A stretch of 64,000 bases of DNA from Lithospermum erythrorhizon (taxonomy: Eukaryota; Streptophyta; Magnoliopsida; Boraginales; Boraginaceae). Below, piece by piece: positions 1 to 64,000 of the stretch. The position numbers and the translations under genes are program-made. Location of the stretch: assembly GCA_019722365.1 (NCBI GenBank), contig JADFUC010001333.1:248001-312000 (forward strand), given 5' to 3'. The first letter of the stretch is position 1. Every line of letters starts with the position of its first letter. The notes beneath the pieces are model-generated. The model ran no database searches and had not been told where the DNA came from. It worked only from the letters and a program-made list of their open reading frames with translations.

Positions 1-3000
1 TATAATCGATGGAGCTTAGTTGCATCCAAAAGATTTTATGGTTATACTAAAGTTGTTCATAACTTTGGCGAATTTAAGCAAAGAGTTTTAAATATTTATA
101 CTTTTTAATGTGTCTTCAAGACTAGATTTCATATGTTTAATATTAAAGATTAAAGGCTTAGGATCGATAGCCATATAAATTAAGGATTTTTTAATATTCT
201 TGAAGAATTTCATCAATGTCCTTATTGTTATTTAAAATACGGAATCTTATAAATTCATTTATGAGACCGAAACTCATACAATTTAGAGGATACGTATTCA
301 TGGACATGATATGAATTTTAGGAATTTGATTTACTATCTATGATTTCGCTTAGGGGTCCGTAAGATTCATATATGAAATTATCTCTAATATACAAACATT
401 ATTTGACTCCCTTGAAGATATAACGCGATGGTTATACGTTATACCTCCGGATTTACATATATCATATGTGGTGCAAACTTATTTATATATATACCTTTCG
501 TTGCTAATTCTTAAAGTTGATTGATTATCTAATTATATCTCTCAAGTTGGGTATATATAGCTTCAAGCAAAGCGAACTCTCAGAGCATTGCTACAACTTC
601 ATCATTCTAAAAGCATTTAAAATTTCTTACTTAATGTTAAAATGAATTATCACACATGAGGCAAAGTAAAAATTAATTGAAAACTGAAGAGCCTACATAT
701 TATTTCTGAAGGAATATAAATTCATAGTATGCAATCGTTTACTTAATTTTCTAGGTCCGTAAGCATCTTTATAAATTAAAATTTCTTTAACAATGCACAT
801 ATATACGATTTCGATGTAAATTGCTCATCATTAATGTGTCTGAGCATGCCTCGGAGCATGAATACCTTGCTTATACAAAAATATTTTTGTTACATGTTGC
901 ATAATGTCAAGTAGTCTCGTTGGTGGTATTTTTATACCTATGATTTCATACTAACAATGATTATCACACATCCACGGCATGACTATCGACATATACAAAT
1001 TGATTTATCGATCCCTGGGCCAACTTATTTTTAGAAATAAATCCATATTTCATACATATAAAAACTAGCATTATAATGTTGATTGTACTAATTTTAGCTT
1101 AATAAGTAGTAAGTTTCTAGAAGAGCTGGCTGTTTTTCAATAATAACAAAGTATCGGTGACTCTGTAAGAGCTAATATTTGTCAAAAGTGAAGCAAAGTC
1201 AATTTGATGATTTCCTCAAGAGCTAAAATATTATTATCAGTAACACACATACGTAGTATTAAATAGACTTCCTATCAAAACCGTAAGTTTGATAATTAAG
1301 GAAACTTTTATTATTTTGGTACTTAATCAGCTGTAATTCATCCTGCATCGCTCGATATTTAAAGAATCGTTGAAAATTTGATTCGACACTATTGGCGGGT
1401 CAACAAATTATTGAGTTTAAAAATTTATGTGAGCTACATGTTGTAAACGCCTGACTATCAAGGGGCATATCAACTACATGCAATATCGCCAATCGACATG
1501 TGAAATGTTACTAAGGTTTAAATGACATTGCTCGCATCGCCCAAATTATCATAAGACTTCCCCCAATATAATTGGTTTGACTGAATCAAATATTTTACTA
1601 TTCATTACTGCATCATATATTTTCAACAATATGCACAAGATATGAATAACTTAAATATTTATTATACCTAAGGTATATACAATTTTATATATTTAAAATA
1701 TTATACCTTAAAAGGTATATATATTCATATAATCAAGTAATTTTTCATTATGATATATCAATATTTTCAACATTGAGGGGGAGAATAGTATACAATTGAA
1801 AAATAGTCTATCTTGAAATAAAATATCTCTATCCTATATGATCCTCAAGATGAATAAATATAACCCTAAGTTCAAAGAGATAACACGAATTCAAGTGGAT
1901 AATATAAACTGTAAGTTTACTACCAAACAAATTTCACCCTACAAGATAATAAATTTAAATAATATATCGTTGTAAACACTCAAATTTATATATGGGTTCC
2001 ATTGTAGATGAAATGGGCTCCATCATCAAGATTGGCTTCAGTTAATATCATCTCTGTAAGAGGTAGATGACTAATATATTTCATGAATGTTTAAAGCTAT
2101 AATTCACGCCAAGACATTTACAAAATTGATGAATATAACTAACTGCTTATCATGAACAAGTGGAACCCAAAGAAAAAGGTTGTCGACAATGGATACGACA
2201 TGGTTCTATATTCCTCCTATATCATGAAGCAATATTGAGGATCCGAAATTCATCTCCATAAGCCGAGTGTATACTTCATATATATGAAACGACTAAAGAG
2301 AAAAGACGCAATCAAGAGTAAACGAAACTCATTATATAAGTGAGAAATTTAGATTGAAGTCTAATGCAATGATATCAGTGCACTATGTCTCTGGGTACCG
2401 TGGATAATAAATGACCTAAGATTTTCATATAATATTTGTACCTCGGGTTAATTAAATAAGTCGCTGGTAACACATACACCTTTTTGATGTAGGTATCAAA
2501 ATTTTAAATGTTTGGTAGCAACAAAGATAATCTCTTTGACGCTGACGATGACTTATAATATATAATAAATAAAATATGTATACACGAAAACATGTAGAAA
2601 TATTTGTAAATGCCAAGCATATTTGTATTCTCGAAAACTTAACTCAATTGAAAGTTAATGCAGAAAATATCGGAATATTTGAAAGCCATCCTGAATATGG
2701 ATTGCAAGTCTTGAACTGTGACATAGATATTTTCATTCAGATTTTATTCAATCCTCACATGAATATACAAGTCTAATAACATAACGCCATACATGTTTAA
2801 CTTTGCATGATTATATATTTTTATGTGATTTGTATGATATATTTGTCTACTCTATTACGTAATGAGACATTTGAATTATTTAGAAGCGCAAGTTGGGATA
2901 TTGATCTTACATATCTTTATTATTGATTAGTTATTATTAGCTATCTAAATATTCATGATATTATGTAAGATTCAATTATAGTTTATGTAGACTCTAGAAA

Positions 3001-4660
3001 AAGTTTTAAGTTGAATAAATTATCATAATGAAAGATCACAAGAACTCTCAGAGTTCTCATTGTTAAACGTACATCTTTTATAATCTCCCTTTTGGAATCA
3101 AATGACTTATAAAGAAGTTATATACAGTTTCACTGGGCAAATGTAATTATAAATCTCATACTCCTCAGAGTTCTCAATTGTCGACAAAGTGTCTATAATC
3201 TAATTTAAAATTAAATACCTCAGAAAGATATATGCATGACAATCACAAGACGTAAAGATAAACCATACTATATTTTGATACATGATAAAAAATGTTTAGT
3301 CCTCACTAAATAAGATTCATAGAGATAATTCTAGTATCTCATCCTAAGACACGAACTTGGTCTTCAAGTACCAATTCTAATGTATATTTCACGACGGATA
3401 CGATTGCATAATCATGCAATATCAATAAACGCTTGTAAATGCTATTTGGATATTCTTACTTGAATAGTTATACTAACGATCTCATCAGCGAGATAATATA
3501 TAACATAAAACGATGATCTCATTGGGGAGATACAATATGCCAAGTTTTTCCTCTGGTTTTCTGCAAGGTTTTTAATGAGACAATTACTCCGAAGCATATC
3601 TAAAGAGAAATATAATCTTTATTTCACTAGGTTTTTCTCACACAGAAGTTTTCCTAGTGATTATTTAACCAAAGATGGTTATATTTAACGACTATCTAAT
3701 ATTGTACTTATACGTAGAGAAAAGTTTATGAAAATGACAATTTATATTTATGACTTAAATATTATTTGAATCAAGAAATTTTCAAAGAAGTCAGAACTTC
3801 TCAAGGTGAATTCGGTATTTAAACATTGTCATAAGTCACATCGAGTATCCTAATCCATTATAATATCACTAGACGCTAACAATGACCCATTATCGCTAAA
3901 GAGAAAATACAAAAAAGAATTATTTGATTCCGGCATCATATAAAAAGTTGCTATCGAAATAGTGATATATATGAGGAAATATCAAACACCTAACGCATTG
4001 AAACGAACTTAAATGTATAAGTGAAAATGATATTGCTCCAAAGAGAACATATTCAATTTCTAGCAATTTATGTAATGTTTAATATTTATATGATCCAAAT
4101 AGATCCATATTACTTGTGATTTATCATACGAAAGTTGGTTCTTAATCCATCTTTATGAAGATAATCGTAGACGTGTTACACATTAAATGAATGACATATA
4201 AAAAGGAGATAGAACAAAATATATTGTTCTTTTCTCTCTACCCATGATCTTCTGAGGAACGAAATCGACAACAAATTCGATCTCATGGATAATCGATGAT
4301 ATATTCACTAAATCACTCCTAACCTCAACATTCAAAAGCTATCCAAGCATGTGCCTACGCCGACTAAGCGATGCCGGGACGCCAAACGACAACATGAAAA
4401 GCCAGCTTAATACACACGTTTGTACTCTTTTTCCTTTAATCAGCATTTTGTCCCAAATGAATTTTCCCATGTTTTAATGACACATTATAAAGTCAGACAA
4501 GCACATCGCACTCTTTTCCTTCATTGAATTCATCTCTAGAATTCGATTTTTCCTAAGAAGCTTAACGAGAATATTCTTTGGCTGATTAGACATCCGCCGG
4601 AGTCATATGGAAATATCGCGACGCTCTCTGGCTCACTTTAAACGGTATTTAAATTGGATT
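1..4660 (+). mobile_element. strongly decayed Ty1/copia retrotransposon fragments
   Basis: There is no intact reading frame. Several short pieces resemble parts of plant copia elements read on the plus strand. A purine tract TTGAGGGGGAG at about 1776 looks like a polypurine tract. Three pieces, near 3548-3580, 3630-3665 and 4422-4480, carry the T-rich wording common in copia LTR/U5 regions (for example ACTCTTTTTCC followed by GGTTTT and TTTTTAATGAGAC). A phrase at 700-775 suggests a reverse-transcriptase stretch, but it cannot be read in one frame. The 66-codon frame at 2576-2776 has no recognisable domain. The region is best treated as old, heavily mutated LTR-element debris; the family (Tork-like) is only a guess. 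Confidence 0.4.
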
Positions 4661-5152
4661 AGTAAGTTATTGTGTTACTGGCGATCGTTTACTTATTATC
4701 AAACAATTACCTCAGAAATATATATCGCAGTTCTCATAACAAAAGACTCATCGTATCAGATAACATAATTATAATCAATAAAATAATCCTCCCTCCCTCC
4801 TCAGATATTTTCTCCTTTATTTTACTTTTGTTTTTCGCTATATTCATAACAAGATTTTTACTATCGATATTAAATTTTATTTAAATCAAAATTATGCTTA
4901 TCACGAAGCGCCGTAAAGTTTCATTAATTTCAAGACTTAAATTCAAGCAATTTACAATCAATTTGTATTTAGATAATAGAGATTTGGATATTTGGCTTTT
5001 AAATTTAATTTTTTTTATTATATTATATATATATATATATAACATGTTAGTTTTTATTCTTAAATAAAAAAAATCTTTATCTACAAACTTAATTAGAGTT
5101 GAATTCAATATATGAAAGAAAATTAAAAAAAGTCAGTCTTCACTATTTAATA

Positions 5153-5408
5153 CTCCCTCCGTTCCTATTTACTTGTCTTTCTAGACTAATTTTTTTTTTT
5201 GTTTCAAATTACTTATTTTTTCTTAGAATGTAAAATTATAATTCTATATTTCAAATGAATTTCGCTCATTTTGCTTATTAAATATTAACCAACCACCCAT
5301 ATTGGCTTCAATTAATTTTCATTCTATATTCATCGTAATTTTTGACTACTTTTTATTTCCTTAATCTATGTGTAAATGGCTGTGGTACACAACTAAAAAG
5401 AAACGGAG
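5153..5408. mobile_element. Stowaway-type MITE (256 bp)
   Basis: The left end reads CTCCCTCCGTTCCTATTTAC. The right end, reverse-complemented, reads CTCCGTTTCTTTTTAGTTGT, which is the same terminal repeat with a 4-bp deletion. TA dinucleotides flank both ends (5151-5152 and 5409-5410), as expected for Tc1/mariner-type Stowaway insertion. The interior is AT-rich and non-coding. Confidence 0.75.
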
Positions 5409-6730
5409 TAAGTATTAGATGATTAGTAATTAGTAAACTAAATAAAGAAAGATATCATTATAATAATACTATGGATTAGTTTTCACCTATATGAAGATAA
5501 TTCATCGATATTATTGACCTAAAAAATACATGCATGAATATGTATATTATGAAAGTATAATCCCATTTTATTTAGATGAACATCTCATGTCAAATCAGAC
5601 TCCCCACATCATCCGCTTTGGGCCGACTTCATGACCTTTTATATTAAAGCTAAGTATTTAGCCAAATTCTAAAAGTTTTATATCATAATATTAATCACAT
5701 ATATACTATCGAGGTTTAATTTTACGTACTATTTGACAAATTATGTTTTATAAGAGGTATGTCATATTTATTTCATTAATTTTCAATATAACTCATTCGA
5801 AAGATTTACATCTCGAATGTATGACATCTTAACAATACGTGGCCTCTTACGTTGTTTCATGCGGCTAAAATTGAGAATTGGGGATAAAATATGTTAAACG
5901 AATACATGTATGTAAACTGGATAGTAGAAATCCATGAATAATTATACTGCCAATCAATCGGTGTCGATATTTTCTAACAATAAAATAAAATAACATAAAG
6001 TATTTTTATTAAAAGAGAAAATGATATTTTCTAACAATAAATATGATTACATAACGCAGATTCTTTTATTAAATCTTTAAAATGAAGTCAGTAGTATTTA
6101 TAACAAAAATTTCAAATTTTATTATTCAAAATTATATTATTAAAAATTATAAAAGCGATCATATAACTACGAATAAAATGAATTATAATATAAATCTAAA
6201 AGAATAATTTATAAATTTATGTAAATAGTTAATTACTTTATTTATTATCTCAATTTAAATATTTGAAGTATAAATAATTACGTGCAACACACGTACATTT
6301 TACTAGTGATATACAGCTCCATGAAAGATGATTAACTGTGCCCTAACGAGTAAGTGGATACGTGCTCCAAAGTATCAAAAGACTAATGTAGGTTCAAATT
6401 ATAACATTTAATTACGACCAATATCTACAATTCAACCCTGTGAATTGCCGGGTGTATCATGCACTTTTTTATACTGATTTTAGTATGATCACATTATGAA
6501 ATATGTAATAAGAAAAAAATCTAGAAAGGAAATTTGATAAAATACTATTAATGAATGGTATAGATTTTATATACAAATATTAAATCTAAAATTTCAATAG
6601 ACTGTACCATATACATATTGATTAAAACATCAATGCAATAGTAAAATATTAATTCCATCATCAATCTTAGATCATTTAATTTTGTCATGAAATTATGAGT
6701 ATAAAACATTGTCATTTTCGCTAAAATCTG
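5409..6730. other. AT-rich intergenic DNA, no gene seen
   Basis: This stretch is AT-rich with stops in all frames. No RNA gene, transposase or LTR signature was recognised. A TATATA run lies just before the MITE, at about 5025-5041. Confidence 0.5.
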
Positions 6731-6960
6731 ATACTCCCTCTATTTTTTTTATTTGATGTTTTCGAATATCGATGTGCAACTTTGACTGTCACTTATTCTT
6801 AAACTATATGTTCAAAAATTATAAAAAAAATAATATTATGAAATTATTTGTAAAGACGAATCTAATAATATAAATTTTATATTTATTTAAATAATAATTG
6901 ATCACCAAACAATTATGGCCCTTAGACTTTATATATAGTATAGATATCAACTATTTTGAT
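6731..6960 (+). mobile_element. second MITE-like copy, one recognisable end
   Basis: It begins TACTCCCTCTATTTTTTTTA and contains the inner block AAGACGAATCTAATAATATA followed by AAATTTTATATTTAT. This is the conserved inner part of a common plant Stowaway family. The same inner block recurs at 63,870-63,915 in this window. The right terminal repeat is not clear, so the end coordinate is approximate. Confidence 0.45.
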
Positions 6961-9900
6961 ATAAACATATGAACATTAATTGAAATATTATCTACCATTT
7001 CAATAATAACGAACATACGAATATATAATGTTTATGAAGGGTGAAAAATTCATAACATATAAAACTCAAGAGTTTGAATATTAAAGTAATAAATGGAAGC
7101 AAGTTTCATTAATCAGAAAACAAAATTCTAGTTTTCATCTTATCATCAGATTTGCATTTATTCTCCAATAGTATATAATTATTTCGATTATCAAAGATAA
7201 TTAACAGAAATTTCAAATCACCCATACTTTGGTAACTACTTTATTGTAGATATAATGGTGGTTATTTTGAACTCATTCCCTTTAAAATTTGGATAGATGA
7301 TAAATGTAATGACGCCATTACTTGAGCACCTGGGATGCATCTTATGGTTTCACTAAACAATATAAGGTCTAGAAGACTCACCAACTTTCCTAAAAGCTAT
7401 TAGAATCAAATTATAAAAACGACAAAAACTAACCGCATCAACATCCATAGTTAATATATTATTTTATTCTTTTAAAATTTAATTTATCCTAAATTTCTAT
7501 CGACATATCGAAATATTTAATTTTCAATTTTAAAGGAATAATAGTTTCAAGCAAAGAGTTACATAAAAATTAACCAAAACAAAAAGCGACAATGTCAATT
7601 TTAAGTGAATTATAGAGAAACCGACGTTAATGCTATTAAGCTTTATATATATATTCTTGATAATTAACGATATATTAATTAGAAATATCCAATACATTTG
7701 TTCTAGTGCTATTAGAAGCACTAATGAAACCTTCATTCAAAATATTACAATCCATAAAGTTAAAGGAGCTTATTGTAGTATCTAGCAAGTTGACAAAACA
7801 ACCAATGCCGGGCTTCGAAACCAAAATAATCAGACATATTCAACAATTCTTCATTCTTCTTCAAGATTTGACAATCTTTGTCTCTTTCAATTTAAAGTAT
7901 TCCAAATTCAAACACGCGATGTAAAATTATCAATAATGAAAATAAATAGCATTTAAATTTATGATATTTACTAAGAATTTAGAGGTCAAAGTAGGGATGA
8001 TTTGACCAAAAGTCTTCTATCTCTCGAAAAGGATTGTTATTGATGGTAATTTCTAAGCCTCTTTAATTGTTTGCTTGTACCAGTGAATCATGTTAATTAA
8101 GACTTTGTATATAATAAGCATAGATTAACCCGATCACATGGAGTTCTTGTGAGGCAGACATCGCTCTTCCAATCACAAATATTAATGAAATTGACGCGAT
8201 TTTTTTTTAAATATAAATATCGTGAAATCTCTGATATTCTCCACAAAACAAGCATCGGAGTAAAAAGTGTCTCCACAATGGAGATTGAGTGTATGAGTTC
8301 ACATGAAAAGTTCACAAAGATGTCAATAATAAAAGTATAAAAGGTCATTTTCAGCGGTACAAAATATATACATGAAAGAGGTGATTGACTGATTGATCAC
8401 CATAACTTTATGGTACTTGAGAGTTGAGACAGTGAAGTGAGTGAACCCACTTTCTTGTTTCTACATCCAAACAAGAACCAATAGTATCTGAAGGAGCAGC
8501 TAGCAGATAGAGGTGAAAGGGTAATGGGATGGTGGACAAATTGGCCTACATTCACGGGCATGCCACAAATTTGTATATAACATAAACAAATAGTAAGATC
8601 TCTTTGTCTATGTTATCATTTTCCCTCAATCTGAAGAAAAGCAAATGGTCCCAACATATCAAGGTGTATTTAGCTATCAGCATACACTAGTTGTTCATAA
8701 AAGTATATTTTAGAGTAGAGTTCCCTGAGGACGCCATACACATTATTACTCCATCCATCCCTAAAAAATCATTCAATCTAGAGTATTTGACATTTACACC
8801 ACCACTTGGTTAAAAGAGGGGAAAAGTGAACAAACATTAATGTTTTGGTTTGCTTTTATCGACTCAACGAAAGACACTAGGAACATTTTCGAAAATATCA
8901 AATCAACTTGACTTATAGAAGAAGGGAAAGGCTAGAGATCTCAAATGGTCCCCCACTGTTTAATGGTCTTTGTATCATAGACCTGGGACCATTAAGGTAA
9001 CCTTCCATTTTTAGTACATGCCCTCCATTTAGCAACAAAGGGCACCCACAGCTTGAAGAAACATACTTTGAAAGGGACACAAAAAGAACTATCAAATGAT
9101 ACAAATGTATAATTTGGATCTAATAATGTGATTACATATGACGGAGAACTATTCAGCAATTCTCTCGAGATAGTGAATAGAATCCAAGGAGCATGATTTC
9201 GCAAACATATGGAAAAGCCACAAGCAATCTTATATAGATTAACTTGCGCGAGGATGACTTAAGGTGATCGTATATTCGTAGTGCAAAGTTCAACAACAAA
9301 TCTTCCATGATCGAAGCAAGAATAAAATTCAATCAGTTTTGAAGAACACACTCATTGTGTGTAAGCTGAGAATCCTGAGATAGTACTACATGATTGCATA
9401 ATCCAACTAGGCATTGTTGATTTCCAAGCAAAGAAGGAAAGAGAGAAATCATATACGGGGTACAAACTTAATCACAGAAGATAAAAGAATTGAGACTATT
9501 CTATTCAATGTAGAACATGTACTCAAACAACGATCAAGTTCCAAACGTTTTGAGTGCGGAAGCGTAAGTTCTGCAGGATAATAGTGTTTTCTTATTGACG
9601 GGAATCCTAGCTGGATATCCCTAATAAAATTCATTCTAATAAACAAAAAGAGAACCTCACAAACAATTTCAGAAAACTACAACCCCGGAAAGTACAGGGG
9701 AACTATGAGAATACTCAATACTGGCAACTTTGCCAGTCACTACAACATAAAAAAATCAAAAAAGTGTAGGGGTAAATGAAAATAACTCAACCTTTGATGT
9801 AAACAATGCCGTCTTGCAGAAGAGACTCACACAGCAGACTCAGATTTTATCTTTTAGCGTATATCCAGAAAACTGATTTTTACATAAAACTGAAAACCTA

Positions 9901-10169
9901 AAGTTGCATCAAAATCCAAAATGTACGAGGTTACTTCAATTGCTCTCACTTAAAGATGCCTCCTTAGCATTAAGTGATCAACTTCCTTGTAAGGTAAAAT
10001 TTGAATTAAAAAAGAAGTCTGGTCCTAAAAGTATATTTCATCGTACTGAATAGAGAAGTCCGACTAGGTAGCAATACCTGAGAAAATTAGTATAGTCGAC
10101 AATTCAGTACTTGAAATAGTTCATATGTAAGAGGTTATGAAGGCATCACTCCATGATTGTATAAAGTAC
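6961..10169. other. intergenic DNA and 3' flank of the RNA-binding protein gene
   Basis: No coding region can be supported here. Short open frames (7706-7924, 8149-8340, 9449-9646) have no recognisable domains. From about 8350 rightward the base composition is less extreme and resembles transcribed non-coding or intronic DNA. The last 1-2 kb may include the 3' UTR of the minus-strand gene that starts at 12,119. A short hairpin lies at 8944-8993. Confidence 0.4.
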
Positions 10170-10397
10170 CTATGCATTAGTGCCAGGATGATAAACAGCA
10201 GAATACAAGATAGGTGAATAAATCTTGGAAACTTCAGCGACTATCTGCAAGGAATGCACACTATTTCCTGAGCAACCGTTGACTTATTTTATGATAATGA
10301 AAGTAGTGAAATCACCAAAAGTTGGTTTAAAAAAAATTATAAACCAGATATTTCTTTGCTAAGTACTACAGAAAAAAAATTCAAAATACCTAAACTC

Positions 10398-12119
10398 TCA
10401 TAAATGAGGAAAATCAATGTTACCTCTATTGGTCTGTCTACTTGCAATTGTATAACCTCCAACATAGTCTTCAGTATCTTTAGGTGTGACATCTGCAGGA
10501 TTCCCAAGTCCATAGCCAAACGAACTAGAATCCCCTAGCTCATTAGATGAAGACTGCCAAGTTGAATCTCCATAAGTGCGGTAAATATCCCCATAAGATC
10601 CTTCGTAACCACCACTAGAAGCAGAGAATGATGTATTGGAAGGTATACTTGTCGCAGTGTTTCTCCCAAGTCCTCCAGCTCCAAGACCAAAACTGTGTTC
10701 TCCACTCCTCAGTACAGTATTTCCAGCACTATAGCCTGAAGTATTTCCACCCATTTGACCAGAAACAGGGGAACTCCAAGATGCATCCTTACTCCCGAAG
10801 ACTCCGAATTCACCACTTCCAGAACCAAAGTAAGAACCAGAAGTAGCAGTTAAAGGAGAATTAGTCATTCCCCCATTTGCCCACATATTCCTTGACGGAG
10901 TTCTCATAAGCGAATCACCTCTATTGCCGCCACTTCCATATCCAATAGGAGTATTGTATCTATTTGTATTTGTGCCAAAATAAGGGCTCATACCCCTGCC
11001 ATAACCAAGGTTGTTACTAAAGTTTGAGCCTCCAAATCCAGATGCCAGTCCTGTTTCCAAATTCATATCCATGCCATATGCAGGTGAGCCAAACTGAGAA
11101 AATCCAGAGCGACCACTACCCACTGGACTGAATCTGCCATCCATTCTGACCCCATACCCTCCAACTGAGTCTAAATTATAGCCTTGCACATAGCTATTAA
11201 GAAGATTATTGGCTCTAGAGAAACCATAGTTATATCCAACAAAAGGACTTCGAATTGGCACTGGAGATTGCTCTTTGGGAACTGCTCTCTTTACCTCAAC
11301 CATTTTACCATTAAGTTCATGAAAGGTTTTGTGCAACACCCTGTCGACTGCATCCTCTGTATCGTAAGTGATAAATCCAAACCCTCTTGGTCTTTGTGTG
11401 TCGTGATCATACATCACAACAACATCTGTTATATTTCCAAACTGCTCAAAGTAATTCTTAAAGTCACTCTCCGTAACCGAGGATGCTAAGCCTCCTACAA
11501 AAATCTTTTTAGAGCGTCCTGGGCCTGGGGACCCTTGGATGCTGCTAATGTTTCTACTTACTATGCTTTGATCATCCCTCGGAACAGCTTTCTTGGCTTC
11601 AACCTATGCATTAAACATAAAAAATAACTAACCAATTGCTTGGTAATAAATTTTGAGTTGCTAAATACAGAGAATCCAAACTTTAAATTCTGCAGAAAAT
11701 GATTTTCTCAAAAAGATGCTCAGTATTTGCTATAAAAGTGGACAGGCTACACTTGACATTTACATCATCACATTAGGCAAATTACACATCACAATATTCA
11801 ATACAACCGAACAAACTAATTATTTCATTATGTTGAGTACTCTTAAAAAATATAATGCATCCAAGCGCATCAAGAATTTGTGAATGGAACTACTTACAGA
11901 GCGTCCATCGATCATGTGTTTCTCATTGGCCACTCTTTCAGCAACTGAAGGGTCAGCAAAGACAATAAAACCAAATCCCCGAGCTCGCCCAGTGTTGCGA
12001 TCTCTCATTATCACAGCCTCCACCACCTCTCCATACGATTTAAAGTATTCCGTAAGGCGTTCCTCATCAGTGTCCCATGAGATCCCCCCGATGAAAAGCT
12101 TACAGAGATCCTGTTCCAT
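10398..12119 (-). CDS. two-RRM hnRNP1-like RNA-binding protein
   Basis: This encodes a nuclear/cytoplasmic RNA-binding protein of the plant hnRNP A/B-like group (Arabidopsis At5g47620/At4g26650 type), thought to act in pre-mRNA or mRNA handling. Exon 1 is 12119-11898 (74 codons, start MEQDLCKLFIGG). A 294-bp intron with GTAAGT donor and TGCATAG acceptor follows. Exon 2 starts at 11603 with VEAKKAVPRD and is open to 10398. RRM1 has RNP2 KLFIGGI (residues 7-13) and RNP1 RGFGFIVF (47-54). RRM2 has KIFVGGLA (107-114) and RGFGFITY (147-154). The C-terminal half is Gly/Ser/Asn/Tyr-rich and low in complexity, typical of the family. The frame ends RQTNRGNIDFPHL, but GAG|GTAACA at 10424/10423 is a plausible donor to a last small exon near 10,170-10,244. 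The true C-terminus is therefore uncertain. Without that splice the protein is about 475 aa, similar to relatives. Confidence 0.88.
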
Positions 12120-12890
12120 CTTTTCTACAGTTCCATAATCAACCACCCCAAAAATGAGTTCAAATAATCCCACCAAAACAACCAAATTTTACAAATGCAA
12201 CACTTATAGAGAGCTCATTAATCACTTTTCACATTCTGGGACATAATTCATTATTTATAAAACATTGTGCAAATCCTCGTCTAATTATAGATCACTTTTA
12301 AAGGCAAGCACACTTATCATCATCCAACCATGTAATGACATCAAAAAAAATATTGACAATTGCATAGCATATATTTAAACAGAGTTGACATAAATTTGAT
12401 CATCAAACTAACTCAAATAGATCCAAATGTGGATTCAAATCATACCTTATCAAGAAAAGTAGCAAACTTCAAGGCATAAGCTGATCAAACAAAAAACTGG
12501 GATTTTTTTTTGTTAAGTCAAGAAGCATCAGATCATTCATGCATTAATCTAAAAACCAAGATTACCCTTTTACCATATCTGCAAAGTTCATAATTCAAAT
12601 ATATTAGATTGGATCAAATACCAAAAATGGATTAACTAAATCAGTTTTTTTTTTTTTAAGATTAAATGGTGAAAAATATTGAATCTTTATATTAAAACTG
12701 ACCATTTAAGGGAATTGAGATGGAAAATTATGAGTGAAGATCTAGGAAGAAGTTTTTATTGGAATAAAAACAGAGGATGTGCTCATCCTCTACCTTTGTT
12801 CTCTTGTCCCTCTCCTTCTTTTCTTTTATTCTACCATAATTTAATATTATTTTGTTTATTTGTTATTTGTTAAATTAAAAGAAATAAAGA
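12120..12890 (-). promoter_or_regulatory. 5' UTR, probable leader intron and promoter of the RNA-binding protein gene
   Basis: On the minus strand, a purine-rich leader (about 12,840-12,760, GA-rich) is followed by a good splice donor AAG|GTATGATTTG at 12,446/12,445. A possible acceptor AACTGTAG lies just upstream of the ATG at 12,119. This suggests a 5'-UTR intron of about 0.3 kb, which is common in this family. The transcription start is not determined. Confidence 0.45.
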
Positions 12891-13698
12891 AAATGTTGAA
12901 TTAGTAAAGGAGAAAGTTGGAATGAGGATGATTTAATTATATATTTAGGGGGGGAGAGAAGAATGTGTAACTTTGTGTGGGAGTTTTGGAAATCCTTTGG
13001 TGCAATAACATTTAGGATAGGTGAGGTAGATGAAGACATTCCATTGATATTTTTATTATTACAATAAAAAAATTAAAAGAATATTAGTAATAATTTGTAC
13101 TTCTTTATATTTAATTGATTAGATTAAAATAATTTTATTAAGTAGGTGGAAATATTTTATTATTATACCTAGTTAGATATGATAGTTATATAATATAGTA
13201 TTCTGATTTTTTATTTAATTTCAAAAATATATTATTTTTAATAGGGATAAAACATATAAGTGGAGAAAAAAATTATATTAAAATCATATATAATGAAATA
13301 AAAAGAAATTTATTTTAATTTTAACACAATTAAATACACAAAGACAAAGGGAGTAGATATTATGTTTTGTTTATGATAGAAGTAATTTTAAAGTAACCTT
13401 GTTTCGAATGAATGTAAACATTTGCTTAATTTTGGATTCTAATAATATATAGTTTTACTTATGTTACTTTAGAAAAATATATACATTCATTACTCCGACA
13501 TCAATGATCATATTTTAAACCGTTACACTAATGATCATATCCCGAGGTAGGGATTATTGTTTCCATTATCCCATACCTTTCGCAGTTCACATATACTGTT
13601 GAACAAAAAGATTAAAAAAATAGAGAGAACAATTACCTGAATCATCAAGACATAAAATGATACGGAGTATTAAAATCGAAACATGATTTCCTGTCTCA
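12891..13698. other. AT-rich intergenic DNA
   Basis: No gene was seen. It contains isolated GGGAGTA-type and ACGGAGTA words typical of eroded Stowaway ends (about 13,350 and 13,663), but no pairable termini. Confidence 0.4.
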
Positions 13699-13848
13699 TC
13701 ATAGAATGATATTATTAAAAGGATCTTGTAAAGTCCTGCAGATTGTCACAAGACGAACTTCGGCACCATGAGTCTGCCGTCCGAGATGGTCGTTCACCAT
13801 CGTCAACCACCGATTACTATCTCCCTCCCCACTCTTCAGCTTCCACAT
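13699..13848 (-). pseudogene. fragment of the first exon of an oxidosqualene cyclase (triterpene synthase)
   Basis: A 50-codon minus-strand frame starts MWKLKSGEGDSNRWL and continues TMVNDHLGRQT. This is the characteristic N-terminus of plant oxidosqualene cyclases (cycloartenol, beta-amyrin and lupeol synthases), where MWKLK..EG, the N(N/D)HVGRQ block and then WEFDP are conserved. After GRQT the family sequence is lost (HGAEVRLVTIC..) and a stop comes at 13,699. No downstream QW-motif or DCTAE exon is visible. The piece is more GC-rich than its surroundings. It is a gene fragment left by duplication or transposon capture, not a working enzyme. Confidence 0.68.
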
Positions 13849-14827
13849 TTCCGATAATTCTTTTAGAATTCAAAATCAAGTATAACTCTGTTATGCTCGA
13901 ATAATTAGAATGATAATGCAATGTGTGTGATCACTGATCAGTAGCGATTCTCTATTGTTCAAGATGATTCAATTACACCACCAATATATATGTTGAGTAA
14001 TATCAACTCTGTTATGAACCAAATTATTAGAATGATAATTCAATGGGTACATGCATGCAACATTGCAACCTTCCATTTTCGCGTATATTACGACAACGTA
14101 ACAAATGAACTATCAAATCGAGTCGAGTGCACTTAACCCGACTGTTATCAAGTATTTTGCATTTTACTTTATACGTACGGATAGCTTTGATTTCAAGACT
14201 TTATATTTTGAGCTGGGCTCGAATTGTGTTACTAGTTTATAAAAACAAAAGTCGACCCGAAAATAGTCCATTAAAAAAACATTATTAGTTTGAGGGAGTA
14301 GATGATTTATCCAATTTTTTAATTAAAATATATAACTAAGTATTGGATTAGGAAAGTATATTGTACGGAGTATTTATAAGAGTTTATGGTATTTATATGA
14401 ATGTGTAATTAGTTACACTACCGTATTGATAAGGAGCTTGAGTCTTGAATCTTGCTTATTAATCTATAAATGGGTGTGGGTTAAAATTAGCATAAGTGGC
14501 GAGGATCTAAATGTGATAGTTTTACATAAAAAACTCGCCCTTTCTTAGGTTAAGCCTTGTCCGCGATTTGCATACCAAGGTGGTATTCAAGGCAGAGCTT
14601 GAGGGCCATTAGTATGGCGGTTCGAACTTTAAAAATAGAAAAGATATGATATTCTATTTTATGATATCATGCTAGATCGATTTTCCACAAACTATTCAAC
14701 CTCGTCACAAATTTTACTAAATTAGTTTTATTATTAAGATAAATCATTTAATGATGAAAATCTTGACACATAACTGCTGTTACAAACAATCAAGAGACTC
14801 TGATTATGCACTATGGATATTATGAAA
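13849..14827. other. intergenic DNA with a duplicated ~45-bp block
   Basis: No gene was seen. A block beginning TATAACTCTGTTATG (about 13,879-13,923) recurs with changes at about 13,998-14,042. Both copies end in AATTAGAATGATAAT or a close variant. They lie just upstream of the cyclase fragment on its strand. Confidence 0.45.
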
Positions 14828-15845
14828 TGTTAACATATAAATATAGATTTATTGATGAATAATATGTTGTGATTACAATAGAGAGTGTCACATGTTTATA
14901 AACGTCAGTAGCTGCTTTAAGCACAATAGAACTAATTAACAATAAATAGATAACTTCTAACCTAATAAGAATAATAGCTTCGATTCTTACCAGCATGTCT
15001 TACCATGATATGCCGATCTATCTGATATGTTAAAATATTAATATAGATTTTATTGATGAATAATATTGTGATTACAATAGAATTGACCTATATTTATAGG
15101 TAATCACTAAACCTAAACCTAATAGAACTAGTCTAACAATAAAATAGATAACTCAACCACAATAACGATAATAGCTTCGATTCTTCTCATGTCTTGCAAT
15201 GATGTCTCGATACATCTCAATATGTTAAAATATTAATATAGATTTTTATTGATGAATAATATGTTATTGATTACAATAGAGGTGAGTTATATTTATAGGT
15301 AATCACTAAACCTAAACCTAATAGAGAAGCTGATACAACAATAAAATAGATAACTCCCAACCACAACCAAAGGATAATAGCTTCCATATTCTTCTCCATA
15401 ATGCTTAAGCCAGTATGCAGTACATCTGATATGTTCAAATATTAATAGATTTTATTGATGAATAATGTGTGTGATTACAATAGAGGTAGGATTATATTTA
15501 TAGGTAATCACTAAGCCCTAAACCTAATAGAGCTAGTCCCAACAATAAAATAGATAACTCCCCCAACCACAATAGAATAATAGCTTCATATTCTTCTCCA
15601 TGAAATCTTCTCGACAAGTAATGCCGATCTATCTTAATATGTTAAAATATTAATATAGATTTTTATTGATGAATAATGTGTTGCGACAACAATAGAGGTG
15701 ACCTATATTTATAGGCAATCACTAAACATAAACTTCAATAGAGCTAATCCCCAACAATAAATAGATAGCTTCTAGCACAATAGGAATAATAGGCTTGCAG
15801 TGCTTCTTCATAATCTTCTCGACAATGTCTCCATCTATCTCAATA
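14828..15845 (-). repeat. five tandem copies of a ~200-bp LTR
   Basis: Copies start (plus-strand coordinates) at 14,828, 15,028, 15,223, 15,432 and 15,640, and the last ends near 15,845. Read on the minus strand each unit starts around T(A/G)TTGAGATAGAT. It contains a TATA box in CCTATAAATATA, a poly(A)-type signal in ATCAATAAAATC, and ends AATATTTTAACA. This is the layout of a complete short LTR (U3-R-U5, TG..CA type). The rightmost copy abuts a purine tract TTGAGGGAGGG (minus strand, 15,858-15,848), so it is the genuine 3' LTR. The other four are additional copies joined head to tail. Units differ by many small substitutions and indels. Confidence 0.8.
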
Positions 15846-17441
15846 CCCTCCCTCAAATTGATAACCATTATTGTTGCATTCATTAGTTGGTTGCTTAAAC
15901 CCATTCTGACATCTTGTAAAAAAAATCTCGACAAAACTTAGGATCCAGAGATCTTTAACGTGAACTCATTAGACAATATGCGTATAAATTTCGTCCAGAC
16001 GGTCTTTGCGTATTGGGTGGCAGTTTCAATATCTTTTATAGAAGCTGCGTCGAGACAGTAAAATATAGGGCCTCCGATATTTCATCGCATCAAAATAATA
16101 AAGGTCTCAAGCATATCGCTAGATCCCAAATAATTTAATTTTGATAAAAATCAAAATATCGAACCATTAATTTGATATCCTTTATATAGAAAATCAAATA
16201 TCAAACAAATAATTTGTAAACAAAAGATTATCTAGACTGTTAGGGCTCAAATATCAAATCATAATCATCATATTGATAAAATTTCATGGCTAAAAATCGA
16301 CACAGGGTATTATTGCATGTCCACCTTTCTGGACGATGCTAATGCAAATTTCAACTAGTAGTATAAATATACTACGTTCTCAATTTCATCAAGTAAACCA
16401 AGAAAAAAAAAAAGCCGATTTAGACAACTACCATTGATGAACCAGGAACCAGTAGTATAGGCTAGAAGCATGGCTACTTCAAATTGTTGTCGACCCGTCC
16501 CCTGACCCATCTCGGGCAAGATAGGGGCCGACGGCAATAAATAGGGGCGTTTGAATTAAGTGATCGAGCGTTTCGAAAACGTTTTGCTTTGTGTATAGGT
16601 GTTACAAATTAAAATAAAAATAAAATATAAAAAACATGATTAGGATTTTCAGCTTATTATTAATCCTTCTCACTTTTCACCTCCTCACAATATTAATATA
16701 GGATTTTGATCTTTTTCTATATTCTACAAAGGTATGTCTATTAATTATTATTCATTTATGGATTTACTTAATGAATTTTACGTTGTGAATGACTAATTAT
16801 ATTATATAACTGGTTGTTTGTGAATATAATATGATTTGAATCAGTAGCTAATATAATATGATATATTTGTGCGATTATTTTTTGGATGAAGAATGATGAT
16901 TAACATTATCTTCCTTGTAATCCAGAAAAACGGGTTAGACTTTAGTCACTTTACGTATTGAGAAAATATGAATGATCTGTACACGCCCGGGGAATTTTAA
17001 AGTCTCTTGATTGATTTTCATCTTCTTCTTTTTTATATATGAGTATTTTTTTTATATCTTTATTGGCGTACTCATGCCGTACCCGTATCCATAAATTTTT
17101 AATTAGGCGTTTCCCGTCCCCGCTTCTTGTCACCGTACCCGACTCAGTGCTACCTCTGATATAAGTATTGTTAGTTCGGCAATCTCACTCACATAAAAGC
17201 TCCATTAAACAAAGAGCTCACTTTTGAATAAATTCAATGAAGAAAGGAAAAAAAATAATTAAACAAAAATTTAACTTGAGACTCAAATTTTAAACTAGAA
17301 ATTGGGAAGATCACAAAAAAAACTATATATATATTATTAATGTACGATGGAAAATAAAACTAGGTGTCCGACGGGTGGATATTGGTGGTGATAACCACCC
17401 GTGTTGTGAGCTGAAAAATTATCGAGAATCTTAGAGATGCA
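15846..17441 (-). mobile_element. internal region of the short-LTR element
   Basis: This lies between the LTR array and the isolated LTR at 17,442. It starts with a polypurine tract next to the array but has no convincing gag or pol frame. The small frames (16,355-16,537; 16,951-17,133) show no known domain. At about 1.6 kb it may be a non-autonomous or internally deleted element. No clear tRNA primer site was found next to the 17,442 LTR. Confidence 0.5.
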
Positions 17442-17596
17442 TTTAAAATATTAATATAGATTTTATTGATGAATAATGTGTTGTGATTACAATAGAGCGA
17501 GGTGACCTATATTTATAGGCAATCACTAAACCTAAACCTAATAGAACTAGTCTAACAATAAAATAGATAACTCACAACCACTGATAAGAATAATTT
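17442..17596 (-). repeat. sixth LTR copy, truncated (probable 5' LTR)
   Basis: It has the same unit as the array at 14.8-15.8 kb: AAAATATTAATATAGATTTT at one end, CTATATTTATAGG, and the AATAGAACTAGTC block. It lacks the last ~40 bp, where the sequence changes to CCCCAAAAAGAAATTATTC. Same orientation as the array, so together they bracket one minus-strand element. Confidence 0.75.
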
Positions 17597-17619
17597 CCCC
17601 AAAAAGAAATTATTCTACA

Positions 17620-20600
17620 TTATATCGCCTTGACCCGTTAAAGTATTTGTGGGACATTGAAGAAGCCGCATGGAGGACTTTAACAACTTCAGCTTTGAAA
17701 AACTTACGTCTTAGGATGCATGAGTAACATGAATAGTCAGCAATATTCTGGCTTAATAATCGCGTGGGACAAACAATCTAATTATTTCAAAAATTTCAAA
17801 ATGTCAATGGGGCCCATCTTTCCTTGAGGCAATATTACCACAACGATTTTAGCTAAATTCATTTCATCAATATCCAAATTAACCACTATGCAACAAGTGC
17901 ATTATGAAGATTAGTGCAATAACCTTTTAGACCTCTTATCTTCAAAAGATTGCAACTGTCGGATAGACAAGAAACCAAAAAAATATTTTTATATTGTTGA
18001 TATTGTTCAAATCTTTTATTGAGTGATACAATTGTTTGATCAAGAATATAGATGAAGTAATTAATTCTGAATGATTCCTCCTCTGATAATGGTGGTGCCG
18101 GTGCATCATTAGTACTTTCATCAAAATATTTTTTTTCTACGAATTTCTCGTCTTTGGGGAAAACCTGGATGAACATTCGTAATAAATGACAATTTGCTTT
18201 ACTTCTCTTTCAAAAGGCATCGAACAACCGGTTTCTCTATATTTTTCAAAATAAGAAATCAATCCTTTCACTTGTATAATTGCAATATCAATAATCATAT
18301 CCTTTGATTGAAGTTGTTTGCTAACCATATTGATAATAGTTAACACCTCGGCGCAATGATTATTGACATCAAAAGCTCAAGCTCTCGAGCTTCATTAATT
18401 GCTAATTTGGCTTCACTTCTAATTTGTGAATCCTTGTCGGTTTACGCAACTTGAAGTAGCTTCTCGAGTATAACGACCCTTGGTCGGCCACCACGAGAGT
18501 TAGAATACGTCCAAATCCGGACACGAGTCTGAGCCGATGGATATTTCGATTAAAAAGACTTCGCATATCCTTAAATAAACAATAAAATAGCATACATGTG
18601 AAAAGAATAGTTTTAAGAAAATAATTCATCGTGGTATTTCACTGACTCGCACAAAACCACCATATATACAACAAAGCTGTCCAAAGTACAAAATGTCAAC
18701 AATATACAATGCGACATTCCAAAATAACCACAATATAAACAATCGGCCTATTGAAACAACAAGAAGGCGCGAGGATTTCTGACCGCCATCTACCCACTTC
18801 TTCAGTCCGATCACACGAGCAGTCGGAAGCGTTGATCGCCCACTGTCAACCTACAAATAAAATGTCGCTCATAGCGAATAGGGTGTAATTTGTGGCTTAG
18901 TGAGTACTTATCTGAAGTGAAGTGCTTCCTTGCGCGTGAAATGCTTTATAAGAATAACTAACTTTGCATAAAATAGATAATTATTGCGAGAATACTACAA
19001 TTTAAAGACCATTATAATATAAAAACTAAAAATATCCATTGCTTAAGTTCACGATTATGCATACTTCATAAAGTATACTAATATCGACATAACGATTATC
19101 GTAAATTCATAGGCACAAATCAATAAGCATGCGCGGTCTAGTAAAAACGTAAAATTATAATCATCGTCTCGAAAATGAGTGGCCTTGATGCCCCAAATAA
19201 GACCACGACTACGCCATGACACTGGTACTACTCGATCCACAACTAAACAACTCCAATCAGCTAAACTCAATCAACTCAACAACTCGGTCAGCTTCAGATG
19301 ATAAACTTCAGCTTGACTCGATCAACATGACTCGACTAGACATAAGCAGTTTCAACAGCTAAAGAGCACGTAATCAACCTCAACTGCGGGGAGAAACTTA
19401 TGTCCGTCGACAGGCTAAACATCACATTAAGTAACGAGTACGAGACAAAATACATCACACTTATGCGAAGTACAAAGGAAAATACCGGATAATACAACTC
19501 GACATACGTCCGACAACCAGCGAACAACTCATAAACAACAAACTCATACTTGAAGTAAAGAGGAAAAGACATCACGCTCATACGAAGTATAAGGCATTAC
19601 GGATAATACAACTCGGCATGGAGTAAGCAACTCATAAACAACTCATCAGTATCAATCCGACTAACAAAAGCATCACAACCCCAAAATGATCAAAGCAGTC
19701 TAGGAAATCAACTCATCACAACTAGGCTTCAATCTAACATAAAGCATACCATAATCCCACAAAAACACCATACAACCCAACTACTCAACCAACTAATCCT
19801 TTACACAAACAATCAACACAAAAATATATAGATAAACATGCTCTGATTATCACCAAAATTCCGGCGCATTCACGAGAAAGTAAATTAATCTGCGCTGATG
19901 AGTTAAATACTTTCGCCTATTGCGCAATAAAAGCGCCTCGTCTAGTTAATCAAATTAATAGTTTCCAACGCTGCCGCCTAACCACAAACATCCGCAAAAA
20001 TACAATTACTACTTACTACAATCGTAGCAACTTTTTTAGTATTCATAAAAAATTCCATTTAGAGGTTTAGATTAAATTGACTACTCAATTTAGGTTTCAG
20101 CAACCTTAACATATTTTAATTTTAACTATCACTTTTAACAACATTTAAGTTATCAACTTAACAACTCTAGGTAGAAAAGATTACTATTTCGTTTAACTGA
20201 CTAATAAAATGACAAATTTCAACCATTTCAACTTCCATATTTTCGACACGTCGCTATGACAATATCACTTTAATCAATTTCTAATCAATCCAACAATCAA
20301 TTCCCCAACTAATTTACCCATTTATAACAATCTTTAATCAAAACCCCAAATACTACTCAACTTACAACAACCTAACTCAACATATTCTCTTTCCCAGTAA
20401 TAGAAATCAACATTTACACTCCCCAAAACAACTATATTAAGGTCCCATAACATCATAATAAAGTTTAAAGGAATTTGGGAAAAAGTCAACTCTCAAAATC
20501 TTTGAAAATATCACAAAAATTTCAAACTTTCTTACCTTGAAGAGTAGAGGATGATGAGGGGAAGATGATAAACCAACTTTTGTATCTTACAAGCGCGAAT

Positions 20601-22262
20601 GAAGAGAAGAAAATGGAGGAAAAATTTTCTTTCTTTCTATGGGGGAGTTCGGCCAAGCTTATTTGGGATGGGGGTTGGTGGGTTTTGATGATGAAGAGAA
20701 GATAGTGATAAGGTTGGTGAGATATTTAGAGGGAAAAGTTAAGTTCCGTTTGGTTGCGGTGTTATTTCTCCACTTTTTGTCATTAAATTTTAATGAAAAC
20801 GATTTCAAATGTTTTATTATCCATTGACATAAGCGTCTTCATTTATCTTGAATCTCGGTATATCGATTTTATTCCAAAGAAACATTTATACTATCTCGGG
20901 TCCCGCCCCACCAAGCGATATATAAAATATAATTTAATCGACAAGCGTAGCAGTTTATTTCACGAATGTCTATCATTTGAAATCTTATAAGCTCGAACAC
21001 TATGTCGACTCTCCCAGCGAGTAGTGACAATGACTTAAGAGTCAACCCTTTCACATTATCTTTCAAAATACTCCATCGCTTAGTAGAATTTGCAAAAATT
21101 GTGTAAATACGTTGTATAACTCTAAAAAAATCTTTAGCTTTACTACAAGTGTTGGCCATATCACACAAAACTAAATTTAGGCTATAAGCAACCTTAAAGG
21201 AGTATAAAATGTTCTAGGATTTTTATCTAAAGTATTTTTTGCACACCTTGATGTTTCCTTTCATGTTTGATCCGTTATCGCCCAACCTTGGCCTCTTCAC
21301 ATTGTCTAAGTGAGGGGCCTAAAATCTACAATTCTTTCAATAAAGTATCAAATAATCCTTGCCCAGTTGTATCATTCATGTTCAAAAAAGATAAAAATGA
21401 TTCTTCCACAATAACATTATTTGAAGAGACATCCACATATCTTAAAATCAAAGTCATTTGCTCTTCAAGATTAGAATCAGGATTGCAATCTAGAATCACA
21501 GAGAAATACTTGGCTTCTTTTATCTTCTTGATGATTTCACATTTAATCTTAGAAGATAGTAAGTATTAACTATTTGAATGTTATGTCCAAGATAATGTGA
21601 ATGAAGTTCATCATTTGTAATGCGCTTAACATGCTCTTGGCGACAAGGTCAAACTCACGCTAACGTCTACATTGACCCAAAAAATTTCCATTACTACTTT
21701 GATATAACTTCTAGATTAGTACCACGAAATGCTAGATTCTTTTGCGAGGAAACTTCATACGAAACAATTAACACTAACATATTCTTCCAATGCTCCTTTC
21801 TCATTTTCAATTATTTTTAGTCGTTTTATCGATTATTAAATACTGATTAAATCTTAAGCATGACTCGTACCAAGTAATGCATTTCTTCAAATGTTTCACA
21901 CTTATTTCATGTTACGATATTCTAGAGCTAAAATAGAGACCAATCACCGAAACCTTCATTAAGCGATTTACCTTTTTCGGCGCTTTATTAAATAGTTTGC
22001 AACAAAAGCGAACACCTTATCAGTGCTTGAATACCTGAGCCGCTCTACATGCGTCGTTCTCCCGTTTGATAAAATTCTAGTATACCATGAAGATAAAAAC
22101 CGTCTTCCAAGTTTATCCTTAGGACCTTCCTTAATAGTCAAATCTCTATTAGGACCCTTAATCGCTAAGAGATCAATCATCTTAGAATCTAATGCTTCCC
22201 AATTTCTTGGATCATATATATCAATAGGATTATCAACATCATTCGAGTTAGGCTCATCATAG
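17620..22262 (-). pseudogene. hAT transposase, TTF-type zinc finger/DUF4371 (ZMYM1-like), disrupted
   Basis: Collinear pieces on the minus strand match the domesticated-looking TTF/DUF4371 hAT transposases. The N-terminal zinc-finger zone (22,262-21,968) has IYDPRNWEALDSK, then KDKLGRRFLSSWYTR and a degraded YSSTDKVF motif. GDNGSNMKGK lies near 21,285-21,243. CSKAKDFFRVIQRIY..STKRW and a degraded ETRWESR..AIRFQ lie at 21,168-20,950. After a ~2.5 kb insert come LLQVA-TDKDSQIRSEAKLA (18,470-18,400), VSKQLQSKDMIIDIAI, QVKGLISYFEKYRETG (18,346-18,225), EESFRINYFIYI and LNKRFEQYQQYKNIF (18,090-17,990). A C-terminal dimerisation remnant (SSMSHKYFNG) is near 17,660-17,640. Frameshifts and stops are numerous. 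The gene is inactive; TIRs and 8-bp target duplication were not found. Confidence 0.85.
18463..20944 (+). mobile_element. ~2.5 kb insert in the hAT gene, LTR-like (possible solo LTR)
   Basis: It interrupts the transposase between ..DIREI (minus, ~20,945) and ..KLLQVA (18,470). The left edge reads TATAACGACCCTTGGTCGG, close to the TGTAACGACCC start common to LTRs of large plant gypsy elements. Near the right edge lies CTCGGGTCCCGCCCCA, a plausible LTR end. No gag or pol was seen in between. The frames at 18,402-20,827 are unrecognised. Length and edges suit a solo LTR. The target duplication could not be defined. Confidence 0.5.
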
Positions 22263-22308
22263 ACAATAAGATTATCCCGACATCATTTGAGTTAGGCTCG
22301 TCATTGAC
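22226..22308. repeat. ~37-bp tandem duplication at the hAT 5' edge
   Basis: The block ACATCATTCGAGTTAGGCTC then TCAT is repeated once with two or three changes (copies ending at about 22,261 and 22,303). It lies directly before the LTR element that starts at 22,311. Confidence 0.6.
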
Positions 22309-22310
22309 AT

Positions 22311-23340
22311 TGTTGAATAAGATATTATTATTATTAATTATTATTATTGCAAGTAGTTTAGTAATAACTTGAGTACCCAGGTACTATTATTACCATAAGT
22401 AGTATTTGATATTGTACCTATAAATATGGAGCTCGGTTTGCCATATATTTCAAAGAGTTGTTAATATAATTTACGTTCTTTATGTCATTCTTGTCGTGGT
22501 ATCGAGGAAGCTAAGATCTTGAGATTACCTGTTGCCACACGGTGGGTTTTTACGCAATGTGATCACTGCGGCCGGGATAAAAATCTTGCTTTCTCGTTGT
22601 TTCGTTTAAGTTTTGCTATCATCTGGTATTTGCTCGCTGACGTTAGTGCATACCTTATTCTGACTATGGTCTAGACCTATATCAATAACTTAAACTAGCG
22701 ATTTGAGTTGGCGAATTTGATTTTATGAATGTATTATTTCTGTATCAACCGACTCCTTTTGATATGATTTTAAGGGGTTAGAAAAGAATGGCGTTAAAGT
22801 GACACAATTTTTGAGCGAGTCCGAAAGAATGGCGTTCCTTGTTCGTCTTAATTTTGAAGGGTTGAAAAAGAAAGGCGTTCCACTTGTGTTGAAGTCACGA
22901 CGGGTTCGAAAGAGAATGGCGTTCTGACGGTATTGATTCTTCTTTCGGTGAAGTCTGCATGCGCGATGTTTTTGTTTTGGTTTTTACGGATTCGACCCGG
23001 CGTATTTCAGTAGTTGATGGTATCTGTGATAGCCGGTCGGCGTTAACGTTTGAGTTGAGAATCCGGTGTTTCATGGCGCTTCGAAAGCATGCTCAGTGGA
23101 TTGTCATTTTGTATAGGATCACGTTGCTTGATGGGGTATATCTACGTACCGTATATCGACTCGGTTCGACACAGCGATTTGTTCACTAAACCCTTTGGGG
23201 CCGACAACGGTTGAGTATCGCGCTTGCCAAGTTGGGCGTTAGCGATTTAAATGCGGCAGAAACTTCAAGAGGGTGGTGTTGAAATAAGATATTATTAGTA
23301 TTAATTATTATTATTAAAGTATTAGTTTTTAGTAATAAAA
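22311..23340 (+). mobile_element. miniature LTR retrotransposon (TRIM-like), 3' LTR truncated
   Basis: The 5' LTR (22,311 to about 22,494) begins TGTTGAATAAGATATTATT and has a TATA box in CCTATAAATATGG. It is followed by TGGTATCGAG at 22,497, close to the initiator-Met primer site TGGTATCAGAGC. A purine tract AAGAGGGTGG at 23,267 precedes TGTTGAAATAAGATATTATT at 23,277, the start of the second LTR. That LTR is recognisable for about 60-70 bp before diverging. The ~780-bp interior has no gag or pol and holds four copies of a GAAAGAATGGCGTT-like motif. Confidence 0.7.
22777..22924 (+). repeat. four degenerate ~42-bp repeats inside the TRIM-like element
   Basis: The motif (G/C)GAAA(G)AATGGCGTT occurs at about 22,780, 22,821, 22,863 and 22,906. 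Spacing is 41-43 bp and the sequence between copies varies. Confidence 0.55.
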
Positions 23341-25195
23341 TTGTTATAATGCAAAAAAGTCGCCTTTCAAACTAATGAATGAATTTGGATGTAAACATCT
23401 AGTTGATATCCATGATAGTTTAAGATTAAAGCAATTACACATGATTTCATAATTTTAGGAAATTTATTCTTTTGATAATTTAAAAAAGTTTATTTAAAAA
23501 ATTATATTAAGAATTTTTAAGCTTTTATAATTATAATAAAGAAATTACGTCAACAAAATATCGCATGTAATATCGTCATTTTAATCATATTAAAAGATAT
23601 GGTACATCGCAATCTCTATACTCCATATAAAATACATTCCAGAAGTATCTTCAATAAAAGGAAAAGGGAATATTATGGATCCCATCCTCACAGTCAAAGC
23701 TGGTAATTTCCTGAAAAAACACTAGGGAATGACAACTGCAGCAGTCACAACCTTATGTCCTCTAAACTAATTTATTAATTGTTGACAAAATCAGTAGGCG
23801 AAGGATGATCTGTTCTTTTATCTAATGTATGGGCGTCTATTCCCTGGTTTTAAATTCTGTAATCATTGTCAAGCCTGTAATTTCATTTATTTTGCAAAAA
23901 ATTATAGGGTTAATTTTATACTGTCCCTAAATTATCGAAATGCTTACAAATAAAAGATTATACTTTCCATCTTTTCAAATAATTACATTTTTGTTGATAT
24001 TAAATATTAGAGGGCTCGCCCGTACTGAAAATCTTAAATCATATAAGGTAATTTATAATATTATCGATTGATTTTAGCACTTGAGATAAAAACGCATATA
24101 TTTCAAACATTATCTTAGAGTAAATTTCGTCCGCAAATTAAATTATGGTATAACCTGAGTTGATGAAGACAAAGTACCTAAACTATCAATTAATAAATTA
24201 GTTTAGAGGACATATGGTGGAGAGATTTGGTTTGACTGTTGGGTCTTTCTTGCTTCTCATGGAGCCTTTCCACCTAAGCCTTGAAAACATTTTGTCTCGT
24301 CTGATAATGATGGTTGATACCTATAGTTTTAATTTGTTAATTTCCAATACAGATATTTATAATTGAAGCGAGGATGTTTTTTATGTGAAATGAGCATAAA
24401 ATTGGCTAATAAATGAAAGCATGCTGCACATTAATGTAAGAAGTATGTAAATAGATCAGATTCAACAGTTTTATGATGACCACCAAGTATGTAGTTAATA
24501 AAAAAATTTCTACACACCTATATATAATGTTTTTATCATATACTCGGTATATATATAAGACCATATATATGTACTTCGTCCTAAAAGAAAAAAATCAACA
24601 TTTTTTCATAAAAAACAACCCATTTTGGTTTAAGTCAATTTCTCTACGAGAATTATTGATGGTGACTTATAACAAGTAATCGGCCATGAAAAAATCACCC
24701 TATTTTTAGGATCAAAGAGCTTTATGCATGCCGTCTTATGATCACTTATTATCGTAATTGTCTTCATATAGTTCTGTATAAATTATCAATCCGAGAGAAT
24801 TCATATATATATATATATATATATACATACATATATAAAGTATGACCTGACTAATAATGGATTGAAATTTTGACCGTAAGCATATAAATGAACTCATGAG
24901 CTCAACCGTTCAAATTCTCTTATAATATTTGACAGAAAATTAGTTATAACTTACCTCTTATTATTATAATGAATAGTTATGAATTACACGCACAAACACT
25001 TCCACAATTCCTCCGTCCTTTCTAACATGGTAAATGACTTTATTATTACTTACGTTATTTTTTCAATTACGGTGTATCGTAAAGAAAGATTTTATTATTT
25101 ATATGTGCTCCAAATAATAAAATTAGGGAAATCCTTTTTGTTACAAAGAAAAATTATCACAACGATTGGGGTTTTTACTGTCCGGTCCCAGTCTA
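23341..25195. other. AT-rich intergenic DNA with a (TA)n tract
   Basis: No gene was supported. A TA dinucleotide tract lies at 24,802-24,825. Short frames at 24,473-24,679 and 24,979-25,344 have no recognisable domain. Confidence 0.45.
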
Positions 25196-25199
25196 GTAC

Positions 25200-25692
25200 T
25201 TCTTTATCTTGGCGTTCTGATTATAAGCAGCTTGATAATTTCATTGCTTGGAGCTTTAGGTGCCAGGTTGGATATGTGTCTTGGAGCCCGAGGTTTGGGA
25301 GATTTGATCTTCACGACTTTGGATATGGTCGAACCGGGTCTTGAGCAACCTTGATCCGATAATGGTTGTGTGGACTTGATAAGTAGTCTTGGAGGCATGG
25401 ATCTTGGTGTGGGAGCTGGATGGAGGGACACGACCTGCTCTGGATTTGATGTAGTGCGAGGGGCCTTGCGGTGTGTTTCTTGCGGTTTGGTAGGGGAGGG
25501 AGACTTTTTATTTGTTGGAGACTCGGGTTGTCACTTCTTGGTGCACTTTAGGCATTTTGGTGAATGCTTGAAGTGTCACGGAATCTTGCTTTCCCTTTGA
25601 ATTTTCAAGTTGGGGATCTCGAAGTCTCTTTCCTGTGATGTCTTTTTTCTTGGTACTACTGCTTGACTTTGTAGCTTTTCTCGCTTCAGCTT
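25200..25692 (-). pseudogene. decayed ORF, Ser/Lys/Pro-rich, probably retroelement-derived
   Basis: On the minus strand a frame runs from about 25,689 (ARKATKSSSSTKKKDITGKR) through LRDPQLENSKGKQDSVTLQ to a stop near 25,513. It then stays largely open to about 25,300. A second frame at 25,431-25,204 is Pro-rich (APTPRSMPPRLL, SPKPRAPRHISNLAPKAP). A TATA-like TATAAATACTCCC lies upstream at about 25,723. This resembles the low-complexity N-terminus of a retrotransposon gag or extra ORF, but I do not recognise a specific family. Confidence 0.35.
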
Positions 25693-27110
25693 ATCCGCTT
25701 ATTTTTCAAAAAATATGGGAGTATTTATAGGCTTTTCGAATTAGATTAGGATTGGTCGGTTCATTTCGGTGGATCGTGATCTTGAGCGTTGATTTTGAGG
25801 CATGATGGGACCGTCGGATATTTTACTGTAGCTTCTCCAGAATATGGAGTTGGCTATTTAGGCTTTTAGGTCAAAAATAGATTTATTTATTGACCCGGCA
25901 TTTTCACTTGCTTCTTTAATTTAAGCGCGTCTTTCGGAAAGCACTGATACATGTTTAAATTAAGAGTTTTTGTTGATGTATAATTTAACCTAAAATTAAT
26001 ATCGAGGTCCTTGAATCCGGGGAACCCTATTATTTTTCTTACCGACAGGGATTTAATTCGAAAACCCGGGTGAACTAATCAACTTGATGTAATGTGATCG
26101 GTTAAAAATTAATTCAATTAATAAATCACTTGAAAATAATTTTAATTAATTAAAATTTCACTATCTACAGACGGCTTGATATTTTTCTTCAAGAAATTAA
26201 GGATTATACTATTGATTTTATTGATCATGTCAGATCGACATATTATCGTTCCAAATTGGACATCCAATGGCTTCAATTTTAATTTTATTATATATATATA
26301 TATATATACATAATTGTGCCTAAGCATGCTATAAATAGTGTAGTATTCTCCTTATCGTTATAGTATTATATTCATCTTTGTTTTCCTCCGAAAGAATTCA
26401 TCATCAAACATAATTCACTACCAAAATTAAAATTCGTCGTGAAGGTAAAAATTACTTTATTAAAGAGATTGAGTTAATATTATTAATATACCCTAAAAAT
26501 ATACTTTATCCACAAAAATACTTTCATGTCATGAAAGCAAAAAGAAATCTTTATTAAAGGATAAAAGTGGAAGATCAGGAATAAAAGTTAAACAGAAAAT
26601 TTTGATGCATGCTTGCCAAGTAAAGTGGGAGACGGAGGGAGTATTATTGATTAGAATCTCTAACAAGATATCACTAGACTACAAATCTATAATTAATCTT
26701 ATTATTTGGAAATGTTTTGAGGAATCGTGATTAGGAGAAAGGAGTAGGAAAATAACACTAGTTTTACCTCTTATTTAGTGCGCTTGATTAATATGGAATC
26801 TTTCAAATAGCACTCACTTGCGAATTGTCTAAAATAGCAAATTAAAATCTAGCGCTCTTGGCTTCTCGATATTATCCCGCCTCGGCTGCCCCGTCCCAAT
26901 ACCTCTGGCCTACTTTAAGCCTTCTGTAACGCCTGGCACCACAAATAGCCTTTTTAAGCAGTAAATTTGAAAGCACTGCCGCTGAGTGAAATCGAACCAC
27001 AACTGACTAAAAATAAAATTGTAGAAGCACGGGGAGAATTCGACGAGATTCTTGTAGCGAGGGTTCAAAGGGAGTGATGGGGGTTCTTGAAAAATTCCGA
27101 TTTAGGGGGT
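25693..27110. other. intergenic DNA, AT microsatellite and an eroded MITE end
   Basis: No gene was seen. A (TA)n tract lies at about 26,287-26,308. A Stowaway-like terminus GAGACGGAGGGAGTATT lies at about 26,629-26,645 without a visible partner. Confidence 0.4.
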
Positions 27111-27119
27111 GTTAGAGGC

Positions 27120-27312
27120 GGGTGAGGAAGGGAGATCGCTTGATGGAGGAGGAGAAGGGGAGGGAAGGAGGAGGAAGGGGGAAGGGGGTGCAAATTGGGC
27201 AGCGATTTGGGGGAAGGGGTAGGGTGGAGTTGGGGGGAGGGTGGCGGGTTGGGTTGTGGGATAGTTGGGGGGTGGGGTGGCGGTGGGGCAATGGGGTGGT
27301 GTGGGGAAAAGA
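27120..27312 (+). repeat. G-rich, strand-asymmetric low-complexity tract
   Basis: About 190 bp are composed almost entirely of G, with A and T, on the plus strand. Many GGG-GGGGGG runs occur, for example between 27,209 and 27,240 and 27,259 and 27,303. The open frames on both strands (76-78 codons) follow from the composition and are not evidence of a gene. The run spacing is compatible with G-quadruplex formation. Confidence 0.7.
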
Positions 27313-27984
27313 TGAGTGTGCCATTTTTAATAAATGGTATTTAGACATGTGATAGAGGAGGGGTGCTATTTATACAAAAGATTTAAATTAAGTGCTAGAA
27401 ATTAAAGAAATGTCAAAAGAATGCTATTTTCCCAATTTTAATCAAAGATTTATCCTGGACACGCGCATGCATGTCTATCTACATCAATATTTTTCTGGAT
27501 ACTTCTATTTGTGAATAATTTACTCCAATTGATAGCTTATTTTTTCATCAGTTTCTTTATGGGATATTCTCGATGTGAAAGCAATGAGGGCGGCGTAGAT
27601 AATTATAGCTTGTTTCATTTTCAATGTCCGAAAGTAACAATGTAATATTGTGACATCTTAGTAATATTAATACCCTTAAATCTCAATAAACATTAGCTAT
27701 TTGATATTTTATGTAATGCAGGTCCTGATTTAATTAATTTTTTGGTGCACTAATAAAATATCTACTTCTAGTAATAAAAGGATTAACTGAGTTTGTACAG
27801 CTACAATTTTCGTCTCATCTATGGTGTGCATAAAATTGTTATACTCTTGCTTCAAGGATTGTACCACAGTCTGAGAACGAAACTTTGCTGAAAAGAGATG
27901 GTATTTGTATTTTCACTTGGCTCATTCTTCAAAATTAAATTAGAATAATATCGTAAACAAGTCGAGTTAATTTTCATAAACTAA
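27313..27984. other. intergenic DNA, nothing recognised
   Basis: Moderately AT-rich sequence with no coding, RNA or repeat signature that I can name. Confidence 0.4.
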
Positions 27985-28330
27985 ATAAATTTTGATCATT
28001 TGGATTAATTCGAACATTCGTAGCTTAATCAAGTTGAAATCAATCAATTTCTAATTAGGGTTCATGATTGACAAATTGGGAAAGTGTAGAGAAAAAGAGG
28101 GTAGATTGAATTTATTTGTAACTTTTGTATATTAGAAATGAATCACTCGATTCAGACGAGAATTGGCCACAAAAGACTCTATTTGCTCTGAGTGTCCTGA
28201 AACTAACAAATAATGTAACTAAGCTTACTTCTCGAAGAATCAATAAATCGTTCATTTCAAATGGTCATAGTCCATTGGATCCAGCTGCTCGGATCCGTGA
28301 GTGACCCGACTTCCAGAGCTCCTCGCTTCA
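27985..28330 (-). repeat. 3' LTR of the split copia element
   Basis: It shares collinear blocks with 43,567-43,915: AATTTTGAT(C/T), GTAGCTTAATCAA, TTTCTAATTAGGGTTCAT, AAAGTGTAGA, TTGTAACTTTTG(T/C)ATATT. A weaker GGATC..GAGTGACCCGACTTCC block pairs with GGATCCATCAGTGTTGACTT. Boundaries are approximate. Confidence 0.7.
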
Positions 28331-28469
28331 CTTTAAATTCTTTCAATTCCCTTGCCCATTACGTCCCTGAGATGAGGCCAGGTTGTAAGAAGCTCATCTT
28401 AGAGAGAAAAGGAAAGAATATTGGCGCGGTGGGGCTTTGTGAGTAAAAGACATCCCGGCCAATTTGGTC

Positions 28470-29543
28470 TTTGGTGGTAGGCTGTGTTGGTTTAATGATG
28501 CTGCTTGTAGTGATCCCTAACAAGGTGACAATCAAGCTCTATGTATTTGGTGCTCTCATAGAAGTAGGATTCTACATCGTGTGGATTCTTGATTGGTTGT
28601 CATGCTGACCCTGATAGGTTGAGAACGCAGAATAGCGTACATCAGCAAACAAGTAGTTCAGCCATTTTAATTCTAAGCGTATCTGAAGACTCTTACAGCC
28701 ATTACGTAGAGCTTTTAGAACCTGATATTTACTTCTTTGACTTTTTGGGGGATTAAGAAAGAACTGCCTAACATGATGTTTGCTTAGCCCGATAATGGAC
28801 CTCTTTGTGATCTTGTGACCTAAATATGGGGCCTCTGGTGAGATCGGGAGCTGGCTAGAATAGAAAAGACCATGAGATGTAGTACCCACGAGATACACCA
28901 TGGCATAATCTTTGCGTTCAATGAATTGTAGGTTGTTGCATAAACTCACTTAAATGATGAAGCTGCGTATTGGGTAAATCGAGGGCAATCTAGATATAAA
29001 ACAACTTCCCGCTGATCTCTGTGCTTGTTAGGATCTTCCATCAAAGGAGAATTAGGGTCATAAGCCTGCCAGTCAACTTGTAAAGGTGTGGCTGCAACTG
29101 TACACTTCTCCATATTAAGATCCTTGAAGACATTATTAATGTATTTAGTCTATGTCAAGTACATCCTGAGTATGATCTTGCAATTTGTATTCCTAGAAAA
29201 TACTTGGCTTCTCCAATGTTCATAATAGTGAACTTTTGATGCCAAAAAGTCTTGATTTCCTCAATGTCATCCAAAGATGCTCCAGCTAGCACAATATCAT
29301 CAACATAAACCACTAACACCATAAACCTAGTGGAATCCTTTAACACAAACATATAATTATCATGATAAGACTATTTGAAGCCATACTTTGCCAGTTGAAG
29401 AGTGAACTCTTGATTCCACTGTCATGAGACTTGTTTAAGGCCATACAGTAATCTGGTGAGTTTGCAAACTTGGCCTGGCTTAGCTTTAGTATAACCCTCA
29501 GTAACTTGCATATACACTTCTTCGTCAAGGTAACTTTATTAAG
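28470..29543 (-). pseudogene. copia reverse transcriptase (C-terminal part) and RNase H
   Basis: From 29,540 downward the minus strand gives LDEEVYMQVTEGYTKAKPGQ, VCKLTRLLYGLKQ and YGFKQS in shifting frames. It then gives an open frame at 29,352-29,155 with the catalytic VYVDDIVLAG motif and IGEAKYFLGIQIARS. RNase H/terminal pieces follow, such as ADVRYSAFSTYQ and STKYIELDCHLVRDHYK near 28,620-28,490. The reading is broken in at least four places. The polymerase YVDD is intact, but the upstream half is 10 kb away beyond the Athila insertion. Confidence 0.85.
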
Positions 29544-30667
29544 TGTCACAATATATAGTGTTTGCTTGAGGCCCTGAGTAAATGGCAGTGGTATTTTTCA
29601 CACTTTAATCGATATAATTTGCGCTTGTTTAGATTTATTTGAGTTTAGCGGGTTATCGGTTAAAGTGAAGGAATCGGGCCTTGAATTGAAGATATGGCTT
29701 GATCCACTAAGAGTTACATGAGTCGTGATCCAGAATAAGGGATTAGGTCCGTCACTATTAGGTTATGAAGCACTATAAAGGAGAAGTTAGCAGAGTAAGA
29801 AGGATATATTTTGAGGAAAATTAAAAGTTGTCGAGCTTTTGTGGCGCCCATTGGAAAGTTGAGGATTTGATTTCTTTTTAATTTGGTTTGAGTATATTTT
29901 TAATTCAAGAGTTATTTTTTTATTGTTAAGGATGAATGCTATTCAATTCCATGTATTTATTTATGTCTTTTATTATGAACTAATTTTATTATTAGTCGGG
30001 AACCGTGATAATAATTGGATGGGATGATTTAATTTTCTTGGAGTTAATTTTTACATTTTTAGATTTCATAATTAGAATTATTGTGCATAATTAGTATTTA
30101 ATATCTTGATATCAATATTAAGTCGTTCATATAAGTGATTAATTGCTAGAAATAGGGTTATTAAGCAGGAATTGATAATCGAGAACATGTTTCCTTTACC
30201 GTAGAGATATAGGTAATGCGGTAATGCAATTTAATAAGCATAAGTTATAGAAAAGATCTCTATTTTAAGCTATCATGAGATATAGTTGGTTTCTTAGGAG
30301 ACTTAATTGGTGTAATATCGATTGTATAGGAATGCTTTTTGTTATGAACTAATAAGTAACTACTTAGTTAAATTGAATCACGGCGATCAAATAATATCAT
30401 GTGCCTGACTTTAGCGCCCGGAATATTAAGTACGATCCACTACTTTTTGCATTGATTAGTTTAGTTAATTTAAGTTACGAGTCAATTTAGTTAAAAGTGA
30501 TCTAGATAAAGATTCTTATTTAATTATTGGTTAATTAAGGGATTAAAGAAAAGACCTAGTATTTGTATATTGGAATTTGTGAGGGCGATGCTGGATTATA
30601 CATTCGTTATATTATGACAGTTTCGACCGGACTCGACCGAACATTAAATTGGTGTTGTTACATCAGA
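29544..30667 (+). repeat. 5' LTR of the Athila-like element
   Basis: It matches the right LTR in order: CGATATAATTTGC, GGTTATCGGTTAAA, GGGCCTTGAATTGAAGATA, the CTATAAA(A)G TATA region, TATTGTTA(A)GGATGAATGC, and TTATTATTAGTCGGGA(A)CCG. The first ~50 bp are degraded. Confidence 0.8.
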
Positions 30668-31179
30668 GATTGGCGCTTGGTTACCAAATTTCGATACTAA
30701 TAGTTTAATTTCGGTTCATAGCAGCTAGTTTTATTATATTATTGTTTTAGCTAAGGAATTTGCTCTTTTTTATTATATTATTGTTTTAGTCTTTGTGACC
30801 AGCTCACATCATTGTGGAGAATTGTTTCTTTGATCGAGAGATTGAGAAAACTTTGACTAGGAAAACTAAGTGCGAGACTCGAGAAGAAGAAGCGGCTACC
30901 AAGTTCATCTACCATGGCCAATAACCAATCTTTTGGCCAGTGATTGATATTCGTAGGGATAGCGATGACTGGTGCCTCGGACTTTGAGGGATTATGCATT
31001 GCCCTCGTTAGAGGGGGTTGGCACCTTTCAATAACACGGGGCGCACTTGATCAGTACGACAACTTTGAGGTTGAAGCACCTTGATCAACATGTGAAGAAT
31101 CAGCCAATGAATTCGATGGCACGGGTCATGAGGCCTAATGAACATCTAGTAAATTTAAGCGGAGATAGCGGCTATTCCA

Positions 31180-32450
31180 AGTGATCAATGGTGTTCCGGT
31201 GGGTTCACATCACGACTTTTATTTCCTTTCATCTGGGAGGAAGCGAAGGTGGTGGAATGCTTTCAAAATCCTACGAATGTGACAGCGTGGGAGGCGAAGT
31301 GGTGCAAAGTTTTAGCAGAATGTTTTCCACGCGTCAAAATCCACCAAATTGAAGAATGACATTGTGTGTGTGTTTCAGCCAGATGGCGATGAGATGGTTG
31401 GTGAGGCTTGGGAGCGGTTTCAAGGTCTACTGAGAGAGAAGTGTCCCGATCACATAGCTTTCCCAGGCCTTATTTGGTGCGAGCCTTCACATGTGGGTTG
31501 ACGCTGAAACACTCGTCTCTTATATTAGATGTCTGCTTTGGAGGCGTTTGATAAGAAGGCATCGATGAAGCTTATATATCTTATTGGAGGAATTGTACGC
31601 TGTCAGCGCGGCCCAGTCCTCGGTACGTACTGGTAGAGTGAAATTTGGGGTCCTTGATATTGATGAAGACAAAGGTAAGGCAGCAATTCGCTCCTGGCGA
31701 TTGATTAGAGCGACTTCTACGATGGACATGGTGGGCAAGGATCGCGAGAATATGGTTTCACTTGTGTACTCTGTAGTGGTAATAAATGATACTACATCTT
31801 TGTCTTGGAGGCCTACGAGGAGCAGAGTTCGATATGCATCAATTTCAATCGGCAATGAGAATGGTGCATTCTCCGATAACTACAATAATAATTGGAGGAA
31901 CACTTTGATTCTCTTGGAGTAACAACCAAATGTAATGAGACCACCAGGATTTCAAGATCAATCCAAATTTCGAAACTTTGAAGAGTCCCGTTGGACCAGA
32001 TTGAGGGAGTTGTGCTTTCAGTGGTGGGAAAAAAGACTTGAGAATAGGGATCTTGCCGAAGTGTAGAGCAACGGTGGGCCGGATTAGGCTGAAGCATTGA
32101 ATAATAGAAATGTGGGTTCCGCTTCGAGCAACTGCGAAAGAACCCACGAGAACATGCGCGTACCGTCGCTTTCTTGATAGGTAAAAGTTTAGAGGTTGGT
32201 CGAGCACTTTCACGAGCGACCACAGGGGAGAAGCGTCGACCCGGCGGGAAGTTTGCATTGATAAAATCTAACATTTCTAAATATGTCAGCCCCATTCACT
32301 TACCTGAAACTGAAAAATACAGTACTCAATTTTCTAAATTTCTTGATATGTTTAAAAAGTTGCATATTAACATTCCTTTGGGGAGCCGAAGCGATTCGAC
32401 TATCGCGAAGTTTATGAAAGATGTTTTATCCAAGAAAGCGATTTGAGGAA
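31180..32450 (+). pseudogene. Athila gag-protease region, decayed
   Basis: Broken plus-strand frames show gag-like pieces: GEAWERFQGLL-type wording around 31,400-31,440 and LLEELYAVSAAQSS at about 31,577-31,619. At 32,310-32,446 KYSTQFSKFLDMFKKLHINIP is followed by IAKFMKDVLSKK, which matches the conserved linker before the Athila protease. No intact frame longer than 112 codons remains. Confidence 0.7.
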
Positions 32451-33479
32451 CATGAAGCGGTCTTAATGGTAGAAGAGTGTTCATGATAATCCATATAACA
32501 TGAGATTAAAGATCGGGGAGGTTTCTGATCCACGTACAATGAAGTGGCATTGAATTTGAGTAAAGCGTTATGTGATTTAGATTTTGAAGTATCGATTTGA
32601 TGCGCTTTTGTCGGTATAATAAGCCGGGTTGGAGTTTAGGGAGGTCAAAGTACCACCATTTTGCTGCAATTAGCCGATAGATTACATTGTGTACCCGTAT
32701 GGTGTCCTTGAAGATGTTTTTGGTTAAAGGCCAGACCAGTTCATGTACCTTTGTTGATTTCGTTTATTTCGATATGTCCGAAGATCGAAATCCTTATTGC
32801 TAGGTGTTGGCCCTTTTCTGGCTACCGCTGAACCCATATTTAGTGTTCATAGGGGATGAGGTCATCTTAAGAGTGGGAGGAGCAATTGTTTGCACGACAT
32901 GCATAAAGTCGCTCTAAGGATTCCATGACCAACACGGAATGATTGTTTTTTGATTGATGTGATTGATACGTTAGGAGTGCAACATGCCTTTCAAAGTGAG
33001 TTGAAGTCTCGGACAGTAGAGTTATGTCTATGAATACTAAAGGGAGAAGCTTTTGTCATCGAAAACTTATTATCATTGGTAGCATATATATGGATGCGGG
33101 CCGCCTGCGTTATACTTGGTAGAGAAGCGTTATGAGGAACTAGGACACGATTATGTCCAAAGTTGATACCATCATTGAAAAACCTCTGCCGCCCAGGTTG
33201 AAGGCTTTGCACTTATATATAAATATGCTTTTTCTTAAATGGCACTAATGAATTACCTGTTATTATTTCTTCTTTGTTGAGTGAGAGGTGCGGGGAAGAA
33301 AAACTTCCCAGTATTACTTGGAAACCTGAAACAGTTGGACAATAGCGGTGCCAAGTGCCGGCCACTTCCCCTTGTGCATGCATCGAATACTACTTGAGGA
33401 TGGTGCCAAATCGTATCCAAGCTTTCGAGGCGATTAAATCCTAATCTCAAAGAGTGGTAAAAATTTGAAATTCTCGAGC

Positions 33480-34680
33480 TTACGGATGCGGGAATATAAT
33501 TTATCTATTCGAGATAGTGCTTGGGTGAGTCGGTCTGAGTTGTACCAAAAGAAGAGTATTAATGGTTAAAAATGATAAAAAGAAATGAATTGATACCCTT
33601 TCTAGAGCATCAGTGAAATTTGGAGAATGTGTATTGAGCTTAGGAAGTTAATCTTTAATGGAAGGACCGTTTCACCACCATTTATTGATCAAATGCTAGA
33701 AAAATTAGGCGGGTATCCGTTCTTTTTTTAGATGGATATTCGAGGATACAACCAAATTGTGGCTCTGAGGATGGGAAAAAACAACATTCTTTATCCCGTA
33801 TAGTACACATTCGCTTTTTAGGCGGAATAGATTTAAGGTATGTTCGTACTCCGGCCGCGATTTAATTATTCTGTTAAAACATTGAAGTACATGAAGGTCT
33901 TTATGGATGATTTTTTGTTTTTGGATCCTCTTTTGATGAGTGTTTGATTAATCTTGAACTTGTTATGAAGCGTTTGGCAGGGAAGTAATCTTGGTGGGAA
34001 AAGTGTCTTTATGGGTTCAGAAGGGGATAGTGCTCGGAGTGCAGGAATTTCCTCTAGAGGAATAGAGGTTGATAAGCAGGTGAGATATAGTGAAAAGTTA
34101 CACTCACGAAATGTGTATTCAAAGATGTAAGAGTTTCTTGGTAGGTATGGGGTTTTTTATCGTTTAAGGATTTTTTAATATCTAAGCACTTTGTGTAGAT
34201 TTTGCTTGTTAAGGATGCATCTTTCCATATGACTATTGAGTGTATGGGGCTTTTAATATATTGAAGCATAAACTTATTTACGCTCCTAGTGGTTACTTTG
34301 ATTGAATGACCCGTTTGAAATTATTAATGCGTCTGAGTGATTATGCCAGGTGGTCAGGTGCTCGGGACAGAAAAAAGCAGGAAAGGTGACTTCAGGTATT
34401 TTACTATGCGAAACCGAAATAACCCATTGATGCTCAGCGCAATTACGCTCTCTTGAGAAGGAGTTGCTTCTTTGTTGTTTTTGCTTTGGATAAGTTTCCA
34501 GATCATATTTGATTGGATCTCGTGTAGTTGTACTCACCGACGATCATCTTTGCATTCAAAATGTTTCTTTCAAAAAAAGAAAATGCTGCAACTGGGTTGA
34601 TAAGATGGATACTTTTACTTCAAATTCGACCTAGAAATTAAGGACAAAAGCGGGTTACGAGAAGCCAACGGTGGCGATCA
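33480..34680 (+). pseudogene. Athila reverse transcriptase and RNase H, decayed
   Basis: Recognisable pieces in order are WRMCIELRKL (about 33,620), FIDQMLEKLGG (~33,681-33,711), DIRGYNQIVAL (33,735-33,765), and VFMDDF (33,899-33,916, the catalytic aspartate pair kept). Then come EFLGRYGVFYR-like RT thumb (34,130-34,160) and the RNase H block NYALS..EL, FDLEI(K)DKSG (34,440-34,655). Many frameshifts and stops. Confidence 0.75.
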
Positions 34681-34949
34681 TTTATCTGAATTGTATAAGC
34701 TGCAGAGCATTAAGGAGACGCTACGATGAACAATTGTTGGTGATACTAAAAATCGATGCTTGGTATGGATTTTTTGTTAATTGCCATATCGATTAGTGGA
34801 ATTCTTGCCGCTTTGAGTTAACATCTGAAGAGCAAAGAGAGAGGCTCTACGATGGCAAACAATATTTTTGGGATGATCCTTGTTCAGGATTACTGTCTTG
34901 ATAATATCGTTAGGAGATTTTGAGATAGAAATTCTTTGACATCCTAGAA

Positions 34950-35990
34950 CATTGTCATGCCCAGAGAGGTAAGGGGCGTTCGGTCCTAGAGCAAATTTAT
35001 GAGTATTTACAATACACGGTTTTATTGGCCTACATTATTCCCCAAGGTTAACTTTTTGTGAGAATCATGTGATCGTTGTGGAGCAGGAGTAATATGTCCA
35101 TAGTGGTGTTACTACCCATCCATTTCTGTTGACTTGTTTGGCGTTTGGGGTGCTTCATTCGTGGGTCCTTTTCCATCTGTCTTTTTCCAATAAGTACATA
35201 CGAGGTAATGGCCGGACATATTATTCCAAGTGGGTGGGAAACTATTTCACGTTTCAAACTAATGATTTGAGGAGGCGGTCATATCTTTCTTAAAAGAAAA
35301 ATGTGTTTACTAGATTTGGACTCACTTAGAGGCTATCATTAGTGATGAAGGTAAACATTTTTGTAATAAGGCTTTAGAGCGTTGCTATATAAATGTGAGG
35401 TAACCCGTAAAAGTTGCATTACCATAATAAAGCCAAACAAATGGACCAATTTGAATTATCTAATAGAGAACTTAAGTGCATTTAGAGAAAGCAATTGATG
35501 CATCTAAGTAAAGTTGGTCTAAAAAGTTAGATGATGCGTTATGGGCATATAGAGCGCATTTAAGACACTATTGGTATGTCTCTACTTATCGTGCTTTGTT
35601 TATGATAGAAGCTTGTCACCTCCCGGTGGAGCTTGAGCATAAAAAAACTGGGCGGTGAAATCTCTAAATTTTGATCTCGAAGGATGCGGTGCAAAAGAGA
35701 TTGATGGATCTCAGGCTTGAAAGAGTTTCGTTTGAGGGCTTATGAAAATGCAAGAGTACAAAGGCCGGGCAGGTTAATCGTGATAAAGAATGCAAGCCTC
35801 GCGAGTTTTCAGGATTGAACCTTGAGTTTTGTTGTTTAATTCGGACTCTGGCTGTTCCCGGGTGAGATTTAAAATCTAAATGAGTACGGGCGTTTACTAC
35901 CCAAGTTTTTTCCACTGTAGTGCGGTGGAAATAACTGTGAGGAGAAGAATTGCTTTTAAAGATTGATGGTGAGCGCTTGAAGCGTTATTA
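34950..35990 (+). pseudogene. Athila integrase, decayed
   Basis: Pieces read FYWPTLFPK (about 35,020), CDRCGA, a VGPFPS-like block (35,162-35,180), ISDEG.HFCNKAL (35,339-35,376), LDDALWAYR-like wording (35,525-35,560), PVELEHK (35,624-35,644), FRLRAYENARVQR (35,724-35,762) and LFPGE. This is the order of the Athila integrase core and C-terminus. The frame is shattered. Confidence 0.72.
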
Positions 35991-36160
35991 TGGTGGACAT
36001 GGAAAGAGTAAATCACGGTGTGGTCGTATTCAGTACCCATTTCGTTGAATGAGAGTGCGGTCCTTCGTCGGGGCTAAAGGCGCGTTAAGCGTGGCCTTTG
36101 TGGGGCTTGACCCGATCTTTTAGATTTATAGTTATTTTATTTCTTAGTTTTTTAGGTGTG

Positions 36161-36450
36161 TATCGAAAAAAAAAAATAAATAAATAAAAAAAATAAAAAA
36201 ATAAAAAATAAATAATAAATAAATAAATAAATAAAGTAAATAAAATTGGGTGAGATTTGAGTGCAGGTGGCGTTTTGGGGCGGTTGGATGCACGGCGGAG
36301 GTCAAATTTTGACCGTCGATGGGCGTTTAATAGGAAAATAATGTGTCAGGCGATTGTGGTTGCCAAGCGGAGGTCAAATTTTGCTATCGATGGGCGTTTA
36401 ATAGGAAATAATGTCATCCGGCCCGATTAGTTGCCAGCGGAGGGAGCAGT
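36161..36450 (+). repeat. AAAT-rich microsatellite followed by a ~72-bp tandem repeat
   Basis: 36,166-36,244 is a poly-A/(AAAT)n tract. Next, GCGGAGGTCAAATTTT starts at 36,295 and again at 36,367, each followed by TCGATGGGCGTTTAATAGGA. A third partial GCGGAGGG starts at 36,437. All of this lies in the Athila 3' non-coding region. Confidence 0.75.
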
Positions 36451-38409
36451 GCCCGGCCGCCCCGAGGTGAGATTTTATTTCAAAAAAAAAATTTTTTTTT
36501 TAATTTTCAATTTTATGTTGGTGAAATTTCCGATTACTTTTGTTGCATTTTTTTTAGTTGGGATTGTTCTTGATTTGCTCTTTTCGTTATGTTTTTTTAT
36601 TTCGACTTTCTTTGTCATTGTGTTTGGAAGCGATACCAGTTAAAGGAATTTGTTTTAAGTATTTTTTTTGAGCATAATTCGTAGTAATTTATTTTACTGA
36701 ATGCCCCATTAGTCATTTAGAGCAAATATTTTTCTATATAGGATGTTTATGGGTTAGATGGAGTTGGGCGCCCACTGCCCAACTTACTTTGTTCAAAATC
36801 AAGCATGCTGCATTTATTTATCCCGAATCACTAGTTTATATTTGAGCAAGTTAGGTATTTCTCTGGAGCTCATGTTTCGGGATCGAGGGCAGATCGGTGT
36901 TATGACGGCCTTTCGTCTGCGAAGGACGGGGTGGATCTTTCGAAGAGGATTGTTAAAGCGATTTTTGTGCCGGTGGACGGCGAGGAGGATCAGCGATGCC
37001 TCCCGTCCCGCATTCTTAGCGATTGCAAGTCACTTGCGCTTAATCGGGGAGAAGTTTTACTTGTCTACTTTTTTATTTCGTATTTATGCATTGAGGGCAA
37101 TGCTAACATTCGAAGTGTAGAGGGGGGTGCGTAATGATTGTCCTTAAGTATATGATAAGTTCGTTTAACTTGGATAAATTGGCGTATCTGGATCCAATAG
37201 TAAATTCTAGCAATAAATTCGATTGATGATTTTTACTGCATGATTGATTGAGTTTTTGACTTGACATTCTTAAATTTGGTGTAATGTTTTGATTGAAGTT
37301 TTGAGTGAATACTTCTTGTTAGTGAATATACCCTACAGTGAAGAGATTTTGTGCCTAATTACATCTTTGGGTTTGCTTTTCTTTGGCGGTGTATTTGATA
37401 CTACTGTCATGTTTTGTATTGCGAGAACTTGTTTTGAATCTTTCCTACTGTTACTTTGTATACTAAATATGATGAAGGCATTTGGAGTTATAATCCCGTT
37501 ATCTACAAAAAGAGCTAACCAGTCATAATATCCTTTCTAAAGAACCCTTGGCGCAAGTGGCGCTTTCTTTTGTGATTATACAGCTTATAAGCCCATAAGC
37601 CTTATTTTTACCATGTTGTCCACTTGGGGAGTGTGTAATTTGAATTATCTATGTTCGAATTGTGGCTTGTTAAGAGTTTGAATTAATCGAGTGTGGGGGG
37701 AAAAGCATTGGAAGATTTGAAAAAAAAAGAGGGAAAAAAGAAAAGAAAAGTGGAGAAGTACCTAGTGAGAAATATGATCTCAAAGTAAAAGAAATTTGTG
37801 TCTCAAAGCGAATTATGAAAAGTGTCTTTGATGTTTATGGGTGTACTTCTATGAAAAAAAAAAAAAAAAAGAACCAAAGGAAAAATATATGCATAAGTAA
37901 TATGGCAAGTGAATGATGAATGCTAAATGAGATGTAGAATGTTGGGTTGAAGGGTGTAGTTGTTTTAGACATCTTTATTTTCAACATGTTAATTCGAGTT
38001 TAAATCTCCTCAAGTATTAAAAAGTCAAAGAGCCAAATATTTATCTATATAGCTGGCTTAAGCCATTCTGACCCATAAAGACCGATTTGCAATGCATTGT
38101 TGATGGCTTGATAGATGTATAACTGAAGCATATGGTAGAAAGCATGATTCGAGAGGGTGGTGTGATTAACCACTTTGATACATTTGAGTGATGTGAGGAA
38201 GTGAGAGGGGTACTAAGGAATTATACACTCGTGAATTGATGATATGCAGCTTAGTAAGTAGGAAGAGCAAACTACTTTCGCGTGATTGATTGTTGTGCGA
38301 GAACTTCGATGATATCTGAAGAACTTGAGATCCTTGGATGTTTTAATTTGTCTAGATTTCCTATGTCATTTGCTTGAGGACAAAGCGGGAGAACTTAAGT
38401 GTGGGGGTG
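36451..38409 (+). other. Athila 3' non-coding region
   Basis: No domain was recognised in the frames at 36,758-37,120 and 37,289-37,528. The text includes TGCATTGAGGGCAATGCTAA and two GTGTGGGGG(G/T) purine tracts (about 37,690 and 38,399). These are typical of the long spacer between integrase and the 3' LTR of Athila-type elements. An 18-A run lies near 37,855. Confidence 0.6.
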
Positions 38410-39532
38410 TGATAAGTATGCATTATATGGTGTTTTAATTACGTGATGCTTGATGGTATTTTTACCTTAATCCGATATAATTTGCTTTGTTTTTACCGTT
38501 TTATTTGAGTTTAGGCGGTTATCGGTTAAAAGGAATCGGGCCTTGAATTGAAGATATGGCTTGATCATTTAAGAGATTCATGAGTCATGATCGAGAATAA
38601 AGGGATTCGATTAAAAGTCGCTATTAGGTTATGGTAACCTATAAAAGAGGAGAAGTTAGAGTAAAGGAATCATCTTGGAATTTCGAGGAAAGAAGTCATC
38701 AAAGTTATGGGCTTTTGGTAGCACCATTGGAAGTTGAAGTTGATTTCTTTTAATTGGTTTGAATATATTTTTTAATTCCAAGTTATTTTTTATTGTTAGG
38801 ATGAATGCTATTAATTCCATGTATTTATTTGTAATATTTATTATGAACTAATTTTATTATTAGTCGGGACCGTGATGTAGTTGGATGGGATGGTTTAATT
38901 TTCTTAAGGAGTTAATTTATTTCGGTTCGTAATTTCGGGTGTGTGCATAATTAGTATTTAATATCTTAAATCATGATATTAAATGGATTCATATAAGTGA
39001 TTAATTGCTAGAAATAGAATTTGTCATAGGAATTGATAATCGGAACATGTTTTTAACTTACCGTAGAGATATAGGTAATGCCGTGTGCAATTTAATAAGC
39101 ATAAGTTATGAAAAAGATCTCTATTTTAAGCTATCATAGAGGAAATATAGTTTAGTTCTTTGGGAGGCTTGAGTGGTGTGCCGAGAAGTATATCAATTGT
39201 ATAGGAATGCTTTTGTTATGAACTAATAGTAACTACTATGAATTAGAATTGAATCGACGATCGGAGTGAAATCATGTGCTGACTGCTTCGAATATTAAAT
39301 CTGATCCACTTACTTTGCGTTGATTAGTTTAGTTAATTTAAGTTAAAGGTCAATTTAGTTAAGTAGTCTAGATAAAAAGATTTACTATTTAATTATTAGT
39401 TAATTAAGTTAAGAAAGACTGAGTATTTAGCGTATATTGGAATTTGAGGCGATACCGTTCTTACATGCGTTATATTACTTGACACGGCCGGGGCTAGGCC
39501 AGGAGCTACATAAGTGGTGTTGTCGGTAACCA
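38410..39532 (+). repeat. 3' LTR of the Athila-like element
   Basis: It starts TGATAAGTATGCATTATATG directly after the purine tract and ends near GTCGGTAACCA. TATA region ACCTATAAAAGAGG lies at about 38,636. It pairs along its length with 29,544-30,667. Confidence 0.82.
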
Positions 39533-39544
39533 TAAAAGAAGATA

Positions 39545-39870
39545 TTATTTACATCTAATTGATGTAAATGTCATTTAGCAAAGATGCGAGTTAAAAGCTA
39601 AAACGGTCGGCGATCCACGATTTTGATAAGCGGACTAAAACTTTCAAAATAATCAATACATGACTGATTGTAACCACTTATTTTACCCAACGATCCCAGC
39701 TTTATATTTCTCAACAGAACTATGTGTCTTGCACTTTACCTTGTATATCCATCTGACCAATAGGTCTTTTCTGGGCAAAATGGAATTCAACTCTGAAATA
39801 TCGTTATATTCCAAAACATCAATCTCAGTTTGCATAGCGACTAATAAAGTTAATCTGAGAGCTTGCTTAT
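39545..39870 (-). pseudogene. copia reverse transcriptase, N-terminal part
   Basis: Minus strand: AMQTEIDVLEYND, then WIYKVKCKTHSSVEKYKAGIV (39,770-39,700), GYNQSCIDYFESFSPL (39,672-39,630) and HLHQLDVNNIF up to about 39,545. This is the canonical start of copia RT. The following LHGDLDEEVYM appears only at ~29,540, fixing the Athila insertion point within three or four codons. Confidence 0.85.
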
Positions 39871-40079
39871 ATGTGTATAGCTCACCAGATGCTTAATTGC
39901 AGGTTAGGAAACAAATTCCATATGTAAGGTACTATAAGAAGGAAGTGAAAGACTATTTGACATAAAAAGTGACAATGTAATTAATTCAACCATATCAGAA
40001 CCTTTTAATTATGTTAGAAACTCTCGTAGGAACAGGAACATTACTATTTGGACTAGTATTACTACTAATAATAGGTATA

Positions 40080-40950
40080 CTAGAAGTATATTGCTATCAT
40101 TATCCTAAACCAGTGAATCGTCATATGTATCATTGTCTCTGTTAGGAGGCATACGAGGAATAATATTAGGTAAAATATGATTTGTAGAAACACAAGATAA
40201 ACAGTCTTGATCAAGAGGTTTGTGATTGGCAAGGAAATCAGAAATTTTGTATGGAAACACTCTCTCATGGAATGTCACATCTCTGGAGACTTTAACTGTT
40301 TGAGTTTTAAGGTCAAAGATTTTGTAAGCTTTTTAGTTGGGAGGATAATCTAAGAAGATTACAGGATATGCTCTTTCTTGGAATTTTGTTTTGTGTGGTA
40401 TGTTACAGGTTGCAAAACATAAGCATCCAAAAATATTAAGGTGATCAAACTTTAGAGGCTTAGAGTGAAGAGGGCTTGAGTTTTCCGGTGAGAAGCCATT
40501 TGCCGATGGGCAATCTATTTATTATGTATGTAGTTGTCAGAATTGAATCTCCTCAGAAATGATATGGGAAACCAAACTGGAACATAAGAGCTCTAGTAAC
40601 TTGGAGTAGGTGTTTGTGTTTTAACACGCACCACTGCCATTTTGTTGAGAGAGTGTAGACAGTTTTTAAATGTACTTACACACCTAAAGCTGAGCATTAG
40701 ATTATTGAACTTAAAGCTTATAAACTCTGCTTTCATTATGGGATTCGACACCTTTATATTCTTTCCAAAAATTGAGTGTCAACCGTGGTGCAAAAATATT
40801 TCAATACACAGCGTGTTTGTGTTTTTAGAGTTGATCATAAAGGTCAATTACTCTGTAATCTTGGCCCATGGCTATAGAGGAATTTTTCTCTATTCTATTA
40901 GGTATTATCTTGTATGGCCGACCCGCGGATCCACATGTACAAGTTGAAAA
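40080..40950 (-). pseudogene. copia integrase, C-terminal half
   Basis: On the minus strand the pieces are TPTPSYQSSYVPVWF, then LHSKPLKFDHLNIFGCLCFA (40,475-40,415), HKTKFQERAYPVIFLDYPPN (40,395-40,335), KAYKIFDLKTQTVKVSRDVT (40,331-40,272) and FHERVFPYKI. This is the conserved integrase C-terminus of plant copia. Broken by frameshifts and a stop after YPPN. Confidence 0.85.
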
Positions 40951-41256
40951 TTTTCACTAGTTCTAGATTGACCAACATGAAAACTTTGCCTATGCTGTTT
41001 TGAAAGTGGACTGATTAGACAAGAATCCATTACCATTCTGATCTATTTGATTGAGCTTGGTAATGCATTGCCTCACCATTCTGATAGGAGTGAGCGACAA
41101 CCGAGGCACGAAATGCCATAAGTAGAAGACTATCACTAACGCATTATTATTGATGATGTTACAAATGGCTTAAGCTAAAGCGGAACAATCCGAAACAGCG
41201 AGGTAAAATTGAACAACAGAAGATAAGAAAGACTCATTATTCAACACATCTGATCC

Positions 41257-41508
41257 TCACTTTCTCCTTACCATTGCCAAAGAACTTTGTAGGACTAAGT
41301 ATCCACCGCCTTGAGAAAAAAGTCGGGTAAGAAGTTGAAAGTAGGCCTGAGGAAAGCAATCAACAAGAATCATATTATTACTAAGCTTAACATTACCACC
41401 TGATTTAACTACTTTCACAGTATTATCAAGCAGTTTGGCAAAGGTATTATAGCTCATATTAGTTATAGAATCAAATAATTTTATGTCATTACATGGGCGA
41501 TGCTCCAT
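41257..41508 (-). pseudogene. copia protease region
   Basis: An 83-codon frame holds CNDIKLFDSITNMSY, then VKVVKSGGNVKLSNNMILVD and FPQAYFQLLTRLFS. This is the segment after the protease DSGAT motif (..LFDSI.., ..NGNVKLSNNIILVDVLYVPTF..). The active-site DSGA itself is degraded at the start. Confidence 0.75.
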
Positions 41509-41849
41509 TATCTTATCCGAGAACCCATGACTTATATTATGATCATTACTAATACTAGCAACTAGATACTTTGAAACTCTCCAAATTCTGTAAAATTAAA
41601 CTTAACGGCGTGATTCGGAGGTGTAATTCTCTAATCCATCATCTGATATTCGCGTGTGACATTCGCTCCTTGTCCTAGAAACACCACCACCTGTTCTACT
41701 TTCAAATTTCATTTCCCTTGTTAGGGTACACTACAAATCACAGAGGCTCTTAGAAATTTTACTGGCTTTATGCGAAACCCAAATTTAGTATGCAAAACTT
41801 GAATAAAATCAACTAAGCATATAAAGCAGGGATCCAGCTTTAATTATAT

Positions 41850-42740
41850 ATTTCGAATCTAAATAATGTATATTGTAATATAAATAATAGTAAGAACACT
41901 TACGATGCGGCGGAATATTATCACCAACAATCTTTCAAGCCTACTTTTTGAATTCAATTTAAAAGCGCTTGTCGTGATGTAGTTGTCCATGGCGAGGAGG
42001 GTTGAATCATGTATTCGATGCGCTGAACACGAGAAATGGTGAGAAAATCAAAAGCAGCGAAATATCAATTCTTGCTCTTATTCTCCACATTTCCAATGAG
42101 AGGCGTGAATAATAGGTAGTGGAGGCTAGGTTTTTCATGAAATATAAAACCTACTTAGCGTCCCTCCTTTAAATAGTTTTCACTAATAAACCTAATAGCC
42201 GAGCCGAATAGTTAATGAGGCTCGTTTAATTTGAATTAACTGGATTATTGAAATACTACTAACGAATTATTAATAAGCTTCGACTAACTATTTAATTAAT
42301 TAAACTAACAAGTTCAAATTAATTCGATTTAAATCAATTAATATTTTTACATTATCAATGTAAAATTTTCGATTGAGGTATATTGATTTACCAATCATTT
42401 CTCAATTTACCAAATATAGTTTAATTTCATACATGAAATATAATTCAACATCATTGTATGTGTGTGACCTTCTAGGCTCAGATAATAGCAGCCGTATAAT
42501 AATATAATTGACTATTATTATTATTATTATTATAATGATTATCGTAAGGATCATGATACGACATAATCTTCGGTATTATCATGAGAACCCGACTAATGAA
42601 ATTTACAATTAATATGATTGAATGTTCGTTTATGTAATCACGTTCACTAAACTAATAAATGGGTATTACGATAATTGTCGCGATAGGCGTAATAAATGAC
42701 ACAATAACTATTTCGACATGTCTTCCCGCGAGTTTATACA
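41850..42740 (-). mobile_element. probable solo LTR inserted between copia gag and protease
   Basis: Roughly 0.9 kb of AT-rich DNA unlike gag or protease separates the two coding parts. On the minus strand it has a TATA-type CTATTTAAAGGAGGGACG (about 42,177-42,160). It also has an AACCTAGCCTCC leader and a long AT-rich U3-like stretch containing a (AAT)n run (about 42,505-42,530). No internal retroelement genes are present. Exact ends and target duplication were not resolved. Confidence 0.5.
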
Positions 42741-43519
42741 CTTCAAATGGACTTAACCTTTCCTTTCCACGAAACCTCCTTTTCCGTGAAATTGTTGCAC
42801 TCTTTCATGATAACTCCTTGTTTGCGTATTTGCGTGCTCATTGTTCCACAGCATTACCTTTCTGACTCTTTCTGCTTTTCTTGAGACACCATTGAATATG
42901 TCTTGCTTGCGAGGAAGCGGTGGATCCATAAGCAATATTTGGTTTCTTATTACATCATACTCCTCACCTAATCTCATTAAGAACTACATCATTCTCTCAT
43001 CACCATCAAACAACACAGTTGCATTTGGCTTCAAAAGCATGCGACTCGTCCCACATGATTTTTTGATTTTAGTGGCAATATCTTTGCTATAAGGATACTC
43101 TCACACTCGATATTGTATATACTTCTCCTTAATTCAAACATTCTCGGTCAATTACTACCTCCAAATTGTTCCTTCAATTCATTCCACAAATCCTTCACAT
43201 TTTCGATATGAAACAAGTATCCCTCTTCGCATGCTACCGACAAATCATTCGCAATCGCGATATATCGGCGTAGATTCACCTTCCTCCATCGTTTATAACT
43301 ACTCGTCGGTGCTTGATTTCACCGTTAATGAAGCCAAATTTATCTCGAGCTTCTAAAGCTATTTTCATAGCTCTACTCCATGAGACATAGTTCGTTTCAA
43401 TCAATAAATTCGATACTAAAATCAAACTAGAATAAGAGGATCATCTACCTCAATTTGCGAAGCATTTGCTTTATTTTGATTTTGTACAACATTTTGTACC
43501 CGTTTCCTAAATCCGCCAT
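42680..43519 (-). pseudogene. copia gag polyprotein, decayed
   Basis: It starts MADLGNGYKM at 43,519, 36 bp after the primer site. It continues LLIETNYVSWSRAMKIALEA and DKFGFINGEI (about 43,410-43,335), the conserved gag N-terminal domain of plant copia elements. An open piece at 42,977-42,753 reads LGEEYDVIRNQILLMDP, then FHGKGGF, leading to the zinc-knuckle zone. Frames shift several times. Confidence 0.82.
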
Positions 43520-43566
43520 TTTTATATGAAATTAAGCTTTAGAAATTACCTCTAGCTATGATACCA

Positions 43567-43930
43567 TGATAATTTTGATTAATTTCAAACATTAAGTAGC
43601 TTAATCAAAAATTTGAAATGATCATTTTCTAATTAGGGTTCATATTGATAAAATTGGAAAAGTGTAGAAAAAAGAGGAGAAAATTGAATTTGTAACTTTT
43701 GCATATTAGAAATAGATAAAGCTCGACTGCTTGAAATTCTGAAGACCCCACATTTTATAAAAGTGTCACCGAACTAGCCATTACCGCGTAAGTAACTAGC
43801 AGCTTCTGGAGATCAATGCAGGCGGTTGGACACTAGGAGGCTGTTCACCAAATCTGGTTGGATCAGCTTCCACGAGGATCCATCAGTGTTGACTTTCAGG
43901 CTCATAAGGCGCCCAGCATGAATTACGATG
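43567..43930 (-). repeat. 5' LTR of the split copia element
   Basis: It lies directly upstream of the primer site TGGTATCATAGC on the minus strand. Its inner edge starts TGATAATTTTGATTAATTTC (plus strand). Homologous blocks are shared with 27,985-28,330. The outer end is poorly defined. Confidence 0.7.
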
Positions 43931-44033
43931 TCTTCTTTATAAGAAATCCTATTAATTGTTAGCGGCCGTGGTGGCGATAAATGAGATCCTGCCTAGGATC
44001 GCAGCCGAGATTTTAACCCGTAATTAATTATGT

Positions 44034-46623
44034 TGTGGTATAAATGATTACACTAATTACCAAGATCGGCCGGATTGATACCAGTAATTAAATACTTGAC
44101 ATTAGCAGAAAGAATAAATTGCAAAAAAAACACCTGAGATTTACCGTGGTTCGCCTCGATGTGAGAGCTAATCCATTTCAACTTGCCGGATCAAGCTAAT
44201 AATTACCGGAAGAATTGTTCTGAGGCTGAAGTATTCTCTACAGCAATTGATGTGCTAATACGCTTTCAAATCTCTAGAAGCAAAGATCTGGTGGGTGTTT
44301 CCTCATAGACATGAAAACCTCAATTCTGAGCCTACCATATATGAACTCTCTTAAATCTCTCATAAATTCTCTATATATTTTGATCCTCGCCTTTGAGATG
44401 GTGTTTCAGCGCCACATAAAGACTTCATAACTGCTCATATATATAAAATTTCAGATCCTAGGTCTAAGACTTAAACCGAATAGGAACTGGGCCAAAAGGC
44501 CTCGAAACACCGCCTCGAAAATAGGTGCGAAACCGGCGTCGGGGGCATGGTGAGGGACAGATTCTCCTCTCATTTTTAAAAGACTCGTAACAGCACAATA
44601 TATATAGGCTAGAAGATCTGAGTCTAAAATTTAAACCCGAATAGAAACCCGGACGAAAGGCCTCAAAAACACCGCCTCGAAAATAGGTGCTTGGAAACCG
44701 GCGTGAGGCAGGGGTGAGGACCCAGGAAGTCGGCTGCCTCAGCTTCCCCCTTCCCAGAGTCAAAATTTCAGGGACAGTCGAACTCCCCCACAGAGTTACA
44801 CACTGCATGGGCCAAGGGTAAGCTTCGCTTCAGTGATCTCCGGCGAGAGGGCAATTTGAGATCTGTTCAAACTTCAGTTTGGGCACTTTACAGAGTTTAT
44901 CGTCCCGTATAAGTTGATCTCACGACTTGATGCATTTTCACGCAATCAAAGAATAACTTTGAATGCCACACCCAGCTTGACTATCGAGAGAGAGACATGA
45001 GGTCGATCGCTTTGCCATGTTGCGTTTTAATAACACCCATGTTCTTTCTTTACCTACGGTCTTTTCGATCTTCAGAGTACACTTGGAAATCCTCCCGATC
45101 TGATAAAGGTCATTAAATAGAATCTGTTTTCTTCTTCTTCTTTTCCTTGTGTGACAAACTCCGCTTACTCATTTCATTTAATCATTATTTTTTTCGGTTA
45201 GCCTAAAAATCTAGAAGTTGTTAGCCTCTTTAAATGCCTTTGACTAACTTGGGATGATAATGCCCAAAGGCGTGTAGCGGTTCTTACCATCCCAGCAGGA
45301 CTTCCCGAGGTATACTTACTTACTAGGACTTTGCCCATAACTTCACGTTTAACTTACTGAAACTTTCATGTTTACTTGCAAACAACCGTTTCTACTACCG
45401 AAGCTACCGTATAGATTTCATATGGTTTGTCTGTTGATCTATAAGTTAACACTGACTAATACATAGAAAATCTATATGGCTGAACCACTTTTGAAGCTAA
45501 GTCTTCCTTAGTGACTTTCAATAATGCTCCTAAGCTAAACAACTTGGCCAATGACCCAGGCTTCGGCTATGACGCCAGCCGTATATTTCGATGCAGGTAG
45601 ATCTTTTGTCTAAATCCCAGCAGGCTTTAACCGATCCTTGTCTTTCATACAGGCCTTTGACAATGTGATAAAATCACATGATCTTATTTACTTGACAATC
45701 CGTTAGAACAAGATTGATCCCGTAGAATCTGGACCTTGATCTAATCACTCGATCTTCCGTATAGAGATAGTTTGATAAACCTGGCTTTAGCTTGTCGCCC
45801 ATTAATATACTAAATTTTTCAGGAATCTTCCATTTCCCATTATTATTCTTCGACAGGGCCTTGACAGCTATGACATGTGCGATTCAGCTTTTTCGAATCA
45901 TAAATCTCGAGGGGACATTCATTAGCCTTTGAGAAAAAGGCTTTTTTCTAAAGAAATCTTCTCAGACAACATAATGATGCTCGGGGAATCAAACCCAGGG
46001 CCAATTCCATGCACAATGGTCTTGATGGCTTAGCATGTCCAGCTGTCTCGTTAACTTTCCAACTGATCGCAGAACATCAGGCTAGCCGTTCCCATTCATT
46101 CAGTATATTTCGTCCATTGTTGAGAGAATAAATTATTTAGCGATTCCATGGTATTTGACAACTTCCGGGTCCCTACACGAGGATACACTTGACAAGGAAT
46201 ATTAACGCGTTAAGGATAATTGTGGTATCATCAATTATTCTAATTACCAAGATCCAACAAGATTAATACTCACTAATTTAGACATGACATTAATAGACAG
46301 AATAAATTACGGAAATAAATACACACAAGATTTGCACGGTTTACCACTTTCGATATGATAAACTAATCATGTAAATACTAATAATCAAAGAAATAATTGC
46401 TACATGACTCAAGGCATTGTGTGCTAATACGCTCAAATCTCTGAGAAAAGCAAAGAGATACTAGCAATTGGATGTTTGTAGACATGAAAAGCGCCGATTC
46501 TGAAGTCTTTTGTTATGTGAAGACTCTCTTGAATGCATTAGATTACTACATATTTTTGATCATACTTTGAGGTGATGTTTTAACTACGTAAAAGACTCAT
46601 GCTTTCGTATGTATAAATTTTAC
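44034..46623 (+). mobile_element. unclassified element bounded by ~400-bp direct repeats
   Basis: The copies 44,034-44,453 and 46,221-46,623 share TGTGGTAT at the start. They also share CTAATTACCAAGATC, GACATTA.CAGA.AGAATAAATT, GCTAATACGCT..CAAATCTC, AGACATGAAAA and TATAAA(A/T)TTT(T)ACA or TTTCA at the end. The ~1.77 kb between them has no gag, pol or transposase. It does contain a tandem duplication at 44,455-44,760. LTR-like ends suggest a non-autonomous LTR element, but neither primer site nor polypurine tract was found, and flanking 5-bp duplications do not match. Confidence 0.5.
44455..44760. repeat. two ~160-bp tandem copies within the direct-repeat element
   Basis: The blocks GGCCTC(A)GAAACACCGCCTC and GAAAATAGGTGC..GAAACCGGCGT(C/G) occur at about 44,495-44,540 and 44,660-44,705. 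They are preceded in each case by TCTAA(G/A)A(C/T)TTAAACC(C)GAATAG. On the minus strand they encode a repeated TYFRGGV..FRPG/FGP peptide in a 114-codon frame that I consider incidental. Confidence 0.65.
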
Positions 46624-47350
46624 ACAAATATATTAGATACAAGCACCAAATGGAATGAAGCATAGTAGCATAATGGTGTGACACATCGCGGGGACCCCGG
46701 ACACGTCAGAGCACGCCTCACGAAAAACTCTACCTCCACCACAAGAAGTCACAATTCGGGACTTCCCAAGTCCTGAAGTTCCTCTGATTGGCAGCCAAAA
46801 TTGGCTCACTTCCAACACTTCATCAAATTTTGGGTGTTTCATATTAACATGTTTATGAAAAAAAATTAATCTCAGGAATTATTGTACTCATATGGAATAA
46901 TATTCAGGATTTCAAATGTGAAAGTAAACATTATTCAACTCATATAAGCCCCAGACCACCGGTCAAGTGAAAGTGGAAACTTTATTTCTATGCATTTTCC
47001 AACTCTCAAGATTATATTTAGACCAGAAAATTAGTCTTAGTAAGTTCCTAGTAATTGAGCACTGTGCTGCATGTATTTTCCTAGAGTACTTTGATTTTCT
47101 AGAACTTGCTGATTTCTATATATAGAGAAGTAGTGTCCTTGAATGCTTAAATCCCCCCTCCTCCTCTCTGGATAAATCATACCCTTTTTCCATCCAATAT
47201 AAACTGAATCTTTAGTTCTCTGATATCTTTGTTTCCACTTTTGTAATGAAGTAAGAGCTTTTAGACCTACTATATGGTTGCAATTATTCAAATTCTAGTT
47301 GTTGAATATAATAATTCCAAAAGTACTTACCCTTAGTTGAGCTGACATGC
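46624..47350 (+). promoter_or_regulatory. promoter and 5' leader of the Ca2+-ATPase homologue
   Basis: A TATA box (TCTATATATAGAG, TATATATA at 47,117-47,124) lies 227 bp upstream of the ATG. A CT-rich stretch CCCCCCTCCTCCTCTCTGG follows at 47,153-47,171, a common plant leader feature. The ATG context (GCATGG) is favourable. No intron is evident. The upstream part (46,624-47,000) shows nothing coding. Confidence 0.55.
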
Positions 47351-50300
47351 ATGGATTCTTCTGATAAGAAAGCAGTCTTAATCAACCCTTCATTGCAATC
47401 CCATGAAGTTAGCAAAACTACTAGTAATTGTCCCATTCTTGAATTGCATGAAACCTCTGCATTATCAAGCACCCACTCTATCACTTTCCCAGAAAATTAT
47501 GCCAATACTAATAACCAACATGATCATCAATCAGATGAAAGCCTTGATTTCTCAATTAGCCCTGAAACACTTGCTCGACTAGTTGAGAGTAAGGATGCAA
47601 ACTATCTCCTACAATTTGGAGGACCTAAGAAGGTGGCTTTTTTGCTTGAAACTGATATCCAAAATGGTATATTTGGTGATCAATCTGATCTTGATCGCCG
47701 TCATAAAGCTTTTGGATCAAATCAAAATCAATACTGCCATGATCATCAATCTTCTCTAGGAATTCACCAGCTTGCTTTTGAAGCTTGTAAGGATACAACA
47801 ATAATCCTTCTTCTATGTTGTGCAGTTCTCTCACTGGCAATTGGAATTAAGAGATATGGTCCACAAGAAGGGATAGTTGATGGGATTCTCATTTTCTTGT
47901 GTATACTTGTTCTTGTTTATGTTGGTGTTGTTTTCCAATATATCAAGTCAAGATGGATGATCAAGAAAAGATTGAAGCAGAAAAGGTTTGCTTATGTTGT
48001 GAGGAATGGAAAATGTCAGAGGATTTCTGGTTCAGAAGTTGTGGTTGGTGATATAGTATGCCTACAAAAGGGAAGTGAAGTTCCAGCTGATGGGTTGTTC
48101 ATTAATGATGATAGTTCTTCATTTAAGCTAGATTGTGGTCATAAAGCTTCAAATTTTTCCAATTTTCCTTCTTTGTTCACTGGTGCAAAAGTTGCAGAAG
48201 GTGGATGCAAAATGCTGGTGACTTCTGTGGGAGAAAAAACAGAAAGAAGCAAGTTGATGGGGTTGTTAGGCAACAATTCTAAGAAAAGTAATGACTTTTA
48301 TGACTCATCATCAAAACTGCAACTTTCGATCGAAAAGATTAGTACAAATTTGGAGAATGTTTGGTTGATCCTTACATTGTTAGTGCTTGTTGTTCAAGTG
48401 CTAAGATGTTTTGTCTGGGAATCAAAGTACTGTGATAAAAATCACAATCCAGATCCAAAAGGTTTGAAAGATTCATTGCAGGAGGTGGCTCATGAAACTG
48501 CAAAGATAATGAAGAAGCAAACTGGAAAAGTTAATGGATTGGTTGCAATGCTTTGTATCTTGATGTTTGCAATAAGGGATTGTTTGCCTTTGGGTATCTT
48601 CACAACTTTCTTTTATGCTTCCAAGAAATTGAAGCCCTTCAGAGCCATCATCCAAAAGCTTCCAGCTTGTGCAACATTAGGATGGATCACCACAATTTGC
48701 ATCTGCAATACTGACGATTTAGCTCTGAAGTATTCAAACATGGCAGATTTGTGGATTGGAATGAAGAAAATTGTCCAAGAAGATGATAATATGTCCAAAG
48801 AAGTCAATCATCAAGTAGTCAAATTCTTCCAAGAAGCAATATTTTGGACCAATGATTCTGCTGAAGTTCAAGAAATAGAAGAGGATGCTCTCTTCTGCTG
48901 GGCTGAAAAGGTACTCTCCATGGATGTGGAAAAAATTAAGAAAAGTTGTTCATTCAACCATTCTGAAGCTCCTGATATTCACAGAAACTATAGGTCAGTG
49001 ATTCCAGAACAACCCACAGAATCAAATCATGCTTTTGATGTTTACTGGAAAGGGGATCCAGGAATGATACTTTTAATGTGCTCTCACTATTTGGATGTGG
49101 ATGGAACCATGCAAGAGCTTGATGAAGAAAAGAGACAAAATTTCAACCAAATAATTAAAGACATTGCATCCAGCAGCCTGAGATGTTTTGCATTTGCTCA
49201 CAAGCAAATCTTCAAAAAAGAATATGATGGAGAAGAGTTTCTTGAATCTTTTGAAGATGGGTTGATCTTATTAGGCCTTGTAAACTTGAAGAATCCATAT
49301 CCACCAGAGGTAATTCAATCAGTGGAAGCTTGTGTGAAATCAGGAGTTACCATCAAGCTAGTAGTGGATGATGATCTGAAAACTGCAGGATTCATGGCAC
49401 GTTTTTCTGGAATTTTAGGCCCTGGAAAAGATTTAAATCAAGCAGTGGTTCATGCTTCAATATTTCGAAACAGCTCTCCTGAAGAAAGAGTAAAAATGAT
49501 TGACAACATCCATGTATTAGCTGATGCTTCTCCAGAGGATAAACTATGGATGGTGCAATGCTTGAGACAGAAGTCTGAGGTTGTTGCAGTCACAGGAAGA
49601 TGTTCCAGAGACTTGCCTTCTCTCAGAGAAGCGGACGTTAGTCTTCTGATGGGAGATCATTGTGCAGAATGCATCAAAGAAGATGTTGAAGTAGTCGTTT
49701 TCGGATTAAGCATTGGAATGATCTCTACCCTTGTCAGGTTTGGAAGAACTGTGTGCCAAAATCTTGAAAAATTCATTGATTTTCAATTGACTGTCAATGT
49801 TGCAGCCTTTGGAATCAACTTCATTGTTGTTCTCACCACAAGTGAGGTTCAATTTACAGCATTTGAGCTTCTTTGGGTGAACATAATCATGGAGGTTTTT
49901 GGTGCTTTAGCGCTGTCTATTCAAATGGTAGAGCTTTTACCTTCTGAAAGTACCAATCAAGTGGAGAAACTACCAAAAAGGAACAATCATTATGGAACAG
50001 GTTCGGTTGTAACAAAAACAATGTGGAGAAACATAGCTCTGCATTCTCTGTTTCAAGTGAGCCTCATGGTGATCCTAAGCAAAAAAGGGGGTGAAATTCT
50101 TCATGCAGATGAAGGTGTGTTGAAAACCATGATTTTCTTGTTCTATGTTATGTGCCAAGTGTTTGCATTGGTGGGGTGCATGGAGATTAATGAAGCTAGT
50201 TTCTTGGAGGGGTTGGGGAAATTCAAGAACCATATGTTTCTCATCATAGTGGGAATTATTGTGGTTATGCAAGTAGCATTGATTGAGGTAATGGCTATTG

Positions 50301-50431
50301 TTGCTCATTGGAGGAAAATAAACCTTACACAATGGTGCATTTGTACTGGATTAGCTGTGTTATCTATGCCTATAGATTATGTTGTTAATTGGATTAAACA
50401 CCATCTAAGTGCCCTGATCAATGTAAGTTGA
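47351..50431 (+). CDS. ACA12/13-like P2B Ca2+-ATPase homologue lacking all catalytic motifs (pseudoenzyme)
   Basis: An intronless 1026-aa frame has the full length and ten membrane helices of plasma-membrane autoinhibited Ca2+-pumps (ACA12 type, ~1030 aa). M1 is ~149-166, M2 ~174-195, M3 ~335-355 and M4 ~397-418, with six C-terminal helices. Signature blocks remain (KDTTIILLLCCAVLSL, VPADGLF, ACATLGWITTIC, SPEDKLWMVQCLRQK, FQLTVNVAAFGINF, ELLWVNIIMEVFGALAL). Catalytic positions are changed. DKTGTLT reads CNTDDLA (Cys452 replaces the phosphorylated Asp). TGES becomes ASNF (266-269). PEGLPL is RDCLPL (409-414). KGA(A/S)E gives KGDPG (567-571). TGDN turns into VDDD (672-675). GDGTNDAP reads GRCSRDLP (749-756). 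The M6 Ca2+-site Asp is Glu848. From family knowledge such a protein cannot form the phosphoenzyme. The open frame suggests retained non-transport function, or recent origin; I infer the former. Confidence 0.9.
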   Translation: MDSSDKKAVLINPSLQSHEVSKTTSNCPILELHETSALSSTHSITFPENYANTNNQHDHQSDESLDFSISPETLARLVESKDANYLLQFGGPKKVAFLLETDIQNGIFGDQSDLDRRHKAFGSNQNQYCHDHQSSLGIHQLAFEACKDTTIILLLCCAVLSLAIGIKRYGPQEGIVDGILIFLCILVLVYVGVVFQYIKSRWMIKKRLKQKRFAYVVRNGKCQRISGSEVVVGDIVCLQKGSEVPADGLFINDDSSSFKLDCGHKASNFSNFPSLFTGAKVAEGGCKMLVTSVGEKTERSKLMGLLGNNSKKSNDFYDSSSKLQLSIEKISTNLENVWLILTLLVLVVQVLRCFVWESKYCDKNHNPDPKGLKDSLQEVAHETAKIMKKQTGKVNGLVAMLCILMFAIRDCLPLGIFTTFFYASKKLKPFRAIIQKLPACATLGWITTICICNTDDLALKYSNMADLWIGMKKIVQEDDNMSKEVNHQVVKFFQEAIFWTNDSAEVQEIEEDALFCWAEKVLSMDVEKIKKSCSFNHSEAPDIHRNYRSVIPEQPTESNHAFDVYWKGDPGMILLMCSHYLDVDGTMQELDEEKRQNFNQIIKDIASSSLRCFAFAHKQIFKKEYDGEEFLESFEDGLILLGLVNLKNPYPPEVIQSVEACVKSGVTIKLVVDDDLKTAGFMARFSGILGPGKDLNQAVVHASIFRNSSPEERVKMIDNIHVLADASPEDKLWMVQCLRQKSEVVAVTGRCSRDLPSLREADVSLLMGDHCAECIKEDVEVVVFGLSIGMISTLVRFGRTVCQNLEKFIDFQLTVNVAAFGINFIVVLTTSEVQFTAFELLWVNIIMEVFGALALSIQMVELLPSESTNQVEKLPKRNNHYGTGSVVTKTMWRNIALHSLFQVSLMVILSKKGGEILHADEGVLKTMIFLFYVMCQVFALVGCMEINEASFLEGLGKFKNHMFLIIVGIIVVMQVALIEVMAIVAHWRKINLTQWCICTGLAVLSMPIDYVVNWIKHHLSALINVS

Positions 50432-50590
50432 TCCAGCTACCATGTTGTTAATTGGATTAGCTGTATTATCTATGCCTATAGATTATATTGTACATAAACA
50501 CCATCTAAGTGCCCTGATCAATGTATAAGTTGATCCAGCTACCATGTTGTTAATTGGATTAGCTGTGTTATCTATGCCTATATTGTACAT
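50348..50590 (+). repeat. tandem duplication across the ATPase-like stop codon
   Basis: Units start at 50,348, 50,454 and 50,556 with GGATTAGCTGT(G/A)TTATCTATG. They run 106 bp, 102 bp and a partial ~35 bp. The block includes the last coding helix (LAVLSMPIDYVVNWIKHHL) and the stop. The second unit carries small deletions and reads GTATAAGTTGA instead of GTAAGTTGA at the stop. Confidence 0.9.
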
Positions 50591-50596
50591 ATTTTG

Positions 50597-50602
50597 AATA
50601 AA
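50597..50602 (+). terminator. poly(A) signal of the ATPase-like gene
   Basis: AATAAA lies 166 bp after the stop, followed by T-rich sequence. It fits a plant near-upstream element. Confidence 0.5.
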
Positions 50603-51159
50603 GTAAAGAAGAAGTCTTCCCATCTTTATTGACTTCTTCATTATTTTTCACTTTGTGGTTTTCTTATTTGTGTGCTATAATCTCTATTTTTCTAATTAAT
50701 TTTCACTTATATTGTACTTCATTTAATTTTATTGAAATTCATTTAATTTTATTGGAATGATCTACTTTCTAAGATAAATAATCGATGCAAGAATAATTAT
50801 ATGTCCTCGATTTGCAAAACCTTCAAATTTTTCTATGATATTATATCTCAAACTCTCAATCATCATACTACTAGTGAAAAGGAACGTGTGTTGCATGTTA
50901 TATCTTTGTTGTACATAATTTCTTTATTATAATTATAAAAGGAAAAAAAATTGTAATAGATAATTTTTTTTCTTAAAATAAACTTTTTTAAATTGTAAAG
51001 AGAATTTCCTAAAATCATGAAATCATAATTGCTTTTTCGTGCTGTTTTGATTTTCTTTTCCTTAGTGCTGTGACTCTCATGCTTGCGTGTTTTTCATTCT
51101 TTGTTTTTCATTCTTTGTTTTTCAATTTTATTGAAATTGTAGACAAAATGTATTCAATC
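50603..51159. other. AT-rich intergenic DNA
   Basis: T-rich spacer with no coding signal. A short direct repeat TTTTTCATTCTTTG occurs at about 51,091 and 51,106. Confidence 0.45.
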
Positions 51160-52329
51160 TGATGTGAAGAGCTTTGGACATATTGAGCAGAGTGTCCCTT
51201 TACCTCAAAGAGATGTCCGATGAACTCTTTCCTTGACACCCAAGTGATGAAGAAGTCGAAAGATGGACAAGATGATCGAGTTAACAACTTTGTGGCACTT
51301 TCACGGGGGGTGCTTGAACCAAGCATTCTTGACATTGCGGGTAACAGCATTGAGGACGAGAAGATATGTGAGATAGAGAGGATTAGAGAATTTACAAATT
51401 CTTATACAAATGGATGGAACTGCAGTGATGTATGCGAAAGTGGATCTTGAGTATACCAAAGTGAATCTTGAAAGAAATAAATTGAAAGGCTGAAATAAGA
51501 GACTAAGAAAATTAGAAGGAGATCGAGATCGAGAGATTCGTTGCCAGAGAGCTCGAGGATTTAATACACTTAAATAAGGGATTAAAATGATGAATTCGAG
51601 CCTGGAAATGTGCAGGAGGAGATTCTTGAAGTTAGCAGCTCTTTGGTGATAGTACAGGAATTGGGTTCATGAGGAAAACTATTCGGAACCGAAAGAAGCT
51701 ACGGAATTTGTCGAGAGGTTGGGTCCATCCCGGAGTCAGGGCGGGAGGCAGCGGTTGAAGTCGCTGACGAATGAGGCAGTAATAGTATTGTCGTTATTGT
51801 TCATATTGCCCACTTGGCCTTTCTAATTTATATGGACGAGAGGAAGAAAGTATTAATCCCTTGAGAAACTTCATTGGAGTCGAGAAGGTAACTCTTTTGT
51901 TAGTCAGTCGCGCACTCCTTGAAATGCGTCGGTAGAATGCAGTTGGTACTTTTGTGAGTGGTTGTTGAGACACATGTGAATTAAAGGCTTATCTCGCTCG
52001 GATATTCTACGAGCCCAAGGTGATTATGTTACACTTTGGTGGCGGAGGAGTGAAAAAATTTAGCCCGAAGGGAGTTGAATATTGTGGCTTGTCACGATTA
52101 ACGGATGGCTTAATAGTGTATAGTTCGGTTCGTTTACAACTTTAATCATAATGTCACTTAAAGACGAGTGGATCTTCAAGAACATGTGACAGGCAAGGAG
52201 TTGTTACTAGAAATAAAAGCGAGGCTAGTAGCTCAGAGGATACTCGCGGTGGAAGGTGTAGACTTGAGGAAACTTTGCTCCGGTTGCCGAGGGTTGGAGG
52301 GTAATCGTCTTTCTTACTCGGAGTTTAAG

Positions 52330-53525
52330 CATGTTTGATGAAGTTTAAATTGTATGAAATGGATATGAAAAGTGTGTTTTTTAGATATAGTGCGGTTGAA
52401 GAAAGAAGTATATATAAATGACAAAGAGTTTGTTGATGTGATTTATGTGACATATTATAGAAGCCCGAATAAAGCTTTCGCTGGTCTCGAAGCGAGCCCC
52501 TCGGCGTGCAGAGACTCCTGAAAGTACTTATTGACGAGGATATACTCATGAAAGGAAGCGGCAGACTCTCTTTATTAAGCATGAAATTCCAAATTGATGG
52601 TAAGCGTAGTCTATGTCGGTGACATAATATTTGGTGGGATAATGCAATCGCTGAGTATAGCAGTTCGTCAATGAGGATGGAGTCGAGTTAGAATCGGCAT
52701 GGTTGGTGAACTAAATTATTTATGAGATTTAAAGTCAAGCGAGATGAAAGGGCCCGGCATTTTTAAATGAGTCAAGTATGTCAAGAAATTATTGAAGAAA
52801 TTTGGTTTGAAATACGAGTCGAAGAGGACACTTTTCTTCCTGACTCATATAAAAGTCAATAAAAGATTTAGATGGCGATTCGGTCAACATAAGAAACTAT
52901 AGGAGCATGATAGAAGTCTTAACATCTTCTGATAAGCAGGCCGGATATTGCGTATTACTGTTGGAGTGTGTGCGGATTTCAAGCGATTCGAGGGAAAACC
53001 ATTTGAATCGAAGTCAAGAGGATCATTAAATATGTGAATGGTACTATAGATTATGATGCTTTTTGTATTCTTTGATCTGCCAGTTCTTTAGTAGGATATT
53101 GCGATGTTAATTGGGTAAAATCACGAATATAAGCATACGGAGATGTTTCTTCACAGGGAATAATCTTGTATCTTGGTTAAATCAAGAGCAAAATTCAGAT
53201 TTCTCTGTCTGACGAGAAGTTGAATACGTAGTTCTTTGGTAGCGATTGCCCGACTCTTGTGGATGAAGAAGATGTTCGAAGTCTGATATCCGACGGGTGC
53301 TATGACACTTTCTGTGTGACAACGAGGTGCCGTCGACATATCCAGAACCATGCGGCGCTAAGCGAGGAACAAAGCATATTGATATCGGACATCGACTTGC
53401 ATCGGGGGGTGGTTGAAGATAAAGTGATTCTCTTGGAACATATGAGTACATATAAGTAATTGGCAGATATTTTTAGCTTTGGATGCTGCTAAGTTCGAAT
53501 CAGCAGGATCTTCTCACAGGATTAT
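52330..53525 (+). pseudogene. SIRE-type reverse transcriptase and RNase H
   Basis: Plus-strand pieces in order are MKFKLYEMDMKSVFF (52,338-52,382), then VVYVGDIIFGG (52,606-52,638), where the YVDD box is YVGD. MVGELNYL (52,699), KYVKKLLKKFGLKYESK (52,769) and HDRSLNIF follow. Then come VGVCADFKRF, FVNGTIDY-like NM.MVL.IM, LLWMKKMFEV (53,250), PTGAMTL (53,295), NKAY and a LADIFTKALDA-like QIFLALDAAKFE (53,464). This matches copia RT/RNase H throughout. Frameshifts are frequent. Confidence 0.85.
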
Positions 53526-53944
53526 GTATTCTTGACAAATAGCGATCAAAGGTGTGTTGCTTAGAAATTTATAGAGTAGATACCGCGTGTATTTACAAGC
53601 TGGAGGATGGAAAAACGAAGTGTTCTCGGACATTAAATCTGAGGTATTTATAGTTGTTGGTCATTGACTAGAGGCTCAAATTTTAGTGAATTTATTTTGG
53701 CGGGAAAACTTCGAAGGAAGACGGTGTGATCGGGTTAAAGGCAAGCATGGTTTATTTGTGTGGTGAGATTTTGTCTTAGCTGAACACGTTCTTTTTGAAG
53801 ACTTTCATATATTGTTTCAAAACAATACCAAAACCGCCATCGAGTCTCTTGAATATATCTCGATTCATAGCGATCTTGCTGACTAATCACCTGAAACGGT
53901 TGCCTTCTGCCAAATTACTTCTAACATGACTTAATCTCTGAAAT

Positions 53945-56120
53945 CAAACAAGAATTCCCGAACTAAAAATGGTAAAACTTCGAAGAATCTTGCTCACGTC
54001 GGGAAGCGACAAAAGGGAAGAATATGAATTGTGGTCAGTGATGATACCGGGCATGGTGGTGGAGCCCACATAATAAACAAAGGAGCCCGAGAGAGAGGCA
54101 AAGCTCGAAGGTCGAGAAAGCCTGGTCTTCGGCAAACAATGGAGGGCGAACTTGTATTGATCCTACCCGTCGAGAAGTATTTCCCATTCTATGGTTCATG
54201 ATTCCATAATGGAGGTAAGCCCTGCAATTCACAATAATTATTTACCTTGGGTGGATTATACAAACATTCGTGAATTTGATAACCCTAAGCCGAGTATGGC
54301 TAATATGGGAGATGATGATGTTGGTAGGGAAAAGTCCCATGATGAAATTAACGTTGAAGAGAATGTTATTGGAAAGGAAGTTGCTCCAATTGTTAAAGAA
54401 AGAGTCATTGACTCTTCGTGTCTTTGAAGATATCGAGAGAGTGCGAGATGTGTTAGACCTATAAACCGAGCCGTCACTTGATACCCGGTGAGGGTAAGAT
54501 TGTTGAACCCGCATTTGACTAAAGAAGAGAACATCGATGTAGATGTGAGTAGTGGTATTGATGTTGATATGAAGTCGTGTGTTGATGGCGTATTGGTAGA
54601 AAATATTGAAGGACCAAGTGCGGGGCGTGGGTGCAAATGTAGATCTATCGAAGGACACTCTGGATGGATTGAAGGATTGCCCGTAGGGGAGATGTAAAAC
54701 CCAGCGTGGTGGCCAGTATTGCTAAGAGGGTATGGATGCGGTTTTATACCCAGTGTTAGTGGCCCAGCGAGGGGTTGAAATTCTTTGAAATGTGGAGAGA
54801 CCGTATGTTGTTGGTCGAGGTGACGCTAATGGTGATTCTGAGGAAGGTCGAAAGAAGAGAAGTCGAAGAGGCATAGAAAAGTGTGGTGATGCTGGTGAAT
54901 CTTTTTGTACCTAAGAAGAAGAAGTTGGAGTAAAGAGGGAGAAATTTGAAAATTTAGGAAGGAGTGAAAGAAGGCTAAAAGGAGCATTCGGGAGGATTCG
55001 ATCTTTGAAAGCGAAGTGAGACCATTTATTCCCCAAACCCAGGATATCGGTGTGAATGGTTGCTAGAATGAGCTCCAATTGATAATCTTGATGAGGAGGC
55101 TCGAGACTATGAAGAGAGGATGATGTTGTAATGAAGAAAGAAATGGAGGAAAGTACAAAGGGAGGTGAGGATTAATGAAAACCGGACAAGGGATTGGGAA
55201 ATCGAGGATTCCGAAAAATATTGATGCGGTACCAAGCTGTAAAGTAATAATCTTGAACTTCGGAAAGAAGAAGCCAATTGAGTTTGTGGCGAATAGATCA
55301 TTCTTTGGCGAAGATATTGTCTAAGGTGACTCGAAAAGAAACCTAAAATTATGAGCGATACGGAAGAAGCTGAGGTGTTATATCAGCAGTTGAAGCTACC
55401 CGGCCCATGCACTATCAGAAGTTAGTCCAGGAAATTCATATACTGACATGGCCAGGGACATTGATGGCGTTGCTAGTTCAATCGCGTAAGGTAACTTTCG
55501 GGAACTTCACAACTTTGATTTTCTCCTAGGGTGATAAATGATTGCTTTGGGAGACCAAATGGGGTAGTGCAGGTTCTGACCTTAGGCCAAAATGATATTG
55601 TCGAAAAGAGCTAACTAACTTGAGACCATTGGTTCGTGGCACGACAAAGGTCTTTCTCGCATGCAGAATAAGCGTCAAGTATGTTGTGCTCCTTGAGTTG
55701 GTGTAGCTAATTGTACCCATTTACCCATAGCTGGGTGTATCTGAATCTTTGGGTAGAGATTAGCATGCATGATAGGCGCTGGGGCTCGTTTGATTTAAGG
55801 CGGGTTATGTTTGATCAGTGACGGCGTGTGCGATGCCGTGCGTTACGAAGTCCATGGCACATCCTAGCGTGATACGTAGCATCCTCACCTTGGCTTGAAG
55901 ATATCTAACATGAAACCCATCTTGAGGGGCCATCTTACAGAGTTAGCCACCATTAGTCTAGCCCGATGGAAGGCAACGCGTGGTGATGTACCGTTAATAC
56001 GCGTTCTTTGATGAATGAGCTTACGGTAGTGGCGGTGGACCTGACTCTGCGGGATGAGATGAGATATTTGGATGGAGTTATTTAGTCACAGTTTGGCTAG
56101 AAAATGCGTGTTGGAGGCAC
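53945..56120 (+). pseudogene. SIRE extra (env-position) ORF, plant transposon protein type, decayed
   Basis: Pieces of the additional ORF that follows pol in SIRE elements are visible. At 54,290-54,420 PSMANMGDDDVGREK leads to an acidic stretch and KERVIDSS. At 54,488-54,697 an acidic Asp/Val-rich run reads EENIDVDVSSGIDVDMKS. A Lys/Arg-rich PKKKKLE stretch lies near 54,910-54,935. Later pieces are too degraded to place firmly. Function in the living elements is not established. Confidence 0.5.
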
Positions 56121-56529
56121 GTTTACTTGAGCTTAAGTGGAGAGATGGTCGGATATGAGGGTGCGAGAGAGACACGCCGGGCTGATGTTCATGTCCATGT
56201 ACCCGATGGCCCATTTGTGTTCTTCGTACTTTACAGTTGTGTTTTTGGGATAAATAAGGGGAGATGTCGGGATGGAGAACCCTATGGTGGTGTGTTAGCC
56301 TTAATGGCTTTATGTTTTATGTTTTATATGACATCTGTTCCAGCCATACATCTTTAACTAATGCCGACATTTGGACTAATGTTTGTGTTAAGTATTCCAT
56401 GCTGTTTATTTCTTGATTTATTCACGCTTTGTCTATTCTGCGGTTATATCTGTTAAATTGTGAAATGTGAGGTTGTGTTTATTTGCGGATATTTCACGCT
56501 TTTACATTCTTGGTACTCTATTTGAATTT

Positions 56530-57090
56530 GATACCCGTGTAAAGGTTCTGAGTATTTATTAAGCTGAAAAACTTTATCCGAAGGGGTTGTTAGTGTAAGT
56601 AAGAGTGGCGAAGTATTCGCGATGTCGAGACCAAGTGTCTACAAAAACAACTCGATGGTAGAGTGTATCTTTTCGAGAAGAAGATTTTGTTTCCATTTAT
56701 AAAGAAGATGCGATAGATATGATTTTGGTTAAATGGAAAAGGCATTATGCTTGGTGATCGAGCTAGAAGATACTTGGCGTGCAAATAAAGTAAAGAGGAC
56801 CGGTGCGTTTATTGAATTAACGAGATGGAAGTTTTGTTTATGGTAGTCTTTTACCATAAAAACTTTGTTTCAATCACTACAGCTATATAAAGGCCTCACA
56901 ATGTAGGCGCAGAAGGCGTCTGAGGAAACAAAGAGAGATTTACGTATATTTTTGTATGCAGAGACAAGAACTTTGAGAGTTTATTTATTTTATTTTGTAA
57001 ATTTGAATGTGAGAGTGTTCTATAAACTCCTTTGGAAATTTGTACAAGCCCATTGTTAACACTTGAATTCTGACAGTTACGCTGTAGTGA
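56530..57090 (+). repeat. LTR-like segment at the 3' end of the SIRE element
   Basis: It contains a TATA box in AGCTATATAAAGGCCTCAC (56,880-56,898). A transcribed-looking R/U5 stretch follows, with TTTATTTATTTTATTTTG and GTGAGAGTGTTCTATAAAC. Start and end are estimated; no second copy was found for comparison. Confidence 0.4.
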
Positions 57091-58440
57091 CTATTCACGG
57101 TAGTTGTATGGTAGGGATAGTAGTGTGTAATGGAGGATATATGTGTTTTTGAAGTCGGAGGAGTGCGAACATACGTCTAGATAGAGGAGTAGAATAGGGC
57201 GTAGAAGAATGGGAGGCGTTCACGTAAGTCCTTATTTGTAATTCTCATCATAGTGGAATCACCGTTGTGCGAGGTTCTTACCCACAGGGCCCCGTGGAGT
57301 GCGTCTTTATTTGAGCCCAGGATTACGATTCTTGGGATTTTTACTTTTGGGATATTTTCTTTTTAGTGGTCGGGCGCTTAGAGTTGTTGGCCAGGTTAAT
57401 GCGTAAGCCCCAGTGCTATGTGGTAGATTACACTTTTTCATGTAGGAATGGTGTAAAAATTATGACGGGTTGATGTTTTAAAATTTGAACTCAAATATTT
57501 TATAAAATTTTGTATAAACAGACATGAAAGAAAATAAAGAAATAGGCTTAAGACTAGGCAAATGTTAGATGATAGTTGTAGTGTCCTTTTTAGAGTAGAA
57601 GTTTGAATATCTTATTGGGATAAGTGTTTTCAAAGACATGATATCCTTGCATTAATAATTAAAAAGCATTGTTAATTAATAAGGATATTTTAGATCGTTA
57701 ATCGAAAAAAAATAAAACGAAATTCTTAGGCAAATTCGTGTTTTATAGATAGATAGATAATTATCTACCATCGTTAATAAAACACTTCATCCTCCTTATT
57801 AAAAAATTAAAAATGGACAGGAAAATGGCACATATAATACACATATACGGAGTATTTGATTTGAGGGGCATTTGCGTCATTTGCCAATCATAAATCTTAG
57901 AACCTCCATTTTTATTGGTTTGAATTAGTCTTACTAAATACCAATCACTAGATTAGAATGAATGGAGTACTTGAAAATGCCCGATGTATTATACTCCACA
58001 GAAAAAAGTAGAAAAAGGGACAAGAATATAATTACACCTCGATTGATATATAGCGTTTTTGTTTTAGGTAATACAATTTTAGTAGTGATTATTTATTATT
58101 TTTTTAGTTGAAAAATATAAAATTGATATTAATAAATTGTCTTTTTAAAAATATTTTCGTAAAAGTAGAATTTTATAATTTGATTATTAAAGTTGAATAC
58201 GAGGAAAAATAAAAAAAATCTTATATTTTTAAATTGGAGGAAGTAATAATAATAGGAAGTGATGAAGGGAAAATATCTATTACATGAATGATGTGTTATA
58301 AAAATATCTGCAATTGACATCTATCCTCAGACAACAGTACATCATTCAGATAAATTCTCTATCTATCTTCTTTGTCATATTGTTATCCTTATTATGAATC
58401 AAGTACTTCTCCTCCTTGTAATCATAAATATTGATAATGA
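57091..58440. other. intergenic DNA, AT-rich
   Basis: No gene was recognised. Around 57,848 and 57,965 the words GGAGTATTTGA and GGAGTACTTGA recur as a direct, not inverted, pair. A GATA run (AGATAGATAGATAA) lies near 57,748. Confidence 0.4.
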
Positions 58441-58449
58441 TAATCCATT

Positions 58450-61400
58450 TTATTCTCTTCTTCTCAACTCACCTTGAGGGACCACCTGCGTTACACCAAA
58501 TGTCAATCATTTATGTTAGTTTATTAATCAAGAAAGTGATGTACTCTTCCAAAAAAAATTCATACACCTACTTAGAAAATACTTAGTGAAGAACCTCATA
58601 ATATGATAATTTTAATTGACGCTTTAATTGGTGATTTAGCTGCCTTTTACGCTTAAATATATATATAACCTCAATAGCGCTTTTGTTGAACTTTAGAAGA
58701 TTCATTTCGTGTAGATTAATTTTGCAAAGTAATCGTTTCACTACTACAAAAAAATATTTAAGGAGGCATTTACTTATAAAATGCTTAGTGAAAACGTCGC
58801 AGAAATGACTTTAGAGGCGTTGAACCTTTCAATCCCTCTAAGCAATTTTTTTTTTAAATAATAATAAACCCTAAAAACCAGCGTATTATCACGGATTATT
58901 GTAGAAGAAATACGAGGTATTAGAGGAAGATTTGATTGATCATCCTGAATTATTAGAGGTTAAAAAGATGATGCGAAGCGGCTGTGCTGGAATGGATGTA
59001 AGTTCGCAAATTAGATGCAATTATTATATGCAATTTAAAAGCCAAGCGTGGATGGGTAATTAAATACTCCGCAGACTTGTTGAAGTAAGGTTAAAAAAAT
59101 TGTTGTTGTCGATAATGTGTTGCCTCCCGAATAACCTTGATGCAAAGCGAAGTCTTTCAGTTCGAATTGGGTTGAAACACGAGAGGATACATGCGTGTAG
59201 TGAGCGATTGCATATTATTTCGAAAGGAATATGCATCTGGTGAAAGAATGTCCAGTAATAATCACTCCCAGTTATAAAGAAGAGAGAATCTACTTACGAT
59301 CAAAGTAATGTATTATTTTCAGCATATACCTAGGTTTAGGCGTATGTATCGAATTGCCAGTTATGCGAATTAACATGGCATTTCGATTAAGAAGGGTAAG
59401 ATGGAAAGCTTAGGCGTACGGATCTTAGCTGTCGATCAGAAGACTTTTTGATCTTTAATCACAGGAACAACGGAACACAGAAACTTATGGTTTTGTATTG
59501 TCACAGATGGAATGAATCCTCGTGGAATTCAGTACCTCTTATAGTACATGGCCGATAGTTTGCGATGTATAGTCTGCTTAGTATCATGCAGAAACACAAA
59601 TATTTGAGTATTATACTGACGATATACGGACTACCTAAACAATCGACAGCGATATTAATGTATGTTGAATTACGTACTGGTGAAGATTTGAAGTTGTTGT
59701 GGGAGAAGGGTGTAGATGTATATGATGGGTTAAGAAAAGGCAACTTGATTTGAGAAATTTATGTTGTTTGGAACAATGAATAACTTTCTGTTTATGGAAA
59801 TTTATCCCAGATATAGTGTGAAAGAATGATATATCATGCCCCAGTGTGAAGATCAAAACTAACTTTGTTTTGACAGTTAGAACATAGTAAAAAGAGGTTT
59901 ACATGGGGCATCATTAGGTTTTTACGAGGAGCATGGATATAGGAAAGGAGCTTGATGTTTGACGGAAAATGTGAAAATGCGTTTGACCTCCTCTACATTT
60001 TAGCAGATCGAGAGGTATTTGATAAGGTGAAGAACTTGTAAATTCCGTTTGGGAAGGAAATTCTAAAGTCGGTACCGTCACAGGGATTTAAGAAGTGCTC
60101 GATTATACGAGTTGACTTATTGGAAGGATTTAGGCATGGGAAATTTCATACACATCGAGAGAAAAATGTCGCTGAAAGTTACATATCTACGTTATTAGGT
60201 ACAATGGGTAAAAGCAGAAATATCCGGATACTTGATCTGATTAGGAATAAAAGAATAATTGAGACGTAAAGATGGATGCAAAACATAACTAGCCCATTTG
60301 CGAGTACTCTTAGTAAGAAGGAGAAAAAAAGTTTTATGTCGGACTCTGGGATCGGTTGGTTTCACGAGGGTTATTAAGTGAACATCGGAGTCTAGTTTAG
60401 TTAAAAGATTCAAAGATAAAAGGTGTTGAAGTCACGTGATTGTCATATCCTCATGGAGAACTTGATTTCGGTGGCGTCGTTCTATTCTACCTAAAGTGCG
60501 TGTAACAATTATAAAGTTATGTTTATTCTTGAGACTATTTGTATGAGGTGATTGATCATGATAAATTACCAATTTACAAAATTTGAAATTGTTGAGGGTG
60601 TTTGTGAAATTTGAAAATGTATTTTTAAACATCTGCTTTGATATTATGAATGCGATTGAAGGTTCGTTTAGTTGAGGAGATAGAAAGTATTTTCCACCAT
60701 TTTTCTTTGGTATTTTCCACCATATTTCTTTGATATTAATATATTTTTATTGAAGGTACTTGTGTGATGTGTATTTGGTTGATGAGGCGGCCTTGTTGTG
60801 GTGCCGAGTAGGTCTCATTGTCTCTGCCACTTAGGCGACTTCTTGTAGCCTCATCCCAGTGGATATATTACTAAAGCATGAGGGTCTTGATAAATACAAA
60901 TCGTAGTATCTCGTATATACGGGGTTAGTTTTAAATATCTTTATTATAGTATTTTGGCTACTAAGTAATGTCATTCAAATAATGTAGTGATTATTGGGTG
61001 TTGATTGTCATCGGCCTTAAAGTGATACATATACTATATGGATCATTCACGAGTACATCGCTCTACATCCGGCGTGATATGGTGCAAAAAATCAAAGGTA
61101 TTCATTTGATTTATATATATATATTGTCTTATTTTTTATTATTTCTACGTTATGTATTTGGATTATTATAGTACTATGAATGTATATCGTGGTACCAAAA
61201 AGCAAAGTATTATGAAGTAGAAAGATGTTAAGCCATGTCGTTGGAGTTAGCGTAGAGATATATTTTCATTTAAACGACTGATAATTTGGTTCTTTATTTT
61301 TATTCGGGGTTATAAGCTTTTGGTTTTGAATGATTGTATCCGATATCAGATGCGGGGTGAGAGTCTGTATGGATTTTATGTATGTTTGTTTGAGGATATC

Positions 61401-62738
61401 TTTAGAATCCGACGGTCTGAAGTCTTCCTTAGTTGTAAGTCCTTTTTTTAATACTTGAATTTTGATATTAGATAAGCATTGAAGTCGTATTGAGGTATGT
61501 ATAACTTTTACTTTCGATTATCCTCGAAGCGTCGTTGTCGGACGTTTGCGGACGATAAGGTATTGAGTTCAAGAAGGATGGTGTGGTATGTGCAGCGATA
61601 GATATACCTTCTAGGTAGAGAATGAGGAGGCTTCGATGATGTGTTGCGAACCTTAATTGTCTTTCAAAATTTTTGTAATGCCTCGATTATTAATGGTGTT
61701 TATGCTTTAGATAATCGTGTCTCACGATTTAAACGTGTTTGTTGGCTTATGTTTGAATGAAATGTTAGTAATTATGATTTATAAAATGTTTGAATTTATT
61801 TTTTATATTCATTTCTTTGTTATGCTTTGTGTTTGTTTATAAGAAATATACATAATATATAAGCGAGGAGTTCTAATTATTGGCTTAGAGGCGGCTTGAA
61901 AAGTATTTATAAGTTACCCACTTGTCTTAAAAACACTTCGATATCATCGAAGATGTTTTGTCGTACTCTTTGGCAGAATTTTGAAGTATTCTCTAAATAA
62001 TTTTTTGTAATAGTGTTTTTAACCATGATGTAAGTTCAATTGTTCAAATCTGCATTAGTATTCAGATTGATTTCTTTTGTCATAATAATCATTATACTCC
62101 ATTTATATTTGCGTCCGATTTCATATAGTCAGTATATGTATTAAAATCCATGCAATAATTTAAATATATATTAAAGTTAACTCATAAAAGAATAATTAAA
62201 TACCTGATCTTGAAGAGAAGCATAAGGCTGATGAGATCGTGATACTCTTCTTGTTTTTCTTTCTGCTTTCACCGTTGACCGATTGTTATCCACCATATTA
62301 TCTACAAATTAAAGTATATTTCGAAAGCAAAATGAATAATCATTGTAATTTGATCAAGCTTTCAGAAATCCAGGAGGAAGCTATAGATCAAATAATAATA
62401 TTACGAACTATTCGATATCATCAATTTATCATATTATTAATTACCAAAACTCCCCATGATCGTCGATGAATATGATATTACGTATCTAATTGTGTTGAGG
62501 TAGAATGTGATCTTCGTTTTTGAGTGGGTAAATCCTCGGTAGAATCACAAGAGTCGGGTAAAAAACGGTCCAGACGAAGTAGACAATCTTTATGAGACGA
62601 TGAATCTTCTTCTTGTTTATGTTGTTCATTATTGGCAGAAGCATCAGAAAACATAGCACGCACGAAGGAAGCCTCGATTGAGTTCAAGAATTTCACATGC
62701 TCCTCATTTGTCCATTCCCTCATTCTATCCATCGTCAC
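58450..62738 (-). CDS. COR27/COR28-like small protein, exons separated by a CACTA insertion
   Basis: Exon 1 (62,738 to about 62,480) starts MTMDRMREWTNEEHVKFLNS, then IEASFVRAMF. W-T-(N/D)-E-(K/E)-H-x5-S-x-EASFV is the hallmark of the COR27/COR28 family of cold- and light-responsive, clock-linked regulators. Later LLRLDRFLPDSCDSTEDL follows. Exon 2 (62,301-62,204) lies between a TTTGTAG acceptor and a GTATTTAA donor and ends QPYASLQDQ. A third piece at 58,485-58,450 follows an AACGCAG acceptor and reads VVPQGELRRRE then stop, giving DQ|VVPQ in phase. The join of exons 1 and 2 is not clean: the only good donor (GAT AC|GTAATA) leaves a phase that does not match exon 2. The start of the transcript, or a small mutation, is therefore unresolved. 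Family function is known from Arabidopsis; here it is inference. Confidence 0.6.
58739..62015 (+). mobile_element. CACTA (En/Spm) DNA transposon, 3,277 bp
   Basis: The left end is CACTACTACAAAAAAATATT. The right end, reverse-complemented, is CACTATTACAAAAAATTATT. TTT flanks both ends (58,736-58,738 and 62,016-62,018), the 3-bp duplication expected for CACTA elements. Inside is a plus-strand TNP2 transposase remnant. The element lies in an intron of the minus-strand COR27/28-like gene. Confidence 0.9.
59150..60470 (+). pseudogene. TNP2-like CACTA transposase, decayed
   Basis: Plus-strand pieces are GLKHERIHAC (59,169-59,198), then SSWNSVPLIVHGR (59,517), MQKHKYLSIILTIYGLPKQS (59,588-59,647), TGEDLKLLWEKGVDVYDGLR (59,678) and VAESYISTLLGTMGKSRN (60,172). 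LSKKEKKSF and VLKSRDCHILM (60,427) follow. These follow the order of the Transposase_21 (TNP2) domain, such as IGLKHEKIHACPNDC.., EDLKLLWEEGV.VWD and KSHDCHVLMQ. Stops and frameshifts are common. The C-terminal transposon domain is missing, and the element is about half the usual size, so it is non-autonomous. Confidence 0.82.
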
Positions 62739-62766
62739 AAATATAATACTCTACGAGAGATTGAGG

Positions 62767-62840
62767 GTGTTTTAATATAATATCTATATATGAATATATG
62801 GAGGTGTTTTAATATAATATCTATATATGAGTATATGGAG
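62767..62840. promoter_or_regulatory. two near-identical 37-bp repeats in the COR27/28-like promoter
   Basis: GTGTTTTAATATAATATCTA-containing units run 62,767-62,803 and 62,804-62,840 and differ at one base (A/G). They lie 30-100 bp upstream of the minus-strand start codon. Each holds ATAATATCT, one mismatch from the evening element AAAATATCT used by clock MYB factors. They may also provide TATA function through TATATA. Confidence 0.65.
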
Positions 62841-63825
62841 TTGTTTATTAATTCTTGATGTGGTTGTTGTAAGATATTTTAGGTGACCAGCTGAAAATAG
62901 CTCTAGTTGATAAATCTGGACTTGTGAGGGTACGATTCTCTATGTGCATAATAATTGTGTACATGCATGTCAAAAATATCTTAAAAGTCTTATAGTCATT
63001 TTTAATTGGTGGTGCACTTGAAAGATATTTTGGAAAAAGGGTAAAGTAGAAGGAAGATTTCAATAAAGATCAATGCATGATCAAACAAAAAAGATCTCGA
63101 ACTTCTTCTGCATTACGTCTCTTTCTAATACTATAAATTTATATATAATTATACTCTGTATATTAAATATCTTCATTTGATTGGGCATTGCTTATTAAAG
63201 AGTCATGTTCCATATTAAAATTTTAAAAAAGTCAGGGTCTTATTATTTCACACATAAGATCTTAATATATTCATATCATGATTGATGATTCCATTACGTG
63301 AAGTCAAATGAGTGAATGACTATAAAATCTAGAGGCACCAATGTAATTTCACCCGTGAATTACGAGTACTATTTTGATGGTTTTATTATATCATCAGTCA
63401 TCACCTTCAATTTATACTGCACATGTATTATGATGTATGTCACCAAATACCAAACGTGATCCTTAATTGGCTGAAAGTATTTTCATATGGTCTGTTGGAC
63501 TTTCCCATCAATCGGAGCCTGTTTATGTTTGGATCCATTAGTTGATGGATTTGATATGGATCTAGTAATCATAATGACGCTTTTATTAATGATCCAAACT
63601 TCAAATCAAAAACAAAAAGTTAAGTGTGGATTCATTGTACTCAATCTTAGCATCTTACCTTTTGATAAAATTAAATTGCGTTTCTCAATTTTTTTAAGAT
63701 GAAGTGCAAACACGAAATCAATCTACTAACTAAAAGTATTTTGTGTATTAAATCAAAGGCAAATCAACATACAATCTTTTTCATACTCATGATTCACATG
63801 CTCGAGATAAATGTCTTTTGTAACC
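62841..63825. other. upstream region of the COR27/28-like gene, no other gene seen
   Basis: AT-rich sequence. The 71-codon plus-strand frame at 63,487-63,702 has no recognisable domain and I do not call it. Confidence 0.4.
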
Positions 63826-64000
63826 CCGATTCTTTTAATTATAATATTTTAAAAAATATCATTATAAAATTATTTTAAAGCCGAATCTGATTATATAAAT
63901 TTTATATTTTTTAAGAATAATGAATAATTAATAATTGATGGTGAAGTTGATTTCAAAAAAATTGGCTTGTCAATTAAAATGGATTAAGATAGTATTATAT
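63826..64000 (+). mobile_element. MITE copy cut by the window end, same family as 6,731-6,960
   Basis: It contains AAATTATTTTAAAGCCGAATC, then TATATAAATTTTATATTTTT and TAATAATTGAT. This pairs with AAATTATTTGTAAAGACGAATC, TATAAATTTTATATTTATTT and TAATAATTGATCACC of the copy at 6.7 kb. Confidence 0.5.

What the first reader, a model, noticed from the sequence alone, without database searches (positions are those of the whole stretch)
47351..50431. Full-length Ca2+-ATPase homologue in which every catalytic motif has been replaced
The frame is open for 1026 codons and keeps the ten helices and many structural blocks of ACA12/13-type pumps. However, seven separate functional motifs are changed: Cys452 for the phosphorylated Asp, ASNF for TGES, RDCLPL for PEGLPL, KGDPG for KGAAE, VDDD for TGDN, GRCSRDLP for GDGTNDAP, and Glu848 for the M6 Asp. 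A neutral pseudogene of this divergence should have gained stops or frameshifts; none are present. This points to a P-type ATPase pseudoenzyme with a possible regulatory or scaffold role, for example binding calmodulin or partnering active ACAs. I know of no described plant case.
Basis: partly seen in the sequence, partly recalled or inferred. Interest (0 to 1): 0.88.

Follow-up and report, generated by a model that had tools for sequence, protein, structure and literature searches.

The report
Conserved dead calcium pump family
This plant gene encodes a full-length relative of the cell's calcium pumps in which the pumping motifs have been replaced, and the same replacements recur in dozens of proteins from other flowering plants, so it is likely a long-kept non-pumping protein, predicted to act as a regulator or receptor at a membrane, rather than a broken gene.

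Summary
47351-50431 (+) is one open frame of 1026 codons, homologous to ACA12/13 Ca2+ pumps, with its catalytic and ion-gate motifs replaced. It is not a lone oddity. Among 243 proteins from three capped searches, 42 carry its M4 motif ([R/K][D/E]GL for PEGL) and 83 a second one (QHGMP-type); none of these 125 has DKTG[T/I]. Named members of the first set are asterids plus Melia; of the second, mostly rosids. With a Macleaya protein they form one clade (100/100) that shares a longer M3-M4 loop. The query's lineage has fixed residues of its own: basic M4 residue 28 of 28, KNPY Asn 28 of 28, Arg before Asp 27 of 28. It has 203 conserved columns where uniform-rate simulation gives 75. AlphaFold keeps the pump fold. 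A calmodulin role is not supported: the basic Trp segment of the N-tail is gone. One plant precedent is in print, Arabidopsis At5g53010, in a table footnote. dN/dS, expression and the host genome were not tested: the genome search did not complete. The function proposed is inference.

The parts
47351..50431 (+). single-exon coding sequence of the pump-like protein, 1026 aa
47351..47548 (+). N-tail (residues 1-66), disordered; without the basic Trp segment seen in active relatives
47549..47761 (+). front helices of the A domain (residues 67-137); about as conserved in the query's lineage as in active pumps (mean identity 0.44 against 0.45)
48146..48157 (+). place of the lost TGES loop (residues 266-269, ASNF)
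48413..48526 (+). extended M3-M4 loop (residues 355-392), with NPDPKG and a predicted helix at 375-391
48572..48592 (+). M4 motif IRDCLPL (residues 408-414) in place of IPEGLPL; Arg409-Asp410
48704..48724 (+). CNTDDLA (residues 452-458) in place of DKTGTLT
49049..49063 (+). KGDPG (residues 567-571) in place of KGAAE
49289..49300 (+). KNPY (residues 647-650) in place of KDPC
49364..49375 (+). VDDD (residues 672-675) in place of TGDN
49595..49618 (+). GRCSRDLP (residues 749-756) in place of GDGTNDAP
49892..49894 (+). Glu848 in M6 in place of the Ca2+-ligand Asp
50347..50582 (+). 102-bp tandem repeat, 2.3 copies; its first copy holds the last codons and the stop

Best explanation
The gene encodes a P2B-type (ACA12/13-like) protein with the pump fold predicted and its catalytic motifs replaced, which is likely a non-pumping membrane regulator or receptor kept by selection. 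Steps shown: the motif losses; a clade of relatives with the same kind of losses and with conserved residues of their own; the longer M3-M4 loop; the lost N-terminal basic Trp segment. Steps inferred: without the phospho-Asp, its Lys, TGES and the first Mg2+ Asp, it would not form or break down a phosphoenzyme. The Arg (or Lys) that replaces the M4 proline, next to an Asp and facing the M6 Glu/Asp, would act as a built-in cation and hold the membrane part in one state. The conserved front of the A domain and the M3-M4 loop, which faces outside in P2 pumps (recalled), would be the surfaces by which it binds a partner or a signal, most simply to tune an active Ca2+ pump or its complex.
Against: No dN/dS, no transcript, no protein and no partner were seen. 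The lineage evolves faster than active pumps (Camellia-Cornus identity 0.579 against 0.791), and M5-M6, the core of transport, is among its least kept parts, as relaxed constraint would also give. Several side chains of the ion site are kept in kind (M4 acid 28 of 28, M6 Asn 25, M6 acid 27 of 28), so some ion binding is not excluded. The simulation tests for uneven constraint, not for a function; on the query's branch the simulated mean was already 0.76, from few sites. Model and solved pumps superpose only at 11-12 Angstrom rmsd over the whole length. The built-in cation and the partner are inference; one Sesamum row lacks the M6 and M5 groups.
Confidence: 0.68

Rival explanations
1. A decaying duplicate under relaxed constraint: the ACA12/13 copy became dispensable and drifts, with frames not yet broken by chance.
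For: Fast evolution; degraded, truncated or partial relatives exist (e.g. P0070, P0075, P0083; gene models may be at fault); DKTGT has been lost again in several younger ACA12/13 copies, such as Lamiales P0068/P0076/P0077/P0080 and Shorea P0087/P0090/P0099.
Against: Full-length frames in a clade that spans asterids, Melia and, with the sister lineage, rosids and Macleaya; replacement residues that are themselves fixed; conserved columns far above the uniform-rate simulation. About 4.1% of substitutions in this frame make a stop, 12.7 expected per 0.1 substitutions per site.
Confidence: 0.1
2. A non-pumping ion sensor, channel or leak: the ion site is altered but still binds a cation, and the protein passes or senses it without ATP.
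For: In the query's lineage the M4 acid (28 of 28), M6 Asn (25 of 28) and M6 acid (27 of 28) are kept in kind.
Against: A fixed Arg/Lys stands beside the M4 acid (28 of 28); the sister lineage has His and mostly Cys at the two acids, so a shared ion role is unlikely.
Confidence: 0.12
3. Still a pump or hydrolase with unusual chemistry, using another residue in place of the phospho-Asp.
For: The second Asp of GDGxND (28 of 28) and the SPxDK Lys (25 of 28, Arg in 3) are kept; the sister lineage keeps the Asp itself in 23 of 29 rows, though never the Lys.
Against: No common candidate: the position is Gly, Ser or Cys in most of the query's lineage, TGES is lost, and the first Mg2+ Asp is Ser, Thr, Arg and others. 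The query falls below the curated score of the PMCA-type model (421.0 against 507.05).
Confidence: 0.06

Closest known systems
ACA12/ACA13-type plasma-membrane Ca2+-ATPases of eudicots (P2B)
   Same: Homology over the whole length (36-38% identity), predicted fold; Arabidopsis ACA12 and ACA13 are also single-exon (passages of PMC5920303)
   Different: All of 27 active rows keep DKTGT, TGES, PEGLP, TGDN and GDGTNDAP; the query keeps none of these motifs intact; N-tail segment lost, M3-M4 loop longer
Arabidopsis At5g53010 (F4KHQ2)
   Same: A P2B-like protein printed as 'not likely to function as an ATPase': TGES > TASD, DKTGTLT missing, TGDN > TDND, GDGTNDAP changed; cDNAs exist (PMC3355532, passages). 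Its expression varies with gene-body methylation (one legend passage of PMC12537493)
   Different: Its M4 motif is printed as PVGL, not RDGL or QHGMP. Its sequence was not in any of my lists, so whether it belongs to either lineage is untested
QHGMP-type lineage of rosids, Vitis and Camellia (found here)
   Same: Sister lineage with the same longer M3-M4 loop and shared replacements such as F234>S and M668>L, in active numbering
   Different: M4 Gln-His in 29 of 29, M6 Cys in 24 of 29; it keeps the phospho-Asp in 23 of 29 but not the Lys; its N-tail keeps a Trp-containing basic segment in many members
ACA8, solved structure 8qmp
   Same: Best Foldseek match, E 9.3e-50, and best sequence match in the PDB
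   Different: Active, calmodulin-regulated pump (passages of PMC5920303)

Membership tests
P2B (PMCA/ACA-type) Ca2+ pump | Phosphorylation motif DKTGT | tested here: not met
   CNTDD in the query; no DKT in any of the 28 aligned lineage rows
P2B (PMCA/ACA-type) Ca2+ pump | TGES loop of the A domain | tested here: not met
P2B (PMCA/ACA-type) Ca2+ pump | PEGLP in M4 and Asp in M6 | tested here: not met
   RDCLP and Glu848
P2B (PMCA/ACA-type) Ca2+ pump | Curated score of TIGR01517 (507.05 bits) | tested here: not met
   421.0 bits; active relative P0039 1007.2
P2B (PMCA/ACA-type) Ca2+ pump | Terminal calmodulin-binding, autoinhibitory segment | tested here: not met
   no Trp and no basic helix in the 66-residue N-tail; by sequence only, binding not tested
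P2B (PMCA/ACA-type) Ca2+ pump | Ca2+ transport and Ca2+-dependent ATPase | not testable with these tools
   bench assay needed
P-type ATPase superfamily (by descent) | Superfamily model and domains | tested here: met
   TIGR01494 67.7 against 62.3 bits; PF00122 44.9 against 28.1, PF00689 85.1 against 27.3. PF00702 not found, PF00690 19.9 just under 20.4
P-type ATPase superfamily (by descent) | Ten-helix fold with A, P and N domains | tested here: met
   predicted model
RDGL lineage defined here | Place in the clade and its M4, KNPY and RD residues | tested here: met
   the query has Cys411 where its kin have Gly
Orthologue of At5g53010 | Common clade | not tested
   sequence not retrieved

The most novel reading that the evidence does not exclude
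Eudicots carry an ancient family of P-type pseudo-pumps in two lineages, each with its own fixed ion-site code. In the query's lineage a tethered Arg/Lys replaces the transported cation and locks the transmembrane core, turning a Ca2+ pump into a static membrane receptor or regulatory subunit whose new surfaces are the extended outer M3-M4 loop and the A-domain front.
Probability: 0.3. Interest if true: 0.88.

Novelty: new variant of a known kind. Interest (0 to 1): 0.75.

Why it matters
Pseudoenzymes are known for many enzyme classes. For P-type pumps my paper searches found none under that name: 0 papers for 'P-type ATPase' with 'pseudoenzyme', 0 for 'pseudoenzymes' with 'Ca2+-ATPase', 'plasma membrane' and 'evolution', 0 for 'pseudoenzyme' with 'calcium pump'. 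Such genes are named 'calcium-transporting ATPase 12/13' in databases. Family surveys can miss them: a barley inventory discarded sequences without DKTGT (passage of PMC10763278), and a pepper survey lists eleven proteins that all carry its ten motifs, one with DKTGTLT (passages of PMC11641697). If the family is functional, crops such as tomato, coffee, apple and soybean have an unstudied component that may touch Ca2+ signalling, and the question of what a pump does without pumping becomes directly testable by gene removal.

Tried and rejected
Sequencing error or chance frame: rejected, because the frame is open and homologous throughout and relatives share the kind of changes.

Species-private pseudogene: rejected. 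Independent pseudogenes joined by long-branch attraction: made less likely by the mixture model, the shared loop length and shared residues, not excluded. One search warned of long branches meeting (P0091 with P0117) and of a long row, P0208; the careful tree left P0091 and P0208 out and gave no warning. The active ACA12/13 rows form a clade only weakly there (61/82).

Calmodulin scaffold: not supported by sequence. A printed passage says ACA12 binds calmodulin without being stimulated (PMC5920303), so absence of binding is not shown.

Led nowhere: the genome search for paralogues, active ACAs and dN/dS in the own genome (14 calls, none answered); At5g53010 membership; Rfam on the window (0 matches); paper search returned mostly mite papers; one search (15 of 70 papers listed) showed no plant pseudo-pump.

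Rows dropped: residue counts use 28 of the 42 RDGL-type proteins (14 near-copies or short models left out, plus fragment P0070, which lacks the stretch), 29 of the 83 QHGMP-type and 27 active rows. All lists are the best 120 of 833, 885 and 427 hits, so counts say nothing on total numbers. Of five species pairs, two (Coffea-Forsythia, Coffea-Cornus) compare active paralogues from different branches and are not used.

Full report
What is there. The window holds one long frame on the + strand, 47351-50431, ATG to TGA, 1026 aa. The other five frames of the stretch have 45 to 86 stops. Pfam finds the E1-E2 ATPase and C-terminal cation ATPase domains above their cut-offs and no hydrolase domain at E up to 1. 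The best solved relative by sequence is Arabidopsis ACA8, 8qmp, E 7.6e-139. The curated PMCA-type model gives 421.0 bits against a cut-off of 507.05; an active relative scores 1007.2.

Motifs. Against active ACA12/13-type rows the query reads TICICNTDDLALK for TICTDKTGTLTLN, FAIRDCLPLGI for VAIPEGLPLAV, IKLVVDDDLKTA for IKMITGDNVFTA and VTGRCSRDLPSL for VTGDGTNDAPAL; also KGDPG for KGAAE, KNPYP for KDPCR, and Glu848 for the M6 Asp. The TGES loop is gone. Some catalytic residues remain: Asp754, Lys731, Lys567, and Asn844 in M6.

Relatives. A search of 5.8 billion proteins gave 833 hits, best 120 listed. The nearest are not active pumps but proteins at 38-48% identity that share the changes: named ones are Ilex, Coffea, Cinchona, Nyssa, Cornus, Paulownia, Sesamum, Perilla, Salvia, Olea, Forsythia, Fraxinus, Nicotiana, Lycium, Capsicum, Solanum lycopersicum, Withania, Datura, Camellia and Melia. 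By recalled taxonomy these are six asterid orders; Melia is a rosid of Sapindales. A third search, from Malus, Pyrus, Macleaya and one unnamed protein, showed a second lineage with IQHGMP in M4, in Rosaceae, Fagales, Sapindales, Fabales, Ricinus, Jatropha, Benincasa, Vitis and others, and a Camellia protein. Over all 243 proteins returned, counted by pattern: 42 RDGL-type, 0 with DKTG[T/I]; 83 QHGMP-type, 0 with it; 87 PEGL-type, 83 with it; 31 with none of the three M4 patterns, 4 of them with it.

Tree. In a careful tree of 34 rows the query's lineage has support 100/100, the rosid lineage with Macleaya 100/100, and both together 100/100, apart from active ACA12/13 rows, which are themselves only weakly a clade (61/82). 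A 72-row quick tree agrees (99) and adds P0091. Inside the query's lineage the branching follows plant orders roughly, with Melia and two Camellia proteins outermost. The query lies with Forsythia, Coffea, Paulownia and Nicotiana (100/99), so the window likely comes from a lamiid; the organism was not identified. Melia and Camellia hold both lineages. Macleaya, of Ranunculales, has Gln at the M4 Pro but keeps the Glu, and has Asn for the phospho-Asp, as an early step would. Both lineages, Macleaya, P0091 and Camellia P0205 have a longer M3-M4 stretch: 51-66 in 28 of 28, 55-59 in 29 of 29, and 56 in each of the three, against 45-47 in 27 of 27 active rows.

Constraint. In 28 aligned rows of the query's lineage the M4 Pro is Arg 22, Lys 6; the next residue Asp 25, Glu 3; KNPY Asn 28; the Asn of GDGTND is Arg 27, Gly 1; its second Asp 28; M6 acid 27 (Glu 16, Asp 11). 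In the rosid lineage the M4 pair is Gln 29, His 29; M6 is Cys 24 of 29; the phospho-Asp is kept in 23 of 29 (Glu in 6) but its Lys in 0. The rosid lineage is thus less plainly dead by that one residue. There are 38 sites where the query's lineage and active rows are each 85% or more conserved with different residues, and 42 for the rosid lineage. The query's lineage has 203 columns of 937 conserved at 85%, against a mean of 74.8 and maximum of 102 in 50 simulations with one rate for all sites; for the rosid lineage 208 against 65.1 and 81; active rows also exceed theirs, 557 against 336. The query itself keeps 83 of 92 near-invariant sites; simulated mean 0.76 from few sites. The lineage evolves faster than active pumps: Camellia-Cornus identity 0.579 against 0.791, Coffea-Cinchona 0.608 against 0.860, Forsythia-Camellia 0.499 against 0.748. 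By region, the front helices of the A domain are as conserved as in active pumps (0.44 against 0.45), M5-M6 much less (0.49 against 0.91).

N-tail. Active rows have a tail of median 79 residues with a Trp in 23 of 27 and a basic window. The query's lineage has a median of 20, Trp in 4 of 28; the query's 66 residues have none. Two of its rows begin at the core and may be mis-modelled. The rosid lineage has a median of 99, Trp in 22 of 29. This speaks against calmodulin binding in the query, by sequence alone.

Reading. Shown: loss of motifs, a clade with its own conserved code, a retained predicted fold. Inferred: no pumping; a built-in Arg/Lys cation at the ion site; a regulatory or receptor role through the A-domain front and the M3-M4 loop. 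Active kin act in growth, stomata and immunity in Arabidopsis, and ACA12 is induced by pathogens (passages of PMC5920303), so a role in tuning Ca2+ signals is the simplest guess, no more.

Known before. Pedersen et al. 2012 note Arabidopsis At5g53010 in a footnote as unlikely to be an ATPase (passages); another paper lists it as a putative Ca2+ ATPase found in plastid proteomics (one passage of PMC7081724). I found no paper on a conserved family (searches; the library lacks most subscription journals).

Limits. The genome search did not complete in 14 tries, so dN/dS, copies in the own genome and the active ACAs of the same plant are untested; no transcript data were at hand.

Noticed in passing
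window 50347-50582: A 102-bp unit repeated 2.3 times head to tail; the first copy includes the last codons and the stop of the gene, so the C-terminal coding end is duplicated into the 3' flank.
   Followed up: partly
window 47347-47364: An upstream ATG overlaps the start out of frame and ends after five codons; it could lower translation.
   Followed up: no
proteins P0068, P0076, P0077, P0080 (Paulownia, Sesamum): A separate, younger group inside the active ACA12/13 branch that lost DKTGT, mostly with PEGLP or PQGLP, TGEN and GDG(T/A/P)NDAP kept or half kept.
   Followed up: partly
proteins P0087, P0090, P0099, P0122 (Shorea and kin); P0053, P0082 (Gossypium); P0069 (Quercus); P0105 (Penstemon); P0121 (Oldenlandia): Further ACA12/13-like copies with NKTGT for DKTGT, suggesting repeated loss of the phospho-Asp in this subfamily.
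   Followed up: no
query residues 619-637 and kin: The link between the N and P domains is acidic and longer in many members of the lineage (median length 29, charge -6, down to -23) than in active rows (20, -3).
   Followed up: partly
Cinchona calisaya ACH5RR_027790, 027792, 027796, 027800: Four RDGL-type genes with nearby locus tags on one contig, as a local array would give.
   Followed up: no
window 10398-12185, minus strand: Two frames with RNA recognition motifs, likely exons of an hnRNP-like gene (the name is recalled).
   Followed up: partly
window 62478-62738, minus strand: Short frame whose start resembles cold-regulated COR27/28-type proteins; recalled resemblance, not tested.
   Followed up: no
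window 15084-15178, 15283-15377, 17503-17597; 29668-29741 and 38530-38603: Dispersed direct repeats of 95 and 74 bases.
   Followed up: no
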